Positions 1 to 64,000 of a stretch of 64,000 bases of DNA are shown here, one piece after another; positions within the stretch are counted from its first letter, which is position 1; each line of letters begins with the position of its first letter. Below the pieces are notes generated by a model. It did no database searches, was not told the DNA's origin, and worked only from the letters and a program-made list of their open reading frames with translations. A program made the translations under genes and the position numbers. The stretch comes from Brumimicrobium salinarum (GTDB lineage Bacteria; Bacteroidota; Bacteroidia; Flavobacteriales_D; Crocinitomicaceae): contig NZ_PJNI01000001.1 in the NCBI RefSeq assembly GCF_002844555.1, positions 496,001 through 560,000 of the forward strand, in the 5' to 3' direction.

Positions 1-369
1 TAGCTTTTTAGTTGAACCGGGCTCTAACTCTTCGAACCAAGCGTAAAACTCATCTAAATTTGCAGGAACATCATCTTTTGAGCCGTCTTTCCAAAAAACA
101 CGGTAACTCGGATCGAGTCTTTTGAGCTCATAAAAATCTTTGGTGGTATATCCAAAATCGTTATAGAACCGTTCAAAAACATCTGGCATCCAATACCAAC
201 TTGGACCCATGTCAAAGAAAAATCCGTCCACTTTAAAGCTCCGTGCTCTTCCTCCTATTGTGCTGTTTTTTTCAATCAGTGTAACATCGTGACCAGATTT
301 GGCCAGATAACTTGCAGAAGACAATCCTGCAACTCCACTACCGATAACTGTAATTTTTTTCTTTTCCAT
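1..369 (-). CDS. crtI: phytoene desaturase (CrtI family), N-terminal part, cut by window edge
   Basis: Carotenoid biosynthesis FAD-dependent desaturase. My translation of the minus strand from the ATG at 369 starts MEKKKITVIGSGVAGLSSA, an N-terminal Rossmann dinucleotide-binding motif (GSGVAG) followed by the E-K and GGRA-type second FAD motif (IGGRARSF) and 'DMGPSWYWMP', which is characteristic of CrtI-type amine oxidases. Only about 123 residues are inside the window; the catalytic and C-terminal parts lie to the left. Its ATG overlaps the TAA of the sigma factor gene by one base (TAATG), so the two are probably translationally coupled and co-transcribed. The CarH-like sensor upstream suggests light control of pigment synthesis. 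Family call is firm; the exact substrate (phytoene versus a later intermediate) is not readable from the fragment. Confidence 0.88.
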   Translation of the reverse strand, partial: MEKKKITVIGSGVAGLSSASYLAKSGHDVTLIEKNSTIGGRARSFKVDGFFFDMGPSWYWMPDVFERFYNDFGYTTKDFYELKRLDPSYRVFWKDGSKDDVPANLDEFYAWFEELEPGSTKKL

Positions 370-881
370 TAATTATTGTAATGCTTATACTCAGGTAAAA
401 GATCCATTAATTTTTTCCGTGCGATAAAAATTCTACTTTTTACTGTTCCTAAAGGAATGTCTAACTTTTCAGCTATTTCCTTATATTTGAATCCTAAGTA
501 ATGTAACTCAAAAGGTCTTTTGTATTCATCACTCAACAAGTCAATTTTTGCATTTACCTCTCCATCTGCAATGTAATTATACGGAGAATCTCTGTTTTCT
601 GTCGAATTATTTAACAGATATAAATCAGTTGAGTTGTCAAAGATAGTTTTTGACCTTACTTTTCTACGGTATTGGTTGATGAAAGTGTTTTTCATTATTG
701 TAAATATCCAAGCCTTAAAATTAGTTTTGGGCTTGTAATAATCTTTGTAGCGAATTGCTTTTAACATGGTTTCTTGTGTTAAATCTTTCGCATCTTCTAA
801 ATTCTTTGTGTAATTCATCGCAAAAGCCAATAAATAAGACTCCATGGATGTTAATGTGTTATTAAATTCTACTGTTGACAT
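369..881 (-). CDS. ECF-type RNA polymerase sigma factor (sigma-70 family)
   Basis: Alternative sigma factor of 170 residues, the normal ECF size. Region 2 spans roughly residues 10-80, with the helix containing DLTQETMLKAI (core binding) and FKAWIFTIMKNTFINQYRR (promoter -10 recognition). Region 4 spans roughly 115-165, with the helix-turn-helix YKEIAEKLDIPLGTVKSRIFIARKKL. No anti-sigma gene is adjacent; instead the stop codon overlaps the start of crtI, so the factor most likely belongs to the carotenoid regulon. The upstream promoter at 928-957 carries a palindrome at the expected transcription start, suggesting repression by the CarH-like protein encoded about 1.2 kb upstream. The link to carotenoid transcription is inferred from context; the sigma factor assignment itself is clear. 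Confidence 0.92.
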   Translation of the reverse strand: MSTVEFNNTLTSMESYLLAFAMNYTKNLEDAKDLTQETMLKAIRYKDYYKPKTNFKAWIFTIMKNTFINQYRRKVRSKTIFDNSTDLYLLNNSTENRDSPYNYIADGEVNAKIDLLSDEYKRPFELHYLGFKYKEIAEKLDIPLGTVKSRIFIARKKLMDLLPEYKHYNN

Positions 882-886
882 GATAT

Positions 887-991
887 TTTGTTTAATGTTT
901 TGCTTGTTTTGTTAAACAAAACTGTGCCAAAAGTACACAATTTTTAATTAAAAACAACAATGTCAAGAAAAACAATACTATTTTGTTTAAC
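887..991. promoter_or_regulatory. three TTTTGTTTAA-type operator-like sites around the sigma factor promoter
   Basis: The motif TTTTGTTTAA(C) occurs three times: plus strand 887-896, plus strand 981-991, and as a near-perfect palindrome GTTTTGTTAAACAAAAC at 906-922. The palindrome covers the predicted transcription start just downstream of the -7 element, a position where a bound repressor would block initiation. The best candidate ligand-responsive repressor is the CarH-like protein at 2049-2900. The pattern is seen directly; the identity of the binding protein is inferred. Confidence 0.45.
928..957 (-). promoter_or_regulatory. Bacteroidota sigma-A promoter of the sigma factor-crtI operon
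   Basis: Read on the minus strand: TTG (957-955), a 19-base spacer, then TACTTTTG (935-928). This matches the Bacteroidota consensus TTG-N19-TAnnTTTG exactly. The predicted start of transcription is near 921, about 40 bases upstream of the sigma factor ATG. Confidence 0.7.
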
Positions 992-1096
992 TTTTTTGTA
1001 ATAATACTAAACATAAAGCCTAATCGTATTTGTATTTGTGTATTTTATGCCGCTATGTTGTGTTTTAAAATACACATTGTTTTAGATAGCTCTGTA

Positions 1097-1328
1097 ACCC
1101 GGATTATTCATGCATTTAATTTTAAATCTTTTCTAGGCACAAGACCTAAAGTAATATATGTATATTTCGCGGGGCTTGTAACGACGAATAGATCAAAATT
1201 AAATCAAAATCTTACAAATACACAAATACCCAAAAATGGGTTTCTCAAATTTTACAGGAAATACAGTTAAAATACTGATTTACAGATGTTAATATTCTTA
1301 AACTTTAAGATTGGTGAATAATTCGGGT
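1097..1328. repeat. MITE-like element, copy 1
   Basis: A 232-base segment bounded by imperfect terminal inverted repeats: ACCCGGATTATTCA at 1097-1110 and TGAATAATTCGGGT at 1315-1328 (13 of 14 complementary positions). It is flanked on both sides by GTA (1094-1096 and 1329-1331), a possible 3-base target duplication. It encodes nothing recognisable, as expected of a non-autonomous element. The interior is nearly identical to copy 2; copy 1 carries an extra 11 bases (a TAAATCAAAAT duplication near 1200). Confidence 0.65.
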
Positions 1329-1457
1329 GTAAAGCCGTTTTAAATCGGGAATGGACATTAATCCATTATCACAAAACGTGAACACAACGGTTTTTATACA
1401 ACAATCCTATACTATTAGATTGTTCTTTATCCATTAAAATTTAAAGATTGATGTGTT

Positions 1458-1773
1458 AGCCCGGATTCTAAGACAGAGGGTCTTTTGTAACATAAAATAG
1501 CAAACTTCATCGACTAAGTCGAATTTTTTAGATTGAATTACACCTGACGCTGAAGGTGTCAAGTAATTATAGCCCCGTGTAAGCAAAGCGCAACGCGGGG
1601 CTATAAATATCGGTATAATTCTTTTTGGCGGCATTTTTGTCGCATAGTAAAACAAAAATGATGACAAAAAAAATCGTGAATCAAAATATTACCTGTATTC
1701 TAAAGTAGCGGGTTTTTTGTGATATAAAATAGCTGATTTTAGTAACTTAGTCAATTTGTTAGATAGAATTATT
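1458..1773. repeat. second, more diverged direct repeat pair (1458-1543 and about 1690-1773)
   Basis: Two stretches of about 80 bases share the order TATTCTAA / TTTTTTGT(A/G)A(C/T)ATAAAATAGC / ACTTAGTC / TTAGAT(T/A)GAATTA with many substitutions. The first begins with AGCCCGGATTCTA, which resembles the left terminal repeat of the MITE-like element. The region may therefore be a mosaic of older insertions of one family, with copies 1 and 2 being the youngest. Confidence 0.4.
1567..1606. repeat. REP-like 14-base-pair hairpin
   Basis: ATAGCCCCGTGT (1569-1580) pairs with ACGCGGGGCTAT (1593-1604) with one G-T wobble, extended by two T-A pairs, around a 12-base loop. It is much richer in GC than its surroundings and has no T tract, so a palindromic repeat unit is more likely than a terminator. 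Confidence 0.5.
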
Positions 1774-1799
1774 AACTCCTTTAGTCGTTGATCTCGCAG

Positions 1800-2016
1800 G
1801 CTCGGTTCATGCATTTAATTTTAAATCTTTTCTAGGCACAAGACCTAAAGTAATATATGTATATTTCGCGGGGCTTGTAACGACGAATAGATCAAAATCT
1901 TACAAATACACAAGTACCCAAAAATGGGATTCTCAAGTTTTACAGGAAATACAGTTAAGATGTTGATTTATAAGTGTTAATGCTCTAAGACATTAAGATT
2001 GGTGAATAATTCAGGT
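1800..2016. repeat. MITE-like element, copy 2 (left end degenerate)
   Basis: A second copy of the element at 1097-1328. From TTCATGCATTTAATTTTAAA (starting about 1806) to the right end it matches copy 1 almost base for base for about 100 bases, then with scattered differences. The right terminal repeat reads TGAATAATTCAGGT (2003-2016). The left terminal repeat is eroded to GCTCGGTTCA. Orientation is the same as copy 1. Confidence 0.65.
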
Positions 2017-2048
2017 TAGGGTCAAAAATCTACAGTATGTTTATGAAA

Positions 2049-2900
2049 TTACCCAACCCAGTCTTTGATAGAAAAAATAAAATCTGATTTTGGTAAGCCA
2101 TATTGATCAACCACCGCACCGCCAACAAAAACGGGTAACTTTACAGCAGATGTCAATTCTTGAAAATATTTAAAATAATCAACTTTACTTACAGCCGCTA
2201 CCATTGACACGACTAGGTTTTTAGGATTCGTAGAAGGTAATGTTTTTTTAAGGTCATCGGTTGGTACGTTTACGCCCAAGTATAAGGTGCGATAGTTTCT
2301 TTTGCGCAAAATATAATTGTAGTACAATAAACTAATCTCATGATATTCACCTTCTGGCGTAAATAAAACAGCGTCAAACTTTCTTTTTTCTACGAGTGGA
2401 AGTTTATCGGTTTCAACGATTATTTTTTGACGTATAACATTTGAAACAAAATGTTCTTGAACAGGTGTGATTGTGCCTACAACCCAAAGTACACCAATTC
2501 TTTTCAGAAATGAAACGAGGTAATTTTGATAGACAATTTCTAATCCTTCTTTTTCAATTGATTTAGAAAGTACCCTTTCAAAAGTTTCACAGTCTAACTC
2601 AATCATAGATTGGATCATTAAATTAACCACAGCACCCAAAGACTGTTTTTCATTGTAAATATCCTTAACCTTTGATCTTAACTCTCGTTCAGAACAACTG
2701 GCAATTTTGGAAATCTTTAATCCACTATCATAAAGAATAGCCACATTCATGAGTTTTACTAGCTCCTGATCAGTATAAGTCCTTATTTTTGTTTTCGTTC
2801 GTTTTGGAGAAATAAGATCATAACGCTTCTCCCACATTCGCAATGTGTGGGCTTTGATGCCAGTTAGCGTTTCTAAATCTTTAATCTTGTATCCTGCCAT
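2049..2900 (-). CDS. CarH/LitR-like MerR regulator with B12-binding light-sensor domain
   Basis: Photoreceptor-type repressor of 283 residues. Residues 1-70 form a MerR helix-turn-helix and wing (KIKDLETLTGIKAHTLRMWE). About 85-160 form the helical bundle that caps cobalamin, and 165-283 the Rossmann B12-binding domain. The cap contains W139-x9-E149-H150, the Wx9EH signature of the adenosylcobalamin photoreceptor CarH. The B12 domain has E185-Y-H187, the expected lower axial histidine ligand. In CarH, B12-bound tetramers repress in the dark and fall apart in light. I chose the ATG at 2900 because the upstream in-frame start at 2924 is a TTG and MAGYKIKDL is the normal family N-terminus. The neighbouring sigma factor and crtI are the obvious targets. 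Family is firm; actual B12 dependence is inferred from conserved residues. Confidence 0.9.
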   Translation of the reverse strand: MAGYKIKDLETLTGIKAHTLRMWEKRYDLISPKRTKTKIRTYTDQELVKLMNVAILYDSGLKISKIASCSERELRSKVKDIYNEKQSLGAVVNLMIQSMIELDCETFERVLSKSIEKEGLEIVYQNYLVSFLKRIGVLWVVGTITPVQEHFVSNVIRQKIIVETDKLPLVEKRKFDAVLFTPEGEYHEISLLYYNYILRKRNYRTLYLGVNVPTDDLKKTLPSTNPKNLVVSMVAAVSKVDYFKYFQELTSAVKLPVFVGGAVVDQYGLPKSDFIFSIKDWVG

Positions 2901-2940
2901 GTCATTAAAACAGATTAATCTCAATAAGGTTTAAGGTTTA

Positions 2941-2972
2941 CAAAGATAATTTAAACATTTTGTGTGTGACAA
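2941..2972 (-). promoter_or_regulatory. promoter of the CarH-like gene
   Basis: On the minus strand TTG (2972-2970), a 21-base spacer and the perfect -7 element TATCTTTG (2948-2941). The start of transcription would be near 2935, about 35 bases before the ATG at 2900. Confidence 0.55.
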
Positions 2973-3142
2973 CATATTATTAAGTATTTCACCATACAAA
3001 TTAAAATGTTTATTGAATATGAAGTTTGCAAATATAGGATTGTAAATTATGCCAATTTCTTCACCGTTAAATACTAAAAGTATCAATTGTTACCTAGTTA
3101 GCTTCATACTTTATGTAAATTTCGATAAATACATTGATCAAA

Positions 3143-3763
3143 ATGAAAAAAGAAATAACAATTCCATCATCTTACTCAGAAAGAACTGAATTTAAAAGAA
3201 GATTTACTTTTTTTGAAATGTACAATTCGTTTGTAAAGGCAGTAAAAGCTTTCCCTATACTTTCAAAAAATAAAAAATCAGGAAAACTACATCTTGATTT
3301 TATTGAACGTATCCAATTAGCAGTTACAGAAGTTAATGGTTGTGCGGCATGCTCTTATCAACACACAAAAATGGCACTCAAACAAGGGATGAGCGCCGAT
3401 GAAATAAGTAGCTTTTTAAGTGGAGGAGAAGATTTTATTCAGCCAAAAGAAGCAAAAGCACTTGTTTTTGCACAACATTTTGCAGACTCAACAGGTAAAC
3501 CTGAATCCTACGCACTACAATCTATTGTAGACGAGTATGGATCTGAAAAAGCATTAATAATTCTGGCAGCGTGTCAAGTAATGATCGCTGGTAATATGTA
3601 TGGGATACCGTTAAGCGCTTTTCAAGCACGATTAAAAGGAAAAAAATATCGGGATAGCACTTTGTTATACGAGTTAAGTATGATATTTTCAGGAGGACTT
3701 GTTTTACCTATTGCTATTATCCACGGCTTGTTAATACCATCAACTAAAATCAAAAAACCATAA
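3143..3763 (+). CDS. carboxymuconolactone decarboxylase / AhpD-like protein
   Basis: 206-residue protein of the CMD/AhpD-like fold. The redox motif C67-A-A-C70-x3-H74 (NGCAACSYQHT) is intact; in AhpD this CxxC reduces AhpC-type peroxidases. AAEIQLAVTEVN-like and 'AKALVFAQHFADSTGKP' helices are typical of the family. The C-terminal 40 residues add a hydrophobic stretch (IFSGGLVLPIAIIHGLL) that could be a membrane anchor and is not part of the core fold. I chose the ATG at 3143 over a TTG nine bases upstream. It is monocistronic by appearance, divergent from the CarH-like gene. A thiol-peroxidase or generic redox role is likely; the substrate cannot be named. Confidence 0.8.
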   Translation: MKKEITIPSSYSERTEFKRRFTFFEMYNSFVKAVKAFPILSKNKKSGKLHLDFIERIQLAVTEVNGCAACSYQHTKMALKQGMSADEISSFLSGGEDFIQPKEAKALVFAQHFADSTGKPESYALQSIVDEYGSEKALIILAACQVMIAGNMYGIPLSAFQARLKGKKYRDSTLLYELSMIFSGGLVLPIAIIHGLLIPSTKIKKP

Positions 3764-3799
3764 AAATCCTGTAAAATGTCACATCAACTATAAAAATAA

Positions 3800-3807
3800 T
3801 ACCTTTG
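3800..3807 (+). promoter_or_regulatory. -7 element upstream of the DEAD-box helicase
   Basis: TACCTTTG matches TAnnTTTG and lies 17 bases before the helicase ATG, giving a very short leader. No clear TTG at -33. Confidence 0.4.
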
Positions 3808-3824
3808 TTACTTATATTATATAC

Positions 3825-5030
3825 ATGACATTTAAACAACTCGGTTTAGCCGAACCCATATTAGAAGCCTTAAATGAACAAGGTTACGAAAATCCAACCC
3901 CAATTCAAGCGCAAGCAATTCCAATTTTGCTGGAAGGTAAAGACTTGCTCGGTGTAGCTCAAACAGGAACAGGAAAAACTGCTGCATTCGGCATTCCTAT
4001 TCTGCACCACTTATACACGAGACAAGACAAAACAAAAGGCAAAAGACAGATAAAAGCATTGATTGTTACACCTACTAGAGAATTAGCTAGCCAAATAGAT
4101 GAAAGTTTAAAAGCTTATGGCCGTCATACTGGTCTAAGAAATACAGTAATCTTCGGTGGAGTTAAACAACACAAACAAGTAGCTCGTCTCAAACAAGGAG
4201 TAGATATACTTGTTGCGACTCCAGGAAGATTGTTAGACTTACTTGGACAAGGGCATTTAACATTAAAACATTTAGACTTTGTAGTACTTGACGAGGCAGA
4301 TCAGATGTTAGATATGGGGTTTATTCACGACATTAAAAAAATCATTGCCCAACTTCCACAAAAAAGACAGTCCCTTTTCTTTTCAGCAACAATGCCAAAA
4401 TCAATTGTTGAATTGTCAAGAAAGATTTTAGGTCAATTTGAGCAAGTCTCTATTCAACCACAACAAGCAACCGCTGAGAAAGTCGATCAAGCAGTTTACT
4501 TTGTAAGTAAAGGAAACAAGATTAATTTGTTGAAAAATTTAATTTTGGAACGTCCTGATGATTCTGTTTTGGTATTTTCTAGAACAAAACATGGAGCAAA
4601 TAAAATTGTTAAAAAGCTGGATAAAGCAGAAATTAATGCGGCCGCAATTCATGGAAATCGTTCTCAACCACAACGTGAAGCGGCTTTGGGCGGTTTTAAA
4701 GACGGAAAAATTCAAGTTTTAGTGGCAACTGATATAGCAGCCAGAGGAATTGACGTAGATGAATTGAATTTGGTAATCAACTATGACCTACCAAATGTTC
4801 CAGAAACCTATGTTCATCGAATTGGAAGAACAGGTCGAGCAGATGCGAGTGGAATTGCACTCTCATTTTGTGATAACGAACAACGCCCCTACCTTAAAAA
4901 AATTGAGAAACTGATCAAACAAAAGGTTCAGGTTATGCCACCTCATCCGTTAGTTGAAGAGGAAATTGAAGATAAAAATGTAGCCAAGAAAAAAAGCCGC
5001 AACAAAGAAGAAGGAGAAGGTAATTTTTAA
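3825..5030 (+). CDS. rhlE: DEAD-box ATP-dependent RNA helicase (RhlE type)
   Basis: 401-residue RNA helicase with every core motif. Q motif FKQLGLAEPILEAL with NPTPIQ; Walker A AQTGTGKT (residues about 45-52); PTRELA (Ia); TPGRLLD (Ib); DEAD (II); SAT (III); ARGIDV (V); HRIGRTGRAD (VI). The C-terminus is a short basic tail (AKKKSRNKEEGEG), as in RhlE proteins of this phylum. Acts on structured RNA in the cytoplasm, often in ribosome assembly or cold adaptation. It is followed 56 bases later by a peroxiredoxin gene on the same strand. The A7 tract inside the tail (about 4990) is in frame and needs no correction, unlike those elsewhere in this window. Confidence 0.92.
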   Translation: MTFKQLGLAEPILEALNEQGYENPTPIQAQAIPILLEGKDLLGVAQTGTGKTAAFGIPILHHLYTRQDKTKGKRQIKALIVTPTRELASQIDESLKAYGRHTGLRNTVIFGGVKQHKQVARLKQGVDILVATPGRLLDLLGQGHLTLKHLDFVVLDEADQMLDMGFIHDIKKIIAQLPQKRQSLFFSATMPKSIVELSRKILGQFEQVSIQPQQATAEKVDQAVYFVSKGNKINLLKNLILERPDDSVLVFSRTKHGANKIVKKLDKAEINAAAIHGNRSQPQREAALGGFKDGKIQVLVATDIAARGIDVDELNLVINYDLPNVPETYVHRIGRTGRADASGIALSFCDNEQRPYLKKIEKLIKQKVQVMPPHPLVEEEIEDKNVAKKKSRNKEEGEGNF

Positions 5031-5086
5031 ATCATACAAGTCGGGAACAAAATCATGATTCAAATTGTTATATCAAAAATTTTCTA

Positions 5087-5548
5087 ATGAGTAAATCAAT
5101 ACAAGTAGGGGAGCAATGTCCATCTTTTTCTTTAAAAGACCAAAATGGAGAAATAATTAATAGTGCAGATTTAATCGGTAAATCCAACTTAGTGATTTAT
5201 TTCTATCCAAAAGATGAAACTGCGGGTTGTACCAAACAAGCCTGTTCATTCCGTGATGCTTATGAAGAGCTTCAAGACGCAGGAGCAAAAGTGATTGGCA
5301 TCTCTAGTGATGATGAAAAAAGTCACAAAGCATTTGCAGAAAACCATCGATTACCATTTACTTTACTCGCAGATACAGATAAAAAGGTAAGGAAAGCTTT
5401 TGATGTGCCCACAAATTTATTTGGAATTATTCCAGGAAGAGTTACTTATATCGTCGATAAACAGGGAGTGATTCGTGGAGTTTTTAATTCTCAAATGAAA
5501 GTAGATCAACATGTTGATGAAGCTTTAAATGTATTAAAAAAACTATAA
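5087..5548 (+). CDS. bcp: peroxiredoxin, Bcp/PrxQ family
   Basis: Thiol peroxidase of 153 residues. The peroxidatic cysteine C48 sits in the family motif YPKDETAGCT, and C53, five residues on (KQAC), is the resolving cysteine of the PrxQ subgroup. VIGISSDDEKSHKAFAENH and LPFTLLADTDKKVRKAF are standard thioredoxin-fold elements. Reduces hydrogen peroxide and organic peroxides using thioredoxin. Same strand as the helicase and possibly co-transcribed. It ends only five bases from the convergent methyltransferase gene, so there is no room for a separate terminator. Confidence 0.93.
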   Translation: MSKSIQVGEQCPSFSLKDQNGEIINSADLIGKSNLVIYFYPKDETAGCTKQACSFRDAYEELQDAGAKVIGISSDDEKSHKAFAENHRLPFTLLADTDKKVRKAFDVPTNLFGIIPGRVTYIVDKQGVIRGVFNSQMKVDQHVDEALNVLKKL

Positions 5549-5553
5549 TTTAT

Positions 5554-6330
5554 TTAAACCTTTTTTGCTACAATCACCACAGCATTCATGTGCTTTTCGT
5601 ATTTTCTAAACACTTTACGCATGGCCAAAATACGCTTTCTCGCCAAGGTATTTGTGGTAATTCTCCACCCTATTTTTAAGGCCTTGATAAAACCTTCATC
5701 GCTTATCAATCTTTTAGATTCTAAGAGGTGCATACCGTTGGTAGATTTAAACATGATTTCGAAGCCTTCTTGCTGCAAAAGCGCTTCCCATTCATTGACC
5801 GTAAGCGGACGAGCATTTACTCTAATTGTTTTGGCCAATTCTTTTTGTATAGAAGATTTTAAATCTTGCGAAATATCATTGGGAGTAAGTCCAATTTCGT
5901 GAATGGCATACAATCCGCCTGGTTTTAATAATCGGTGCGCTTCTTTTATAATGTTTGCTTTTCTGTGATCGGCATGCATGGTCAACATGGCCTCTCCATA
6001 TACTTTTGTAGCGCAAGCATCATTCAACCCAACTTCTTGGGCGTTTCCATTTACAAATCTTAAATTATCTCCTTTTATTTTATTTTGCAAATAAGCAATT
6101 GCTTCTGGATCGGCATCTACACCAATGTATGAATGAGGTTGTTTTTGTAAGGATAAATTGGCGGTAAACCCAAGCCCTGGAGCAAATTCAATGACATCAT
6201 CCTGATTGCTTATCTCAAGGTTGTTTACTAGTTTTTCTGTTAGTTCTTTCCCGCCTGGTCTAAGCACTTTCTTACCCATCTTAGCCAATATCCAGTGTCC
6301 TGGAGCGGTTTCCATATCTTTTACTTCCAT
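5554..6330 (-). CDS. SAM-dependent class I methyltransferase
   Basis: Rossmann-fold methyltransferase of about 258 residues from the start chosen here. Motif I is VIEFAPGLGFT, followed by the acidic end of strand 2 in YIGVDADPEAI and the post-I region VNGNAQEVGL, then 'EAHRLLKPGGLYAIHEIG', the usual motif III. The substrate is not recognisable. An in-frame ATG exists at 6390, but between 6390 and 6330 lies a perfect 13-base inverted repeat with promoter-like elements on either side, so I prefer ATG 6330 (MEVKDMETAPGHW). It is the last gene of the ric operon direction, 36 or more bases after the DUF59 gene, and may have its own promoter. Role in nitrosative or iron-sulfur stress is guilt by association only. 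Confidence 0.72.
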   Translation of the reverse strand: MEVKDMETAPGHWILAKMGKKVLRPGGKELTEKLVNNLEISNQDDVIEFAPGLGFTANLSLQKQPHSYIGVDADPEAIAYLQNKIKGDNLRFVNGNAQEVGLNDACATKVYGEAMLTMHADHRKANIIKEAHRLLKPGGLYAIHEIGLTPNDISQDLKSSIQKELAKTIRVNARPLTVNEWEALLQQEGFEIMFKSTNGMHLLESKRLISDEGFIKALKIGWRITTNTLARKRILAMRKVFRKYEKHMNAVVIVAKKV

Positions 6331-6347
6331 GATTACTCTTTTAAAAG

Positions 6348-6381
6348 TAAAAGTATTGTTTAGAACCATTCTAAACAATAC
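6348..6381 (-). promoter_or_regulatory. perfect 13-base inverted repeat inside a candidate promoter
   Basis: GTATTGTTTAGAA and its exact complement TTCTAAACAATAC (6353-6365 and 6369-6381) are separated by only three bases. Read on the minus strand, TTG (6378-6376), a 20-base spacer and TACTTTTA (6355-6348) give a near-consensus promoter whose spacer is filled by the palindrome. This layout is typical of a repressor operator. It would place the transcript start near 6342 and supports the methyltransferase start at 6330. Confidence 0.5.
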
Positions 6382-6426
6382 CTGATTCATGGTATAATCG
6401 GAGTTTTTTATCTTTTTTAAAATGAA

Positions 6427-6759
6427 TTAAAATCCGCTCAATTGCGCATGTCCTTCTTCGGTGACCATTTCCATGCTCCAAGATGGTTCCCAAACTAGTT
6501 GAACCAAAACATCAATTCCAGGATAAATGCGTTTCAATGTTTCTTCGATGTCTTGAATAATTGCTCCTCCCATGGGACAACCTTTAGAGGTTAGGGTTAA
6601 ATCTACCTTAACAGAAAACGGTTCTTGCTTGAACGAAATACCATAAACTAGACCTAAATCTATAATGTTGACATATAATTCTGGATCTATCACAGCTTTT
6701 AAACTTTCATAAATCCCCATCTCTGATACCTCTGCTGAATTATTATTTGCTGCTGTCAT
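6427..6759 (-). CDS. MIP18/DUF59 family iron-sulfur assembly protein
   Basis: 110-residue protein of the DUF59/MIP18 family (PaaD, SufT relatives). Diagnostic motifs: VIDPELYVNIIDLGLVYGI near residues 23-41 and TLTSKGCPMGG with the conserved C61. Family members take part in maturation or repair of Fe-S or other metal-sulfur centres. Its ATG overlaps the stop of the upstream membrane protein gene (ATGA), so translation is probably coupled. Placement behind ric, which repairs nitric oxide-damaged Fe-S and di-iron centres, fits an Fe-S repair role. Confidence 0.85.
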   Translation of the reverse strand: MTAANNNSAEVSEMGIYESLKAVIDPELYVNIIDLGLVYGISFKQEPFSVKVDLTLTSKGCPMGGAIIQDIEETLKRIYPGIDVLVQLVWEPSWSMEMVTEEGHAQLSGF

Positions 6760-8024
6760 AATGTTTGTTTTTTGTGTAATACGATTTGCATTACATTGAT
6801 TAAAAATAATACTGCGGCTATAAATAAAAACCCTATTCCGAGATAGAAAACCACAGTAAAGCCACTCAATAATGCGCCGAAAAACACAATAAATCCAATT
6901 ACATGAAAATAATATTGGTATTTGAGTCGCTTGTAACTGTATAAGTCTTTTGGCAATAAGGTTTTCTCTTTACCCACAAAAGGTTTGTAGATTTTAAGCC
7001 AAACAATAAAAGGCAATGTTTTGTAAAATTGTCCGAGAATTAAAGTGGCGACAAAACCAATGACTAAAACCACAATATAGAATGCTGAAAGATGAAACGC
7101 GGTATTGATGTCCAATAAAAATAAAATGGAAATCGCCATGGCCAAAAGTATTGTTGGAAAGGCAATCATTGTTTTTTTCAAACCATAATCTAAGAATTTT
7201 CTCGGGCGGTTTTTATATACTACATAAATGAAGTTGAGGTAATAAATGAATCCCAAAATACCGGCTCCATAAGCGAGATACATCATCCACGACAAAACAA
7301 AAAGTTTACTAATGATTCCTAACACTAGGCTTGTCGTGAGTAACACGTAAGCGAAATTTAGCGGTCGTTTATCTAAATCGTGGACGAGTAAAAACATGGG
7401 AATTAATACACTTGAAACGCCAATAATTAAGAAAATAAACCAACCGATAATTCCAAAATGAGCATGGAGTTTAAGCAGTTCTAAATGAACAAAAGGAAGG
7501 AATGGATAAAGAAAATTGAGGGCTAAAATTAACCCTACAACAACGGTAATGGCGAGCCAAATTGCACTTGTTTTAATGAACTTTTTAGCAACTTTGTTTT
7601 CGGTAGATTTCCCGATGGTTTTCCAAATATTGACAAGAAAAAGAAGAACTGCAATATTGAGCAGACTTCCGAAAAGAGTTAAACCAATCGCATTGACATC
7701 AAAATAGAAAGACAAACACAGTCCGAGTGTTCCTGCAGATAAAAGATAGAAAATGCTTTTGGTGAGTTTTTCAGAATAGATTTTTTGAAGGAAGATAACC
7801 GGCAGTAATTGAAACAATGCCCCAAAAATTACAGAAGTCACGAAGCCCAGCATCAGAATATGTGTGATGGTTAGCATGGTTTCGTTGAAGTAAACTTGCG
7901 TAAGAACAGCTTTCGGATGCAAGGCTATAAATACAATTGCGATGAGCCAACTGAAAGCTGAAAATACAAAATACGGAATCACCGAATTTGCTGACGGGGC
8001 ATTATTTGTTCCTTGATTGAACAT
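6756..8024 (-). CDS. multi-pass membrane protein of the ric operon (NnrS/haem-copper oxidase I-like)
   Basis: About 422 residues with roughly 12 hydrophobic segments. Histidines fall at membrane positions typical of haem-binding or haem-copper proteins: LTITHILMLGF near the N-terminus, LHAHFGIIGW in the middle and TAFHLSAFYI later. The pattern resembles NnrS and cytochrome oxidase subunit I-like proteins that accompany nitric oxide stress genes, but I cannot assign a precise family. The start MFNQGTNNAP at 8024 is chosen because the longer frame overlaps the upstream gene more deeply; even so it overlaps the DUF2249 gene by 23 bases. Four-base overlap with the DUF59 gene downstream. Confidence 0.7.
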   Translation of the reverse strand: MFNQGTNNAPSANSVIPYFVFSAFSWLIAIVFIALHPKAVLTQVYFNETMLTITHILMLGFVTSVIFGALFQLLPVIFLQKIYSEKLTKSIFYLLSAGTLGLCLSFYFDVNAIGLTLFGSLLNIAVLLFLVNIWKTIGKSTENKVAKKFIKTSAIWLAITVVVGLILALNFLYPFLPFVHLELLKLHAHFGIIGWFIFLIIGVSSVLIPMFLLVHDLDKRPLNFAYVLLTTSLVLGIISKLFVLSWMMYLAYGAGILGFIYYLNFIYVVYKNRPRKFLDYGLKKTMIAFPTILLAMAISILFLLDINTAFHLSAFYIVVLVIGFVATLILGQFYKTLPFIVWLKIYKPFVGKEKTLLPKDLYSYKRLKYQYYFHVIGFIVFFGALLSGFTVVFYLGIGFLFIAAVLFLINVMQIVLHKKQTL

Positions 8025-8844
8025 TCTTGTGGGTAATAAACAGCATGACATTACCTTCTGAAATAGGACAAATAAATGTGTTTAGATTTTTGTCTTCCAA
8101 CTCCGGCAACAAATGCTGAGGAATTCTTTTATGATAAATTTTAAGTCCAGTATTTTCTTCAAGCTCCTGAATGACTTCTAAAATCCTTATCATGGGTTCT
8201 GGCATTTCAAGGTTTCTAACATCCATGGTTTTGATTATTCCTGGATACTCTTCAACCAAACGATTATATTGACTTTCATCTATCTTTTTTATGGACTTAT
8301 TTTGATTCTCCGTTTCTTTTTCGGCTGTTCCTCCTGATTTAAAATAAGTATGATAAACACCATCTTTTACGGTGGTAAATGAGAGAAATCCTTTCTTTTC
8401 TTGAATTCTAATCAAAGGAATGGGTTCGAAATCAATAAGAACTTCCAAAGCTTCATTTTTATTTAATTTTTTCAATGCCTTCTGAAGCACATTAAAGGGA
8501 TCTTCCCCTTTGGCTAAAATTGGTCGGACATCTAAAGAAATTACAGATAGATTGACTAAAAAGTCTTTTACCTCATCATTTTCTCCTAAAGAATTGCTTT
8601 GTGTATTTTCTTTTACGTTCTCTTCTAACTCAAATCCGATTTTCACCAAAGCATTAAGCATTTCTTGAACTTCACATTTTCCTATTTTAGCGGCTTCGGC
8701 AATACTTACTCTTGGTGCCAAAAGTCTTCGTAAAATGGGGTTTCTCAGCTTTGTAAAATGAGAATTCAAAGAGGCAATTGCTTCAATCGCCTCTTTGTTT
8801 TCTTTGATCACTTTGGATACTTTTGTATTTCCGTTGATTCTCAT
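8002..8844 (-). CDS. DUF1858 plus tandem DUF2249 protein
   Basis: 280 residues. Residues about 1-75 resemble DUF1858 (the disulfide/hybrid-cluster associated helical domain) with 'HFTKLRNPILRRLLAPRVSI' and AAKIGKCEVQEML. Two DUF2249 units follow: the first starts at SLDVRPILAKGEDPF (about 103), the second at TMDVRNLEMPEPM (about 207) with HKRIPQHLLPELE. The linker between them is charged. DUF2249 proteins recur beside ric and denitrification or nitric oxide stress genes, but no enzymatic role is settled. It lies 19 bases downstream of ric and overlaps the next gene, so it is a clear operon member. Confidence 0.8.
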   Translation of the reverse strand: MRINGNTKVSKVIKENKEAIEAIASLNSHFTKLRNPILRRLLAPRVSIAEAAKIGKCEVQEMLNALVKIGFELEENVKENTQSNSLGENDEVKDFLVNLSVISLDVRPILAKGEDPFNVLQKALKKLNKNEALEVLIDFEPIPLIRIQEKKGFLSFTTVKDGVYHTYFKSGGTAEKETENQNKSIKKIDESQYNRLVEEYPGIIKTMDVRNLEMPEPMIRILEVIQELEENTGLKIYHKRIPQHLLPELEDKNLNTFICPISEGNVMLFITHKNVQSRNK

Positions 8845-8863
8845 AAGTTTCTCTTTCTATAAC

Positions 8864-9817
8864 TTACGCCATCACTTCTTTCTCAAGCTCAATTGCTTTT
8901 TTGAACAGAATATTATTCTCTAAATGAATGTGTTGGTGTAAATCTTTTTCAAATTCGGCCAGCTTACCATAAAGTACTCGGTAAGTATTACACGCACTTG
9001 CTGGTGGTTGGTAAACATCACTTAAGTCGTGAATTTTTTCCATATCATCTCCAGCTTCAAGGTGCTCAGCCTCCATCATATTTATTGGATTAACAATTGT
9101 TCCAAATGATGGTTTTTCAACTTTTTTACCTGCTTTTTTGGCTGCTACCAATTCCTTGATGTAAGGGAACAATACATTTTCCTCTTTTGGCATGTGACTC
9201 ATTAATTCATCTGCTACATTTTTGAAATAATGTGCAATATCGATTGTTTCAGGATGTGCTTCTCCGTGAACGCGTGCTACTTTTGCACTGTATTCCAACA
9301 ACATCGGAATCGCATCTGAGACATATTTATGATGTTTGTTTACAATGAAATCACAAAGAAAATCGAGTTCCCATTCGTTAAAGTTTTCCATTGAACTGCC
9401 TTGATCTCTATCTAAAGCGTCTAAATCTGCTTTCACTACTTTGTAATCTACGCCACGCTTCTCACATGCGGCTTGAACAGATCTTTTTCCGCCACAACAA
9501 AAATCTAAACCGTGTTTTCTAAAAACCTCTGCTTTTCTGAAATCTTCAACCACTAACTCACCAATCGTAGAGGTGTCTTCCTCTTCTTCTTGACGTGGAA
9601 TTTTGGTGATTTTCACTTCCCAAATTTCAGGACCTTGTAGGATATATTCCCATGTAAAGACTTTTCCTAACTCCGCTTGCATTTGATAATACAATGGCAT
9701 TGGGTCGTGATCATTGTGAATAATGAAATGAGTATTTTCTGCTAAATTCTCAAATCTTTGAAAGATGGTTGAGTGCTTGAATTGTGGTTCTATTTTCGTA
9801 ACATCTAAAGTTTCCAT
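8864..9817 (-). CDS. ric: iron-sulfur cluster repair di-iron protein with N-terminal DUF2249
   Basis: 317 residues, longer than the usual 220-240 of ScdA/YtfE because a DUF2249 domain (residues about 1-72, ending EIWEVKITK) is fused in front. The ScdA_N domain follows with STIGELVVEDFRKAEVF and the conserved pair C107-C108 (DFCCGGKRS). The rest is a hemerythrin-like four-helix domain with spaced histidines (NKHHKYV, ARVHGEAHPE, LMSHMPKEE, EAEHLEAG, LHQHIHLEN) that bind the di-iron site. Ric repairs Fe-S centres damaged by nitric oxide or oxidative stress. First gene of the operon; an Fnr-type box lies upstream (9896-9907). Confidence 0.93.
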   Translation of the reverse strand: METLDVTKIEPQFKHSTIFQRFENLAENTHFIIHNDHDPMPLYYQMQAELGKVFTWEYILQGPEIWEVKITKIPRQEEEEDTSTIGELVVEDFRKAEVFRKHGLDFCCGGKRSVQAACEKRGVDYKVVKADLDALDRDQGSSMENFNEWELDFLCDFIVNKHHKYVSDAIPMLLEYSAKVARVHGEAHPETIDIAHYFKNVADELMSHMPKEENVLFPYIKELVAAKKAGKKVEKPSFGTIVNPINMMEAEHLEAGDDMEKIHDLSDVYQPPASACNTYRVLYGKLAEFEKDLHQHIHLENNILFKKAIELEKEVMA

Positions 9818-9841
9818 AACAACTATTTTTATTATTTAGAA

Positions 9842-9849
9842 CAAATCTA
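9842..9849 (-). promoter_or_regulatory. -7 element of the ric promoter
   Basis: TAGATTTG on the minus strand matches TAnnTTTG. No TTG occurs 19-21 bases upstream, which fits a promoter that needs an activator. Confidence 0.5.
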
Positions 9850-9895
9850 CGTAAGGATTTTTAAAATAAAGACATTATTATCTTTTATTGTCGTA

Positions 9896-9907
9896 TGACT
9901 TTTGTCA
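9896..9907. promoter_or_regulatory. Crp/Fnr-type box upstream of ric
   Basis: TGAC-TTTT-GTCA is a perfect inverted repeat with the 4-base spacing of Fnr, NNR and DNR boxes. Its centre is about 60-66 bases upstream of the predicted ric transcription start, the class I activator position. A Crp/Fnr protein with an Fnr-like recognition helix is encoded at 18367-18957, but whether it binds here is unknown. Confidence 0.5.
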
Positions 9908-10034
9908 GTTTTACTGTTTCTTAAGGATAAAGAGCCGCTGTTAGAATATAATAAATGATGAAAATGTTAATTAAAATGATCAACAATTAATAATAATTTA
10001 CTATGTTTAAGTCAACGAAAATCAAACTATAATT

Positions 10035-10511
10035 ATGCAGGATATTCTTATCAGACGTGCCAATTTAAAAGATTTACCCATCTTAGAATCCTTTGAACAA
10101 GCAGTCATAGAATATGAACGTCCTTTTGCACCCAATCTCAAGCCTGACCCGATAGAATATTATCCCTTAGAAGATTTGATTGAGGATGAATACGCTTGTT
10201 TTTTGGTAGCTGAAAAAGAGGGTAGACTCATCGCTTCTGGTTATGCCTCAATTGAAAAGTCAAAACCCACAAAAAAGGAAAGATATCATGCCTATTTAGG
10301 ATTTATGTTCGTGGTACCTGAATTTCGCGGTAAAGGCGTAAATGGACAAATTATTCAGGCACTTATTGATTGGGCAAAGAACCATAATATTACAGAAATT
10401 GTACTTGATGTTTACGCCAAAAACGAAAGCGCTTTAAAGTCCTATAGAAAATTTGGATTTGAGCCTGAATTATTAAACATGCGTTTTAATACAGAAGAGT
10501 GCAACAATTAA
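10035..10511 (+). CDS. GNAT family N-acetyltransferase
   Basis: 158 residues with the full GNAT fold. The acetyl-CoA binding motif A is GFMFVVPEFRGKGVNGQIIQ (about residues 94-113, with R-G-K-G-V-N-G in place of Q/RxxGxG/A). EIVLDVYAKNESALKSYRKF is motif B with the catalytic-loop tyrosine. Ends GFEPELLNMR. The substrate cannot be predicted. The next gene, a broken symporter, begins 10 bases later on the same strand, so the pair was probably one operon before the symporter decayed. Confidence 0.88.
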   Translation: MQDILIRRANLKDLPILESFEQAVIEYERPFAPNLKPDPIEYYPLEDLIEDEYACFLVAEKEGRLIASGYASIEKSKPTKKERYHAYLGFMFVVPEFRGKGVNGQIIQALIDWAKNHNITEIVLDVYAKNESALKSYRKFGFEPELLNMRFNTEECNN

Positions 10512-10521
10512 TTTTCGGTCA

Positions 10522-11179
10522 ATGTCGCGCAATAGTATCACCTTATTGTTTCTTTTGCTTTACGTTCTAACGATGATAATTGTTGGGATTTTTAACCGAA
10601 AAAGTAAAAGCAGCGAAGACTTCTTTTTGGCATCTAGAAAACTCCCCGCTTGGTTGCTTTCCATTACATTTATCGCTTCTTGGTGGGGCGGTGGTTCGGC
10701 AATTGACGTGGTAGATCATGCACATCAAAACGGTTTAAACTCCTTTTGGATTTACGGTGTACCTGTGCTTGTTGCCACAGCTTTGATGCTCGTTTTTGCC
10801 AAAGGAATAAGAAACCATTGTTTTATTGGCGTTGTTATTTGCCTTACGTATAAAATCTGTGTTACAAATCTCGTGGATAGGTTCAGATTTCCTCACCACA
10901 GGTGCATTTATTCCTTTGGTTTTTGGCTTTCTATGGATCAGAGGAACGAGCAAAGCTGCATTTATCTCCATGCTATTTGGAATCGTATTTTCTACCTACA
11001 ATTTACTAGTGGCACTTGGCATTCCACTCCCAACTTTATGGGAAATAGCCTCGGTAGAACAAGCGATCATTGGAATTTCCATTTCTTTGGTACTTTATGT
11101 GAGTATTAGTTTGTTCACCAAAAATGATACAGATAAAAGTCAACGCTTTGTAGAAAAAGTAAATATTTTGGAACGGTAG
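10522..11179 (+). pseudogene. sodium:solute symporter gene with large internal deletion and frame change
   Basis: The first frame (10522 to about 10810) gives a normal symporter N-terminus: one membrane helix, then KSKSSEDFFLASRKLPAWLL, WWGGGSAID and a second helix. A different frame takes over at about 10826 with the C-terminal end of the same family: ALRIKSVLQISWIGSDFLTT, GAFIPLVFGFLW and two more helices, ending at 11179. Complete proteins of this SSS family have roughly 470-550 residues; only about 215 codons remain, so about 250 or more central codons, including the transport core, are missing. The junction is also out of frame. This cannot be a single-base sequencing error and is best read as a true pseudogene. 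Confidence 0.82.
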
Positions 11180-11350
11180 AGGTCAAGTTTATTCGTAATA
11201 TGCTATTGAATGAGGTATGAATCCCACATCAATAGTTGTTTTAATTCAAACAGATTCAATATGAAGAATTCATACCTTCTAATTGAAATTATTGCTAGTT
11301 TTCATCGCTTTGATTATATTGTACTTCACAATTTAAATAAAACCATATCA

Positions 11351-11701
11351 ATGCAAGAAACTGGACTCTACATCATGTCGGCTATATACATTCTCGCAGG
11401 AATAATGCATTTCGTTACGCCGAAAACCTACTTAAAAATAATGCCGCCTTATATTCCAGCGCATAAAACGATGGTTTTGTTATCTGGGATTATTGAAATC
11501 ATATTGGGCGTTGGACTGCTTTTCGATCAATCACGTTTTTATGCTGCTTTTGGAATTATACTTCTGCTTATTTTCGTTTTTCCTGCCAATATTTACATGG
11601 CCAAACGCATGAAGGAAAAACAAAGCAAAAATAGATGGATTGCCTATTTGAGGTTGCCTTTGCAGTTCGTGTTGATGTATTGGGCTTATTTGTATGTATA
11701 G
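11351..11701 (+). CDS. DoxX-like small membrane protein
   Basis: 116 residues with four hydrophobic helices, the size and topology of DoxX/DUF4870-like proteins. YIMSAIYILAGIMHFVTP and YLKIMPPYIPAH carry the conserved family pattern (helix 1 with GxxHF, then P-x-Y-I-P-x-H), followed by GIIEIILGVGLL. The open frame extends upstream to 11210, but family proteins start at MQETGLYIM, so ATG 11351 is chosen. No operon partner: the symporter remnant lies upstream and the convergent fructosamine kinase gene begins 50 bases on. Function unknown; some relatives are linked to redox or membrane quinone chemistry. Confidence 0.72.
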   Translation: MQETGLYIMSAIYILAGIMHFVTPKTYLKIMPPYIPAHKTMVLLSGIIEIILGVGLLFDQSRFYAAFGIILLLIFVFPANIYMAKRMKEKQSKNRWIAYLRLPLQFVLMYWAYLYV

Positions 11702-11751
11702 GGTTTGCTGAAATGCCTTGAACAACACATTTATACTGTGAGTTAGGTAGT

Positions 11752-12612
11752 TTAGAATTGTTTAATAACGCTATCAATAGCTGGTTTATATCCTGTTCCA
11801 AATAATATTAAATGAACTAGATTTGGGTATAATTGGAGGAATGCCATTCGATCTTTCCAGTTATGTGACAATGGAAAAGTAGCTTGGTATCCTTCATAGA
11901 AAGCAGAAGAAAATCCTCCAAAAAGTTTTGTCATCGCAATATCCATTTCTCTATGTCCAAAATATATGGCAGGATCGTATATCACTGGATCATTTTTAAT
12001 AGATATAAAATAATTACCACCCCATAAATCTCCATGCAATAATGCTGGTTTTTCCACGGGAATGATTTCGTTTAATTTGGAACAAAAGTTTTCTAATTTT
12101 TTGATATCAGATTGAATAAGAAGCTTTAAATCAAACGCCTTTTTTGATAAATAAAGGATTCTTTCTTCAGCATAAAAATCGGACCATGTACTTTTCTGAG
12201 TGTTGATTTGCTTAAGACTTCCAATATAATTGTCTTCTGTCCAGCCGTAACAGCTATTACTTATTTTATGTTGCTGTGCTAATTGAATACCTAATCTTTC
12301 CTGGGCATCATGAGTAGTCCTGCCTTCTTCAATATATTCCATTAAAAGGTATTGATACTTTTCATCTGAAAAATGCGAGTGCATAAGAGGCGTGGTAAGT
12401 GGACTTTTTTTATTTAGGAACTCCATAGCATGAAATTCCTTTTCCAACATTTTAGGATATTGATGTTTAACGTTTTGCTTAACAACCCACAAAGCCTGAT
12501 CTGCTTTAATCAAATAAACGTCATTAATATCTCCACCATGAAGTTGACGTAAAAACTCAGGACGTTCATCAAAGTTGCCTCCTTGTTGAATTTGATCCCA
12601 ATTAATGTTCAT
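11752..12612 (-). CDS. fructosamine kinase family protein
   Basis: 286 residues, standard length. Phosphotransferase fold with the catalytic loop LLHGDLWGGNYF and the metal-binding DPAIYFGHREMDIAM (DFG-equivalent) that identify the FN3K family. LLMEYIEEG is the hinge, and GWTEDNYIGSLKQ is the family-specific segment. It phosphorylates ketosamines on glycated proteins or small molecules, a deglycation repair step. It starts three bases after the stop of the peptidyl-tRNA hydrolase gene, so the two are co-transcribed. Confidence 0.9.
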   Translation of the reverse strand: MNINWDQIQQGGNFDERPEFLRQLHGGDINDVYLIKADQALWVVKQNVKHQYPKMLEKEFHAMEFLNKKSPLTTPLMHSHFSDEKYQYLLMEYIEEGRTTHDAQERLGIQLAQQHKISNSCYGWTEDNYIGSLKQINTQKSTWSDFYAEERILYLSKKAFDLKLLIQSDIKKLENFCSKLNEIIPVEKPALLHGDLWGGNYFISIKNDPVIYDPAIYFGHREMDIAMTKLFGGFSSAFYEGYQATFPLSHNWKDRMAFLQLYPNLVHLILFGTGYKPAIDSVIKQF

Positions 12613-12615
12613 GAA

Positions 12616-13239
12616 TTATTTGTTATTCCAATTTGACATGGTTTGGTTTAACCCTATAGTGCTGAATCCTTTAATAAATTCCGTTGCTGTTTTTATGCGT
12701 TCTTCAATCTGTAAACGTTCTTCATCATTCCATTCTCCTAACACATAATCAACTTGTTTCCCTTTGCTAAATTCACTACCAACACCGAAACGTAAACGTG
12801 CGTATTTATTGGTGTTTAAAACAGCCTGAATGTCTTTTAAACCATTATGACCGCCATCACTGCCTTTTCCTTTCATACGCAACTTACCGTATGGTAGCGC
12901 CAAATCATCGGTAATAACCAATAAGTTTTCTATTTTAATTTTCTCCTTTTGTAAGTAGTAGTTTACTGCTTTTCCGCTGAGGTTCATAAAGGTTGATGGT
13001 TTCAATAAAATAAGTTGTCTACCTTTCCACTTTGCTTTAGCAACTTCTCCAAGTTTTAACGTTTCGAAGTTGGCTTCTCGTTCTTTAGCAAATGCTTCCA
13101 CGACTTTAAAGCCAATGTTGTGTCGAGTGTTTTCATATTTAGCACCTGGATTTCCTAATCCCACTATTAAATATTTCATTTCGCTTGGAATATTATCTTC
13201 AGTTTCTTTTCGTTTACTGAATAATGATTTAAAAAACAT
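12616..13239 (-). CDS. pth: peptidyl-tRNA hydrolase
   Basis: 207 residues. The enzyme core begins at MKYLIVGLGNPGAKYENTRH (about residue 21), with catalytic H41-type residue in NTRHNIGF, the D in ITDDLALP, and GSDGGHNGLKDI. A 20-residue basic N-terminal extension (MFFKSLFSKRKETEDN) precedes it; similar extensions are common in this phylum, so I kept the upstream ATG. The enzyme releases peptidyl-tRNAs that drop off ribosomes. It is the first gene of a two-gene unit with fructosamine kinase. Confidence 0.93.
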   Translation of the reverse strand: MFFKSLFSKRKETEDNIPSEMKYLIVGLGNPGAKYENTRHNIGFKVVEAFAKEREANFETLKLGEVAKAKWKGRQLILLKPSTFMNLSGKAVNYYLQKEKIKIENLLVITDDLALPYGKLRMKGKGSDGGHNGLKDIQAVLNTNKYARLRFGVGSEFSKGKQVDYVLGEWNDEERLQIEERIKTATEFIKGFSTIGLNQTMSNWNNK

Positions 13240-13287
13240 TTTTTTGATATATGTAAATTAATCTTATTTATATCTTGAACTTCGGTT

Positions 13288-14456
13288 TTAAGCGCGTGGA
13301 TTTGAAAAAGTATTTACATCAAATCCCGTAATTTCTTCATCACATAAAATCACCATGCGTTCAATGATGTTTCTTAGCTCACGAATATTTCCGCTCCAAT
13401 TTGTGTTTTTTAGTGCTTCTAAGGCATCTTCTGTGAATTTTTTTCTCGGTATTCCATGTTCCGCACAAGTCATGGTTAAAAAATGATCAGCTAGCATGGG
13501 AATATCATCCGTACGGTCATTTAAAGTAGGTACATGAATTAATATTACGCTTAATCGGTGATATAAATCCTCTCTAAAATTTCCTTCCTCAATTTCCTTT
13601 CTTAAGTTCTTATTTGTAGCAGCTATAATGCGTGGATTGACCTTGATGTTTTTTTCGCCTCCTACGCGTTGAATTACGTTTTCTTGCAAAGCCCGCAACA
13701 CTTTTGCTTGAGCTGATGCGCTCATGTCGCCAATTTCATCTAAAAACAAGGTTCCTTTTTTAGCCAATTCAAATTTCCCTTTTTTTGCTTTACAGCAGAG
13801 GTAAATGCACCTTTTTCATGTCCAAAAAGCTCACTTTCTATTAACTCTGCAGGTATAGCAGCACAGTTAACCTCAATAAAAGCTTCGTCTTTTCGAGGAC
13901 TATTGTCGTGAAGCGAACGTGCTACTAACTCTTTACCTGTTCCATTTTCTCCTGTAACCAAAACACGCGCTTCACTTGGCCCTACTTTTTCAATCATTTC
14001 TTTGATTTGAATAATTGCATCAGTTTCACCAATAATTGAAGAGCCCTTAAAACGTTGAACCGTCTTTTTTAAATTTTTCTTCTCTTCGACTAAGTTGTTT
14101 TTTTCACTCGCATTTCTAATGGTAACCAAAATACGATTCAAATCCAGCGGTTTCTCAATAAAATCGAATGCACCTAGCTTGATAGATTCTACCGCAGTTT
14201 CAATATTTCCATGACCTGATATCATGATTACAGGACTTTCAACTTTTTCTTTTTGAAGAGCGGTTAACACTTCCATACCGTCCATTTTAGGCATTTTAAT
14301 GTCGCAAAATATAACATCGTAATATTGTGAAGTGGCTTTTGTTAAACCTTCCTTCCCATCTTCTGCTTCATCTACTTCATAATCCTCAAACTCAAATATT
14401 TCTTTGAGAGCTCTGCGAATACTTTTTTCATCATCTATGACTAATATCTTGCCCAT
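13288..14456 (-). pseudogene. NtrC-type sigma-54-dependent response regulator, frameshifted at an A7 tract
   Basis: Receiver domain at residues 1-120 (ILVIDDE, phospho-acceptor D in [14 protein letters not shown] in FIEKPL), then the AAA+ sigma-54 activator domain: Walker A GENGTGKE and the GAFTSA loop. The frame breaks at the A7 tract 13786-13780. Downstream, in the -1 frame, Walker [11 protein letters not shown], the sensor and 'NWSGNIRELRNIIERM' continue to a stop at 13288. One extra A restores [16 protein letters not shown] and an uninterrupted 389-residue protein. It lacks a C-terminal Fis helix-turn-helix, as many regulators of this kind in the phylum do. The start is the ATG at 14456 ([11 protein letters not shown]). 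Sequencing error, real mutation or slippage rescue are all possible. Confidence 0.82.
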
Positions 14457-14909
14457 GGAAATTATTTTAATATCCAAAAATAATAAAGTTTAAGCATTTT
14501 AGTTCTAAACAAATGTCTAATTTATTTTTGAAGGTTCTCTTTTAGGATTTGTCACCATCTGTTCATTAAAATGTGAATGATCTTATTGTTTTTCCGTACT
14601 TGTTTATATATATGCACATATTTAAGTATCGTTCTATGCATTTGATGATTTTTGAAATTCCAAACCTGATGATTTTATTCAAATTATAAAAAGGCTCTTT
14701 GTAATTGTTACATTACTCAATCCTTCTCTATGCCTTATTTTACCAAATGTTAATTAACATGGAATTTAATTTGTATGTATTTGTTTTTAAGTTATTTGCT
14801 TCAACAGACCGTTTTTAAAAATTAACAACTCTATCAAATTATGTTTAATTTTTTTTAAGTTAATGCAACTTTATGTTGAGTTGCTCCGTCTCACTTAAAA
14901 AGATATAAT
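14457..14909. other. gene-free stretch with one perfect palindrome
   Basis: Divergent intergenic region of about 450 bases between the response regulator and the secreted-protein pair. It holds the perfect 14-base palindrome ATGTTAATTAACAT at 14747-14760 and a T8 run at 14849-14856. A TATTTTTG -7-like element (minus strand 14482-14475) precedes the regulator. Nothing else recognisable was found. Confidence 0.5.
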
Positions 14910-15278
14910 ATGTTGAAGAATTTTATTGTTATAACACTGTTTAGCCTTGCTTCTTATAGCTTCGCTCAAACGAATCATGATGCGCGGTTATTGACGCGTT
15001 ATACTTCTGAGGAACTCACAAAGATAGAAGAAAGTAATCCTGAAGAATATGCGATTATTAATCATGCACTTGATGTAGGTATTTCTATTGGAGATTTTAA
15101 AGAAGGTGAAGGGAAGGAAATTAAATTTGATGGTGTGCTTGATAAAGACCCTACTAAAGAACATACCTACATTAGCTTAGGTATAGATTTAATTAATCGT
15201 TATCAATATTTTAAATTCGAAGGAAGCAATAAAATTGTTGTCGTTCGTCCTAAAAATCTCATATTAAAAATTAAATAA
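14910..15278 (+). CDS. small secreted protein of unknown function
   Basis: 122 residues with a clear signal peptide (MLKNFIVITLFSLASYSFAQ, cleavage after the A-Q region). The mature part begins with LLTRYTSEELTKIEESNPEE and ends VVVRPKNLILKIK. No catalytic motif or known domain is visible. It lies one base upstream of the large T9SS type-B protein and shares its strand, so the pair is surely one operon. It may assist export or surface assembly of that protein, but this is speculation from position. Confidence 0.72.
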   Translation: MLKNFIVITLFSLASYSFAQTNHDARLLTRYTSEELTKIEESNPEEYAIINHALDVGISIGDFKEGEGKEIKFDGVLDKDPTKEHTYISLGIDLINRYQYFKFEGSNKIVVVRPKNLILKIK

Positions 15279-15279
15279 A

Positions 15280-18024
15280 ATGAAGATACTAATTACGATT
15301 TTTGCTGTTCTGTTTTCTTGGACATTGTTATTTGGACAAACCATTAACATACAAGATGCAGATTTTGATCAATCCAATCCGATTGATTGTTCGGTATTCA
15401 ATGATGCCTCTGTTGCTAACTTCTTTGATGATGGTGGTACAAGCGGTGATTATTCTCCAGGAACAACAGAAACAATTACTATTTGTCCAGACAACTCTGG
15501 CGATCCCAAAATAAGGGCCTTTTTTGGAAATAGTCCTGGCTTTACTTGGGATGTTCACGGGAGCGATACTTTATTCGTTTATGATGGACCTAATACAAGT
15601 TCTCCGCGAATAGCTGCATTAAACAATGGAACTATTGGTACAGGTTTTACAGGAACTGCATCTTGGGCGAATACCTCAGGATGTTTAACATTTGAGTTTG
15701 TTTCAGACGGTGCAAATAATGGAACTGGATGGGACGCAAATATTCTTTGTTTCTCACCACCCCAAGACATAGAAATGCACGTTGAAGCATTTATAAATGG
15801 AACGCCTGGAAATGATATGTTTCCTCTGGATACAGGTTATGTAGATATTTGTCAAGGTGATTCAGTACTATTAGTAGCTAAACCAATCTTTCCTTATTCT
15901 TTTGAGAATACGAATGAAGGTTACTCACAGAACATAAACAATGTTGATTATTTATGGGAGTTCACGGATGGAACTCTTGGACCTAACAATGACAGTATAT
16001 GGTTTAATCCAAATAACGAAGGTGGGTTTATCGGGTACCTAAGAATTACAGATAGCTACCCTTCGAATGAAACAATAAAATTTAAGATAAGAACCAGTAT
16101 AACGCCAACATTTGCGGGTACTGGACCAATTGAAGATACGGTTTGTTTTTCAGGAAGTACGGAGTTATTCGGTGGGGTAACAAGTGCTGATACAGTTGGT
16201 GTGAGCACAAATGAGGGTAGTTTCCAATTAGGAGGTTCTGTGGCTGGTGAAACTTATTTACCAGACGGTTCAGGAGTTACTTATTCCACTACAATTAATA
16301 TGTCTGGTTTTCCTGCTGGAGCAACGTTTGCAAATGCTGGAGACCTCGTAGAGATGTGTGTGGATATGGAACACAGTTTTTTAGGAGATTTAGAAATGTG
16401 GTTAACTTGTCCAAATGGAACAGAAGTAACCATCTTTAACTCTTCAACTCAATCAGCAGGTTATATTCCGGGTGGTTTTGGTGGAGGAGGAAGGTTTTTA
16501 GGAGAACCTGATGTTTCAGGAGGATCGGGTCCAGGAAATGGATATGAATATTGTTTTTCTTCAGTAAATAATAACTGGGGAGATTTTGCCTCTGAATACC
16601 TAACCAATACAATTCCTTTACCTCCAACTGCACCTTCACAAAATACATTGGGTACGATGGATCCAAACGGAATCTATGCACCAGAAGATTCGTATATTGG
16701 TTTTGCAGGTTGTCCACTAAATGGTAACTGGACTTTGAATATTAGAGATAGTTGGGGAGGTGATGACGGTTACATCTTTGAATGGGGATTATATTTTGAC
16801 CCTTCTTTATTTCCAGACAATGAATTCTATCAAAATACTATTACAGATGCATATTGGTCTCAAGACCCTACTATAGTTTCGGACACAACGAATGATACTT
16901 TAATTGTAATAGAGCCAGATGGAATTGGGGATTATTTCTACACATTTAATGTTGAAGATGACTTTGGTTGTTTTTACGATACTATCGTTCAACTTCACGT
17001 ACAAGATACAGTAATAAACATTTCTACATTAGACACTTCAGCTTATTGTTTTAATGACAGTATTCCATTGTGGGTTGAAGTAGATGGAACTGTACCTCCA
17101 TTTCAAATTGAATGGCAGGATGGTCAACAAGATTCAGTTGCATATTATAGTGTGCTCGAAAATGGATATACGGAATACGTCATTACAGTAACAGACGAAT
17201 GTGGAATTTCGCATCGGGATACAGCATCAATAACCATGAATCAAACTTTGTCTATTGATTCTTTAAATCAATTTCCGGCAGATTGTGGTTTAGAAAACGG
17301 AGCCGTTTTAGGATTCGGAAGTGGCTTTACGGGCACACCTGATTATAATTGGCGTGGTCCTGGGGCAGAAAATCCGTCTAACACCCAATCTACAGCTTGG
17401 CCAGATAAAGCGGCTGGGTGGTATTATTTCCGTATTAAAGACGATGTATGTACAGTAAGAGATAGTATCCTATTAGAACAAAATCCGCCGCCAGAAGCTT
17501 CTTTCACGGCTACACCAACACAAGGTCCTGCGCCTTTAGATGTTATTTTTACGAATACCTCCGATCCAGCATCACAATATGATTGGGATTTTGGAAATGG
17601 TGATGGAAATATAGTAAATGACCTGAGTACTCAATATTCAAACTATCCTGATGAAGGTGTATATACTGTTGTTCTAACTATTACGGAAGGAGCTTGTACT
17701 GATGAGGCCACTCAATTAATAGATGTGTTTTTACCAGTTGAATATGATATGGTAAATTCATTTACTCCAAATGGTGATGGTGTTAATGATTTCTTTACAG
17801 TAAACGCAAGTAATACAACCTCTTTTGAAATCGTTATTTTGAACAGATGGGGGAATGTTGTTTTTGAGAGTGATAATCCTAACTTTCAATGGGATGGTAC
17901 TGTTGATAACAATGGAACAGAATGTAATGACGGAACTTATTTTTACAAGTTTATAATAGAAGGTGCTGGTGGTGAAAGTAAGGAAGAACACGGTTTTGTT
18001 CATCTTTTAAGAGGTACCGAATAA
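15280..18024 (+). CDS. large secreted protein with CUB-like, P and PKD domains and T9SS type-B sorting domain
   Basis: 914 residues. Signal peptide MKILITIFAVLFSWTLLFGQ. Residues about 25-155 resemble a CUB domain (SDTLFVYDGPNT, CLTFEFVSDG). About 325-505 match a proprotein convertase P domain (MEHSFLGDLEMWLTCPNG, GNWTLNIRDSWGGDDG). About 735-815 form a PKD domain (PPEASFTATP to VVLTITEG, with YDWDFGNGDG). The last 90 residues are a gliding-motility-associated C-terminal domain (NSFTPNGDGVNDFF, VILNRWGNVVFES, DGTYFYKFIIEG), the type-B signal for the type IX secretion system. Surface-exposed adhesin-like role is likely. A strong terminator follows at 18080-18116. Confidence 0.88.
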   Translation: MKILITIFAVLFSWTLLFGQTINIQDADFDQSNPIDCSVFNDASVANFFDDGGTSGDYSPGTTETITICPDNSGDPKIRAFFGNSPGFTWDVHGSDTLFVYDGPNTSSPRIAALNNGTIGTGFTGTASWANTSGCLTFEFVSDGANNGTGWDANILCFSPPQDIEMHVEAFINGTPGNDMFPLDTGYVDICQGDSVLLVAKPIFPYSFENTNEGYSQNINNVDYLWEFTDGTLGPNNDSIWFNPNNEGGFIGYLRITDSYPSNETIKFKIRTSITPTFAGTGPIEDTVCFSGSTELFGGVTSADTVGVSTNEGSFQLGGSVAGETYLPDGSGVTYSTTINMSGFPAGATFANAGDLVEMCVDMEHSFLGDLEMWLTCPNGTEVTIFNSSTQSAGYIPGGFGGGGRFLGEPDVSGGSGPGNGYEYCFSSVNNNWGDFASEYLTNTIPLPPTAPSQNTLGTMDPNGIYAPEDSYIGFAGCPLNGNWTLNIRDSWGGDDGYIFEWGLYFDPSLFPDNEFYQNTITDAYWSQDPTIVSDTTNDTLIVIEPDGIGDYFYTFNVEDDFGCFYDTIVQLHVQDTVINISTLDTSAYCFNDSIPLWVEVDGTVPPFQIEWQDGQQDSVAYYSVLENGYTEYVITVTDECGISHRDTASITMNQTLSIDSLNQFPADCGLENGAVLGFGSGFTGTPDYNWRGPGAENPSNTQSTAWPDKAAGWYYFRIKDDVCTVRDSILLEQNPPPEASFTATPTQGPAPLDVIFTNTSDPASQYDWDFGNGDGNIVNDLSTQYSNYPDEGVYTVVLTITEGACTDEATQLIDVFLPVEYDMVNSFTPNGDGVNDFFTVNASNTTSFEIVILNRWGNVVFESDNPNFQWDGTVDNNGTECNDGTYFYKFIIEGAGGESKEEHGFVHLLRGTE

Positions 18025-18079
18025 ACATTTGATAGATTTATAGTTGTCATATTTACTGATGACGCATTCATATTAAATT

Positions 18080-18116
18080 ACCTCCAAGAATTCATTTTTT
18101 TGGAGGTTGTTTTTTT
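18080..18116 (+). terminator. rho-independent terminator after the type-B secreted protein
   Basis: ACCTCCAA (18080-18087) pairs with TTGGAGGT (18100-18107), followed by TGTTTTTTT. Confidence 0.8.
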
Positions 18117-18153
18117 AGGATCATTAATTCAGTATGAAAATGCAAATTTCAAG

Positions 18154-18310
18154 GAACCCGTAACGCTTAATCTAACAAAATCAAAACCTCATAAATGATG
18201 GTAATATCCAAAATTAAGCGCCTTGAAACTTCTCCTGTCACATTTTAGTGTTGGGTTTTACTGAATGATACCTGTTTAAAGATTTAGAATGGTGAAATAG
18301 TTCGGGATAA
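18154..18310. repeat. possible degenerate remnant of the MITE-like family
   Basis: The gene-free interval 18025-18366 contains, besides the terminator, GGTGAAATAGTTCGGGATAA near 18290-18310. This resembles the right end of the elements at 1315-1328 and 2003-2016 (TGAATAATTCGGGT), preceded by a similar TTTAGAAT / TTTAAGAT stretch. An AACCCG lies about 150 bases to the left. The match is weak and the interior is not conserved. Confidence 0.25.
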
Positions 18311-18366
18311 ATTCGTTATATTTATCTGTCTATATTGTCTTTAGTTAGATTGTTACTACAAATACT

Positions 18367-18957
18367 ATGATTATGGCCCACAATTATTTTAAAAAGTTCT
18401 TATTGTTGCATCTGAAAATTGATGAATCAAAAATTGATGCAATTCTTAAAAAAAGCCGACACAGTATCGTGCATAAAGATGACTTTTTGTTACGTGCGAA
18501 TGCACATTGTAAACATACTTTTTTTGTAGAGAAAGGTTTGCTAAGACAATTTTCTACTGATGACAAGGGAAAAGAACATATTATTTCTTTTGCGCCAGAG
18601 GGTTGGCTCGTTACTGATCGAGAGAGTGTTTTCTTCAACGAACCATCCGCTTACAACATTCAAGCGCTGGAAGATAGTCAAGTGGTAATCATTGATGATG
18701 AACTCCTACAAAGAATCGCACAAAAAGCCCCGAATTTTGTACGTTTTAATAGTCGTTTGTTGCATAATCATATTCGTCATCTCCAGCAAAGAATCAATTT
18801 ATTATTGAGTGCCACGGCAGAAGAACGTTATTTGAAGTTTGTAAGTATGTATCCAAATATACTTCAACGTGTCCCACAAAGTATGATAGCCTCTTATCTA
18901 GGAATAACCCCAGAAAGTTTAAGTCGTGTGCGCAGAGAATTGACAAATAAAACATAA
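18367..18957 (+). CDS. Crp/Fnr family transcriptional regulator
   Basis: 196 residues. An N-terminal cyclic-nucleotide-binding-like jelly roll (about 30-120, 'HTFFVEKGLLRQFSTDDKGK' and IISFAPEGWLV) is followed by the long dimerisation helix and a short C-terminal helix-turn-helix. The recognition helix ITPESLSRVRREL has E-S-L-S-R, the E-xx-S-R arrangement of Fnr-type readers of TTGA half sites. There are no cysteine clusters for an Fe-S sensor. Two adjacent ATG codons (18367, 18373) are possible starts. It precedes the pirin gene on the same strand, a pairing common in this phylum. Possible regulator of the Fnr-type box before ric, unproven. Confidence 0.88.
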   Translation: MIMAHNYFKKFLLLHLKIDESKIDAILKKSRHSIVHKDDFLLRANAHCKHTFFVEKGLLRQFSTDDKGKEHIISFAPEGWLVTDRESVFFNEPSAYNIQALEDSQVVIIDDELLQRIAQKAPNFVRFNSRLLHNHIRHLQQRINLLLSATAEERYLKFVSMYPNILQRVPQSMIASYLGITPESLSRVRRELTNKT

Positions 18958-19071
18958 ATTAGCATTTAGTCAGGTTATATCCACACTAATATCATTACAA
19001 ATATATTTCCATAAATCTAACGATGGGGTTGGTTCTTACCATACATCAATGCATAATATTTTTGTTTCATG

Positions 19072-19079
19072 TAATTTTG
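19072..19079 (+). promoter_or_regulatory. -7 element before pirin
   Basis: TAATTTTG matches TAnnTTTG, 14 bases before the pirin ATG. The pirin gene therefore probably has its own promoter rather than depending on read-through from the Crp/Fnr gene. Confidence 0.4.
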
Positions 19080-19093
19080 TTTAAAAACTAGAT

Positions 19094-19972
19094 ATGAAAA
19101 AGAAAGAAGTAGAATACATAGCGCAACCGAAACCACCACATTTTGTTGGAGATGGATTTCGTGTACATAATTATATCCCAGGTGTAAGCCGCTTAAGCAT
19201 GGAAAGAATGAATCCGTTTATTATGATGGATTATAATTCAAAGTATTATTTTCCTGCTACAAACACGCCAAGAGGTATTGGTGTTCATCCGCATAGAGGA
19301 TTTGAAACTGTTACAATTGCATACAAGGGGAGAGTAGCCCACCATGATAGCAGTGGGGGCGGAGGTGTAATTGGCGAAGGAGATATCCAGTGGATGACAG
19401 CTGCAAGTGGCGTTTTACATAAAGAGTATCACGAAAAAGAATGGAGTAAACAAGGTGGCGACTTTCAAATGGTCCAGTTATGGGTGAATTTACCAAAAAA
19501 GGATAAAATGAGTGCTCCAAAATATCAAGCCATCAAAAAAGAGGAAATTGAACGATATCAATTGCCAAATGATGCTGGAACCATTGAGGTAATTGCAGGG
19601 GAGTATGAAGCAGTCCAAGGACCAGCTTCAACATTTACACCTATAAATATGTTCAATGCAAAACTCAAAAAAGACGGAAAAGCTAGCTTCGATTTTCCTG
19701 AACATTATAATACGGCTTTATTGGTTTTGGAAGGTAATATTAAGATCAATCAAACACATGAGATTCCAACAGATCATTTAGCGTTGATGGCGAATAAAGG
19801 CGAAACCTTTGATGTCGAAGCTACTGAAGATGCGCTTGTTTTGGTGATTAGTGGTGAGCCGATTGAAGAGCCAATCGCTGCACATGGTCCTTTTGTAATG
19901 AATTCACGAGAAGAATTAGTTCAAGCGTTTGAAGATTTTAAAAATGGTAAATTTGGAGAATTGAAAGATTGA
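19094..19972 (+). CDS. pirin family cupin protein
   Basis: 292 residues with two cupin domains. The N-terminal cupin carries the metal-binding set: HPHRGFETVT (two histidines), 'HHDSSGGGG' and the glutamate/histidine in LHKEYHE. FNAKLKKDGKASF begins the C-terminal cupin, and 'FVMNSREELVQAFEDFKNGKFG' is the characteristic pirin tail. Bacterial pirins are iron-binding, and some have quercetinase activity or modulate metabolic enzymes; the role here is unassigned. It follows a Crp/Fnr regulator, its likely controller, and is convergent with the AddB-like gene across a 12-base-pair hairpin. Confidence 0.92.
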   Translation: MKKKEVEYIAQPKPPHFVGDGFRVHNYIPGVSRLSMERMNPFIMMDYNSKYYFPATNTPRGIGVHPHRGFETVTIAYKGRVAHHDSSGGGGVIGEGDIQWMTAASGVLHKEYHEKEWSKQGGDFQMVQLWVNLPKKDKMSAPKYQAIKKEEIERYQLPNDAGTIEVIAGEYEAVQGPASTFTPINMFNAKLKKDGKASFDFPEHYNTALLVLEGNIKINQTHEIPTDHLALMANKGETFDVEATEDALVLVISGEPIEEPIAAHGPFVMNSREELVQAFEDFKNGKFGELKD

Positions 19973-19999
19973 ATTTTTTTGTGTAGGATTTTTAATAAA

Positions 20000-20033
20000 C
20001 ACGTAGAACCACACTGCAATTTGGTTCTACGTG
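20000..20033. terminator. perfect 12-base-pair hairpin between convergent genes
   Basis: CACGTAGAACCA (20000-20011) and TGGTTCTACGTG (20022-20033) around a 10-base loop. T tracts on either strand are weak (the minus-strand side reads GTTTATTAAAAA), so it is a structural stop or mRNA 3' stabiliser rather than a textbook terminator. Confidence 0.55.
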
Positions 20034-20066
20034 ATAAAAAATGTGATCAATCATCATTGAAAAGCC

Positions 20067-22919
20067 CTATTCACAATATCCGCAATAATCACTCTTTGTA
20101 TCATGTTCAAAGTCTACCTCTGTATCATACAAATCACTTACGATTTTCGTTAATGTCTTTTTAAATAAGTCCATTAATTCCTCATTTGTTTCAGTCATTT
20201 GATTGTCTAAATAAAATGGACCGTCGTAGAGATTTACCATAGAAATAATGCCCACTTTTTCTGGATAATATCCAAATTTATCATAGAAAAGCATGTTGTA
20301 AACCAACATTTGAAAAACATACTTGCTATTTTTTAATTTCTTAATGAACTCTTCAACAACATCTTCTTCTGTCTTTGCTTTCGAAGTTATTTTTGTCAGT
20401 TTAACATCTTGTTGGGTACATTTCCCCGATTTGTAATCAATAATGCGCTTTTTTCCATTAAAATCATCTATTCTATCGATAAAACCTATGAAATTCACTT
20501 CTTTTTCTTCTCCGTGAACATTGAGTTTTAAAGTAGATTGTAACTTCATTTCTAAACTCACAATGAATAAATGACCGTCTTTGTCTTTTAATTCTTTTTC
20601 TTCTTGCTTTAAAAATCGATCGGTAAGATGCTGCGCAATTTCTAGACTCAAATAATTTTTCCCTTCGATGTTTTGATTAGGCGAATAATTAAAGAAATCA
20701 TAAAAATGCTTTTTCATCACATCTTTCTGTTTTTTGCGCATTTGGTTGACATCAATTGCAGATAATGATTTGTGATTTTCTCGTTTTGCTCCGTCTGAAT
20801 TGAATTGTGCAAAGTCTTCGTATAAAGTTTCTAAGGTATTGTGAATAAAATCTCCAAAAGTACTGGCCTCAATTTCTTCTTCTACTTTGTCTTCTTCTCC
20901 AAATCCGAGTAGATATTTGTAATAGAAATCCATTGGACAACGCAATGCTGTCTTTATTGCTGAAGCGGATGTTCTTCGTTTAAAATATTCGTCTAATCGT
21001 TGCAATACCGCATCTGTTTTTGGAATGGTCAATAATTCGCTTTCCTCTTCTTCATTGGAAATCGTATAATCGTAAGTATTGAATTCGATTAAAGGATTGA
21101 CCCGCGAAAGTTCCAATTGTAACTGCATTATGTAACGAGAAGGCTCGTCCACACCACCCATTTCTCGATCAGAAGATGAATACGTGATCCAACAGTTTTC
21201 AACATGGTGCAATAAGCGATAAAAGTGATGCGCAAACAAACCTTGTTTCTCTCTGGGAGTTGGCAGATTGTGATAACGCCTTAAATCCATTGGAATAATG
21301 GTCTGAATCGGATTTGTAGGTGGCATACTCCCATCGTTTAACCCAACAACAATCATGTTCTTGAAGTCGATTAAACGTGTTTCCAATAATCCCATCACTT
21401 GCAAACCGTCTAATGGATTTCCGTAATAAGCAATGCTTTCGTTAATCCAATGTTGATTAAATAAAGATTTAAAAGTACCTAGGCGTAAATCTGCCTTAAA
21501 TTCTTCCAAAACGGAAACTAACTTTACCAAAGAACGGTCAAAATGATAAAGTATAGAACGTTCTATTGCGTTTTTATCGTTGTTTAAACCCTGATAAATC
21601 AATTGGTTTAATGTACGGATTTGTGTTAAAGAATATTCTTTTCCAGCTTCGTTCCAAGGTGTAAAAAATAGATTAATCAATTTGGAAATGCGCTCGCCAA
21701 GCTTCAATTGTTTTGGAAATATAAATGTCCAATTCTTAGACAAAATTGTTTGTTCCACTTTTGTAATTGCTTTCAGCTCTTCGTCTGTACAAAACCCAAT
21801 TATAAATGGATGTTTGATGAAACGCACAAAATCTTTATGATAAATTTGCTTAGAGTTGAATTGCTGAAAATGTTCTTGTACGGTAAAAAGTATGTCGACC
21901 CAAGACTTTATAGCCGTGTTTTTTAAAGGTAAACCCAGCGTAATATTGGTATCTCCAACATTCTTAGGAATGTTTTTCATTACAGGAACCACTAACTTTT
22001 CATCGGCTAATAAAAGTAAAGTTTCTGATAGTTCATTGTTTGGTATACCTTGATGTAAAATAGTTGCGCTTACTTTTGCTTGTCCTGTTGGTTGAGCACA
22101 ATTAATGATGTCAATTTTCTTTCTTTCCTTTCCTATTTTATCAACAACAAAAGGAAGTTTTTTTACATTCAATTCAGTAAATAAATCGCGTATAAATTGA
22201 CCTGCTTCATGATTATTGTCGTTGAGATAATATTCATCTGCATCAACAAATATTTCAGCTTTCCCCATATTTTTCAATTGTTTCATAATTGAAATTTCGG
22301 CAGGAGAAAGTGCGTTAAATCCGGCAAAAATGAATTGTGTTGCTTTATCTTCTTCAAAAGCGAGATCAATTTGGGTAGCTAAATTTCTATACGCCATTCC
22401 CATATAACATTCACCATCATCTTTTAGTTTTTCATTGAAATGCTGGTAATAATCAGCCAGCAAATCCCAGAATCGCATAAAACGTACTTGACCTTCGGTG
22501 AGTTCCTCTTCGGTATCAAAACTCCAATTTTCAATATCTTTGATGTCAGCTAAATTCTTGAACAGGTCCTTACTATCAATAAGGTAGCGATCCATTTCAT
22601 CAAAATCACTTAATAAAGTTTTTCCCCATTTAAAAAATTCATCTAAAGACTGCGGTTCTTCTTTATCGACTTTTAAATGAATATCGTACAGCTTAAATAA
22701 AGCACGAGTTGGGTCAATAATTGGATATGGAGATAGTTCTTGCACCCACCGATTCATCGTAATGATCTTTGGAGAGAAAATAGGCTGGTCGTAAACTTGA
22801 AATAAAGCACGTTGCAAATATTTCTTAGCCCTTTGAGAAGGTAGAATTATGGTTAAATGCTCAAGTGGAAGTTGTTCTTCAAAAATATGTTGGGCTATGC
22901 GGTCGATGAAATGACTCAT
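20067..22919 (-). CDS. AddB-like PD-(D/E)XK nuclease family protein
   Basis: 950 residues, the size of AddB-type subunits in this phylum. The N-terminus resembles an inactivated UvrD-like helicase (LTIILPSQRAKKYLQRAL). The C-terminal third is a RecB-type nuclease: GFIDRIDDFNG, then IIDYKSGK (about residues 827-833, the catalytic D/E-x-K) and a Q-x-x-x-Y helix (FQMLVYNM). Cysteines in CPMDFYYKY and the terminal SDYCGYCE match the four-cysteine iron-sulfur staple of AddB. It would act with an AddA/UvrD helicase in double-strand break end processing, but that partner is not in the window. Confidence 0.85.
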   Translation of the reverse strand: MSHFIDRIAQHIFEEQLPLEHLTIILPSQRAKKYLQRALFQVYDQPIFSPKIITMNRWVQELSPYPIIDPTRALFKLYDIHLKVDKEEPQSLDEFFKWGKTLLSDFDEMDRYLIDSKDLFKNLADIKDIENWSFDTEEELTEGQVRFMRFWDLLADYYQHFNEKLKDDGECYMGMAYRNLATQIDLAFEEDKATQFIFAGFNALSPAEISIMKQLKNMGKAEIFVDADEYYLNDNNHEAGQFIRDLFTELNVKKLPFVVDKIGKERKKIDIINCAQPTGQAKVSATILHQGIPNNELSETLLLLADEKLVVPVMKNIPKNVGDTNITLGLPLKNTAIKSWVDILFTVQEHFQQFNSKQIYHKDFVRFIKHPFIIGFCTDEELKAITKVEQTILSKNWTFIFPKQLKLGERISKLINLFFTPWNEAGKEYSLTQIRTLNQLIYQGLNNDKNAIERSILYHFDRSLVKLVSVLEEFKADLRLGTFKSLFNQHWINESIAYYGNPLDGLQVMGLLETRLIDFKNMIVVGLNDGSMPPTNPIQTIIPMDLRRYHNLPTPREKQGLFAHHFYRLLHHVENCWITYSSSDREMGGVDEPSRYIMQLQLELSRVNPLIEFNTYDYTISNEEEESELLTIPKTDAVLQRLDEYFKRRTSASAIKTALRCPMDFYYKYLLGFGEEDKVEEEIEASTFGDFIHNTLETLYEDFAQFNSDGAKRENHKSLSAIDVNQMRKKQKDVMKKHFYDFFNYSPNQNIEGKNYLSLEIAQHLTDRFLKQEEKELKDKDGHLFIVSLEMKLQSTLKLNVHGEEKEVNFIGFIDRIDDFNGKKRIIDYKSGKCTQQDVKLTKITSKAKTEEDVVEEFIKKLKNSKYVFQMLVYNMLFYDKFGYYPEKVGIISMVNLYDGPFYLDNQMTETNEELMDLFKKTLTKIVSDLYDTEVDFEHDTKSDYCGYCE

Positions 22920-23149
22920 GTTTTATTTTTTGTAAAATATTATGGTAAGAATTACGCTTTCTGAAAAATAAGAAAAAGATATAAATTTAAAGCCAATTAA
23001 AATGTAAATATTCAAACGAGCAGGATAAAATAATTTTATTGAGTTAAAGCTTGATTAAAACATCTTAAAGTAATATTTTATGGCGCCCAATTTTAAAGGA
23101 AAATAGTCCACTTTGGAAAGCTAAAGTACTAATTTAAATAAAATTATAG

Positions 23150-24799
23150 ATGTCAATAAAAGTTGAAAGAAAAGAAAATACTTCAAAGTTTTTAGGATTA
23201 GTTGTAAACAGAACTGTTTTTTTTGCGGTTGTAGGTGTTGTTATATTTAGTGTGGGCTTTACACTTTTTTTTGAAGAACAAGCAGATCATTATTTTGGAA
23301 TTGCACAAACTTATGTTTCTGAACACGGTGGTTGGATTTATACCTTGGCAGTTAATCTATTTATCGTTTTTTGTTTGTACATGGCGTTTAGTAAATTCGG
23401 ATCAATACGAATAGGAGGCCAAAAAGCAAAACCTGAATTTAGTCGATGGGCTTGGTTTGCCATGCTGTTTAGTGCCGGAATTGGAAATGGTTTAGTGCTA
23501 TTTAGTATTGCCGATCCTGTACGTGATTTTTTAAATCCACCTCGATTAGCTGGTGAAGACCCAGTGCTCATTGCACAGGAAGCAATTAATTTTTCGTTTT
23601 TACATCATGGAATTCATGGATGGGCTATTTATTCAGTTGTTGGTTTGTCTTTAGCATACTTTACTTTTAACCGTAAAATGCCATTAACCCTACGGTCGGT
23701 TTTTTATCCAATCTTGGGAAATAAAATTTACGGTTGGATGGGAAATTTAATCGACATCATGGCAGTTATTACAACCTTGTTCGGATTAGCAACTACCATT
23801 GGTTTTGGTGTTGGTCAAATTAATTCTGGGTTAACCCATGTTTTTGGTATTCCAAGTTCATTATTTTATCAAGTGGTAATTATTATCGCCGTTACCTTAG
23901 CAGGAACAATATCAGCATTTAGTGGTGTCAATAAAGGAGTTCAAATGCTTAGTAAATTAAATGTTCGTGTGGCTTCGGCTATTTTCTTTCTCGTTTTAAT
24001 TTTAGGGCCAACAACTTTTATTCTAAGTGCGTATATTCAAAACATAGGGAGTTATTTGGTCAATTTTATTGATATGTCAACTTGGACAGAATCATTGAGA
24101 GGAACAGATTGGCAAAAAACCAGAACAATTATGTATTGGGGTTGGTGGATTTCTTGGTCCCCATTTGTTGGAACTTTTATCGCACGTGTTTCAAAAGGAC
24201 GTACCATTAAAGAATTTATATTGGGTGTTTTAATTCTGCCTGCGTTAGTTACATTTTTATGGTTTAGCGCGTTTGGTGGTACAACGATGAGAGATATTTT
24301 ATTAGGCGATACAGCTATGGTTGCAGCGGTTGGTGAAAATATATCTACTGCGCTGTATGTGTTTTTTGACAAGTTTCCTTTTGCTATGTTGTTAAAAGTC
24401 TTAGGGGTGATTCTAATCAGTAGTTTTATCATCACATCTGCAGATTCTGGGGCGCTCGTTGTGGACAGTATCACATCTGGAGGGAAACTCAAAACACCAA
24501 AGTATCAAAGGGTTATTTGGGCAGCTTCCACAGGTGTAATTGCCGCTGTTTTAATGTACGGTGGCGGATTAAATGCCTTACAAACTGTCGTCACCATCTC
24601 AGGATTGCCCTTTGCAATTTTGCTGGTTATGATGTGTTTCTCGTTGTATTCTGGGATAAAAGAAGATTACGAGAAAAAACAGCGAAAAGAAAAGTTGATA
24701 GAAAAAGAAGATTATCGAAAAAATATTCTCCAATTGGTGAATAAAGATCGCGAAGAAAGAGGTGATCATTCCAATCAATCTAAAGACAACAACGAATAA
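23150..24799 (+). CDS. BCCT family betaine/carnitine/choline-type transporter
   Basis: 549 residues, 12 predicted membrane helices. Family hallmarks: GNGLVLFSIADPVRDF in the unwound helix region, HHGIHGWAIYSVVGLSLAYF, and the tryptophan-rich signature 'WGWWISWSPFVGTFIARVSKGR'. It imports quaternary amines such as glycine betaine by sodium or proton symport, usually for osmoprotection. The C-terminal tail is highly charged (KEDYEKKQRKEKLIEKEDYRK), as in osmosensing members. Two in-frame T8 tracts (near 23217 and 23266) read correctly, showing that homopolymers of eight are not always shortened here. A universal stress protein gene starts 17 bases downstream. Confidence 0.93.
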   Translation: MSIKVERKENTSKFLGLVVNRTVFFAVVGVVIFSVGFTLFFEEQADHYFGIAQTYVSEHGGWIYTLAVNLFIVFCLYMAFSKFGSIRIGGQKAKPEFSRWAWFAMLFSAGIGNGLVLFSIADPVRDFLNPPRLAGEDPVLIAQEAINFSFLHHGIHGWAIYSVVGLSLAYFTFNRKMPLTLRSVFYPILGNKIYGWMGNLIDIMAVITTLFGLATTIGFGVGQINSGLTHVFGIPSSLFYQVVIIIAVTLAGTISAFSGVNKGVQMLSKLNVRVASAIFFLVLILGPTTFILSAYIQNIGSYLVNFIDMSTWTESLRGTDWQKTRTIMYWGWWISWSPFVGTFIARVSKGRTIKEFILGVLILPALVTFLWFSAFGGTTMRDILLGDTAMVAAVGENISTALYVFFDKFPFAMLLKVLGVILISSFIITSADSGALVVDSITSGGKLKTPKYQRVIWAASTGVIAAVLMYGGGLNALQTVVTISGLPFAILLVMMCFSLYSGIKEDYEKKQRKEKLIEKEDYRKNILQLVNKDREERGDHSNQSKDNNE

Positions 24800-24815
24800 A
24801 ACAAAGAAAAGAAGA

Positions 24816-25694
24816 ATGGCTAGAAGAAACGATTTAAAATCTAAATTAAAATTGATGGTAGCAATGGATCTTACTGAAATGGATGCCATCCTGCTTAAAT
24901 ATGTTAGTTTTTTATCAGAAGTTTGGAATGTAGAACATATTTATTTCTGTCATAATATTAAACAGTATAAACTTGAGGGCTTAAAGGATAGTTTTTTAGA
25001 TGAAGATATTTCCATTGAAAAAATTATAGAAAAAGAATTGCACAAATCTATTGCTTCGAATTATACTGCCGAAGTTCCACATTCTTTGGTTCTAACCTCT
25101 GATGATTACACCGAAAGTATATTAACGCATTTGTCCAAAGAATATAAAATAGATCTTGTTCTTTCGGGTAATAAAAATGAACTTCAAGGAACTGGAGCAT
25201 TGAATCAGAAACTTGTACGTATGTTGAACACTAACGTGCTATTGGTTCCAGAAAAAACCAAACATCAACTCAAAAGGGTGCTAGTACCTACTGATTTCAG
25301 TGCAGATTCAGCCAATTCCTTTGAGGTTACACAAACCCTAGTTGAAAGCTCTCAAGGTGAAATCGAAGCTTTACATGTTTATACAATCTCCTCATTCTTT
25401 TTTCCGTATATCAATACCGAGAAAGCGATTGATAAAACCGAAAAACAATTGAATGAAAAGGTGAAGCACTTTAAAAAAAGATACACCAATACCGCCGAAG
25501 TTAAATTTAACTTCATGGATAGGAAAGAATTCTCCATTGTGGAAGCAATTGAAAAACATGCTGATGAAAATGATTTTGACATTATTGTTGTGTCTGCAAG
25601 AGGAGGAAATAAAATCACATCACTTTTTATAGGTAGTGTTACGAATGATTTGCTTATACGCAATAGAAAAATGCCTTTGTTGGTAATCAACTAA
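24816..25694 (+). CDS. universal stress protein with two UspA domains
   Basis: 292 residues from ATG 24816. Two tandem Usp domains: the first at about 10-140 (LMVAMDLTEMDAILLKYV, IDLVLSGNKNELQGTGALNQKLVRMLNTNVLLVPE), the second at about 145-290 (RVLVPTDFSADSANSF, 'DIIVVSARGGNKITSLF', GSVTNDLL, PLLVIN). The second has the G-x2-G-x9-G-S/T-like nucleotide loop in a recognisable form. Upstream in-frame codons to 24762 overlap the transporter gene and are not needed. Tight linkage to the BCCT transporter suggests a role in osmotic stress, perhaps as a nucleotide-sensing partner of the carrier. Confidence 0.85.
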   Translation: MARRNDLKSKLKLMVAMDLTEMDAILLKYVSFLSEVWNVEHIYFCHNIKQYKLEGLKDSFLDEDISIEKIIEKELHKSIASNYTAEVPHSLVLTSDDYTESILTHLSKEYKIDLVLSGNKNELQGTGALNQKLVRMLNTNVLLVPEKTKHQLKRVLVPTDFSADSANSFEVTQTLVESSQGEIEALHVYTISSFFFPYINTEKAIDKTEKQLNEKVKHFKKRYTNTAEVKFNFMDRKEFSIVEAIEKHADENDFDIIVVSARGGNKITSLFIGSVTNDLLIRNRKMPLLVIN

Positions 25695-25828
25695 GTTTTG
25701 ATTTTTGTTTAAAACGTCATAAAAATACTCACCTAATGAGGTATTCACTATGTTTTGAGTTAAACAAATACAACAATAAATCTCATTTTAAAAGATTCCA
25801 TTTATCTTAGCGCTTAGTTTATGACCGA

Positions 25829-27306
25829 ATGAGTAATCCATTAAAAAAATTAGCAGGGCAAACCGCAATCTACGGACTTTCAAGTATTGTAGGTCGATTG
25901 TTGAATTATTTACTTGTTCCTCTTTATGTGTCAGTCTTTGCACATACCTCAGATTACGGTGTAATATCCGAACTTTATGCTTGGATTGCTTTCTTAATGG
26001 TACTGTTGACCTTTGGTATGGAAACAGCTTTCTTTAAATTTCTTTCAGACCAACCCGAAAAAAAGATAAAATCTTTCGGAACTCAATGTTAAGCTTAATT
26101 GTTGTCAATCTTATTTTTCTAACATTGGTCATCTTGTTCAATGGGTTTATTGCTGAAAAATTGCTTTTTCCTAATAACCCAGAGTACATAGTTCTTTTGG
26201 GGATTATAGTTGTAATAGATGCAACATCTGCACTTCCTTTAGCCAAACTTAGAGCTGAAGAGAATGCGAAAAAGTTTGCTTTCGTTCAATTATTAGGAAT
26301 AGGAATAAATATTGGACTCAATCTTATTTTTATGCTCATCGTTTTTCAACCTGCAACACAAAATGCTGAAGTTGGTGTGCGATTTATTTTAATAGCCAAC
26401 CTTGCGGCTTCACTCGTTAAACCTTTGGTGCTGTATAAAGACTTTCTTCAATTGAAGTGGAATTGGGACACACGACTAGTGAGAAGTATGGTGAAATACA
26501 GTTTTCCGCTTGCATTAGCAGGTTTTGCTTTTATAATTAATGAAACTGTAGATCGAATACTTTTAAAACACCTTACATTTAAACAAGCAACCACCGAAAT
26601 GACCAGCGAAGCCGCTTTAACTTTTGCAGAATCTCAAGTGGGGATTTATAGTGCGAGCTATAAACTTGCAATGTTGGTTACAATTTTATTACAAGCTTAT
26701 CGATATGCCGCAGAACCTTTCTTTTTTGCGCAAGCTAAGAGTAAGGATAGGAATAATACTTACGTAAAAGTTATGAACTACTTTGTAGCAGCTGTATTTG
26801 TATGTTTTTTAGGTGTCGCCTTAAATCTGGATATTTTTAAATATTTTATTCCTAACTCAAGTTATTGGGAAGGATTAAAAATAGTTCCAATACTTCTTTT
26901 GGCTAATGTTTTTTCTGGTATTTATATTAATCAAAGCATTTGGTACAAGCTAAGTGGTCAAACTAAATACGGTGCTTTTATCGCTACTGGAGGAGCTGTT
27001 TTAACACTTACACTGAACTTTATTTTTATTCCTATTTACGGTTATATGGCATGTGCTTGGGCAACGTTTATTGTTTATGGTGGACAAATGATTGCCTCTT
27101 ATTGGTTGGGACAAAAGCATTATCCAATTCCCTATAATCTCCGAAAGTTTGCATTGTATAGTAGCGTCGCTATTGCAGTGTATTTGTTGTTAAACTGGGT
27201 TGATATCTCTCCAGGAATTACACAAATTCTACTTCATAATTTTGTTATTTTACTCTACATTGGCTTAGTTTATTGGCTTGAAAAACCAAGTGTATCAAAG
27301 CGATAA
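25829..27306 (+). pseudogene. polysaccharide/lipid flippase (Wzx-like), frameshifted at an A7 tract
   Basis: Oligosaccharide flippase of the MOP superfamily, about 12-14 membrane helices. The first frame (to 26092) starts MSNPLKKLAGQTAIYGLSSI, VGRLLNYLLVPLYVSVF and ends soon after DQPEKK. The second frame picks up at MLSLIVVNLIFLTLVIL and continues to 27306. Adding one A to the A7 tract at 26058-26064 gives DQPEKKDKIFRNSMLSL and a continuous 492-residue protein of normal length. The zero-frame context is GAA AAA AAG, so the tract is an in-phase A_AAA_AAG heptamer. It probably exports lipid-linked surface glycans. Could be a sequencing error, a mutation or a slippage site. Confidence 0.82.
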
Positions 27307-27448
27307 GGGGTAGGTTCAAATCTCCGTTATTCTATTTTAAGTAAAATTAAATTATTGCTTTTTTTACCCACTATTTTAAAATAACAAACAATAACGTTTC
27401 TTTAAAGATAAATCAGGAATTAGCCCATGAAATCTAGCCAAAAAAAGT

Positions 27449-27456
27449 TACTTTTG
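27449..27456 (+). promoter_or_regulatory. -7 element before dut
   Basis: TACTTTTG matches TAnnTTTG, about 60 bases before the dut ATG; probable promoter of the dut-to-envC operon. Confidence 0.45.
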
Positions 27457-27517
27457 TAGATTGTGGAAAAATGAATTGCAATTTTTTTCACGATGAATTA
27501 CCAATAAATAAACAATA

Positions 27518-27952
27518 ATGAAAGTAAATATCATTAATCGTTCTAAACACGATTTGCCCAAGTATGAAACGAATGCTTCTGCAGGAGTCGACTTACGTGC
27601 AAATATTAGTGAGCCTTTTACACTCCAATCTTTAGAGAGAAATATTGTGAAAACAGGTTTGTTTCTTGAAATTCCTGAAGGATATGAAGCACAGGTTCGG
27701 CCGAGAAGTGGTTTAGCAATCAAGCATGGCATTACAGTACTGAATAGTCCTGGCACAATAGATGCTGACTATCGCGGTGAGATAGGTGTTATTTTAGTGA
27801 ATTTATCGCAAGAACCTTTCGTTATTGAAGATGGAGATCGTATAGCTCAATTGGTATTCTCAAAAGTAGAACAAGCAGAATTTGAATTAACCGAAAAACT
27901 TTCTGAAACTGACCGTGGAGCAGGTGGTTTTGGAAGTACAGGAAAAAAATAA
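27518..27952 (+). CDS. dut: dUTP diphosphatase
   Basis: 144 residues, standard for the trimeric enzyme. All five motifs are visible: AGVDLRANI (I), PRSGLA (II), [13 protein letters not shown] (III), 'RIAQLVF' (IV) and the glycine-rich C-terminal arm [13 protein letters not shown] (V). It hydrolyses dUTP to dUMP, keeping uracil out of DNA and feeding dTMP synthesis. First gene of a tightly packed operon with the sugar nucleotidyltransferase three bases downstream. Confidence 0.96.
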
Positions 27953-27955
27953 ATC

Positions 27956-28966
27956 ATGAAAATAATCGTACCAATGGCGGGAAGAGGATCTCGCCTAAGA
28001 CCACACACACTAACCGTTCCTAAACCTTTAGTCCCTGTTGGTGGTAAACCAATCGTCCACCGTCTAGTTGAAGATATTGCTGCGGTTTGCAGTGAGCCTA
28101 TTGAAGAAATAGCTTTCGTGATTGGCGATTTTGGAAAGGAAGTTGAAAAAGAATTGATCCAAGTGGCTGAAAGTTTGGGTGCTAAAGGAAGTATTTACCA
28201 TCAAACTGAACCGCTAGGAACTGCACATGCAGTTATGTGTGCTCAAGATAAATTAGAAGGTCCAGTTGTTGTCGCTTTTGCAGATACCTTATTTAAGGCT
28301 GATTTTAAAATTGACCCGAACGATGATGGAATTTTGTGGGTGAAACAAATAGACGATCCAAGTGCCTTTGGTGTTATCAAGATGAATGAAAAAGATGAAA
28401 TCGTTGACTTTGTTGAAAAACCTAAAACGTTTGTCTCTGATCTAGCAATGATTGGAATCTATTACTTTAAAGAAGCTGCAGATTTAAAAGTAGAATTAGA
28501 TTATTTGATAGAGAACAACATCATAAAAGGAGGAGAATATCAACTACCGGATGCCTTGCGTAGATTAACAGAAAAAGGGAAGATTTTCAAGCCAGGTAAG
28601 GTTACCGAATGGTTAGATTGTGGAAACAAGGTTGTTACTGTTAATGCAAATCAACGCGTACTTGAGTTTGATAAAGAAAAAAATAAAGACTTAGTTGCAA
28701 ACTCAGCAAAAATTAAAAACAGTATTATCATACCTCCATGCTTTATTGGCGAAAATGTTGTTGTAGAAAATTCAATTTTAGGACCTCATGTTTCTGTAGG
28801 AGCGAATAGCACTGTTGCCGATAGTATAATAAAAAACACTATTATTCAAGGCGAAACACAACTAAAAACACTTCACTTAAAGGATTCAATGATTGGAAAT
28901 CACGTTGATGTTTCTGCAACTCCGTATGATTTAAGCATCGGAGATTATACAAAAATCACATATTGA
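27956..28966 (+). CDS. sugar-phosphate nucleotidyltransferase with left-handed beta-helix
   Basis: 336 residues. The N-terminal nucleotidyltransferase domain has the pyrophosphorylase signature MAGRGSRLRPHTLTVPKPLV, QTEPLGTAHAV and FADTLF for the metal-binding aspartate. Residues about 245-335 are hexapeptide-like repeats (AKIKNSIIIPPCFIGENVVVE, NSILGPHVSVGANS) forming a left-handed beta-helix. Most similar in layout to glucose-1-phosphate thymidylyltransferase or GlmU-like enzymes, but the sugar and nucleotide cannot be fixed. In this phylum the gene commonly sits between dut and a TPR/DUF4292/EnvC envelope block, as here. Confidence 0.87.
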   Translation: MKIIVPMAGRGSRLRPHTLTVPKPLVPVGGKPIVHRLVEDIAAVCSEPIEEIAFVIGDFGKEVEKELIQVAESLGAKGSIYHQTEPLGTAHAVMCAQDKLEGPVVVAFADTLFKADFKIDPNDDGILWVKQIDDPSAFGVIKMNEKDEIVDFVEKPKTFVSDLAMIGIYYFKEAADLKVELDYLIENNIIKGGEYQLPDALRRLTEKGKIFKPGKVTEWLDCGNKVVTVNANQRVLEFDKEKNKDLVANSAKIKNSIIIPPCFIGENVVVENSILGPHVSVGANSTVADSIIKNTIIQGETQLKTLHLKDSMIGNHVDVSATPYDLSIGDYTKITY

Positions 28967-28969
28967 TAA

Positions 28970-30706
28970 ATGAAATTGTTTCTAGCCATATCATTTTTTG
29001 TTTTCTCTTCTTTTGTTGGCGTTCTTGCACAGAAGAATAGAAATGATGATCTTAAAAATGAAGCGTTAGATGACATCAAAGCCTTGTCTTCTAAAGATTT
29101 TCCTTACATCGAGCTTTTTCATCAAGGTGTACGTGAAAAAATGGCTGGAAATTTTGAAGAAGCTAAAACAATTTTTAGAAAATGTTTAGATCAGAAAAAA
29201 ATGATGATGCTGTTTATTTTGCGTTAGCTGAAATAGCAAAAGAGGAAAATAAAATTGGTGAAGCACTTAATTTTTATCAAAACGCTTTTGGAATAGACAC
29301 CAGTAATGTCATTTACTTACAAGAATTGGCATTTATGCAAGCAGAAAAAACAAATTTTGAAGAGGCAGAAGTGCTTTTTAGAAAACTGTGTAAAAAAGAA
29401 CCACGGAATCTTGATTTTATATATGGATATAGTAAAGTGCTGATCTATAACAAACAATACGAACAAGCGATTAAACAGCTTACAAAATTGCAAGACCAAG
29501 CCGGAACAGTTCCTGAGTTAATGATGATGAAGGCAGACTTGTATATGGAGTTAAAAAACCATCAAAAAGCAGAAGAAGCATTACTTCAGTTAAAAGATGA
29601 ATTCCCATCGAATCAAGAGGTGCTTGATAAAATAGTTGCTTTCTACAAACAACAAGGAGAGGAGGGAAAAGCAAAAAAATATTGAATGAACTCAATCATT
29701 CAGATCCAAATAATAGCTCAAGCCAGTTTCTCTTGGCTAATCAAATGTTTGAGGAGGAAAGGTATGCGGATTATACGACGCTTGCAATGAAATTACTTGA
29801 TAGTGAAACCTTGCCTTTACAAGAAAAGCTAGTTGTTTTCGAACGCTTATCAGAAATTTATACTGGTAAAAATGAATCTTTACTTAAAGCATCACAATTA
29901 ATTTATGATAAACATTCCAAGGACTTTGAAGTGGCGAAGAATCACGTGCTTATTTTAATTGAAAATCAGCAAACCAAAAAAGCTTTAGAAATAGCCCGAA
30001 AAGCAGCAAATGCCAATAAAGAAAATTATCATGCCTGGCGTTTGGCGCTTAATATAGCCTCAACATATTGGGATTACGCTGTGCTTTTCGAGGATGCAAA
30101 AAAAGCGCTTGAATTTTTTCCTACAATGCCTAGGCTATATTTTGATGCAGCAAAAGGAGCGATATATGCCAAAAAATTAAATGAGGCTATAGAATTGCTC
30201 GCAGCAGGTGAACTCTATATCTTAGATGATAGACAGGCAGGAGCATTATATGATATGCGAAAGGGAGAAATCTATTTTGCAAAAAAAGAATATAAAAAAG
30301 GGATTATTGCATTCGAGTCGGCATTGAATAAAGCGAAAAACAAGTCAGCTGTATATTCTACTTATGCACTTGAGTTAAGTAAAGCAAATATCGCAACTGA
30401 AGTTGCAGAAAACCTGCTATCCGAGTTGAAAAATCCAGACCAAGATCGCAACTATTTTTTAGCTCATGGATACCTAAGTTTACATTCTAAAAATTATGAT
30501 TTTGGTATTTCTCTGTTAAATGAAGGAGTGAAGGCTACTTTCAATAATGCTGAAATATTTGACTTACTGGGCGACTTGTACTTTAGAAAAGGAGCTATTG
30601 ATAAAGCTATAGAGGCTTGGGAAGAAGCTATGGTTTTGGAATCGAGAAATAAGAATCTATCTCAAAAAATTAAAGAAAAAAATATTATGCTCCAAAGTAC
30701 TATTAA
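28970..30706 (+). pseudogene. TPR-repeat envelope protein, interrupted at three A7 tracts
   Basis: Signal peptide (MKLFLAISFFVFSSFVGVLAQ) followed by many tetratricopeptide-like helical pairs (FHQGVREKMAGNFEEAKTIF, ALAEIAKEENKIGEALNFY, LAFMQAEKTNFEEAEVLFRK, DLLGDLYFRKGAIDKAIEAW). Three reading frames are needed. Adding one A at each of the A7 tracts 29195-29201, 29673-29679 and 30676-30682 gives QKKNDDAVYFA, GKAKKILNELN and KIKEKKYYAPKYY-stop, a 579-residue protein ending at 30706. Without the third correction the frame runs on into DUF4292 as an apparent fusion. Restored, it is the normal TPR neighbour of DUF4292 and EnvC, probably a periplasmic scaffold. Single-base errors or genuine decay cannot be separated from the DNA alone. 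Confidence 0.78.
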
Positions 30707-31496
30707 AAGCATATTGATATTTATTGCAATTGTAACGTTGGCTTCATGTGGAAGATCGAAAGATTTACACGAAGAAAATGCTATCAAACTTCCAAAAGTT
30801 AAGGAAGAGTTGTTAATTAGCCGGCTAGACAGTCTTTCTGAAAATAGACCAGATCACTTTTATACAAAATTGAGCTCAAAATATTCTGATAGTAAATACA
30901 ACGTTTCTTTTAAGACATCTATCAGAATGCGCTCAGATAGTGCTTTACATGCTTTAATTACTTTTGCTAGAATTCCTATTTATAATACAATGGTTACACC
31001 AGATACCTTAACGATGGTAGATAAAAGAAACAATTGTTACATGAAAGAAGGAATGGAGTATTTAAAGACAACCTTTGGTGTAGACTTTAAGCATGAAAAT
31101 ATTGAAGAACTTATTTTAGGAATGCCAATTGCATGGGATGATGAAATAGCGTACAATCAAGTTAAAGACCCATATAATTATGTGATTTCATCTACTTCAA
31201 AAAGAAGAATTCGAAGACAAGACAGTGAAGATTTTATTATACGCTATTTCCTGAGCAACGATACCAGAACCCTTCGGAAAACCATCATTGATAGTCCTAA
31301 AGATACCACATCAATTACCATTAATTATTATGGACGAGAATTGGTAAATGGTTTCAATATTCCAACAGAAGGAGATATCAAAGTAGATACACCAAATGAT
31401 GAGTTATTTATTGATTTTAAATATAATAAAACAAGTGTAAATGATCCAAGAGTATTATATTTAGCAATACCTAAAAGATATGATCGGTGTGAATAA
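30687..31496 (+). CDS. DUF4292 family lipoprotein
   Basis: 269 residues from ATG 30687. A lipoprotein signal peptide ends at the lipobox LASCG, and the mature part matches the DUF4292 family (SSKYSDSKYNVSFKTSIRMRSDSALHALI, IPIYNTMVTPDTLTMVDKRNNCYM). The fold is probably LolA/LolB-like beta-sheet, suggesting a part in lipoprotein or envelope trafficking; that is inference. Its start overlaps the repaired end of the TPR gene by 20 bases, and its end overlaps the EnvC gene by 17 bases, so expression is tightly coupled. In the raw sequence the frame is continuous with the TPR protein, which I regard as an artefact of the A7 tract at 30676. Confidence 0.82.
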   Translation: MLQSTIKSILIFIAIVTLASCGRSKDLHEENAIKLPKVKEELLISRLDSLSENRPDHFYTKLSSKYSDSKYNVSFKTSIRMRSDSALHALITFARIPIYNTMVTPDTLTMVDKRNNCYMKEGMEYLKTTFGVDFKHENIEELILGMPIAWDDEIAYNQVKDPYNYVISSTSKRRIRRQDSEDFIIRYFLSNDTRTLRKTIIDSPKDTTSITINYYGRELVNGFNIPTEGDIKVDTPNDELFIDFKYNKTSVNDPRVLYLAIPKRYDRCE

Positions 31497-32787
31497 AGGT
31501 TTAGTTTTGTTTTTTATTTTGTTGTGTTCTGCTTCATTTCCATTGTGGTCGCAGACAGGTTCGCAGCGTTTAAAAAAAGAACAATCTGCACTCGAGAAAC
31601 AAATAGCTACTACTAAAACTTTACTAGAAAAATCAAAGAAAAACACCCGGCTTTCTCTTGATGAGGTGCATTTAATTGAAAAACAAGTTGAATATCGTGA
31701 ACGTTTATTGAGAAATATTGACAACCAAATTCGTTCTTCCGAGTTGAAAGTTGAGCAAAAGAAAGGGCGTATTCAAGAGTTAAATGCCGAAATTGAACGT
31801 TTAAAGAAGCAATACGCGAAATTGCTACTCTATGCTTATAAGAAAAGAAACAAGTATGGAGATTTGATGTTTATTTTTAGTGCTAAATCTGTTGAGGAAG
31901 CCTTGAAAAGAAAATTATATCTTGAGAAACTTACTGAAATTCAAAAAAAGCAGATGCGCTTAATAAAGCAAAATACAGCGCTTTTAGAAGAAGAAATCAA
32001 ATCGTTAAATCAAGAAAAGAAAGAACAAGAAAAGCTAGCAGCACAAAAGAAAAGTGAACGCGCCGAAATTATTAAAACTAAACGCGAAAAAGAAAAAGTC
32101 TATCAACGTTTCAAGGAACAGGAGGAGGAGTTGTTGAAAGAATTGGCACAACAAGAAAAAGCAAAAACTCGGTTGAAGAATGAAATTGCAGCTGCCATAA
32201 AAAGAGAAATTGCAGCTGAAAAAGCTAGATTAGAGAAAGCACGTAGAGAAGCAGAAGCAAGAAGAAAAGCAGAGGAGGCTAGAAAGGCTGCAAACACACC
32301 TACGGTTGAAGAAGCAAAAAAGGAAGAATCTTTTTCATTAACAGCTGAAAGTACGTTAATTGGAGAAAGTTTTGCAGCCAATAAAGGGAAGCTACCCTGG
32401 CCTGTTGAAAAAGGCACAATAACACAAAACTATGGTAAAAATAAACACCCTTCCTTGCCAAATGTGTACACGCAAAACAATGGAGTTGATATTAGTACAC
32501 CAAAAAATGCGAATGTTTTGGCGATCTTTAAAGGGGAAGTAACCAGTGTTATTAATATCCCTGGAGCAGGAAAGGTAGTAATCATTAAACATGGTGATTA
32601 TAGAACAGTTTACTCTAATTTGCGTGATGTATACGTCACAAAAGGAAGCACAGTAGATACTAAAACACCTATCGGATCACTATTACCTAATCCATCAGGT
32701 GATATTTCTGTTGCGCATTTTGAAGTGCATCATGTTAAAGGAAGCGGTGTGAATCAATTGAATCCAAACCTGTGGATTGCCAAATAA
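31480..32787 (+). CDS. EnvC-like murein hydrolase activator (coiled coil plus degenerate LytM/M23 domain)
   Basis: 435 residues. Signal peptide (LVLFFILLCSASFPLWSQ), then a long coiled coil from about 25 to 260 rich in E, K, R and A, then a LytM/M23 domain (about 305-435). The catalytic metal site is incomplete: the usual HxGxDI reads NNGVDI, while the second motif is VAHFEVHH. This matches EnvC/NlpD-type proteins that do not cut peptidoglycan themselves but activate amidases at the division site. Last gene of the dut operon; a hairpin follows at 32843-32867. Confidence 0.88.
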   Translation: MIGVNKGLVLFFILLCSASFPLWSQTGSQRLKKEQSALEKQIATTKTLLEKSKKNTRLSLDEVHLIEKQVEYRERLLRNIDNQIRSSELKVEQKKGRIQELNAEIERLKKQYAKLLLYAYKKRNKYGDLMFIFSAKSVEEALKRKLYLEKLTEIQKKQMRLIKQNTALLEEEIKSLNQEKKEQEKLAAQKKSERAEIIKTKREKEKVYQRFKEQEEELLKELAQQEKAKTRLKNEIAAAIKREIAAEKARLEKARREAEARRKAEEARKAANTPTVEEAKKEESFSLTAESTLIGESFAANKGKLPWPVEKGTITQNYGKNKHPSLPNVYTQNNGVDISTPKNANVLAIFKGEVTSVINIPGAGKVVIIKHGDYRTVYSNLRDVYVTKGSTVDTKTPIGSLLPNPSGDISVAHFEVHHVKGSGVNQLNPNLWIAK

Positions 32788-32842
32788 ATTAACCTTAATT
32801 CCACAAAAGTCTCTTTTTATTAAAAAAATAACTGGAAATAGA

Positions 32843-32867
32843 AAAAGGAGCCTTTAAAGCTCCTTTT
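32843..32867. terminator. bidirectional hairpin between EnvC and a small convergent gene
   Basis: AAAAGGAGC (32843-32851) pairs with GCTCCTTTT (32859-32867). On the minus strand the stem is followed by TCTATTTCC, on the plus strand by CAATATCG, so it serves the minus-strand gene better. Confidence 0.6.
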
Positions 32868-32892
32868 CAATATCGTTATTTAATAACTGAGT

Positions 32893-33057
32893 TTATTCTT
32901 CTCCTTCTATTTCGTTGTCAAATACTTTCTTTGGACGCATTTGTTCTACTGCACCCAAGGTAATCCAATACGGCACAGCAAAAGCCATTAAGAAAAGTAA
33001 AAGCCAAAATGCCATTCCAGCAATTAAAAGAAACATAACAAGACCGAAAATACTCAT
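32893..33057 (-). CDS. small single-span membrane protein (54 aa)
   Basis: My own translation of the minus strand from ATG 33057 gives 54 residues: MSIFGLVMFLLIAGMAFW leads into a hydrophobic stretch of about 32 residues (LLLFLMAFAVPYWI), then a charged tail rich in Asp and Glu (QMRPKKVFDNEIEGEE) ending at 32893. Base composition, codon use and a following hairpin at 32843-32867 support a real gene. It is divergent from fumC, whose ATG lies 80 bases away, and convergent with EnvC. No family recognised; a small membrane subunit or modulator is possible. Confidence 0.65.
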   Translation of the reverse strand: MSIFGLVMFLLIAGMAFWLLLFLMAFAVPYWITLGAVEQMRPKKVFDNEIEGEE

Positions 33058-33137
33058 GATATATTATTTTTGTAACTATTATTGTTATTTTAAACTGCTG
33101 TAAAATTAAAAAATAATTTAATATAAAACGATATATA

Positions 33138-34529
33138 ATGAAATATAGAGTAGAAAAAGACACGATGGGCGACGTGAATGTGCCTGCCGACAAGTATTGG
33201 GGGGCTCAAACAGAGCGTTCTAGAAACAATTTCAAAATCGGTCCTGAAGCTTCAATGCCAATAGAAATTGTTCATGGATTTGCTTATTTGAAGAAAGCTG
33301 CGGCATTTACCAATTGTGAATTAGGTGTTTTAGAAGAAGCAAAGAGAGATTTAATTGGCCAAGTGTGCGATGAAATTATTGCTGGAAAACACGATGATCA
33401 ATTTCCATTAGTGATTTGGCAAACAGGTTCTGGTACGCAATCAAATATGAATACCAACGAGGTGATTGCAAATCGAGCTCATGTCATTGCAGGAAATAAG
33501 TTAGGAGAAGGAGACAAAACACTCCAGCCGAATGATGATGTCAATAAGTCACAATCATCAAATGATACCTTTCCAACAGGAATGCATATTGCTATTTATA
33601 AGCGTATCGTTGAAACAACTATCCCAGGTGTGAAACATTTACGTGATGTTTTAGATGAAAAAGCAAAAGCATTTGACGATGTAGTTAAAATAGGAAGAAC
33701 ACATTTAATGGATGCTACGCCGTTAACTCTAGGACAAGAATTTTCAGGGTATGTAGCGCAATTGGATCATGGATTAAAGGCTTTGGATAATACGCTGCCT
33801 CATTTGTCTGAAATCGCCTTAGGTGGTACAGCTGTTGGAACAGGTTTAAACACCCCTGATGGATATGCAGAATTGGTAGCGAAACATATTGCCGATTTTA
33901 CTGGTCTTCCTTTCGTTACAGCTCAAAATAAATTTGAAGCACTTGCAGCGCATGATGCACTCGTAGAAACACATGGAGCATTGAAACAATTGGCTGTTTC
34001 ATTAAATAAAATTGGTAATGATATTCGTCTTCTGGCTTCTGGTCCAAGATCAGGAATTGGAGAAATTATTATTCCTTCAAATGAACCAGGCTCATCAATA
34101 ATGCCAGGAAAGGTAAATCCAACCCAAGCAGAAGCGTTAACTATGGTTGCCGCACAAGTAATGGGGAATGATGTTGCTGTTTCAGTAGGTGGCGCACAAG
34201 GACATTATGAGTTGAATGTTTTTAAACCTATGATGGCGGCTAATGTATTAGAATCTGCTCGTTTAATAGGTGATTCATGTGTTTCTTTTGCTGATAATTG
34301 TGCTGCTGGTATTGAACCAAATCATGAACGAATAGACGAACTAGTAAACAATTCTTTGATGTTGGTTACCGCTCTAAATACAAAAATTGGATATTACAAG
34401 GCAGCAGAGATTGCAGGAAATGCACATGAAAAAGGAATTACATTAAAAGAATCTGCTTTAGCGTTAGGACATTTAACAGCTGAAGAATATGATGAATGGG
34501 TAGATCCTGCTAAAATGACGGGAAAATAA
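33138..34529 (+). CDS. fumC: class II fumarate hydratase
   Basis: 463 residues, standard length. Signature [15 protein letters not shown] with the catalytic serine in the flexible loop. Other active-site segments: [23 protein letters not shown], '[20 protein letters not shown]' and HDALVETHG. Converts fumarate to malate in the TCA cycle without an Fe-S cluster, so it is insensitive to the nitric oxide or oxidative damage the ric operon addresses. Monocistronic, with a terminator at 34595-34629. Confidence 0.97.
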
Positions 34530-34900
34530 TCGCAGTTTTTATTTAAGAATATACGCCAAAAGTTAACGCTTGTGCGTGATAAATAAGATTACGTAAAGGA
34601 GAATGAATTTAATTTTGTTCTCCTTTTTTGTTGCTCATTTTCATTTCATCATTTTGTAAATTGCGTACATTGAAAATCTACTTTCGTTTGCTTTTTTGAA
34701 GTCAGGTTATTCTAACTCCCTTCTTTCTTTGTGAGACAAATATTGTTGACCTTATAATTATCTAATTCGGGTGCATAAACCAGCCTAATATGTCTCGATT
34801 TTTCCATTGAATCAATAAAATAGTCGTATTAAAATAAAAATTCTTAAAATTTGCAAAATTTATGTATATTGGAATCGCTAAATTATATCAAAGTCAAATT
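34530..34900. other. intergenic stretch fumC to M43 protease
   Basis: About 370 bases. A terminator sits at 34595-34629. Beyond it the sequence is AT-rich with no open frame, repeat or consensus promoter that I can defend; TATATTGG at about 34864-34871 is a one-mismatch -7 candidate about 30 bases before the ATG at 34901. Confidence 0.45.
34595..34629 (+). terminator. rho-independent terminator of fumC
   Basis: AAAGGAGAA (34595-34603) pairs with TTCTCCTTT (34618-34626), followed by TTTG. Confidence 0.75.
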
Positions 34901-37017
34901 ATGAAGAAAACAATACTATCTTTTTTAACAGCATTTGGATTTATCTTTACTGCTGTTTCTCAAGATTATTTCGAATGTTATACAGATCAAAAACAGCCGA
35001 GTACATAGAGAGTTTATCACCTGAAGAAAGGTTACAATACAAACAAAATGAGCAAGAAAAGGCTTTGCAAATTGAAAACTTTATTGCACAAAACCCCGAA
35101 TTATTACAAGCGTCTAACTCTAGAGGTGCTATTACTTATACCATCCCAGTTGTATTTCACATAATACACCAAAACGGTCCTGAAAACATTTCAGATGAGC
35201 AAGTTTTAAACGCTTTAAATCACATGAATGAAGATTTTCAAAAATCAAATCCGGGATGGCCAAATGTACAACCAGAATTTCTGCCTATTGTTGCTGATGT
35301 AGAAGTTGAGTTTAAGCTAGCAAAAAAAGATAATTTGGGAAATTGCACCAGCGGAATCACAAGAACAAATTCAGCAGTTACAGATGGTGGAACAGGTGCG
35401 CAAAGAGTACAAGCAGTTCAAGCAGTTCATGGAAACTGGCCAGGTGACAAATACTTAAATATTTTTGTATTTAAAACAATGGATGTTCAAGGTGCTGCTG
35501 GATACACTTTTAGACCTGATCCATGGCGTTCAAACAGTATGGATAATGGTATACATTTAATACATAATTATGTGGGAAGTATTGGAACAGCAGGCTCACA
35601 AGGTGCACATACCTTAAGTCACGAAGCTGGTCATTGGTTAGATTTACCACATCCGTGGGGTAACTCCAACGATCCTGGTTTAGCGTCTAATTGCAATGGT
35701 GATGATAATATCGCAGACACACCTAATACGATTGGATGGAGAACATGTAATTTACGTGGAGAATCATGTGGTTCTTTAGATAATGTAGAAAATTTCATGG
35801 AGTATTCCTATTGCTCTAAAATGTTTACGAATGATCAAAAAGCAAGGATGCATGGTGCTTTAAACATTTCAAATACAGGAAGATTAAATGTACATTCAGC
35901 AAGTAACTTAATTTCAACTGGTGTAAATAGTCCTGATGTTTTGTGCGAGGCTAATTTTGGAGCGAATTATAGAGAGGTTTGTGTAGGACAAGAGGTTACT
36001 TTTACAGATTACTCATATAATCTAGTGACTTCTCGTAATTGGGAGTTTCAAGGTGGTTCTCCAGCAACTTCTACCGCTGAATCACCAACAGTAACGTATG
36101 ATACTCCAGGTTTATATGAAGTTAAATTAACCGCTTCAGACGGTTCTTCAAGTGTGAGCGAAACTAAACCTTCTTATATTAAAGTATTACCAGCAGGTCA
36201 ATCTTTACCATTTACTGAAGGGTTTGAGAACATAACTTCTCTTTCTAATTCAGATTGGTTAGTAGATAACAATTCAGGTGCAGGATTTGAATTAACTTCT
36301 GATGCCGCATTCACTGGAAATAATTCTGTCTATTTAAGAAACTTTGGACAACCAAGAGATAATATTGATGCATTGATATCATCACCAATTGATCTTTCTT
36401 CAATTACTAGTTCAGAAGGTGTGACCCTTAGTTTTAGATATGCATACCGAAGAAGATCTAGTTCTAATTACGAACGATTAACAGTTCTTTTATCTCAAAA
36501 CTGTGGTGAATCATGGTTAGTAAGAAAAAGTTTGGTTGGACATAATTTGGGTACTGAGACAGCTGGAAGTAATTGGGCTCCTGACTCAAAAGATGATTGG
36601 GTTACTGTACACATGACGAATGTTACAAGCTCTTTTTGGATTGATAATTTTAGATTTAAATTTGAGTTTGAATCTGATGGTGGAAATAACATATATTTAG
36701 ACGATATCAATATTTTTGCAGGTCCTAAAGAAAATGATCCTTTAAATATTGATGAGGAAAGCTTTGTAAGATCTTTCAATGTTTATCCAAACCCTGCAAG
36801 TGATGTAGCAAACGTATCCTTTAATATAAATGATAGTAAACTTGTTCAAATTGATCTTGTAAATATTATGGGACAAAAAATATCTACGAATAAAATACAA
36901 TCTAATGTCGGTCAAAATCTTGTCATGATTGATACAGAAGGAGTAGAGGCTGGTGTATATTTAATTAATATCAATGTCGACGGCGTTAAGAAAACAAAAC
37001 GAATTGTAATTGAATAA
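34901..37017 (+). pseudogene. secreted M43 (cytophagalysin-type) metalloprotease with PKD and T9SS type-A domains, signal peptide out of frame
   Basis: A good signal peptide starts at ATG 34901 (MKKTILSFLTAFGFIFTAVS) but its frame stops at 35006. The protease frame is open from 34975 to 37017. One added base near the A5 tract 34989-34993 joins them as DYFECYTDQKTAEYIESLS, giving 705 residues. Zinc-binding motif HEAGHWLDLPHPWG with the metzincin family cysteines (ASNCNGDDN, ADTP, EYSYC with the Met-turn region). About 325-405 is a PKD domain, then a jelly-roll-like region, and the last 80 residues are a type-A sorting domain (FNVYPNPASD). Without the correction the protein would have no export signal, so error or recent mutation is suspected. 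Confidence 0.8.
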
Positions 37018-37038
37018 TCAAAATTTAATGTAATAGTA

Positions 37039-37074
37039 AAAAAAATCGCTAAAGAACGCTTTAGCGATTTTTTT
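37039..37074 (+). terminator. strong rho-independent terminator after the M43 protease
   Basis: A 16-base-pair stem, AAAAAAATCGCTAAAG (37039-37054) with CTTTAGCGATTTTTTT (37059-37074), loop AACG. Works in both directions. An A8 run here (37038-37045) is intact. Confidence 0.88.
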
Positions 37075-37217
37075 ATTTTCAGTCTTTATATTTGAACCAT
37101 CCATTGAGTAGTCAATCTAGTTTCAAATTTGTGTAATATTTAACATTAAAGGAGTAGCTCTAATGTTTATGTTACACGTATTTTAATTTCCTCATTTTTT
37201 AGTACCTAAATATGTAG

Positions 37218-37244
37218 TTGACATAACTGTAATCCCTATCTTTG
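37218..37244 (+). promoter_or_regulatory. promoter of lysS
   Basis: TTG (37218-37220), a 16-base spacer and the perfect -7 element TATCTTTG (37237-37244). Spacer slightly short of the usual 19. Confidence 0.5.
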
Positions 37245-37273
37245 CAAATTAATTGAATTATAATACAACAGTT

Positions 37274-38989
37274 ATGAGCAATTTAGAATTGTCAGATCAA
37301 GAGATTCAACGTAGGGAAACGTTGACAAAGTTACGTGAACATGGAATAGATCCATATCCAGCGGAATTATACCCCGTGAAACACAAAGCCAAACAGATCA
37401 AGGACAATTATAAGGAAGAACAAGAAGTTGTAATTGCAGGAAGATTAATGCGTCGTAAAATTCAAGGAAAAGCATCATTTGGAGATTTACAAGACGATAC
37501 GGGAAGAATTCAAGTGTACTTTAATCGTGATGAAATCTGTCCAGGCGAAGACAAATTCCTTTACAATGACTTGTTTAAAAAGATGCTCGATTTAGGTGAT
37601 TTTATCGGAGTAAAAGGGAAAGTTTTTAAAACACAAGTAGGTGAAATTTCCGTTAAGGTTGAAGAGTTTACATTGTTATCAAAATCGCTTCGTCCTTTAC
37701 CATTGCCTAAAACGGATTCTGAAGGAAATGTTCATGATGCATTTACAGACCCTGAAACACGATACCGTCAACGTTATGTTGATTTGGTTGTGAATCCAAA
37801 CGTTAAAGAAGTATTTGAAAAGAGAAGTAAACTGTTTTCTGCTATGCGAAACTATTTCAACGATGCGGGTTATATGGAGGTAGAAACGCCAATTTTACAG
37901 CCTATCCCTGGTGGAGCAGCTGCACGTCCGTTCGTTACACATCATAACGCTTTAGACATTCCATTATATATGCGAATTGCCAATGAATTGTATCTAAAAA
38001 GATTAATTGTTGGTGGTTTTGATGGAGTTTATGAGTTTTCAAAAAACTTTAGAAATGAAGGAATGGACAGAACGCATAACCCAGAGTTTACGGTAATGGA
38101 AATCTATGTTCCTTACAAAGATTACAACTGGATGATGGAGTTTACAGAAAACTTACTCGAACATTGTGCTGTAGCAGTAAACGGCTCAACAAAAAACACT
38201 TTCAATGGTCAAGAAATTGAATTTAAAGCACCTTATGCACGTGTTACAATGCGTCAGTCAATTATTGATTTTACAGGTTTTGACATCAAAGGAAAATCAG
38301 AAGACGAACTAAGACAAGCGTGTAAAAATCTTGGGCTAGAAGTTGATGAAACAATGGGGAAAGGAAAGCTTATTGATGAAATTTTTGGCGAAAAATGTGA
38401 AGGAAACTACATTCAACCAACATTTATTATCGACTATCCAAAAGAAATGTCTCCGTTGTGTAAATCACACCGTGATGATCCAGAATTGACAGAGCGTTTT
38501 GAGTTGATGATAGGAGGAAAAGAAATTGCCAATGCCTATTCAGAGTTGAATGACCCAATTGACCAAAGAGAACGTTTTGAGGAACAAGTTCGTTTGGCAC
38601 AAAAAGGAGATGATGAAGCAACAGGATTAATTGATCAAGATTTCTTACGTGCATTGGAATACGGAATGCCACCAACCTCTGGATTAGGAATTGGAATGGA
38701 CCGTTTGATTATGTATTTAACAGATAATCCAGCAATTCAAGAAGTGCTTTTCTTCCCACAAATGAAACCAGAAAAATTCGGAGCGAAGAAAGGACCTGAG
38801 TTGAAAGAAGATGAGCAATTGATTTTTGATTTGTTAGCCAAAGAGCAAACCATGGATCTTAATGTTTTGAAAGAAAAAGCTGGATTAAGCAACAAAAAAT
38901 GGGATAAAGGAGTGAAAGGCTTAGCAAAACATGGCCTAACTAAAGTTACAAAAGACGAAAATGGTTTGACAATCGAGATGATTGGATGA
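37274..38989 (+). CDS. lysS: lysyl-tRNA synthetase, class II
   Basis: 571 residues from ATG 37274 ([10 protein letters not shown]); an upstream in-frame codon at 37253 is not a usual start. N-terminal OB-fold anticodon-binding domain (about 50-160, [15 protein letters not shown]). The class II catalytic core follows: motif 1 around [13 protein letters not shown], motif 2 [15 protein letters not shown] and motif 3 [16 protein letters not shown]-terminal extension of about 60 residues after the core ([16 protein letters not shown]) is a known addition in this phylum. Charges tRNA-Lys. Monocistronic, with its own promoter. Confidence 0.96.
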
Positions 38990-39072
38990 TTAGGTAATTA
39001 AACATATGTCAAGTCCTAAATAACCGATACAGATTATTAAAGGGCTTGACAAAACCCATTCTAAATAAAAAA

Positions 39073-39100
39073 TCCGCCTTAAACTCAAGCTTAAGACGGA
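39073..39100 (-). terminator. terminator of the small lipoprotein gene
   Basis: On the minus strand TCCGTCTTAA (39100-39091) pairs with TTAAGGCGGA (39082-39073) with one mismatch, followed by TTTTTTA. Confidence 0.7.
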
Positions 39101-39123
39101 CGATAGTGATAGGTTAATAATTA

Positions 39124-39333
39124 TTAATCAATTTCTTGAACTTTTCCACCTAAAGCCTCACATTGTTCAACAAAACCATACTGGTTCCCATTTTCTGCTG
39201 CGTCAGCCTTGTGCTGTTCTTCAGTGTATAATAAACCACCTTCTTGGGTGTAACATCCTTGTTCTTTCTTTAGACATGATGTTGTAAACAACGTGAAGCT
39301 TCCCAATGCCATTACTAAAAATACCTTTTTCAT
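39124..39333 (-). CDS. small predicted lipoprotein
   Basis: 69 residues. Lipoprotein signal: MKKVFLVMALGSFTLFTTSC with the lipid-modified cysteine at residue 20. The mature 49 residues are polar and contain two further cysteines (GCYTQEGG and EQCEALGG), which could form a disulfide. No known domain. A -7 element TAATTTTG is visible upstream on the minus strand (about 39371-39364) and a terminator follows, so it is an independent transcription unit. Confidence 0.75.
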   Translation of the reverse strand: MKKVFLVMALGSFTLFTTSCLKKEQGCYTQEGGLLYTEEQHKADAAENGNQYGFVEQCEALGGKVQEID

Positions 39334-39539
39334 TTCATCAATTTTTAAATTAAACAGTGCCGCAAAATTACTTCTAATTACAGTTGTTAATGGGGTGATT
39401 TTTCGTCATTAATTGGTGATTTTAACGCATTGTATTTTCATAAAAAACCCTAACCACAAAGACTTTCAGGTTGTTATGCGTGATTCTTTTATCACCGTTA
39501 TTTTCATGTTTTATATCAAAAAATATAAATTACTATGTT

Positions 39540-39547
39540 TACTTTTG
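39540..39547 (+). promoter_or_regulatory. -7 element of the hybrid sensor gene
   Basis: TACTTTTG matches TAnnTTTG. The predicted transcript start lies only about 15 bases before the TTG start codon, giving a near-leaderless mRNA. Confidence 0.4.
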
Positions 39548-39567
39548 TAGATCAAAAAATGTAGATT

Positions 39568-42500
39568 TTGACAAAAACCATCCTGCTCATAATTTCGCTC
39601 GTTTTCTTTGTTTTTAATCTCTTTGCCCAAGAGAACGTGTTTGAACCTATTCAAGTAAAAAAGATTAAAGAACTTGAAAAAGAGATCGACCCTGATAAAA
39701 AAGATGCTGATTATGCTTTTCAACTGGCTGAACTTGCCCGACTGTATTCTACCATAAAACAATTTGACACAGCAATAGCGATAGCCGAGTCCGCTATGCA
39801 CTTTGCGAAAAATCATAATTTCAAAAAAGCAGAATCTTCAGCACTTTCATCTCTTGGTTCTATATATTTTGATCAAGGTCTATTTGAAAAGTCTCAAAAA
39901 ACATTGCTTTTAGCTGAGATAAGTTTACAAAATAACCATCAAGAAGAAGAGTTGGGGTTTATTTATCGTTTCATGGGTCAGAATAGTATTCAACTCAAAG
40001 ATACTGTTGAAGCCTTACATTATTATCAAAAAGGTCTAGCAATTAGTAAGAAATACCAAGATTCTATAAGAATAGGTTTTTTCTATGATTTAATGGGTTA
40101 CACTTATTATTGGAAAAGAGATTACGAAAAAGCGATTTATCATTTCAAGTTAGCACTCAACATTTTTAAGACCATTAATGTAAATCATCGAATAGCATTA
40201 GCAGCCGGAAATATTGGTTTATGTTACTTAGAGATTGGCGATAGACTCAATGCTGTTCAACATTATATAATTGCGGCTAAACATTATCAAATAGATAAAA
40301 ATAAATCTGGAGAAAAACTCACCAATAGCAAGATTTCTGATATTTATAAAGACATTGGAAGTTTTGACTTAGCTTTTCAATATAATCAGCGCAATAAGGA
40401 ACTCTATAAACATGAAAAGAATCGACTTATTGATGTAATTACCACAAGAAAGGACGGAGAGATTTATCTTGCTCAAGGAAACTATAAGAAAGCAGAACAA
40501 TTGCTCTTAAACGCTTTTGACGCTGTCAAAACTATTGATAATTCAAAAGAAAAATCAGATATTACCCTAGAACTTGCAAAACTATATTTTGAGATTGAAC
40601 AATTTGATAAAGCGATTGATTTTGCCAAAGAAAGTCAACGTTATGCTAAAAAATTAAACTTAAGTTATGCCGCAATGGAAGCTGAAATTCTTGTTGCAGC
40701 TAGCTTCATCCATCAAGGCCAGCACCACAATGGTAAAAACATATTAATGAAGGCCCTAAACTTTTGTTTGAATTCTAAAATAACAGAACAATTACCGTTT
40801 ATTTACAAAAACCTATCTCATGTAGAAGAGGTTTACGGCAATAATGATATAGCTCTTCAACATTATAAAAAGTACGCTCATTTTTCTAAAGCAGTTGATA
40901 AGAACATATACTTAACAAGCAAAACAATAAACCAATATGAACAAGAAAAGAGAGAAGCGATAGCAAAAGCAAAATTAGAGCAGGAAAAATCAAGACGGAA
41001 TTATTTATTTATCGGCCTTGCTGTGGCCGTAATTTTATTTCTTGTGTTTATCCGACTTTACTTTTTGAATAGAAAAAACATAAAACTTGAAAAGAAGAAT
41101 GTAAAGCTTCAAAAACAAAGGGTTGATGAACTAGAAAAAATGGAAGAATTCAAATCTAGATTTCTCACCAATATAACGCATGAATTCAGAACACCATTAA
41201 GTTTAATTAAAGGTAATATTGAAATATTAAGTGAAAAGCATAAGAATGAAGGTCTAGAAGAACGTTTCAAGGAGATTCAAGATTCAAGTAATAATTTATT
41301 AGCGCTTATCAATCAGCTCATGAAACTATCAGAAATCGAAAACAAACAATATCAGTTAGAATTTACCCAAAACGGGGGTTTAATTGATTTTATAAACACA
41401 ACGATGAATCTCTTTTATTCTTATTTCCATCAAAAGAATATTGATCTCAATTTTAAAAACCTGACAGACTCCAACTTCAAGGAGGAAGATTTTATTTATT
41501 CTGAAGAGGCTATAAAATCAATTTTATCGAATCTATTATCTAACGCATTAAAGTTTACCCCAAAAAATGGTCAAGTAAATGTAGAATTGCACAATGAGGG
41601 CACTGAATTTATTGAAATAAAAGTTATTGATACAGGGGTTGGCGTTGCAAAAGAACATACTGAGTTTATTTTTGATCGCTTCTATCAAGCTAACCAGACC
41701 CGTCAAAAAGCGTATGAAGGATCGGGAATAGGTCTAGCAATGGTAAAGGAAATGGCCTTATTGCATGGTGGTATGGTAAAAATAGAAACGCAAGAGGGAA
41801 AAGGTGCAACTTTTATTGTTCGACTTAAATCTAATAAGGAAGCACAAAGACTATTGTCCAATGAAGTCAAAACGGATGACGTAATAAACGCACCAACACA
41901 TATTGAACAGCCATTTGAATCAACAGAAAATTCAGAAAGAGTCGAATTAAGCCAGGAAAAACCAATTGTTTTAGTTATTGAAGATCATCTTGAAATACGA
42001 AAACTCATCACCCAAAATATTGGAAATCAGTATCGTTATTTAGAAGCAGACAATGGCAAAACTGGAATAAAACTAGCGCAAGAGTATCTTCCAGACCTCA
42101 TCATTAGTGATATTATGATGCCTAAATTAGATGGTGTTTCCTTGGTTAGAAACCTAAAAGAGAATATGTTAACTTCACATATTCCGATAATATTACTCAC
42201 TGCCAAAAGTTCGTTTGATGATAAAATTGAAGGTCTAGAAATAGGAGCTGATGATTATCTCACAAAGCCTTTTTCAATTAAGGAGCTTAGGCTTAGAGTT
42301 AAAAACATATTAAAGCTAAAAACAGCTTTAAAAAGGGCTTTTTCACACGCTACCAAAATTTCTAAAGAAAAATCGTTTAAATCTCTCAGTAAATTAGATA
42401 AAGAGTTTATTGAAAAAATTGAAACAACAATTAGTACTAACATAGATAAGGTGTTATATGGGGTCAACGACTTGGCGGATGAGATGTGCCTATCCAATAG

Positions 42501-42720
42501 TCAATTAACAAGAAAAATCAAGGCTTTAATTAATCAAACACCAGCTGCTCTCATTAAAACTGTTCGAATAGAAAAGGCTAAGGAACTTATACTAGAAGGT
42601 TATAGCGTTGCCGAAGTCGCATGGAAAGTTGGTTACGAAGATCCTGGATATTTTAGTAAGGCTTTTAAAAAAGTAGTGAAAAAATCTCCATCTAAATTTA
42701 GGGAGGAGAGTATGAAATAA
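39568..42720 (+). CDS. TPR-containing hybrid two-component sensor with AraC output domain
   Basis: 1050 residues. Signal peptide (MTKTILLIISLVFFVFNLFAQ), periplasmic TPR repeats (about 45-430, YAFQLAELARLYSTIKQFDTA), one membrane helix (about 472-495, LFIGLAVAVILFLVFIRLYF), and a coiled linker. HisKA with phospho-accepting H538 (NITHEFRTPLSLI); HATPase (LLSNALKFTP, DTGVGV, GSGIGLAMV). A receiver domain with D848 (ISDIMMPKLDG), then a C-terminal AraC helix-turn-helix pair (DLADEMCLSNSQLTRK, EVAWKVGYEDPGYFSKAF). Sensor and DNA-binding output are in one chain, as in the hybrid regulators of Bacteroidota. The start is a TTG; the nearest upstream in-frame triplet is a stop. Likely controls the adjacent secreted protein gene. 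Confidence 0.9.
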   Translation: MTKTILLIISLVFFVFNLFAQENVFEPIQVKKIKELEKEIDPDKKDADYAFQLAELARLYSTIKQFDTAIAIAESAMHFAKNHNFKKAESSALSSLGSIYFDQGLFEKSQKTLLLAEISLQNNHQEEELGFIYRFMGQNSIQLKDTVEALHYYQKGLAISKKYQDSIRIGFFYDLMGYTYYWKRDYEKAIYHFKLALNIFKTINVNHRIALAAGNIGLCYLEIGDRLNAVQHYIIAAKHYQIDKNKSGEKLTNSKISDIYKDIGSFDLAFQYNQRNKELYKHEKNRLIDVITTRKDGEIYLAQGNYKKAEQLLLNAFDAVKTIDNSKEKSDITLELAKLYFEIEQFDKAIDFAKESQRYAKKLNLSYAAMEAEILVAASFIHQGQHHNGKNILMKALNFCLNSKITEQLPFIYKNLSHVEEVYGNNDIALQHYKKYAHFSKAVDKNIYLTSKTINQYEQEKREAIAKAKLEQEKSRRNYLFIGLAVAVILFLVFIRLYFLNRKNIKLEKKNVKLQKQRVDELEKMEEFKSRFLTNITHEFRTPLSLIKGNIEILSEKHKNEGLEERFKEIQDSSNNLLALINQLMKLSEIENKQYQLEFTQNGGLIDFINTTMNLFYSYFHQKNIDLNFKNLTDSNFKEEDFIYSEEAIKSILSNLLSNALKFTPKNGQVNVELHNEGTEFIEIKVIDTGVGVAKEHTEFIFDRFYQANQTRQKAYEGSGIGLAMVKEMALLHGGMVKIETQEGKGATFIVRLKSNKEAQRLLSNEVKTDDVINAPTHIEQPFESTENSERVELSQEKPIVLVIEDHLEIRKLITQNIGNQYRYLEADNGKTGIKLAQEYLPDLIISDIMMPKLDGVSLVRNLKENMLTSHIPIILLTAKSSFDDKIEGLEIGADDYLTKPFSIKELRLRVKNILKLKTALKRAFSHATKISKEKSFKSLSKLDKEFIEKIETTISTNIDKVLYGVNDLADEMCLSNSQLTRKIKALINQTPAALIKTVRIEKAKELILEGYSVAEVAWKVGYEDPGYFSKAFKKVVKKSPSKFREESMK

Positions 42721-42840
42721 ATCAATATAGATTGTTACAGTCATCCATGAAAATAGACCTTTCAAAATGATAAGTAATTCAAATAAACGTTTTTTATTTT
42801 TCATAACATATTAGGCAAAACTTGTTCCATATTAGAACAC

Positions 42841-42850
42841 CCTGATCAGG
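42841..42850. promoter_or_regulatory. perfect palindrome upstream of the SBBP-type secreted protein
   Basis: CCTGATCAGG, 74-83 bases before the ATG at 42924 and just after the gene for an AraC-output sensor. A candidate operator, seen once only. Confidence 0.25.
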
Positions 42851-42923
42851 TTAAACCCTTGTAGGTCTGACTAATAGGCATGATTTTTGTAAAGATTTAA
42901 ATGTTATATTAAATCTAAATATT

Positions 42924-44579
42924 ATGAAGAAATTATTTACACTTTTAATTTTTTACGTACCTTCTGTCACTTTAGTAGCCCAAACATCATCTATTGATTG
43001 GGTAAAGAGGATAGGAGGTAATTATGACGAAATCCAAGGAGACATTCATGTTGATAATTCTGGAGATATTATATATACAGGCTCCTTTATGGGTACAGTA
43101 GATTTTGATCCTGGACTTGGAACATATGAACTCTCATCAAGTGGTTACACTACCCCCCCATATATCTCTCCAGATGTTTTTGTTTCAAAACTGGATGAAA
43201 ATGGAAGTTTTTTGTGGGCAAAGAGCCTAGGTGGAGTGGCGAATGATGGTGGATCTGATGTGGCAACAGACGTAAATGGAAACATTTATATTTCAGGAAG
43301 TTTTGTTGGTACTTCGGATTTTAATCCTGATTCAAGTACATATAATTTAACCTCTATTGGTGATAGGGATGCGTTTGTTTTAAAATTAAATTCAAATGGT
43401 GAATTTGTTTGGGCTAAAAGTTTCGGTGGTTCTCAAGCAGATGGAATTAAGTCATTAACAATTGATGGTAATGGAAATATCTATACTACAGGGGAATTTA
43501 GAGGTACTGTAGATTTTGACCCAGGAAGTGGAACTTATAACATGACTTCTGCAGGAAACACTGATGCTTTTATTACAAAATATGATGCTAACGGCAATTT
43601 TGAATGGGCTCAACAACTTGGAAACGCTGGTTATGATACGGGAGAAAGTATTGTTGTTGATTCATTTGAAAATATATATTTTACAGGAGGAACATGGAGT
43701 TCTGGTAATTACCAAATATCTATTTCAAAAGTAGACGCTAATGGAAACTTTTTATGGACAAAAGAGTTAGGAGATACAGGAGTTGGTCTTGATATTGGGT
43801 ATTCTATCATTACCGATAACGATGGAAATAACTACACAATAGGTCAGTTTCAAAACACTGTTGATTTTGATCCAGGACCTGGAGAGCATAACCTAACAGC
43901 TATGAATGATATATTTGTTTTAAAATTAAATTCAAATGGTGAATTTGTTTGGGTTAAGCAATTTGGAAGCAGTAGTAATGGTTATGGATCCGGATATGAC
44001 ATCACTCTAGACCCAAATGGAAATATTTATGGTACAGGTCGATTCGCTCAAACAATAGATTTTAACCCTGGACCAGGCGTTTACAACCTAACATCGGAGA
44101 CAAACAGCTATGATGCTTTCATGTTTAAATTAACAGCTTCTGGAGATTTTGTTTGGGCAAAAAGTTTTGGAGGAGAAGAAATAGTAAGTGGAACTTCCAT
44201 TTTTTCCGATAACTCAGGGAACTTATATACTGCAGGCATTTTTCAAAATAGCGGAAATTTCGACCAAGTAAATGGAGGTGAAATATTAACGTCGTCTGGT
44301 GGATATGACCTTTATATACTCAAATTAGAAAATCAGTCTGCTTCCATGACCAAAAACAAACAAAAGTCTCTATCAATTTATCCTAACCCTTCTAAAGGTA
44401 AATTACATATAAATGGTAATTACAAATCAGCAGAAATTTATGACCTGAATGGCAAAAAACTATTTTCTTTTGATAATCAATCAACAGAAATTAACATTTC
44501 GCAATTTAATAAAGGGCTTTACATTATGAAAGTGGTTTCAACAGATGGAATTTCTACTTTTAAAATAGTGAAAGAATAG
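42924..44579 (+). CDS. secreted beta-propeller-like (SBBP) repeat protein with T9SS type-A sorting domain
   Basis: 551 residues. Signal peptide MKKLFTLLIFYVPSVTLVAQ. About seven repeats of roughly 60-70 residues follow. Each has an FVWAKSFGG-type strand, a DGNGNIYTTGEF-type strand and, in five of them, a D-F-[DN]-P-x motif ('VDFDPGSGTYNMTS', IDFNPGPGVYNLTS). This is the SBBP beta-propeller pattern. The C-terminal 75 residues are a type-A sorting domain (SIYPNPSKGKLHINGNY, GLYIMKVVS). A 40-base stretch is duplicated exactly at 43374-43413 and 43914-43953, showing recent exchange between repeats. Surface protein; no enzymatic residues recognised. Probably regulated by the adjacent hybrid sensor. 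Confidence 0.85.
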   Translation: MKKLFTLLIFYVPSVTLVAQTSSIDWVKRIGGNYDEIQGDIHVDNSGDIIYTGSFMGTVDFDPGLGTYELSSSGYTTPPYISPDVFVSKLDENGSFLWAKSLGGVANDGGSDVATDVNGNIYISGSFVGTSDFNPDSSTYNLTSIGDRDAFVLKLNSNGEFVWAKSFGGSQADGIKSLTIDGNGNIYTTGEFRGTVDFDPGSGTYNMTSAGNTDAFITKYDANGNFEWAQQLGNAGYDTGESIVVDSFENIYFTGGTWSSGNYQISISKVDANGNFLWTKELGDTGVGLDIGYSIITDNDGNNYTIGQFQNTVDFDPGPGEHNLTAMNDIFVLKLNSNGEFVWVKQFGSSSNGYGSGYDITLDPNGNIYGTGRFAQTIDFNPGPGVYNLTSETNSYDAFMFKLTASGDFVWAKSFGGEEIVSGTSIFSDNSGNLYTAGIFQNSGNFDQVNGGEILTSSGGYDLYILKLENQSASMTKNKQKSLSIYPNPSKGKLHINGNYKSAEIYDLNGKKLFSFDNQSTEINISQFNKGLYIMKVVSTDGISTFKIVKE

Positions 44580-44610
44580 AGAAATTAATTATTGAGCTCA
44601 ATTTTAATAA

Positions 44611-44718
44611 ATATTAAAGTCTTTAAGGAAAAGATCATTAGAAGAGAAATACTCTACTGATGAGCTAAAAGCAGATTTCAAAGCAGCAATGGAAAAAGAA
44701 TTCGAAAAAAAACTGTAA
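44611..44718 (+). pseudogene. possible 3' remnant of a lost gene
   Basis: In the frame ending at TAA 44716-44718, 35 codons are open and read like the end of a real charged helical protein (DELKADFKAAMEKEFEKKL), directly followed by a strong terminator at 44740-44775. Upstream in this frame are three stops within 30 bases and no start. This suggests a truncated gene tail whose terminator survived. It has an intact in-frame A8 tract. Confidence 0.3.
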
Positions 44719-44739
44719 ATAACATTGCACAGCGTATTC

Positions 44740-44775
44740 AAGCGGGACAATCTTAAATGATGTCCCGCTTTTTTG
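44740..44775 (+). terminator. rho-independent terminator
   Basis: AAGCGGGACA (44740-44749) pairs with TGTCCCGCTT (44761-44770), followed by TTTTTG. Confidence 0.85.
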
Positions 44776-44858
44776 TTTAACCTACCACTGTTTTCCTCCA
44801 CGTGCATAACTTTTCATTTCTTCCGTTCAAAATATCGCTCAAAACTTCTACAACTTTA

Positions 44859-44866
44859 TAATTTTG
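44859..44866 (+). promoter_or_regulatory. -7 element before tdk
   Basis: TAATTTTG matches TAnnTTTG, 20 bases before the tdk ATG; no clear -33 TTG. Confidence 0.4.
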
Positions 44867-44886
44867 TAGCAAATCAAAAGTAGCGT

Positions 44887-45462
44887 ATGTTTTTAGAACA
44901 ATTTCCAGAAGATGGTAAATATAGAGGTTGGATTGAAGTAATCTGTGGTTCAATGTTTTCGGGTAAAACCGAGGAACTCATTCGACGTTTAAGACGTATA
45001 AAGTTTGCTGGACAAGATTTATTGCTTTTCAAACCACGTATAGACAAACGCTACAGTGAAGAAAGTGTGGTGAGCCATAACGGTGCTACATTTGAAGCGA
45101 TTCAAGTGGATTCTGCAAAAGAAATACTTGACCATTGGAAAAACGAACGTATTGTAGCCATTGATGAGGCACAATTCTTTGACCAAGACATTGTAGAAGT
45201 AGCAAGTCACTTAGCTGCCCATGGTGTTCGCGTGATATGTGCTGGACTCGACATGGATTTTCAAGCAAAACCATTCGGACCTATGCCTTTTCTAATGGCT
45301 TCTGCTGAATATGTTACAAAAGTTCATGCTATTTGTATGTCTTGTGGTAACTTAGCACAGTTTTCGCATCGAAAAACAAAACAAACAGAACAGGTTCTCG
45401 TTGGCGCTGTTGAAGAATATGAACCGCTTTGTAGATCTTGTTATAACAAAATAAAACATTGA
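44887..45462 (+). CDS. tdk: thymidine kinase
   Basis: 191 residues, type II thymidine kinase. P-loop GSMFSGKTEELI (about residues 22-33), Walker B IVAIDEAQFFD with catalytic glutamate, 'ICAGLDMDFQ' and FGPMPFLMASAEYVTK. The four zinc-binding cysteines are C-x2-C (AICMSCGNLA) and C-x2-C (LCRSCYNK). Salvage phosphorylation of thymidine. The TGA stop overlaps the TTG start of the next gene by three bases, so the two are coupled. Confidence 0.96.
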   Translation: MFLEQFPEDGKYRGWIEVICGSMFSGKTEELIRRLRRIKFAGQDLLLFKPRIDKRYSEESVVSHNGATFEAIQVDSAKEILDHWKNERIVAIDEAQFFDQDIVEVASHLAAHGVRVICAGLDMDFQAKPFGPMPFLMASAEYVTKVHAICMSCGNLAQFSHRKTKQTEQVLVGAVEEYEPLCRSCYNKIKH

Positions 45463-47741
45463 ATTTAAATCTTACACATACGCAACTCATTGATATTGTT
45501 TCTGGAAATGCAAATACACAAAATGAAAACATTATTGATGTTATTTACTACGATACCCGATTAATAAACACCACCAAAAATGGTGTTTTCTTTGCACTGA
45601 AAGGAAGAAAAAATGGTCATGAATATATTCAAAAAGCGTATGATAAAGGAATCCGTAGTTTTGTGGTAAGTCAGGAAGTGGAATTGCCCAAGGATGCAAC
45701 TATTATAAAAGTGGATGATACTTTGCGTGCATTACAGCAAGTTGCCAAACACCACAGAAATCAATTTTCATATCCTGTTTTAGCAATAACAGGAAGTCTT
45801 GGTAAAACAACGATCAAAGAATGGCTTTACTTTTTACTTGCGGATGAATTCAACATTATTCGAAGTCCAAAAAGCTTTAATTCGCAAATTGGAGTTGCGG
45901 TTTCCTTGTTAGAAATGTCCGATGCTCATGATCTGGCAATTATCGAAGCAGATATTTCGCATCCAAATGAAATGGATTATATCGAAGATATGGTTTCGCC
46001 AACCTTGGGAGTGTACACTGGAATAGGACATTTCTATGCCGATAATTTTGAATCGCAAAAAGTTCATGCTTCAGAACACCTAAAACTGTTCAAACACGCC
46101 AATATCACCTTTGCTTTAAAAGCACATAAGAGTGAATTGCGTAGAAATAAGATCAATACAGATATTGCCAATTTTGAAGACTGGAATAACATAGATTTCT
46201 CACAGTTGTCTTACCCTAACAATCGATTATTGGCATTACACGTGGCGGAGTTTTTAGGCATTGAGAAGAATGATTTAAATAAAAAAGCTATTCAATTGCC
46301 AGTTCTTTCGAATCGTATGGAAGTTTTTGAAGGACAAGACAATAACCTCATCATTAATGATTCTTATAATATCGATATTGATGCCTTGGAGCAAGCTTTG
46401 TCGTATCAATTCTCTTCTGATGAGCGCAAGGATAAAATTGTAGTACTCGACCTTTCTTATGTTGACGAAAATCGTAAAAAAGCAATTCTTAACATTGTTG
46501 AAAGTTATCATCCTACACAATTGTTTGTGATTGAAAACAATAAGGTTCCAAACGAACTATTGGCGATAAAAAACGCAAGTATTTTGTTTAAAGGCTCTTA
46601 TCGTTCGAATTTAAAAAATACAGTTCAGCTCTTTAAGAACAGAAAGCATGAGACTTGGGTAGAGTTCGATTTAAAAGCCATTGAGCACAATATCAGAACT
46701 TTTCAAAACAAACTACCCGAGAAAACAAAAACCTTGGTCATGGTGAAAGCATCTTCCTACGGAACAGGTGATGTAAACATTCCACATTTTCTACAACAAA
46801 TTGGAGTCGATTATTTAGGTGTGGCATATACAGATGAAGGCACAACTTTACGTGAAAATGGAATTTCTTTACCAATTCTAGTTATGAACACGGAAAATGA
46901 TGCTTTTGAAGATATTATTCGTTTTCAGCTAGAACCTTCTTTGTTTTCATTTAATCAAATTGATGCTTTTTGCGAACGATTAAAACAAGATGGAATCACT
47001 AATTTCCCTATTCACATTACAGTAGAAACGGGAATGAATCGTTTAGGTTTTTATCCTGAAGACATCGAGGACTTAATAACAAAACTCAACAGTCTACCGG
47101 AAATAAAGGTGAAATCTGTGTATTCTCATTTAGCCGATGCCGACAATATGGATACCGATTACACTTTGCAGCAAATTGAACGGTTTAAAGTCATGAAAAG
47201 TCAATTTGAAGCAAGATTAGATAATAAAGACGTTTTATTTCACATCCTCAACAGCGAGGGAACAAGTAAATTTGGTGCAACCGCTGGATTCGACATGGTG
47301 AGACTTGGCATTGGAGTTTTTGGGTTTACTTCCACTGCTAAGGAAGACGAGTTATTGCCGACTTTACAATGGAAAACTACAATTTCTCAAATTAAATCAA
47401 TAGAGGTTGGTGAAACAATAGGTTACGGAAGGACTTTTAAAGCCGAAGAAGAAATTCAAATTGCAACTTTACGCATTGGTTATGCCGATGGATTTAGAAG
47501 AAGTTTAAGCAATGGAATTGGATCTGTTTTTATCAATGGAATTGAATGTCCAGTGGTTGGAAATGTATGTATGGACATGACCATGGTCGACGTCACAGAA
47601 GCCAACTGTAAAGCAGGAGATGAAGTTGAAATCATTGGTAAGAATATTTCTATTGAAAAATTCTCAAAACGGTTAAAAACAATTCCATACGAAGTGATGA
47701 CAAGTATAAACAAAAGAGTTTCAAGAGTTTATCTTAGATGA
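45459..47741 (+). CDS. bifunctional MurF-type ligase / alanine racemase
   Basis: 760 residues from a TTG start that overlaps the tdk stop (TTGA). Residues 1 to about 395 are a Mur ligase (P-loop TGSLGKTTIKEW, SPKSFNSQIGVAVSLLE, IINDSYNIDID); about 400-760 are alanine racemase. The racemase has the PLP lysine in MVKASSYGTGD, 'GMNRLGF', LNSEGTSKF and the catalytic tyrosine region YGRTF with MDMTMVDVT. Fused proteins of this type in the phylum are, from memory, about 810-830 residues; the shortfall lies in the MurF central domain, where the segment after ANITFALKAHKSE is short. The racemase half looks intact; ligase competence is uncertain. Supplies D-alanine and UDP-MurNAc-pentapeptide for peptidoglycan. 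Confidence 0.88.
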   Translation: MNLNLTHTQLIDIVSGNANTQNENIIDVIYYDTRLINTTKNGVFFALKGRKNGHEYIQKAYDKGIRSFVVSQEVELPKDATIIKVDDTLRALQQVAKHHRNQFSYPVLAITGSLGKTTIKEWLYFLLADEFNIIRSPKSFNSQIGVAVSLLEMSDAHDLAIIEADISHPNEMDYIEDMVSPTLGVYTGIGHFYADNFESQKVHASEHLKLFKHANITFALKAHKSELRRNKINTDIANFEDWNNIDFSQLSYPNNRLLALHVAEFLGIEKNDLNKKAIQLPVLSNRMEVFEGQDNNLIINDSYNIDIDALEQALSYQFSSDERKDKIVVLDLSYVDENRKKAILNIVESYHPTQLFVIENNKVPNELLAIKNASILFKGSYRSNLKNTVQLFKNRKHETWVEFDLKAIEHNIRTFQNKLPEKTKTLVMVKASSYGTGDVNIPHFLQQIGVDYLGVAYTDEGTTLRENGISLPILVMNTENDAFEDIIRFQLEPSLFSFNQIDAFCERLKQDGITNFPIHITVETGMNRLGFYPEDIEDLITKLNSLPEIKVKSVYSHLADADNMDTDYTLQQIERFKVMKSQFEARLDNKDVLFHILNSEGTSKFGATAGFDMVRLGIGVFGFTSTAKEDELLPTLQWKTTISQIKSIEVGETIGYGRTFKAEEEIQIATLRIGYADGFRRSLSNGIGSVFINGIECPVVGNVCMDMTMVDVTEANCKAGDEVEIIGKNISIEKFSKRLKTIPYEVMTSINKRVSRVYLR

Positions 47742-47833
47742 TGTTTGATTGTTAATGATTAATAATTAGCGAAGTGAATTAAGTCAAATTTATCACTTGT
47801 TTTTAAAGGTATGTAATTACAATAAGAAGATAG

Positions 47834-48021
47834 ATGAGATTGTTACTGTATAGTGTATCCCTTTTTTTAGCAGCAATATTTTTTGGTGTATTTATTACTT
47901 ACCTTGACCTTTTCTTTAAAGGTGGAGATGTAAAAATAGAGTTGGTAAAAGCGCTTTTGGAGTGTTAACTTGTCTATTAATTATTTTCGTAATGAAAAGA
48001 ATAAAGCTAACTAGAAAATAG
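47834..48021 (+). pseudogene. small two-helix membrane protein, possibly frameshifted
   Basis: ATG 47834 opens 44 codons (MRLLLYSVSLFLAAIFFGVF, then LDLFFKGGDVKIELVKALL) before a stop. The other frame continues at once with a good second helix and basic tail (GVLTCLLIIFVMKRIKLTRK) to TAG 48019-48021. One extra base in the A4 (47947-47950) or T4 (47955-47958) run joins them into a 62-residue two-helix protein. Rest of the interval 47742-48205: only the terminator at 48118-48162. Confidence 0.4.
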
Positions 48022-48117
48022 AATACTGTATAAAATTTGAAGTTCAATATTTTCATTCATTTGGTTAAAAAACGATTTGATCTAAATCAACGATCGTCAT
48101 TATACAATCGAAAGCAA

Positions 48118-48162
48118 AAAAAGGACTGTCTCAATCCTTAGGTTTATGAGACAGTCCTTTTT
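48118..48162. terminator. strong bidirectional terminator
   Basis: 16-base-pair perfect stem: AAAAAGGACTGTCTCA (48118-48133) and TGAGACAGTCCTTTTT (48147-48162). Separates the convergent murF-alr side and the TonB receptor gene. Confidence 0.88.
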
Positions 48163-48205
48163 ATTGTTAAGTGTTCATCAGGCTTTATAGATTTGAATAA
48201 TAAGC

Positions 48206-50608
48206 CTAAAAGTTAGCTGTTAGTGAGAGGATAAAGTTGCGTCCAGCTCCAGATAATCCGGAACTGTAAGGACGATATCTTTGATCTGTTATGTTCTCTA
48301 AACCACCGCTAACACTAAAGTTTTCATGAAATTGGTACATAATCTTTAAATTCAAGGTGTACCAACTAGGCGCATAAGTATTTCCATTCTCGTCGAGTGC
48401 ATATATATCAGTTTTTCCGATTTCACTTACCGACATGTCTTCATTTTTTCTTTCACCTTGATACATAGCATTAAGTTCAAGCTTTAATTTTCTGTAGGTA
48501 TAACTCAAACGTGTAACACCAAACCATGGTGCTGCATGTCGAGATGGACTAACGGTACCATCATCCATTTCCTCTTCACCTACTTGATAATTAAACTTAG
48601 AATTTAATAGAAATCCATTCGTTAAATTTATGCTAAGTCCCGCTTGGAGACCATAAACATTAGCTTTTGCAGCATTTTGGAGTGCTTGAACTTGACTTAG
48701 TGTACCATCATACAATATGCTATCAGCTCCATTTAAAGTGAAATTTCTCCTTACTAACGCGTTTTCTAAAATTGTGTAATAACCTGTTAAATCAAGTTTT
48801 AAAACATTACCAATTACTTTCGTTATGCCTAAATCTACGTTGTAAGCATATTCAGCATTAAGATTAGGATTAGGTATTACAACAGTTCCTGGTTCTGAAT
48901 CAAAAATCTTTCCGATGTCATCTACATTTGGTGAACGGAAAGCAGTTGATGCATTTAAACGAAGAACAGTTTTTGAGTTGATTTTATATACACCTCCAAT
49001 TCCTCCTGTCAAAGCTCCATTGTCAAGGTTTGCTTTTTGAAAAGGAAATGAATAGAAAGTATTATCAAAATCTGCATCTAATAGAAAATGAGTATAGCGT
49101 AATCCAGCTTGTAATGTGATCTGATCAGTAAGCGTATATTCATCATTGACATAAGCACCAATGGATTGCCATTGTGCCATTGGATATCTCGAGGCAGAGG
49201 CCGTAGAAATGTTGGTATTTATGTCTTCTGAAACGCCTATAGAATTTACATCATTGATAATATACTCCAATCCATAAAAAAGATTGTTTTTCTTACCTAA
49301 TCGTTTCGCAAAATCTGCATTCAAAGAATATGCGGTTACACTTTCTGTTCTCGTTCGGCGTTTAGATTTGTTAAATTTCCGATCAATTCGACTTTCTTCA
49401 AACTCTTGGTGTGCAATCTTTATATTCATTTGATCGTACAAAGCATTTGCTGAATAATTGGTGATTGATAATTGATTCATCATCCATTTTTGTGGCCCAT
49501 AGTTCCATTCAGCATATTTTGGCGCACCATTCTTTAAGCTTGTGTGTCGATCATAACGACCATAACTGCTGGTTTCTGAAAAATGAAAACCATATTCAAA
49601 ATCCCAGTTTTTATTAGGCGAAAATCGTACTTTCTGCATCAAATTAATCTGACTATACGCACTAGGTTGTTGAAGTAATGGATCATCTTGTGCCATAACC
49701 ACATCAACACTGTCAACACGTTGCACATGATAAGGCTTAACATAATCATCTGGTCCAAAACTACCTTGTTTCAAATCCTCAAACTTACTCGCTGAAACAC
49801 TGGTTACCATCGCCCACTTTTTCCATCCTACATTGATATCAAAATGTCCAGTTTTTTCATTATTTGCTGTTGCGTATCGAGCGATTGCTTTACCTTTAAC
49901 ATAAGGTTGATCATTATCTGAAAAACGTGGTTTTAAGGTTTGAAAACTCATAACCCCTCCAACAGCATCACTTCCATAAATGGTAGAACTCGACCCAAAG
50001 AGCACTTCAGCATTTTCCATTGCGAATGCATCAAGCGATATAACGTTTTGAACGTTTCCTCCTCGAAAAATAGCTGTATTCATTCTTACCCCATCTATGG
50101 TGTATAGTAAACGGTTTGTTGCAAAACCGCGAATCATTGGACTTCCACCACCTTGTTGGCTTTTTTGGACAAAAACATCACCTGAAACAGACAATAAATC
50201 TGCAGCAGTTTGTGGATTGTGGAAAGCAATATCTTTCGCTGAAAGTTTACTCACTTTGTAAGGAACATCAGAAGAAATTTGACTCCATTTATTTGCGGAG
50301 ATAACTACCTCGTTCATAATAAAAACGCTGGGCGACATTTCAATTATAAAGTCATTTTCAAGTAATGTTTCATAACTATACTCTCTAGGTTCATATCCAT
50401 AAAGTTTAAAGATAATATCATTTAATCCTTTAAAAATAGAAATGTCAACTTCTCCTTTTTTATTAGTAAATAACACTTCTTGAGCACCTTTGCTTCCGAC
50501 TTGAACAAACTCAATTGGTTCGTTTGTTGTTTTGTCTTGCACGGTTACTTTTTGTGCATAAATCATGGAAGTATAAAACAAGACCCCCAGTAATATGATA
50601 ATTTTCAT
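48206..50608 (-). CDS. TonB-dependent outer membrane receptor
   Basis: 800 residues. Signal peptide (MKIIILLGVLFYTSMIYAQ), a carboxypeptidase-regulatory-like domain (about 20-95, VTVQDKTTNEPIEFVQVGSKG), the plug (about 105-225, EVVISANKWSQISSDVPYKV, SPMIRGFATNRLLYTIDGVRMN, STIYGSDAVGGVMSF) and a 22-strand barrel ending in F (GGLENITDQRYRPYSSGLSG, FILSLTANF). The layout is closest to haemin/haem and catecholate receptors, but the ligand is not fixed. A small membrane protein gene lies upstream on the same strand, about 390 bases away. Confidence 0.9.
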   Translation of the reverse strand: MKIIILLGVLFYTSMIYAQKVTVQDKTTNEPIEFVQVGSKGAQEVLFTNKKGEVDISIFKGLNDIIFKLYGYEPREYSYETLLENDFIIEMSPSVFIMNEVVISANKWSQISSDVPYKVSKLSAKDIAFHNPQTAADLLSVSGDVFVQKSQQGGGSPMIRGFATNRLLYTIDGVRMNTAIFRGGNVQNVISLDAFAMENAEVLFGSSSTIYGSDAVGGVMSFQTLKPRFSDNDQPYVKGKAIARYATANNEKTGHFDINVGWKKWAMVTSVSASKFEDLKQGSFGPDDYVKPYHVQRVDSVDVVMAQDDPLLQQPSAYSQINLMQKVRFSPNKNWDFEYGFHFSETSSYGRYDRHTSLKNGAPKYAEWNYGPQKWMMNQLSITNYSANALYDQMNIKIAHQEFEESRIDRKFNKSKRRTRTESVTAYSLNADFAKRLGKKNNLFYGLEYIINDVNSIGVSEDINTNISTASASRYPMAQWQSIGAYVNDEYTLTDQITLQAGLRYTHFLLDADFDNTFYSFPFQKANLDNGALTGGIGGVYKINSKTVLRLNASTAFRSPNVDDIGKIFDSEPGTVVIPNPNLNAEYAYNVDLGITKVIGNVLKLDLTGYYTILENALVRRNFTLNGADSILYDGTLSQVQALQNAAKANVYGLQAGLSINLTNGFLLNSKFNYQVGEEEMDDGTVSPSRHAAPWFGVTRLSYTYRKLKLELNAMYQGERKNEDMSVSEIGKTDIYALDENGNTYAPSWYTLNLKIMYQFHENFSVSGGLENITDQRYRPYSSGLSGAGRNFILSLTANF

Positions 50609-50995
50609 ATATTTTATATTTTAATATTAGTAATACGTATGTGTTACGCCTAAGGAATCAATGATTTATTTAACCTTTTTATATTTATGAATCAATATTG
50701 ATCCATTAGCTGCTTGGTTTCTTATTAAAAAGAAGCATCAAGTATAAATATTTGGTTTTTTAAAAATCATACGACTTTCCCTGGCATTTTTTAATTATTA
50801 AATAAGACTTACAAGGTCAACAAATGAGCAGATTTTTTATAACAAAGGGTGATTATTGCAAAAATCTAAGAATTAAAAACTCTTCAATAGTCTCCCATGT
50901 CGGATACAACACCAATTAGGTATATTACCGTAGTATATTGTATTCGAATCTTATCAATATTATGATGTGTCGGCTGACACACCAATTAGTAAGTC
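50609..50995. other. leader region of the TonB receptor gene
   Basis: About 390 bases without a gene. It contains the perfect 12-base palindrome ATCAATATTGAT (50691-50702), 83 bases before the receptor ATG, a possible operator. ACACCAATTAG occurs twice (about 50909 and 50980). No Bacteroidota -7 element was found with confidence. Confidence 0.4.
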
Positions 50996-51547
50996 TTATG
51001 TTGTAAATAAAACAAGGTATTGTGGGGGTGGTGAAATAGGTTGTAAGGAAATACTCCTATAAAGGTTTGTTAATTCTGTAAACGTAGTTGATTTTAATGA
51101 TAATGGGGATAAAGGTTGCACAATGATTGAATTTACTTCATTGTACATAGTTTTTTGAATATGTGCTAAGTAATTCCTTCGGGATTGTTCATCTGGATTT
51201 CTATTAAGTAATTGATTGGTTAAGGTTGCGAGTTTTTTATTCAATGCTGTTTCTTCATGATCCCACCATAAATCGTAGACAACGGAATCGACTTTATAAT
51301 TTCGTGTTACGATATCGTACATCTCACCACGATATTCAAATTCTTTTCCATGCTTCCAATCAAGTAGAGTCGCTGTATCCTTTAATGCAAAAGTGAACTG
51401 AACCAATTCTTCTTTTGGAATCCCTTCCATTAGTCGATGTTTTACCGACTTTTTAACTGCGGATTTTTCAAATTTCAACCATCCATAAACTCCAACAAAA
51501 GGCAATGTAAGTGCCAGTACAAATATGATTGGAATAAATTGTCTCAT
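50996..51547 (-). CDS. conserved-looking membrane-anchored protein of unknown function
   Basis: 183 residues from ATG 51547 (MRQFIPIIFVLALTLPFVG). The N-terminal 25 residues are a signal anchor or uncleaved signal; the rest is soluble and contains FALKDTATLLDWKHGKEFEYRGEMYDIV and VYDLWWDHEETALNKKLATL. No catalytic signature is visible. It sits between the caspase-like gene (stop 41 bases upstream) and the TonB receptor on the same strand, so periplasmic accessory function in uptake is plausible but unproven. The upstream in-frame start at 51568 is a weaker choice. Confidence 0.68.
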   Translation of the reverse strand: MRQFIPIIFVLALTLPFVGVYGWLKFEKSAVKKSVKHRLMEGIPKEELVQFTFALKDTATLLDWKHGKEFEYRGEMYDIVTRNYKVDSVVYDLWWDHEETALNKKLATLTNQLLNRNPDEQSRRNYLAHIQKTMYNEVNSIIVQPLSPLSLKSTTFTELTNLYRSISLQPISPPPQYLVLFTT

Positions 51548-51587
51548 CACCACAAAGTTAATAGACAATTAGGAAAAATACTAAAGT

Positions 51588-54500
51588 TTACCAAATTGGA
51601 TAGTCTAATCTGATGTTTTGAACCCGTGTGGTCGGAACTTGTTTTCCGTGAGAAAGCTTATCTACTTGTGAAATCAAGTGTTTTTGTAATTCAGACAACA
51701 TGATTACCCCATCTCCATTTTTATCTGCGGTTCTATTTGTTAATCCATTTAAAAGACAGTAAGTGAACAGTCCATTTTTCCAATCTTCACCTTCCATGGC
51801 AAATTCGACTCCTCCAGCACTTGAGATAACTGTAGCTCCAGTTCCTTTTCTTATATCGGCAAATAACACACGTGCCATTTTACCTGCAGAAGCCTTGGTG
51901 TCTGTACCTTCGCGTAACTTAGGACCCACTGCTCTAAAAGTTACATCTTCAAAAGCTAAATCTTCACCTTCATCGTTTTCTGCTAGTACAACTTCATCTT
52001 CTGATACTTCACCTGAATGACAGGTATCCATTATTAATAGTTTTTTTACCGCTGAAATACCCGAAAGAATATCTTCTAAATTGGCGTATGCTAATCCTCT
52101 CGTTCCGGGTTGTAAAAAGTTAATATCATACGTTCCGTAATAGTAGGCGTATTGTTCGTCTAACACACCATGACCAGCGATATAAAAAACAACTTGATCA
52201 TTTCGACCCGCTTTTTTTAAAAATGATTTCAAATCATCAAACGCCTCTTTTTTTACCTCTTCATTGGTTAAGATATAAGTATTTACTTCATTGTATATTG
52301 AACGATTATTTTGCTCAGTAAATAAGCTATTTAGATCTTTAGCGTCTTTAGCCGCATAGTTTAAACTAAATCGGCTGTCTTTATATTCAGATGTCCCTAC
52401 TGTAACCAAGTATAGATTTGGCGCGTCTTCTCTTGTACAATTGATTGAAATACTTTCCGCTAAACTTTCCTGATCTTTATTGTCAATTAGATAAACATTG
52501 ATTTTATTTACCCCTCTAATTAATTCTAACTGAATTTCTTCAGTATATGTTTTTCCTGAGATAGATTGATTAATTATAGGCACATTATTTATGGTTATTT
52601 TTAAGGTCTTTAGTGAACTATTTTCTGTTGATCCTTCTAATTTTAGATTTACGTTTTTTGCTTTTTGAGTGTATGGAAGATCTTTTTTATTAGTTATCGA
52701 AAGTTGAGGTAGCGTGCTAAAATTTGGCGTTTCTGTATCCGTTAGGTTTAATTTTTTCATTCTTCTCGAATGTGCTTTTTGATATAAATCGATGTATGCA
52801 TCATCAGGACATTTTAATGCTTTTAAAACCAGGTCAGGTCGGTTGTAATATGCATCAAACTGTTCAAAAGGATAAGCTTTTTGCCCGACCCTGAAAGAAA
52901 CTAAATCAAACCCTTCTTTATTTACTTTGTAAAAATTGTCTTCAGTTTTGATAATAGTATTTTCACCTTCACCAATGAAAGTTGCTAACAATTCACCACT
53001 TCGTGCATCGATAATTCTAAATTCACCGTTTTTAAGAGCAATTCCAATATAATTTCTTAGTGAAGCATCTACATCGTTAATTAAATTAGAGTGAATATCA
53101 AATTCAATAATATCTTTCGTTTTTAAATGTTCGATATATCCCTTATTCTTTTCAAAACCTACCATGTAATCTTGTGGCGTTCCTAAGGAATGCGGAGTTC
53201 CCGTCATTTTTAATTTGTTAGTTCCAGATACGTGAAAGCCATCTACAGAGTAGCCCCGTATTCCATCCATTCCCTTCAAATATATGACTTTCCCGTTCTT
53301 GGAGTAGGTGACAAATGCGTTATTTCCAGCTCTAAAAATGTTTGAACCACTTGTTTTAAATTCACTTTTGAAATTTTTATCCCAGATAAATAATTGTCCG
53401 CGACCAGTACAAACACTGAAGTTCTCACCTTTAGGGTGGTAGGCTACAGAAATAGCATTATTTAAAAATTCATAAGAAGCGTCTTGGTTTTTGGTTTCTA
53501 GTTTTCTTATTAACTTACCAGTACTTAATTCAACAACAGAAACTGCTTTATCACCTGCTCCTAAGCATATTAAATATTTTTCATCTGGGTCGGTAATAAA
53601 ATCATTAATTCTTTCTTGTTGATGTTCGGCATAAAAAGCATACGTTAATTTTTTGTCTTTTAAATTGTAAATACGAACCTCATCTTTTTCAAGCTTCGTA
53701 ATTAAATAGTTACCATTAGCGGAGAATTTTACTAAAACAGGTTGCTTTCTAATTCCTCGATTAACTGTTCTTCTAACGGTGGAAGATACAAGCTTATCTT
53801 TTAATTTATTCAGTTTGAATGGGCTAATATCTTTAGCCTCTTCATCTGATATGAGATTTATTTTTTGTTCTAATTGAGGTTCTTTTAATTCAAAGTCCAT
53901 TATTTTCTCAGCATAATCCATGTCCCATAAACTTAAGGATGTATGTTCACCTAAAATGGCAACCCAGTTTTTTTCGGGATGAAATGAAAAGCTACGAACA
54001 GGGTTTACAGAACCTTTTAATTCACTAATGAGTCCTTTTCTTTGAACATCCCATATTTTTATACTGTTTTCACTCAAATTATTTTTAATTTGAAACTCCT
54101 TAAAACTCGAAGTGGCAAGAATATTTCCGTTAGGTGAAAACTCCATCACTTGTATTTTCTCAGCTGCTATTGTGTCTAAAAGTTGTGTAGTTAGATTTCC
54201 TGCTCTATTATAAATAGAAATTTCATTTTGATTGGTAATATAAGCTACCAATCCTTCTTTTGCCATCACCTTACCGTAACGTGTTCCGAAAAATAACCCG
54301 CGAATAGGTTGGAAGGTTTTTCCTAATGATAAAGCTTGTCGTGAAATTTCCGAAACCGATCCGTTATTATTTAGCACCATAATTAGATCTTCATGTATAT
54401 CCATGTGTTGAAAATCTATTTTTGAGAATGTCTTTTGTTGTTTGACCTCACTGGTTTTCCAATTGAAAAGTGTGAGCTGACCATTGTTAGAACCTAAATA

Positions 54501-54995
54501 AGCTAAATTGGCTATTGATTTGCCACTGATTACCTTGCCCGAAATTGATATGTCTTTTTGTTTTTTTAGTGCTCTGTCGTATACCGAAATTCGGCCATTT
54601 TGCTCAACGAGAATTGAGTTGCCTTTAAATAATACAAAATCACTAGTATGTGGAAGCGTTATGGAATCAGCAATAGACCAAGTTTCTAGATCCCAACGAA
54701 TAATTGTAGCATCTTCATGAATGCTAATCATTTCATCTCCCGAAGTGTTGAAGGAAAAAGTGTTTACAGTATTTTCATATCCTTGTAAACTTCCAATAAT
54801 TTTGTTGGAAGCAAGGTGCCAGACGTGAATACTTGGGTCGTCTTTTGATGAATTTGCTAAATATTGCCCATCTGGACTAAATTTGAAATTAGTAATTGTA
54901 CTCCTTATCCGTTGTTGTGTAATTAATTCTGCTTCTTGTGCAAAAACACTAGATACAAACGCTGTAAGGAAGAAAATAAAAAATATACTTTTCAT
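51588..54995 (-). CDS. secreted WD40-repeat caspase-like (peptidase C14) protein
   Basis: 1135 residues. Signal peptide (MKSIFFIFFLTAFVSSVFAQ), then WD40-like repeats over about 30-680 (FKFSPDGQYLANSSKDDPSIHVW, EFSPNGNILATSS, FSFHPEKNWVAILG). A linker follows, then a C-terminal caspase-fold domain (about 860-1135). Catalytic dyad: histidine about 942 in YIAGHGVLDE, cysteine about 992 in LIMDTCHSGE. FTYCLLNGL and DKNGDGVIMLSEL are normal family elements. The start is ATG 54995; a TTG at 55001 is less likely. Caspase-WD40 proteins are known in bacteria as orthocaspase-like peptidases. The signal peptide here implies a periplasmic or surface location. Substrate and role unknown. Confidence 0.85.
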   Translation of the reverse strand: MKSIFFIFFLTAFVSSVFAQEAELITQQRIRSTITNFKFSPDGQYLANSSKDDPSIHVWHLASNKIIGSLQGYENTVNTFSFNTSGDEMISIHEDATIIRWDLETWSIADSITLPHTSDFVLFKGNSILVEQNGRISVYDRALKKQKDISISGKVISGKSIANLAYLGSNNGQLTLFNWKTSEVKQQKTFSKIDFQHMDIHEDLIMVLNNNGSVSEISRQALSLGKTFQPIRGLFFGTRYGKVMAKEGLVAYITNQNEISIYNRAGNLTTQLLDTIAAEKIQVMEFSPNGNILATSSFKEFQIKNNLSENSIKIWDVQRKGLISELKGSVNPVRSFSFHPEKNWVAILGEHTSLSLWDMDYAEKIMDFELKEPQLEQKINLISDEEAKDISPFKLNKLKDKLVSSTVRRTVNRGIRKQPVLVKFSANGNYLITKLEKDEVRIYNLKDKKLTYAFYAEHQQERINDFITDPDEKYLICLGAGDKAVSVVELSTGKLIRKLETKNQDASYEFLNNAISVAYHPKGENFSVCTGRGQLFIWDKNFKSEFKTSGSNIFRAGNNAFVTYSKNGKVIYLKGMDGIRGYSVDGFHVSGTNKLKMTGTPHSLGTPQDYMVGFEKNKGYIEHLKTKDIIEFDIHSNLINDVDASLRNYIGIALKNGEFRIIDARSGELLATFIGEGENTIIKTEDNFYKVNKEGFDLVSFRVGQKAYPFEQFDAYYNRPDLVLKALKCPDDAYIDLYQKAHSRRMKKLNLTDTETPNFSTLPQLSITNKKDLPYTQKAKNVNLKLEGSTENSSLKTLKITINNVPIINQSISGKTYTEEIQLELIRGVNKINVYLIDNKDQESLAESISINCTREDAPNLYLVTVGTSEYKDSRFSLNYAAKDAKDLNSLFTEQNNRSIYNEVNTYILTNEEVKKEAFDDLKSFLKKAGRNDQVVFYIAGHGVLDEQYAYYYGTYDINFLQPGTRGLAYANLEDILSGISAVKKLLIMDTCHSGEVSEDEVVLAENDEGEDLAFEDVTFRAVGPKLREGTDTKASAGKMARVLFADIRKGTGATVISSAGGVEFAMEGEDWKNGLFTYCLLNGLTNRTADKNGDGVIMLSELQKHLISQVDKLSHGKQVPTTRVQNIRLDYPIW

Positions 54996-55011
54996 GCTCA
55001 AATGTTTGATT

Positions 55012-55040
55012 CAAAGTTATTTAAAAAAATGAAATATCAA
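55012..55040 (-). promoter_or_regulatory. promoter of the WD40-caspase gene
   Basis: On the minus strand TTG (55040-55038), an 18-base spacer, TAACTTTG (55019-55012). Close to the consensus; transcript start near 55006, giving a leader of about 10 bases. Confidence 0.6.
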
Positions 55041-55260
55041 GCTATGAAATTGAACATTTCTTAAGTTGTAAGGAGACTTGTAAAATCGTTGAAATACCAA
55101 TAAGTTAATTTCATTTTAACTTGATTAAATTCATTAGACCCAATGTATTTTTATAAATATCACTTGAGAGGTTTATGATGGCCTTTCTTATGCTAATTAC
55201 TGACTAAAATTTGCTGTACAATTTTCTACTAAAACTTCTTTAATACTTCATTCTAGTCCG

Positions 55261-55268
55261 TATATTTG
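55261..55268 (+). promoter_or_regulatory. -7 element before the threonine dehydrogenase gene
   Basis: TATATTTG matches TAnnTTTG, 23 bases before the ATG at 55292. Confidence 0.45.
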
Positions 55269-55291
55269 CAGCTTAAGATTAAAGTAGTGTT

Positions 55292-56242
55292 ATGAAAAAG
55301 GTATTAGTCATTGGTGCAGCGGGACAAATTGGTACAGAACTCGTTCAGTTATTGGTAGATAAATTCGGGCAAGATGCCGTAATAGCATCGGATATTAAAG
55401 AGGATGCTCCTTCTGCATTAAAAGCATACAATTATATGCCTTTGAATGTTCTTGATGGAGAAAGTTTGACAAATATCGTTAAAGAACATAACGTAACAGA
55501 AGTATATCTTTTAGCTGCTCTTCTTTCTGCAACAGCTGAGCAACAGCCAAAGTTTGCATGGCAACTCAATATGGAAGGTTTGTTTAATGTTTTGGATCTT
55601 GCTAAAGATGGTTTAATTAAGAAGGTGTTCTGGCCAAGTTCGATTGCAGTTTTTGGTCCTACGACACCAAAAAATAACACGCCTCAGCATACCATAATGG
55701 AGCCAAGCACTGTGTATGGTATATCTAAGCAAGCAGGAGAGCAATGGTGTAATTACTACTTTGAAAAATATGGAGTAGACGTTAGGAGCATTCGATATCC
55801 AGGATTGATTTCATACACTGCACTTCCAGGTGGAGGAACAACAGATTATGCAGTGGATATTTTCTATCATGCGAAAAAATATGGAAAATACACGTCTTTT
55901 GTGAACGCAGAAACACGGTTGCCAATGATGTATATGAATGACGCCGTTCGCGCAACCGTTGAGTTGATGGAAGCTCCAGCTGAAAAGATAAAGATAAGAA
56001 ACTCTTATAACCTTGCTGGTATTAGCTTTACACCAGAGGATTTAACTAACGAAATACGAAAACATATTCCGAGCTTTGAAATCGATTATGAGGTTGATTT
56101 TAGACAAGAAATTGCGGATACATGGCCCGACGCGATAAATGATGAGCGTGCGCAAAAAGAATGGGGTTGGAAACAACAGTATGACTTAAAGAAACTTACA
56201 TCTTTGATGTTAGAAAAGGTTGATACTGACGCTATAGATTGA
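55292..56242 (+). CDS. SDR-type L-threonine 3-dehydrogenase / epimerase-family oxidoreductase
   Basis: 316 residues. Extended short-chain dehydrogenase: NAD motif GAAGQIGTEL (residues 8-17), D39-type acidic residue after strand 2, catalytic serine in WPSSIAVFG and Y-x3-K in TVYGISKQAG. The segment YPGLISYTALPGGGTTDYAV matches the SDR-type threonine dehydrogenases characterised in flavobacteria, distinguishing it from UDP-glucose epimerases. It oxidises L-threonine to 2-amino-3-ketobutyrate. Monocistronic with its own -7 element. Assignment to threonine is strong but not proven by sequence alone. Confidence 0.85.
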   Translation: MKKVLVIGAAGQIGTELVQLLVDKFGQDAVIASDIKEDAPSALKAYNYMPLNVLDGESLTNIVKEHNVTEVYLLAALLSATAEQQPKFAWQLNMEGLFNVLDLAKDGLIKKVFWPSSIAVFGPTTPKNNTPQHTIMEPSTVYGISKQAGEQWCNYYFEKYGVDVRSIRYPGLISYTALPGGGTTDYAVDIFYHAKKYGKYTSFVNAETRLPMMYMNDAVRATVELMEAPAEKIKIRNSYNLAGISFTPEDLTNEIRKHIPSFEIDYEVDFRQEIADTWPDAINDERAQKEWGWKQQYDLKKLTSLMLEKVDTDAID

Positions 56243-56374
56243 TTATCTGATAAGTTTGTCCTTTTATCTATTTAAAACTGGGACTTATCGAAAAATTGGC
56301 ACGATAATCGATTAATTTTTAAATATTTTGTTACTTTGCTGTAATGCTATACTTTTAAACTAATTATTTAGGAC

Positions 56375-57250
56375 ATGAAAATTTTACTTTCTTTACTTCT
56401 TTCCTTTTGCATCTCAAGTTGTTATGTTTTTTCGGCTGTCAACCCAACACAGCACGATCAGGAGAAGCCAGAGATCAATAAGAGAGACGAAAAAGGAAAA
56501 AAACAAGGAAAATGGATCTTTTATGGAAAAGACCAACCTGAGAAAGGATTTCCACCCGAAGGTAAAATATCTGAAGGACCATTTAAGAATGACCGAAAAA
56601 ACGGTGTTTGGATTCTTTATTTTAATGATGGTGAAACTCCAAAGCTTGAAGGGACCTATGTTAACAATAGACCTAATGGTTCTTTTGTAAAATATCATCC
56701 CAACGGAAAAATTAAAGAACAAGGAACTTTTGAAAAAAGATTTTATTCAGATTCTCTTAAAAGGTTTAACGAAGAAGGAATACTTATTTATGAAGGTAAT
56801 TACGATGAAACAGGTCAAGAAAATGGTACTGTGAAGTATTTTCATGACAATGGTAATCCAGAGTTTGTTTATGAGGCTAAGAATGGTGTTCCAACAGGAA
56901 AAGCTACTCGGTATTGGCCAAATGGAGATGTGAAAGAAGAAATAGTTTTCGGAGAAGATGGTAAGGTTGTGGAAACCACGGGAGAAATTGAACGTGAAAA
57001 CAAAGAGGTAGAAGTTAAAAAACCAGGTGATGAAAATGTTAAAACAGCACCTAAACCAGAAAACGTGAAGAAGTTTAAACCTAATGCTTACAATAAAATC
57101 TTTAATGATGATAAAGAGCTGTGGCAAGAAGGTGAATTTAAGAACGGTAAGTTATATGATGGTCGTTTGTACATATATGATGAGGATGGATTGCTTTTCA
57201 AAGTTGAAGTTTATAAAGAAGGTAAATATCATTCTGATGGACAACTCTAA
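56375..57250 (+). CDS. MORN-like repeat (YwqK-type) lipoprotein
   Basis: 291 residues. Lipoprotein-like N-terminus (MKILLSLLLSFCISSCYVF). Tandem MORN_2-type units of about 22 residues follow: GKKQGKWIFYGKD, GPFKNDRKNGVWILYF, GTYVNNRPNGSFVKYHPNGKI, GNYDETGQENGTVKYFHDNG, GVPTGKATRYWPNGDVK. A charged linker (KKPGDENVKTAPKPENVKK) separates a last repeat near the C-terminus. The family includes YwqK-like antitoxins, but no toxin gene lies next to it and the lipoprotein signal argues for an envelope role. A terminator follows. Confidence 0.78.
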   Translation: MKILLSLLLSFCISSCYVFSAVNPTQHDQEKPEINKRDEKGKKQGKWIFYGKDQPEKGFPPEGKISEGPFKNDRKNGVWILYFNDGETPKLEGTYVNNRPNGSFVKYHPNGKIKEQGTFEKRFYSDSLKRFNEEGILIYEGNYDETGQENGTVKYFHDNGNPEFVYEAKNGVPTGKATRYWPNGDVKEEIVFGEDGKVVETTGEIERENKEVEVKKPGDENVKTAPKPENVKKFKPNAYNKIFNDDKELWQEGEFKNGKLYDGRLYIYDEDGLLFKVEVYKEGKYHSDGQL

Positions 57251-57273
57251 AATTTATTAGTCAATAAAATATT

Positions 57274-57301
57274 AAGGGAACTATAAAAGTTCCCTTTTTT
57301 A
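57274..57301 (+). terminator. rho-independent terminator
   Basis: AAGGGAACT (57274-57282) pairs with AGTTCCCTT (57288-57296), followed by TTTT. Confidence 0.82.
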
Positions 57302-57349
57302 TGCATTAATTTATTGTAAATTCGCAGGCACATCTTCAAATTAGATAAA

Positions 57350-58828
57350 ATGTTATATAAAGATAATGAGCTTAAAATCACCAATAGCTTAACAGGTAAA
57401 AAAGAGGTTTTTAAACCAATTTTAGATGGTTTTGTGGGTCTTTATGTTTGTGGGCCAACTGTTTATAGTCATGTGCATCTCGGAAATTGTAGAACATTTA
57501 TCTCGTTTGATACCATTTACCGTTATCTGTTACACTTAGGATATAAAGTACGTTATGTTAGAAATATAACAGATGCAGGACATCTTGAAAATGATGCAGA
57601 AGAAGGTGAAGATAAGATTGCTAAAAAAGCGAGGCTGGAGCAATTAGAGCCTATGGAAATTGTTCAACGTTATACTTTAGATTTTCATAAAATATTGGGT
57701 CAATTCAATAATCTTCCGCCAAATATTGAACCCACAGCAACAGGACATATTATTGAGCAGATTGAAATGATTTTAGATATTATTGATAACGGTTTCGCTT
57801 ATGAAGCGAATGGTTCTGTGTATTTTGATGTTGAGAAATATAACGAAAGCAACAACTATGGTGAGCTTTCAAAACGAAAAATAGAAGACCTCATTTCAGG
57901 AACGCGTTCTTTGGACGGACAAGAAGAAAAAAAATCTCCACTTGACTTTGCGCTTTGGAAAGATGCTAAACCAGAACACATCATGAAATGGCCATCTCCA
58001 TGGGGTTTAGGTTTTCCTGGTTGGCATTTGGAATGTTCGGCAATGAGTACAAAATATTTAGGTGAAAAATTTGATATTCATGGTGGTGGTATGGATTTAA
58101 AATTTCCTCACCACGAATGCGAAATTGCACAAGGAACCGCAGCAACGGGTGAAAAGCCTGTTAATTATTGGATGCATGCTAATATGCTGACGTTGAATGG
58201 TAAAAAAATGAGTAAATCGACAGGAAACACCCTGCTTCCTGAAGAGTTATTTTCAGGAAACAATGAAGCCTTAGGTCGCGCGTATCATCCTATTGTTGTA
58301 CGTTTCTTCATGATGCAAGCCCATTATGCAAGTGTTTTAGATTTTAGTGCTGAAGCATTAAATGCAGCTGAAAAAGGGTTCAACAGATTAATGGAAGCCA
58401 GCAAACTATTGAAAGACCTACAAACAAGTGAAAGCTCTTCAATAGACATTAACGGATTAATTGCCAAATTTTACACGGCAATGAACGATGACTTCAACAC
58501 TCCTGTTTTAGTATCTCACTTATTTGAAGCCGCAAAGTTTATTCAAGCCGTAAAAGCAGGTAAAGAAACCATTACCACAAATGATTTAGCAGTCCTTTCT
58601 AAAGAAATGAATGCTTTTATCTTCGATGTGATGGGATTAACAGAACTTTCAGAAGAAAAGGAGGAAAGCGACAGTTTGGACATTGTTATGGATTTGGTAT
58701 TACAAATGCGTCAACAAGCTAGAGAAAACAAGGACTGGACCACAGCAGATGCCATTCGTGACAAATTAAATGAGGCGAAAATTACCGTGAAAGACGATAA
58801 AGACGGTGTAACATGGAAAGCAAAGTAG
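57350..58828 (+). CDS. cysS: cysteinyl-tRNA synthetase
   Basis: 492 residues. HIGH motif in [13 protein letters not shown] (about residues 29-41), zinc ligands in 'WHLECSAMS' and [10 protein letters not shown], and the KMSKS loop KMSKSTGN. The C-terminal DALR-like domain ends [19 protein letters not shown]. Charges tRNA-Cys. An in-frame A8 tract at about 57927-57934 (GAA GAA AAA AAA TCT) is intact here. Followed 170 bases later by the initiator tRNA gene, which has its own promoter. Confidence 0.96.
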
Positions 58829-58899
58829 GATTTTATTGTTGTAGTGATTTGATTGTCTTTAAGTTAGTTGTTTTTTTAAATTAATTACTTTTAAAAGTT

Positions 58900-58928
58900 T
58901 TGAAATCCATAAAATGTCTGTATATTTG
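58900..58928 (+). promoter_or_regulatory. promoter of the initiator tRNA gene
   Basis: TTG (58900-58902, within TTTTG), an 18-base spacer and TATATTTG (58921-58928), close to the Bacteroidota consensus. The leader includes a small CCGC/GCGG hairpin. Confidence 0.7.
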
Positions 58929-58996
58929 CAATCCGCTTGAGGCGGAAATGCGTAACGCAAACGTATCAATTTAGATAAAATTACATAAAGATATAT

Positions 58997-59072
<76 letters not shown>

Positions 59073-59074
59073 TT

Positions 59075-59108
59075 AAAGTGGCAATTGATTTATCAGTTGC
59101 CACTTTTT
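59075..59108 (+). terminator. terminator after initiator tRNA
   Basis: AAAGTGGCAA (59075-59084) pairs with TTGCCACTTT (59097-59106) with a TTGA tail. The rest of the 307-base interval up to 59379 holds only the arsR promoter. Confidence 0.7.
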
Positions 59109-59341
59109 GATTTCATTCCAAGTGAAATATTTGTAGTGCCTAATAAATACTCCTCTTTTAAGAACTCTGTAATATCAGCTTCACCGTGAGTTTACAATGA
59201 GGTCTATTTTGCTTGATGTAAAGTAATGAATTGATGGATTTGTCTTTGGATGAACTTACCTTTTTCGTTTAATGCGACAGAATAACCTATTTAAAACTCT
59301 TAAGTATATCTAAGAAGGAGTAGACTTTTTCTATAAAATAA

Positions 59342-59376
59342 TTGTCATTTAAATAATTAATCGTAATTTTACGATT
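59342..59376 (+). promoter_or_regulatory. arsR promoter with overlapping ArsR operator
   Basis: TTG (59342-59344), a 19-base spacer and TAATTTTA (59364-59371) make a near-consensus promoter. The perfect inverted repeat AATCGTAA-TT-TTACGATT (59359-59376) covers the -7 element and ends three bases before the arsR ATG. This is the classical ArsR/SmtB operator layout, implying autorepression relieved by arsenite or antimonite. Confidence 0.75.
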
Positions 59377-59379
59377 GAT

Positions 59380-59721
59380 ATGAAGACAAAGTTAAAAACA
59401 ACTCCAGAAAATAGATTTACCGAAGAGCAAAATCAGATTGCTTTGTTCGCAAAAGCGCTCGGACATCCGGCAAGAGTGAAAATATTACAGTATTTATTTG
59501 AAACAAAATCTTGTGTTTGTGGTGATATCGTAGATGAAATTGGATTGGCACAATCTACTATTTCTCAGCATTTAAAAGAATTAAAGAAAACTGGATTAAT
59601 CCAAGGTACTGTGGAAGGAACTAGCGTTTGTTATTGTATTAATAACGAGAGCTGGACAAAAATGAAGGATTTGTTGGTGGAGTTTTTTGATCAGGACTTA
59701 ATTAAAACAGATTGTTGTTAA
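59380..59721 (+). CDS. arsR: ArsR/SmtB family metalloregulator
   Basis: 113 residues. Winged helix-turn-helix ([45 protein letters not shown]). C45 and C47 in SCVCGDIV are the arsenite-binding thiol pair of the alpha-3 helix (CVCDL in classical ArsR). The C-terminus ends DCC, providing further thiols. First gene of the arsenic operon, with its operator at 59359-59376. It probably represses the four-gene operon in the absence of arsenite. Confidence 0.93.
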
Positions 59722-59740
59722 AATTGAAAGGCATTTCGAG

Positions 59741-59779
59741 AGCGCAAGCTACCGCGAGCTTGTAGCTCGTGGTCTTGCT
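59741..59779. repeat. REP-like bulged hairpin between arsR and DUF6428
   Basis: AGC(GC)AAG(CT)ACC(G)CGAGC on the left arm and GCTCGTGGTCTTGCT on the right fold into a long stem with three small bulges around a TTGTA loop. GC-rich against an AT-rich background, within an operon. Resembles the palindromic repeats (REP) scattered in many genomes of this phylum. Confidence 0.45.
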
Positions 59780-59839
59780 AAAAAACTAACGACATCCGGC
59801 AGCAGCATAGTAAACAAAACATTTAAAAAAATATAAAAT

Positions 59840-60307
59840 ATGAAATTATCAGAAGTTAAAACAGCGTTAACAAACTTGGAAACAATTGCGTTTCAATTGC
59901 CGAATGGAGAATTAGTTCCTAATCACTTTCACGTTACGGAAGTTGGGAAAATCACCAAGAATTTTATTGATTGTGGCGGCACAGTAAGAAACGAAGAGGT
60001 CATTAATTTCCAATTGTGGAACGCCAATGATTACGATCACAGATTGCACCCAGAGAAATTATTAAGCATTATCGAATTGTCAGAAAAGGTGTTGGAATTA
60101 AAGGACCAAGAAATCGAAGTGGAATACCAAGGTCAAACCATCGAGAAATTCGCATTAGAATTTGACGGAAAAAACTTCTTGTTAGTAACAAAACAGACAG
60201 ATTGTTTAGCACTAGATAAATGTGGAATTCCAGAAGAGAAACCAAAGGTTAAAATGGCAGATTTAGGTGATGCCAATGGATGTACGCCAGGTGGAGGATG
60301 TTGTTAG
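59840..60307 (+). CDS. DUF6428 family protein of the arsenic operon
   Basis: 155 residues. Matches the conserved DUF6428 pattern found next to ars genes in this phylum: MKLSEVKTALTNLETIAFQL, LVPNHFHVTEVGKITKNFIDCGG, and a region ending VTKQTDCLALDKCGIP. The C-terminus is cysteine-rich (NGCTPGGGCC), with additional cysteines at DCLALDKC, suiting arsenite binding. Function unproven; a soluble arsenite chaperone or sensor is a fair guess. Lies between arsR and the arsC-like gene. Confidence 0.82.
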   Translation: MKLSEVKTALTNLETIAFQLPNGELVPNHFHVTEVGKITKNFIDCGGTVRNEEVINFQLWNANDYDHRLHPEKLLSIIELSEKVLELKDQEIEVEYQGQTIEKFALEFDGKNFLLVTKQTDCLALDKCGIPEEKPKVKMADLGDANGCTPGGGCC

Positions 60308-60421
60308 TTAATTATGAATGATAAATGTTGAATTATGAATTTTAAAAGTCTTACATAAATCTACGAATTGAAATTTAAGACAGAGTTTTTAGGTGAGATC
60401 AATTGAAGATTCTTCTTTCTT

Positions 60422-60486
60422 CTCCGTGTAACTCTGTGAAAAGCCTCCGTGCATCTCCGTGTAATAAAAAAAGCACCACCGGTGCT
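60422..60486. repeat. CTCCGTG-type direct repeats and small hairpin
   Basis: CTCCGTG occurs three times in 60422-60466 (with an ACTCTGTG variant between), then AGCACC-ACC-GGTGCT (60472-60486) forms a tight hairpin before the arsC-like gene. These repeats are not coding. Confidence 0.4.
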
Positions 60487-60509
60487 AAACCAACTTTATA
60501 GCATAATCA

Positions 60510-61133
60510 ATGAAACTATTTGATAAACTAGAACAATTCACAAGCCAAATCGATATTACAACTATCGATGAAAAACGAAAAAACACCCTTCAACCCTTAA
60601 TTGAATTTATTCAGGAAAAAGTCGATAAAGAAGAAGCTGTAAAACTCAATTTTATCTGCACGCACAATTCCAGACGAAGTCATTTGGCTCAAATTTGGGC
60701 ACAAACCATGGCGCATTATTATGGTGTTTCGAATATAAATTGTTTTTCGGGAGGAACAGAAGCAACAGCAATTTATCCAGCGGTGATTGAGACTTTGAAA
60801 AATACTGGATTTAACATTTGCACGATAACTTCCTCAGAAAACCCGAAATACTCCATAAAATTCACAGAGGAGGAAGCTTCAATTGTTGCCTTTTCAAAAC
60901 GATGGAATGATTTATCAAATCCGAAAGATTCGTTTTGTGCGATCATGACCTGCTCCGAAGCTGATGGCGATTGTCCCGTAGTTTTAGGAGCAGAAAAACG
61001 TTTTCCTATACATTACAACGATCCAAAAGTATTTGATCATTCCCCAAGCAAAATGGAAGAATACAATAAGACAAGTATTCAAACCGCTACAGAAATGAGC
61101 TATGTTTTCTCTCAAATAAAAGTCAAGAATTAG
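60510..61133 (+). CDS. arsC: arsenate reductase of the low-molecular-weight phosphatase fold
   Basis: 207 residues. CX5R active-site loop: C50-T-H-N-S-R-R56 ([14 protein letters not shown]). Two more cysteines near the C-terminal side ([10 protein letters not shown]) match the redox triad of thioredoxin-linked arsenate reductases. [18 protein letters not shown] is a family element. Reduces arsenate to arsenite for export by Acr3, whose gene starts three bases downstream. Could also act as a tyrosine phosphatase, but the context decides for arsenate. Confidence 0.9.
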
Positions 61134-61135
61134 TT

Positions 61136-62182
61136 ATGAAAAATATGAGTTTTCTCAATAGAAATCTAACCCTTTGGATTTTTGTTGCCATGGCAATTGG
61201 TGTTGGAATTGGTTATTTCGTTCCAACTTTCCCTGATTTTGTAAATTCATTAAGCAGTGGTTCCACGAATATTCCTATCGCAATCGGATTAATTTTAATG
61301 ATGTATCCTCCGCTTGCCAAAGTGAATTATAAACTCTTACCCAAAGTTTTTCGCAACACAAAAATTCTATCCATTTCCCTTTTGTTGAATTGGGTGATTG
61401 GCCCAATTTTAATGTTCACTTTGGCTATTATATTCTTACATGACCATCCAGAATACATGGCCGGAATAATTTTAATTGGATTAGCCCGATGCATTGCCAT
61501 GGTGATGGTTTGGAATGATCTCGCCGAAGGAAGTAGCGAGTACGGCGCAGGACTAGTGGCGCTGAACAGCATCTTCCAAGTTTTCGCATATAGTTTTTAT
61601 GCGTGGATCTTCATTACGGTTTTACCTCCTTATTTTGGATTCGAAGGGGTAATTATGGATGTTTCGATTGCTACAATTGCCGAAAGTGTGGCCATTTACT
61701 TAGGAATTCCATTTTTAATGGGACTTTTGAGTCGACAAATACTCATCAAACAAAAAGGCAAAAAGTGGTTCACAGAAAAGTTTATTCCTGCGATATCTCC
61801 ACTCACATTGATTGCTTTATTGTTTACAATTGTCATTATGTTTTCACTTAAAGGTGAGTTAATCGTTGAAATCCCAATGGATGTTGTGATTATCGCCATT
61901 CCATTGATTCTTTACTTTACCTTAATGTTCTTCATTAGCTTTTTCTTTACCAAAGCCATGGGAACTTCCTACGACAAAACCGCTTCCGTTGCGTTTACTG
62001 CCGCAGGGAATAATTTCGAATTGGCCATCGCAGTTTCTATTGCTGTTTTCGGATTAAACTCTGGTCAAGCCTTCGCAGGAGTGATTGGTCCTTTGGTTGA
62101 AGTCCCAGTGCTGATTTTATTGGTGAACATATCCTTGTGGTTAAGCAAAAAATTTAAACCCATCAAAGGAATGTTGAAATGA
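61136..62182 (+). CDS. acr3: ACR3-type arsenite efflux transporter
   Basis: 348 residues, ten membrane helices, normal for Acr3. The conserved cysteine lies in [17 protein letters not shown] (about residue 121), essential for arsenite transport in characterised homologues. [19 protein letters not shown] and [16 protein letters not shown] are family signatures. Exports arsenite driven by the proton gradient. Last gene of the operon. Confidence 0.95.
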
Positions 62183-62385
62183 TTTTATATGCGTGTAGGA
62201 TTATCTGTTTTGTCGAAGTTGTCGCTTTATCTTTTTTTGAATGTTTTATTTTGGAGTAAGAAATAAAACCACTTTATAAAAAAAAGAAAAATGGTTTTGT
62301 ATTTTCTCACAGAATAAAAACAATCACAGCAAAAAAAGACCATATTGAATAACAATACAGTCTTCTAATTAATTTAATTAATCAA

Positions 62386-62709
62386 TTATTTTTGAAGCTT
62401 TTTATTCTTCTTTTTCAAATCTTCAAGTTTCTTTTCGAGAGAAGTAATCACATCTTCAGCTTTATAACTCATGCTGGAAAGTGTCATTTCTAATTTCTTG
62501 TCAAAATCTTTCTTTTTCTCTTCAGCAGTCAGGGCAATATCCTCTCTTTTTTGATTCACCCAATCTTTTACATCGTTTGTGGTGCCAGCTGCTTTGTATC
62601 TTATTAGCTCTCTTGTTTTACTTCCTTTTCTTGGTGCATATAAAATCCCTAGTCCTGTTCCAATTGCTGCACCAATTAAAAAACTTTTTATATCACTTCC
62701 GTTTGCCAT
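62386..62709 (-). CDS. YtxH domain-containing protein
   Basis: 107 residues. The N-terminus is the YtxH/glycine-zipper-like membrane segment (SFLIGAAIGTGLGILYAPRKGSKTRE), where APRKG is the family hallmark. The rest is a highly charged coiled coil (KKKDFDKKLEMTLSSM, ITSLEKKLEDLKKKNKKL). Probably a small envelope or stress protein of the general stress kind, but no direct function is known. Monocistronic on the minus strand; the region 62710-62926 upstream holds nothing I recognise. Confidence 0.85.
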   Translation of the reverse strand: MANGSDIKSFLIGAAIGTGLGILYAPRKGSKTRELIRYKAAGTTNDVKDWVNQKREDIALTAEEKKKDFDKKLEMTLSSMSYKAEDVITSLEKKLEDLKKKNKKLQK

Positions 62710-62926
62710 AATATTATCTTTTTAAAATTTATTTAATTACAAATTGTAGTGTTAAAATAAGGATTTTAAAGCGATTAGTACTAAGTAATTAAGTTAATAA
62801 GTGATAAAAAATACGTTGATTTTTGGTTTGAGCGTGAAATACGATTCTAAAAGAAGATCAATCTGCTTTTGATTATTAATACGGTTATCCTTTTATCAAG
62901 ACCACGTTAAAAATTAAAATTAATCC

Positions 62927-64000
62927 TTAAACATTACTTTCCATCTCTATCAATGTAATTTCTGGTCGCATTCCAATTCTTGCAGGAAAACCTAACCAAC
63001 CCAAACCTCTATTCACGTACAAGTATTGACCGTTTTCTTCATAAAGTCCCGCCCAATGCTTGAACTTGTACTTGATTGGGCTCCATTGCTTATTTTTGAC
63101 GCTAATTCCGGCTTGCATTCCGTGGGTGTGACCTGCCAACATCAATGAAATATCGGTTTTTTCAATAACTTCTTCTGTCCAATGCATAGGATCGTGAGAA
63201 AGCAAAAGTTTAAACGGAATTTCGTTTACATTTTTAAGGGCTTTCTGTAAATCTCCGTATTGTTTAAACGGCGGTAAACCCCAGTTTTCCACTCCTACAA
63301 TTACTATTTCAGCCTCATCTTTTCGAATAATTTCAGCTTCATTATTTAAAAGTTTAAAATCGATTTTCTTAAAGAAATGCTGAATCAACTCAAAGTTTTG
63401 GCGTTTTGCTTTGGGTGAAGTCCAGTTGCTGTAGTCGCCATAATCGTGGTTCCCTAAAATGGCATATTTTCCTTCTTTGGCTTTTAATTGCTTGAAAATT
63501 TTGTCCCAACCTTTGAGTTCGATTGCGTAATTATTCACTAAATCGCCAGTCATGAAGATGAAATCTGGCTCAAGCTTGTTGATGATCTCAATGGCGGGTT
63601 TTAGCTTTTTGTATTTGTAGTCAAAACTGCCCAAGTGTAAATCCGAAATTTGAACGACTTTCATGCCATCAAAGGCTTTGGGAAGTAAATCAAATTGGAC
63701 TTTTTCGCGATAGACTTTAAAACGGTAAACAGATCTTACAATTCCATTTAAAATAACGAAGAAAGGCAGAAATCCAGATAGTAATCCTACAATTGAAATA
63801 ATCAAAACGGATTGTGTTTCAGAAAACAAGAAATTCGTGAAATACAATATAGAAATGACAATTACGAAAATCAATTTAGGTGCAAAAGACAAAATTCCCA
63901 ATCCGTAAAACCGAGAAATAATAGCTTGTCGTCTTTTGGGATGCACTCGGTCTAATCGAATTTTAAGTAAAAGAATAGCAGTAATTAATCCAACGGTAAA
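62927..64000 (-). CDS. membrane-anchored metallophosphoesterase, start outside the window
   Basis: Calcineurin-like phosphoesterase. The minus-strand frame is open to the right window edge (extra residues read TVGLITAILLLKIRLDRV ahead of HPKRRQ). The apparent start at 63946 is a GTG inside this frame, so the true start lies outside. Three or more membrane helices precede the catalytic domain: QISDLHLGS, FMTGDLVNN, GNHDYGD, LLSHDPMHW and AGHTHGMQAG form the five metal-binding blocks. Family members hydrolyse UDP-2,3-diacylglucosamine-like or cyclic nucleotide substrates; this one resembles the YkuE-type membrane phosphoesterases. Confidence 0.9.
   Translation of the reverse strand, partial: FTVGLITAILLLKIRLDRVHPKRRQAIISRFYGLGILSFAPKLIFVIVISILYFTNFLFSETQSVLIISIVGLLSGFLPFFVILNGIVRSVYRFKVYREKVQFDLLPKAFDGMKVVQISDLHLGSFDYKYKKLKPAIEIINKLEPDFIFMTGDLVNNYAIELKGWDKIFKQLKAKEGKYAILGNHDYGDYSNWTSPKAKRQNFELIQHFFKKIDFKLLNNEAEIIRKDEAEIVIVGVENWGLPPFKQYGDLQKALKNVNEIPFKLLLSHDPMHWTEEVIEKTDISLMLAGHTHGMQAGISVKNKQWSPIKYKFKHWAGLYEENGQYLYVNRGLGWLGFPARIGMRPEITLIEMESNV

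Follow-up and report, generated by a model that had tools for sequence, protein, structure and literature searches.

CarH photoreceptors and the participation of an ECF sigma factor in light-induced carotenogenesis (Streptomyces) are both already known. In Streptomyces coelicolor, an ECF sigma factor was reportedly found by Takano in 2005 to direct light-dependent crt transcription; we take this factor to be LitS, controlled by LitR. The CarH/LitR protein of Thermus thermophilus (PDB 5C8D) combines a MerR domain with a B12 domain, has a lower-ligand His, and contacts the adenosyl group through its W-x9-EH motif (PMC9304148). Its operator consists of three tandem direct repeats, 11-bp units that contain TnnACA, and one dimer of the protein tetramer holds repeats 1 and 3, which lie 22 bp apart (PMC9304148). 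Such direct repeats contrast with the usual (pseudo)palindromic sites of MerR regulators (PMC8156234). The His that follows the Trp serves as the upper ligand after light (PMC10442372) and is found in many, not all, CarH homologues (PMC9304148); the H132A variant of T. thermophilus CarH was mostly tetrameric after light in one study, whereas an earlier study had reported disassembly (PMC10442372). In myxobacteria (CarH/CarA) and in Bacillus megaterium (CarH), B12-type MerR repressors likewise recognize direct repeats, within operators that overlap crt promoters (PMC9304148).

The Bacteroidota locus described here resembles the T. thermophilus system in its pair of MerR and B12 domains, W-x9-EH, the lower-ligand His and the TnnACA half-sites, but carries an inverted pair of half-sites 21 bp apart in place of the three tandem repeats, and lacks the post-light upper-ligand His in 124 of the 125 CarH-like proteins compared. 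With respect to symmetry, the candidate Bacteroidota operator returns to what is usual for MerR regulators, in contrast to the CarH direct repeats (PMC8156234). The locus shares with the myxobacterial and B. megaterium systems the B12-type MerR regulator and an operator overlapping crt promoters, but here the element also stands before sigma factor, rhodopsin, FAS1, folE and photolyase genes.

The analyzed window is a 64-kb part of contig C1 from the 3.41-Mb genome of Brumimicrobium salinarum. At its low end, the minus strand carries a gene for a CarH-like MerR/B12-binding regulator (2049-2900). Beyond a gap of 1.2 kb follow an ECF sigma factor gene (369-881, 170 aa, with orthologs in relatives) and the beginning of crtI (phytoene desaturase, 1-366). 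The sigma-crtI operon of the original prediction is real and extends past the window edge (locus L001), where it continues with crtB, a NUDIX protein that we read as idi, a split PTPS reading frame, a flavin reductase and a photolyase. The order carH-sigma-crtI-crtB-idi-flavin reductase-photolyase is the same in near relatives, and other families keep it with losses. Located after idi and before the flavin reductase, the gene for PTPS (6-pyruvoyl tetrahydropterin synthase) is divided into two reading frames of 68 and 50 aa (L001, 15116-15519), the first of which matches positions 2-54 of the 121 in the Pfam PTPS profile. Comparison across the genome also revealed an interspersed repeat, two copies of which (1095-1270 and 1806-1958) lie between carH and the sigma gene and widen the gap; 40 copies were scored among 111 candidates, with 84-100% identity, and 20 of the 40 are 98-100% identical across all or nearly all of the 176 bp. 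Elsewhere in the window, a response regulator with a sigma-54 interaction domain (13288-14477) is split across two overlapping frames that match profile positions 1-90 and 92-167, either an assembly error or a pseudogene.

The CarH-like protein is 283 aa long when read from the ATG at 2900 (a TTG at 2924 is also possible) and aligns with T. thermophilus CarH at E 3e-17. Its MerR winged-helix domain scores 51.2 bits against Pfam MerR_1 (cut-off 21.6) and contains the RxWExRY signature, of which R21, W23, E24 and R26 are present in all 125 CarH-like proteins and Y27 in 116. The W-x9-EH motif and the Rossmann-domain His that had been read from the sequence were confirmed as W139-x9-E149-H150 and the lower-ligand His187. 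All four of these residues are intact in 121 of the 125 proteins, and the lower-ligand His in 124. The four proteins with an incomplete set (L049, YEHH; L073, WERH; L074, YESE; L192, WERH) are possibly B12- or light-independent relatives.

Relative to the B12-binding motif D/ExHx2G/Px41SxT/Vx22-27GG, the protein of the window has E185-x-H187, S-x-V and GG in the right spacing, with Ser190 at the Gly/Pro position. It is no strict match to this motif (PMC9304148), which is matched strictly by 4 of the 125 proteins and in a looser form by 36. The Pfam B12-binding profile gives 23.4 bits, below its cut-off of 32.1. The NCBIfam CarH equivalog NF052513 is the best hit of its library at 103.2 bits, below the cut-off of 400; this is a narrow name model, and the missed cut-off weakens strict CarH orthology. 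The position of the upper-ligand His is occupied by V140 in the window, and a single protein of the 125 has His there. The regulator differs from described CarH proteins in the symmetry of its putative operator and at the position of the upper-ligand His; with its W-x9-EH motif it would still be predicted to work like CarH.

The promoter claimed for the sigma-crt operon is present on the minus strand as TTG (955-957)-N19-TACTTTTG (928-935), spanning 928-957, and we take it to be of the Bacteroidota type. Comparison with relatives places the main candidate operator downstream of it, at 887-920 on the minus strand, as TTTGTTTAAC-N14-ATTAAACAAA with half-sites at 911-920 and 887-896. The form conserved in relatives is TTTGTTTAAC followed by GTTAAACAAA, with starts 24 bp and half-site centres 21 bp apart. 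The element of the window has one mismatch to TTTGTTTAAC-N14-GTTAAACAAA, fits TTTGTTTAAY-N14-RTTAAACAAA exactly (hereafter, the strict form), and ends 5 bp ahead of the sigma start codon. A weaker operator-like module with three mismatches to the consensus lies upstream of the promoter (982-1015, minus strand), and two modules are also found in some relatives. Two further sites had been proposed along with the promoter. One of them, TTTTGTTTAAC at 981-991, exists as sequence but is better described as part of this weaker 34-bp copy; the other, TTTTGTTTAA, had been placed at 887-896 and lies at 886-895, one base away.

With starts 24 bp apart and up to three mismatches, the pair occurs in 21 of the 28 regions of 150 bp before sigma genes, the window included (0.035 expected from dinucleotide shuffles), and with up to four mismatches in 25 of the 28, other offsets giving 0-3 of 28 at up to three mismatches; a search of 59 relatives with up to two mismatches returned 68 operator sites and 11 control sites, and both counts are in part circular, the consensus having come from sigma upstream regions. 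In L040 and L042, the operator fits at an offset of 25. The score of the pair at 887-920 was unmatched in 2000 dinucleotide shuffles of its own region. All of our statistical tests ignore relatedness. Because the half-sites had been read from the same sigma upstream regions, two further sets were used. The second set was drawn from named records of Bacteroidota and comprises 80 CarH loci, of which only L211 lies on a contig of the first set. Here, sites with up to two mismatches number 26 at offset 24, four at offset 25, and zero or one at any remaining offset between 12 and 41. A search of 392 genomes of Bacteroidota found the strict form at 35 sites in 26 genomes, and its reversed control at none.

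Aligned over 65 sites, the operator is mirror-symmetric (TTTTGTTTAAY-n-WWW-n6-WWW-n-RTTAAACAAAA). The symmetry extends to columns outside those used for site selection, namely T at position -1 (74%) and A at position 34 (72%), as well as A/T tracts at 11-13 and 20-22. Each half-site contains TnnACA, with T26, A29 and C30 in 65 of 65 sites and A31 in 63, in a sample selected by similarity to the consensus. The idea of an operator readable directly from the DNA at the sigma-crtI promoter is supported by a 34-bp inverted repeat present in most relatives.

The putative operator is phased with the promoter. In the window, the -7 box (928-935) begins 15 bp ahead of the operator on the upstream side, as is the rule in the genus. 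Across the sites, 39 TAnnTTTG boxes lie no more than 30 bp from an operator, and 36 of them begin at -15, -4, +6 or +16/17 relative to its start, compared to a mean of 7.5 and a maximum of 15 in 300 shuffles, where the registers were picked after viewing the box positions and related sequences were counted separately. The steps between the four registers are of about one helical turn. Loci L043 and L211 share one contig, and L043 was for this reason excluded from the count; the two are kept among the 65 sites and the 125 proteins. A stretch identical or close to TTGGCAYRRTTNTG lies between the -7 box and the operator (917-931 in the window) and is conserved in the genus and some neighbours; upstream of the sigma gene, it is conserved in L035-L043 and L055, including cases where the -7 box is poor. 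Two other readings of this region were rejected: a sigma-54 (-24/-12) promoter in the genus-conserved TTTGGCAC beside the operator, where the GC of the -12 element is absent by eye, and a CRP/FNR site, for which a 34-bp dyad would be too long to be covered by one dimer.

The genes behind the element point to a light-related regulon. Among the 80 CarH loci, 38 contain 47 sites, 43 of which precede sigma, crtI, carH, FAS1 or DUF4397 genes. Outside the genome of the window there are 33 strict sites, and for 27 of them one of the two closest genes downstream is a light-related target (FAS1, 10; sigma, 5; flavin reductase, 5; crtI, 3; rhodopsin, 2; folE, 1; carH, 1). In both sets, the classes were assigned by BLAST against genes that had come up as targets before. 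At two more strict sites (L337, L341), a weak photolyase-like match lies about 220 bp off and another gene is closer; the remaining four (L317, L322, L329, L330) have no assigned light gene. Photolyase (G010, G032), dxs and folE (G050) are also found downstream of sites. For the examples scanned, Pfam agrees with the assignments (fasciclin, rhodopsin, GTP cyclohydrolase I, photolyase, DUF4397, SOUL, flavin reductase, DXP synthase). The original suggestion of looking near other light-induced genes, such as photolyase and crt, is thereby answered for the 34-bp element, which stands before photolyase, crt, rhodopsin, folE and FAS1 genes in relatives.

Rhodopsin loci in relatives have the element upstream in 9 of 14 cases and lack it in 5; another locus, L166, was dropped from this count as a spurious fragment (E 9.5e-4). 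Five of the nine elements have offset 24 with up to three mismatches, two have four mismatches, and two have offset 25 (L163 and, by eye, L167). One strict rhodopsin site (L331) has a beta-carotene 15,15'-dioxygenase gene on its opposite side. Just upstream of rhodopsin in three loci lies a match to the Rfam DUF805 / DUF805b RNA (RF03081, RF02914; L154, 1407-1475; L157, 1178-1246; L158, 1123-1158), a catalogued cis-regulatory RNA that is found here as a rhodopsin mRNA leader. The genome of the window has only two sites with up to two mismatches, one before the sigma-crtI operon and one before a FAS1 gene. This gene (L105, 3762-5312; G000:C23) encodes three fasciclin stretches and a secretion-system sorting domain. 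An algal FAS1 protein, AstaP, binds carotenoids (PMC10147662).

The distribution of the element follows that of the CarH-like protein, in line with the predicted CarH-type regulator gene near the operator. In the set of 392 genomes, 90 encode a CarH-like protein (E ≤1e-30 against the CarH alignment); all 26 genomes with a strict site are among these 90, and none among the other 302 (Fisher p ~1e-18, relatedness ignored), where the site and CarH searches were taken as one set on the strength of identical settings and handles, with 20 of the 302 CarH-negative genomes listed. Within the class, strict sites occur in 26 of 76 CarH genomes and in none of 29 without CarH (p ~5e-5, relatedness ignored). 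The 47 relatives with CarH at the same threshold have 65 sites against 4 control sites, and the 12 without it have 3 against 7; G028 (E 3e-4) and G040 (E 8e-4), which match in the DNA-binding domain only, were counted among the latter. Two of the three sites in CarH-negative relatives precede sigma (G035, 82% complete) and folE (G029, 59% complete), and CarH may simply be missing from these two assemblies. In G006, a member of the same genus with no CarH match, the sigma-crtI genes are retained and the operator site has decayed.

The strict form is absent from 64 of the 90 CarH genomes, and 42 of the 80 CarH loci have no site at the thresholds used. The element precedes carH itself in some lineages (G010, G032, G050, L232, L259, L328), with a site of up to four mismatches in only 8 of 40 carH upstream regions. 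In the window, a degenerate operator-like sequence with seven mismatches to the consensus precedes carH (2926-2959, minus strand); weak when taken alone, it has closer-matching counterparts at the corresponding position in L037 (four mismatches) and L038 (five).

In our assessment, 887-920 probably serves as operator for the CarH-type MerR repressor encoded nearby, a B12 photoreceptor that would keep a light regulon off in the dark. The element, its geometry, targets, promoter phasing and co-occurrence with a CarH-like gene are established at the level of sequence, and four other explanations have to be weighed against them. The original prediction placed the operator in a 17-bp palindrome at the transcription start point, a position suggested by the promoter. 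The palindrome does exist, as an exact GTTTTGTTAAACAAAAC at 906-922 that includes one half-site of the 34-bp element and has no second exact copy in the 3.41-Mb genome. It is unconvincing as an operator, because a genome search with up to two mismatches found it in 4 places, compared to 6 for the reversed control and hence with no excess over chance, and because at most 6 of its 8 arm pairs are kept upstream of the sigma-crtI operons of 27 relatives, against 8 of 8 in the window, while the pair with the 24-bp offset is kept in most. Copies pairing 7 of 8 are present in L070, but elsewhere in its region. Lack of the palindrome upstream of orthologous operons, as seen for those examined, is an outcome that the original prediction itself had named as refuting. 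Binding of the palindrome as a compact dyad is thus very improbable, and we rejected it. It is harder still to credit that the inverted repeats arose by chance, even though the region is rich in A+T and weak palindromes are plentiful there, given the results with dinucleotide shuffles, other offsets and reversed-pattern controls.

The remaining two explanations accept the 34-bp element and concern what reads it. Published CarH operators are direct repeats rather than inverted pairs, and another regulator might bind the repeat, with the CarH-like protein a mere co-occurring neighbour. We consider this improbable in view of the confinement of all 26 strict-site carriers to the 90 CarH genomes, the sites before carH itself in some lineages, the TnnACA in each half-site, and a spacing of 21-22 bp, nearly that of the two repeats (1 and 3, 22 bp apart) bound by one CarH dimer (PMC9304148). 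Alternatively, the CarH-like protein would bind the operator but sense AdoB12 supply or the redox state and not light, as might be suspected from the nearly universal loss of the upper-ligand His. This, too, seems unlikely, since the targets are light-related (photolyase, rhodopsin, crt, folE, flavin reductase), and W-x9-EH, the adenosyl contact in CarH (PMC9304148), is intact in nearly all proteins.

Under the preferred reading, in which the CarH-type repressor acts as a light sensor, AdoB12-loaded CarH would bind in the dark to two half-sites that face outward and are separated by two helical turns; these half-sites overlap the -7 box or sit one to two turns or less away from it. Bound CarH would stop transcription of the sigma-crtI-crtB-idi-flavin reductase-photolyase operon; light would break the Co-C bond of AdoB12, and CarH would leave, so that the operon is expressed. 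Through this one operator, many Bacteroidota may place their carotenoid, photolyase, folE and FAS1 genes under a common light switch, together with rhodopsin genes in those that have them. We infer dark repression, the roles of AdoB12 and light, and CarH binding from knowledge of the family and from the kinds of genes targeted.

The sigma factor had also been proposed as a second tier that may drive carotenoid genes. The ECF sigma gene lies under the candidate CarH operator, to which CarH is predicted to bind, and shares one operon with crtI and crtB. In S. coelicolor, where LitR presumably controls it, an ECF sigma factor reportedly directs light-dependent crt transcription; the difference is that the sigma gene here resides within the crtI/crtB operon. 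In some lineages (L218, L236, L241, L243, L259; L326, L332, L342), the operator directly precedes crtI, with no sigma gene between. An unlinked crtZ-crtY operon has no operator (the best match, in L294, has six mismatches), and inspection of crtZ-crtY upstream regions from eight genomes by eye recognized no operator and no common or sigma-dependent promoter. This operon would be the natural candidate for the second tier.

Light-induced carotenoids and crt genes have been described in Chryseobacterium lacus, where the authors, in their Discussion, report no car or lit operon and name no operator (PMC7064467). A metagenome-assembled genome labelled Chryseobacterium gleum (L259) has both CarH and the element in our set. 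Passages in two genome notes go no further than pointing out a MerR gene adjacent to crt genes (PMC5887021, PMC4732338). Excerpts from the open-access literature in PubMed Central contained no Bacteroidota operator of this kind and no CarH control of rhodopsin in this phylum, and passages of four papers (PMC9478572, PMC11855829, PMC10949492, PMC10979010) offered nothing decisive. Within those open papers, no regulator appears to have been assigned to the light control of rhodopsin and carotenoid genes in flavobacteria.

We tentatively suggest that Bacteroidota may possess a distinct branch of B12 photoreceptors that bind DNA as a dyad, with the symmetry of ordinary MerR dimers, and switch without a bis-His light state. 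Rhodopsin phototrophy, carotenoids, photolyase, the supply of pterins and an exported, possibly carotenoid-carrying FAS1 protein would all come under this one light switch. Being legible in a genome sequence, the 34-bp site makes the regulon predictable and testable. The comparison with the described systems suggests that one B12-sensor family can use the same half-site in a different operator symmetry, and it puts in question the generality of the bis-His light state.
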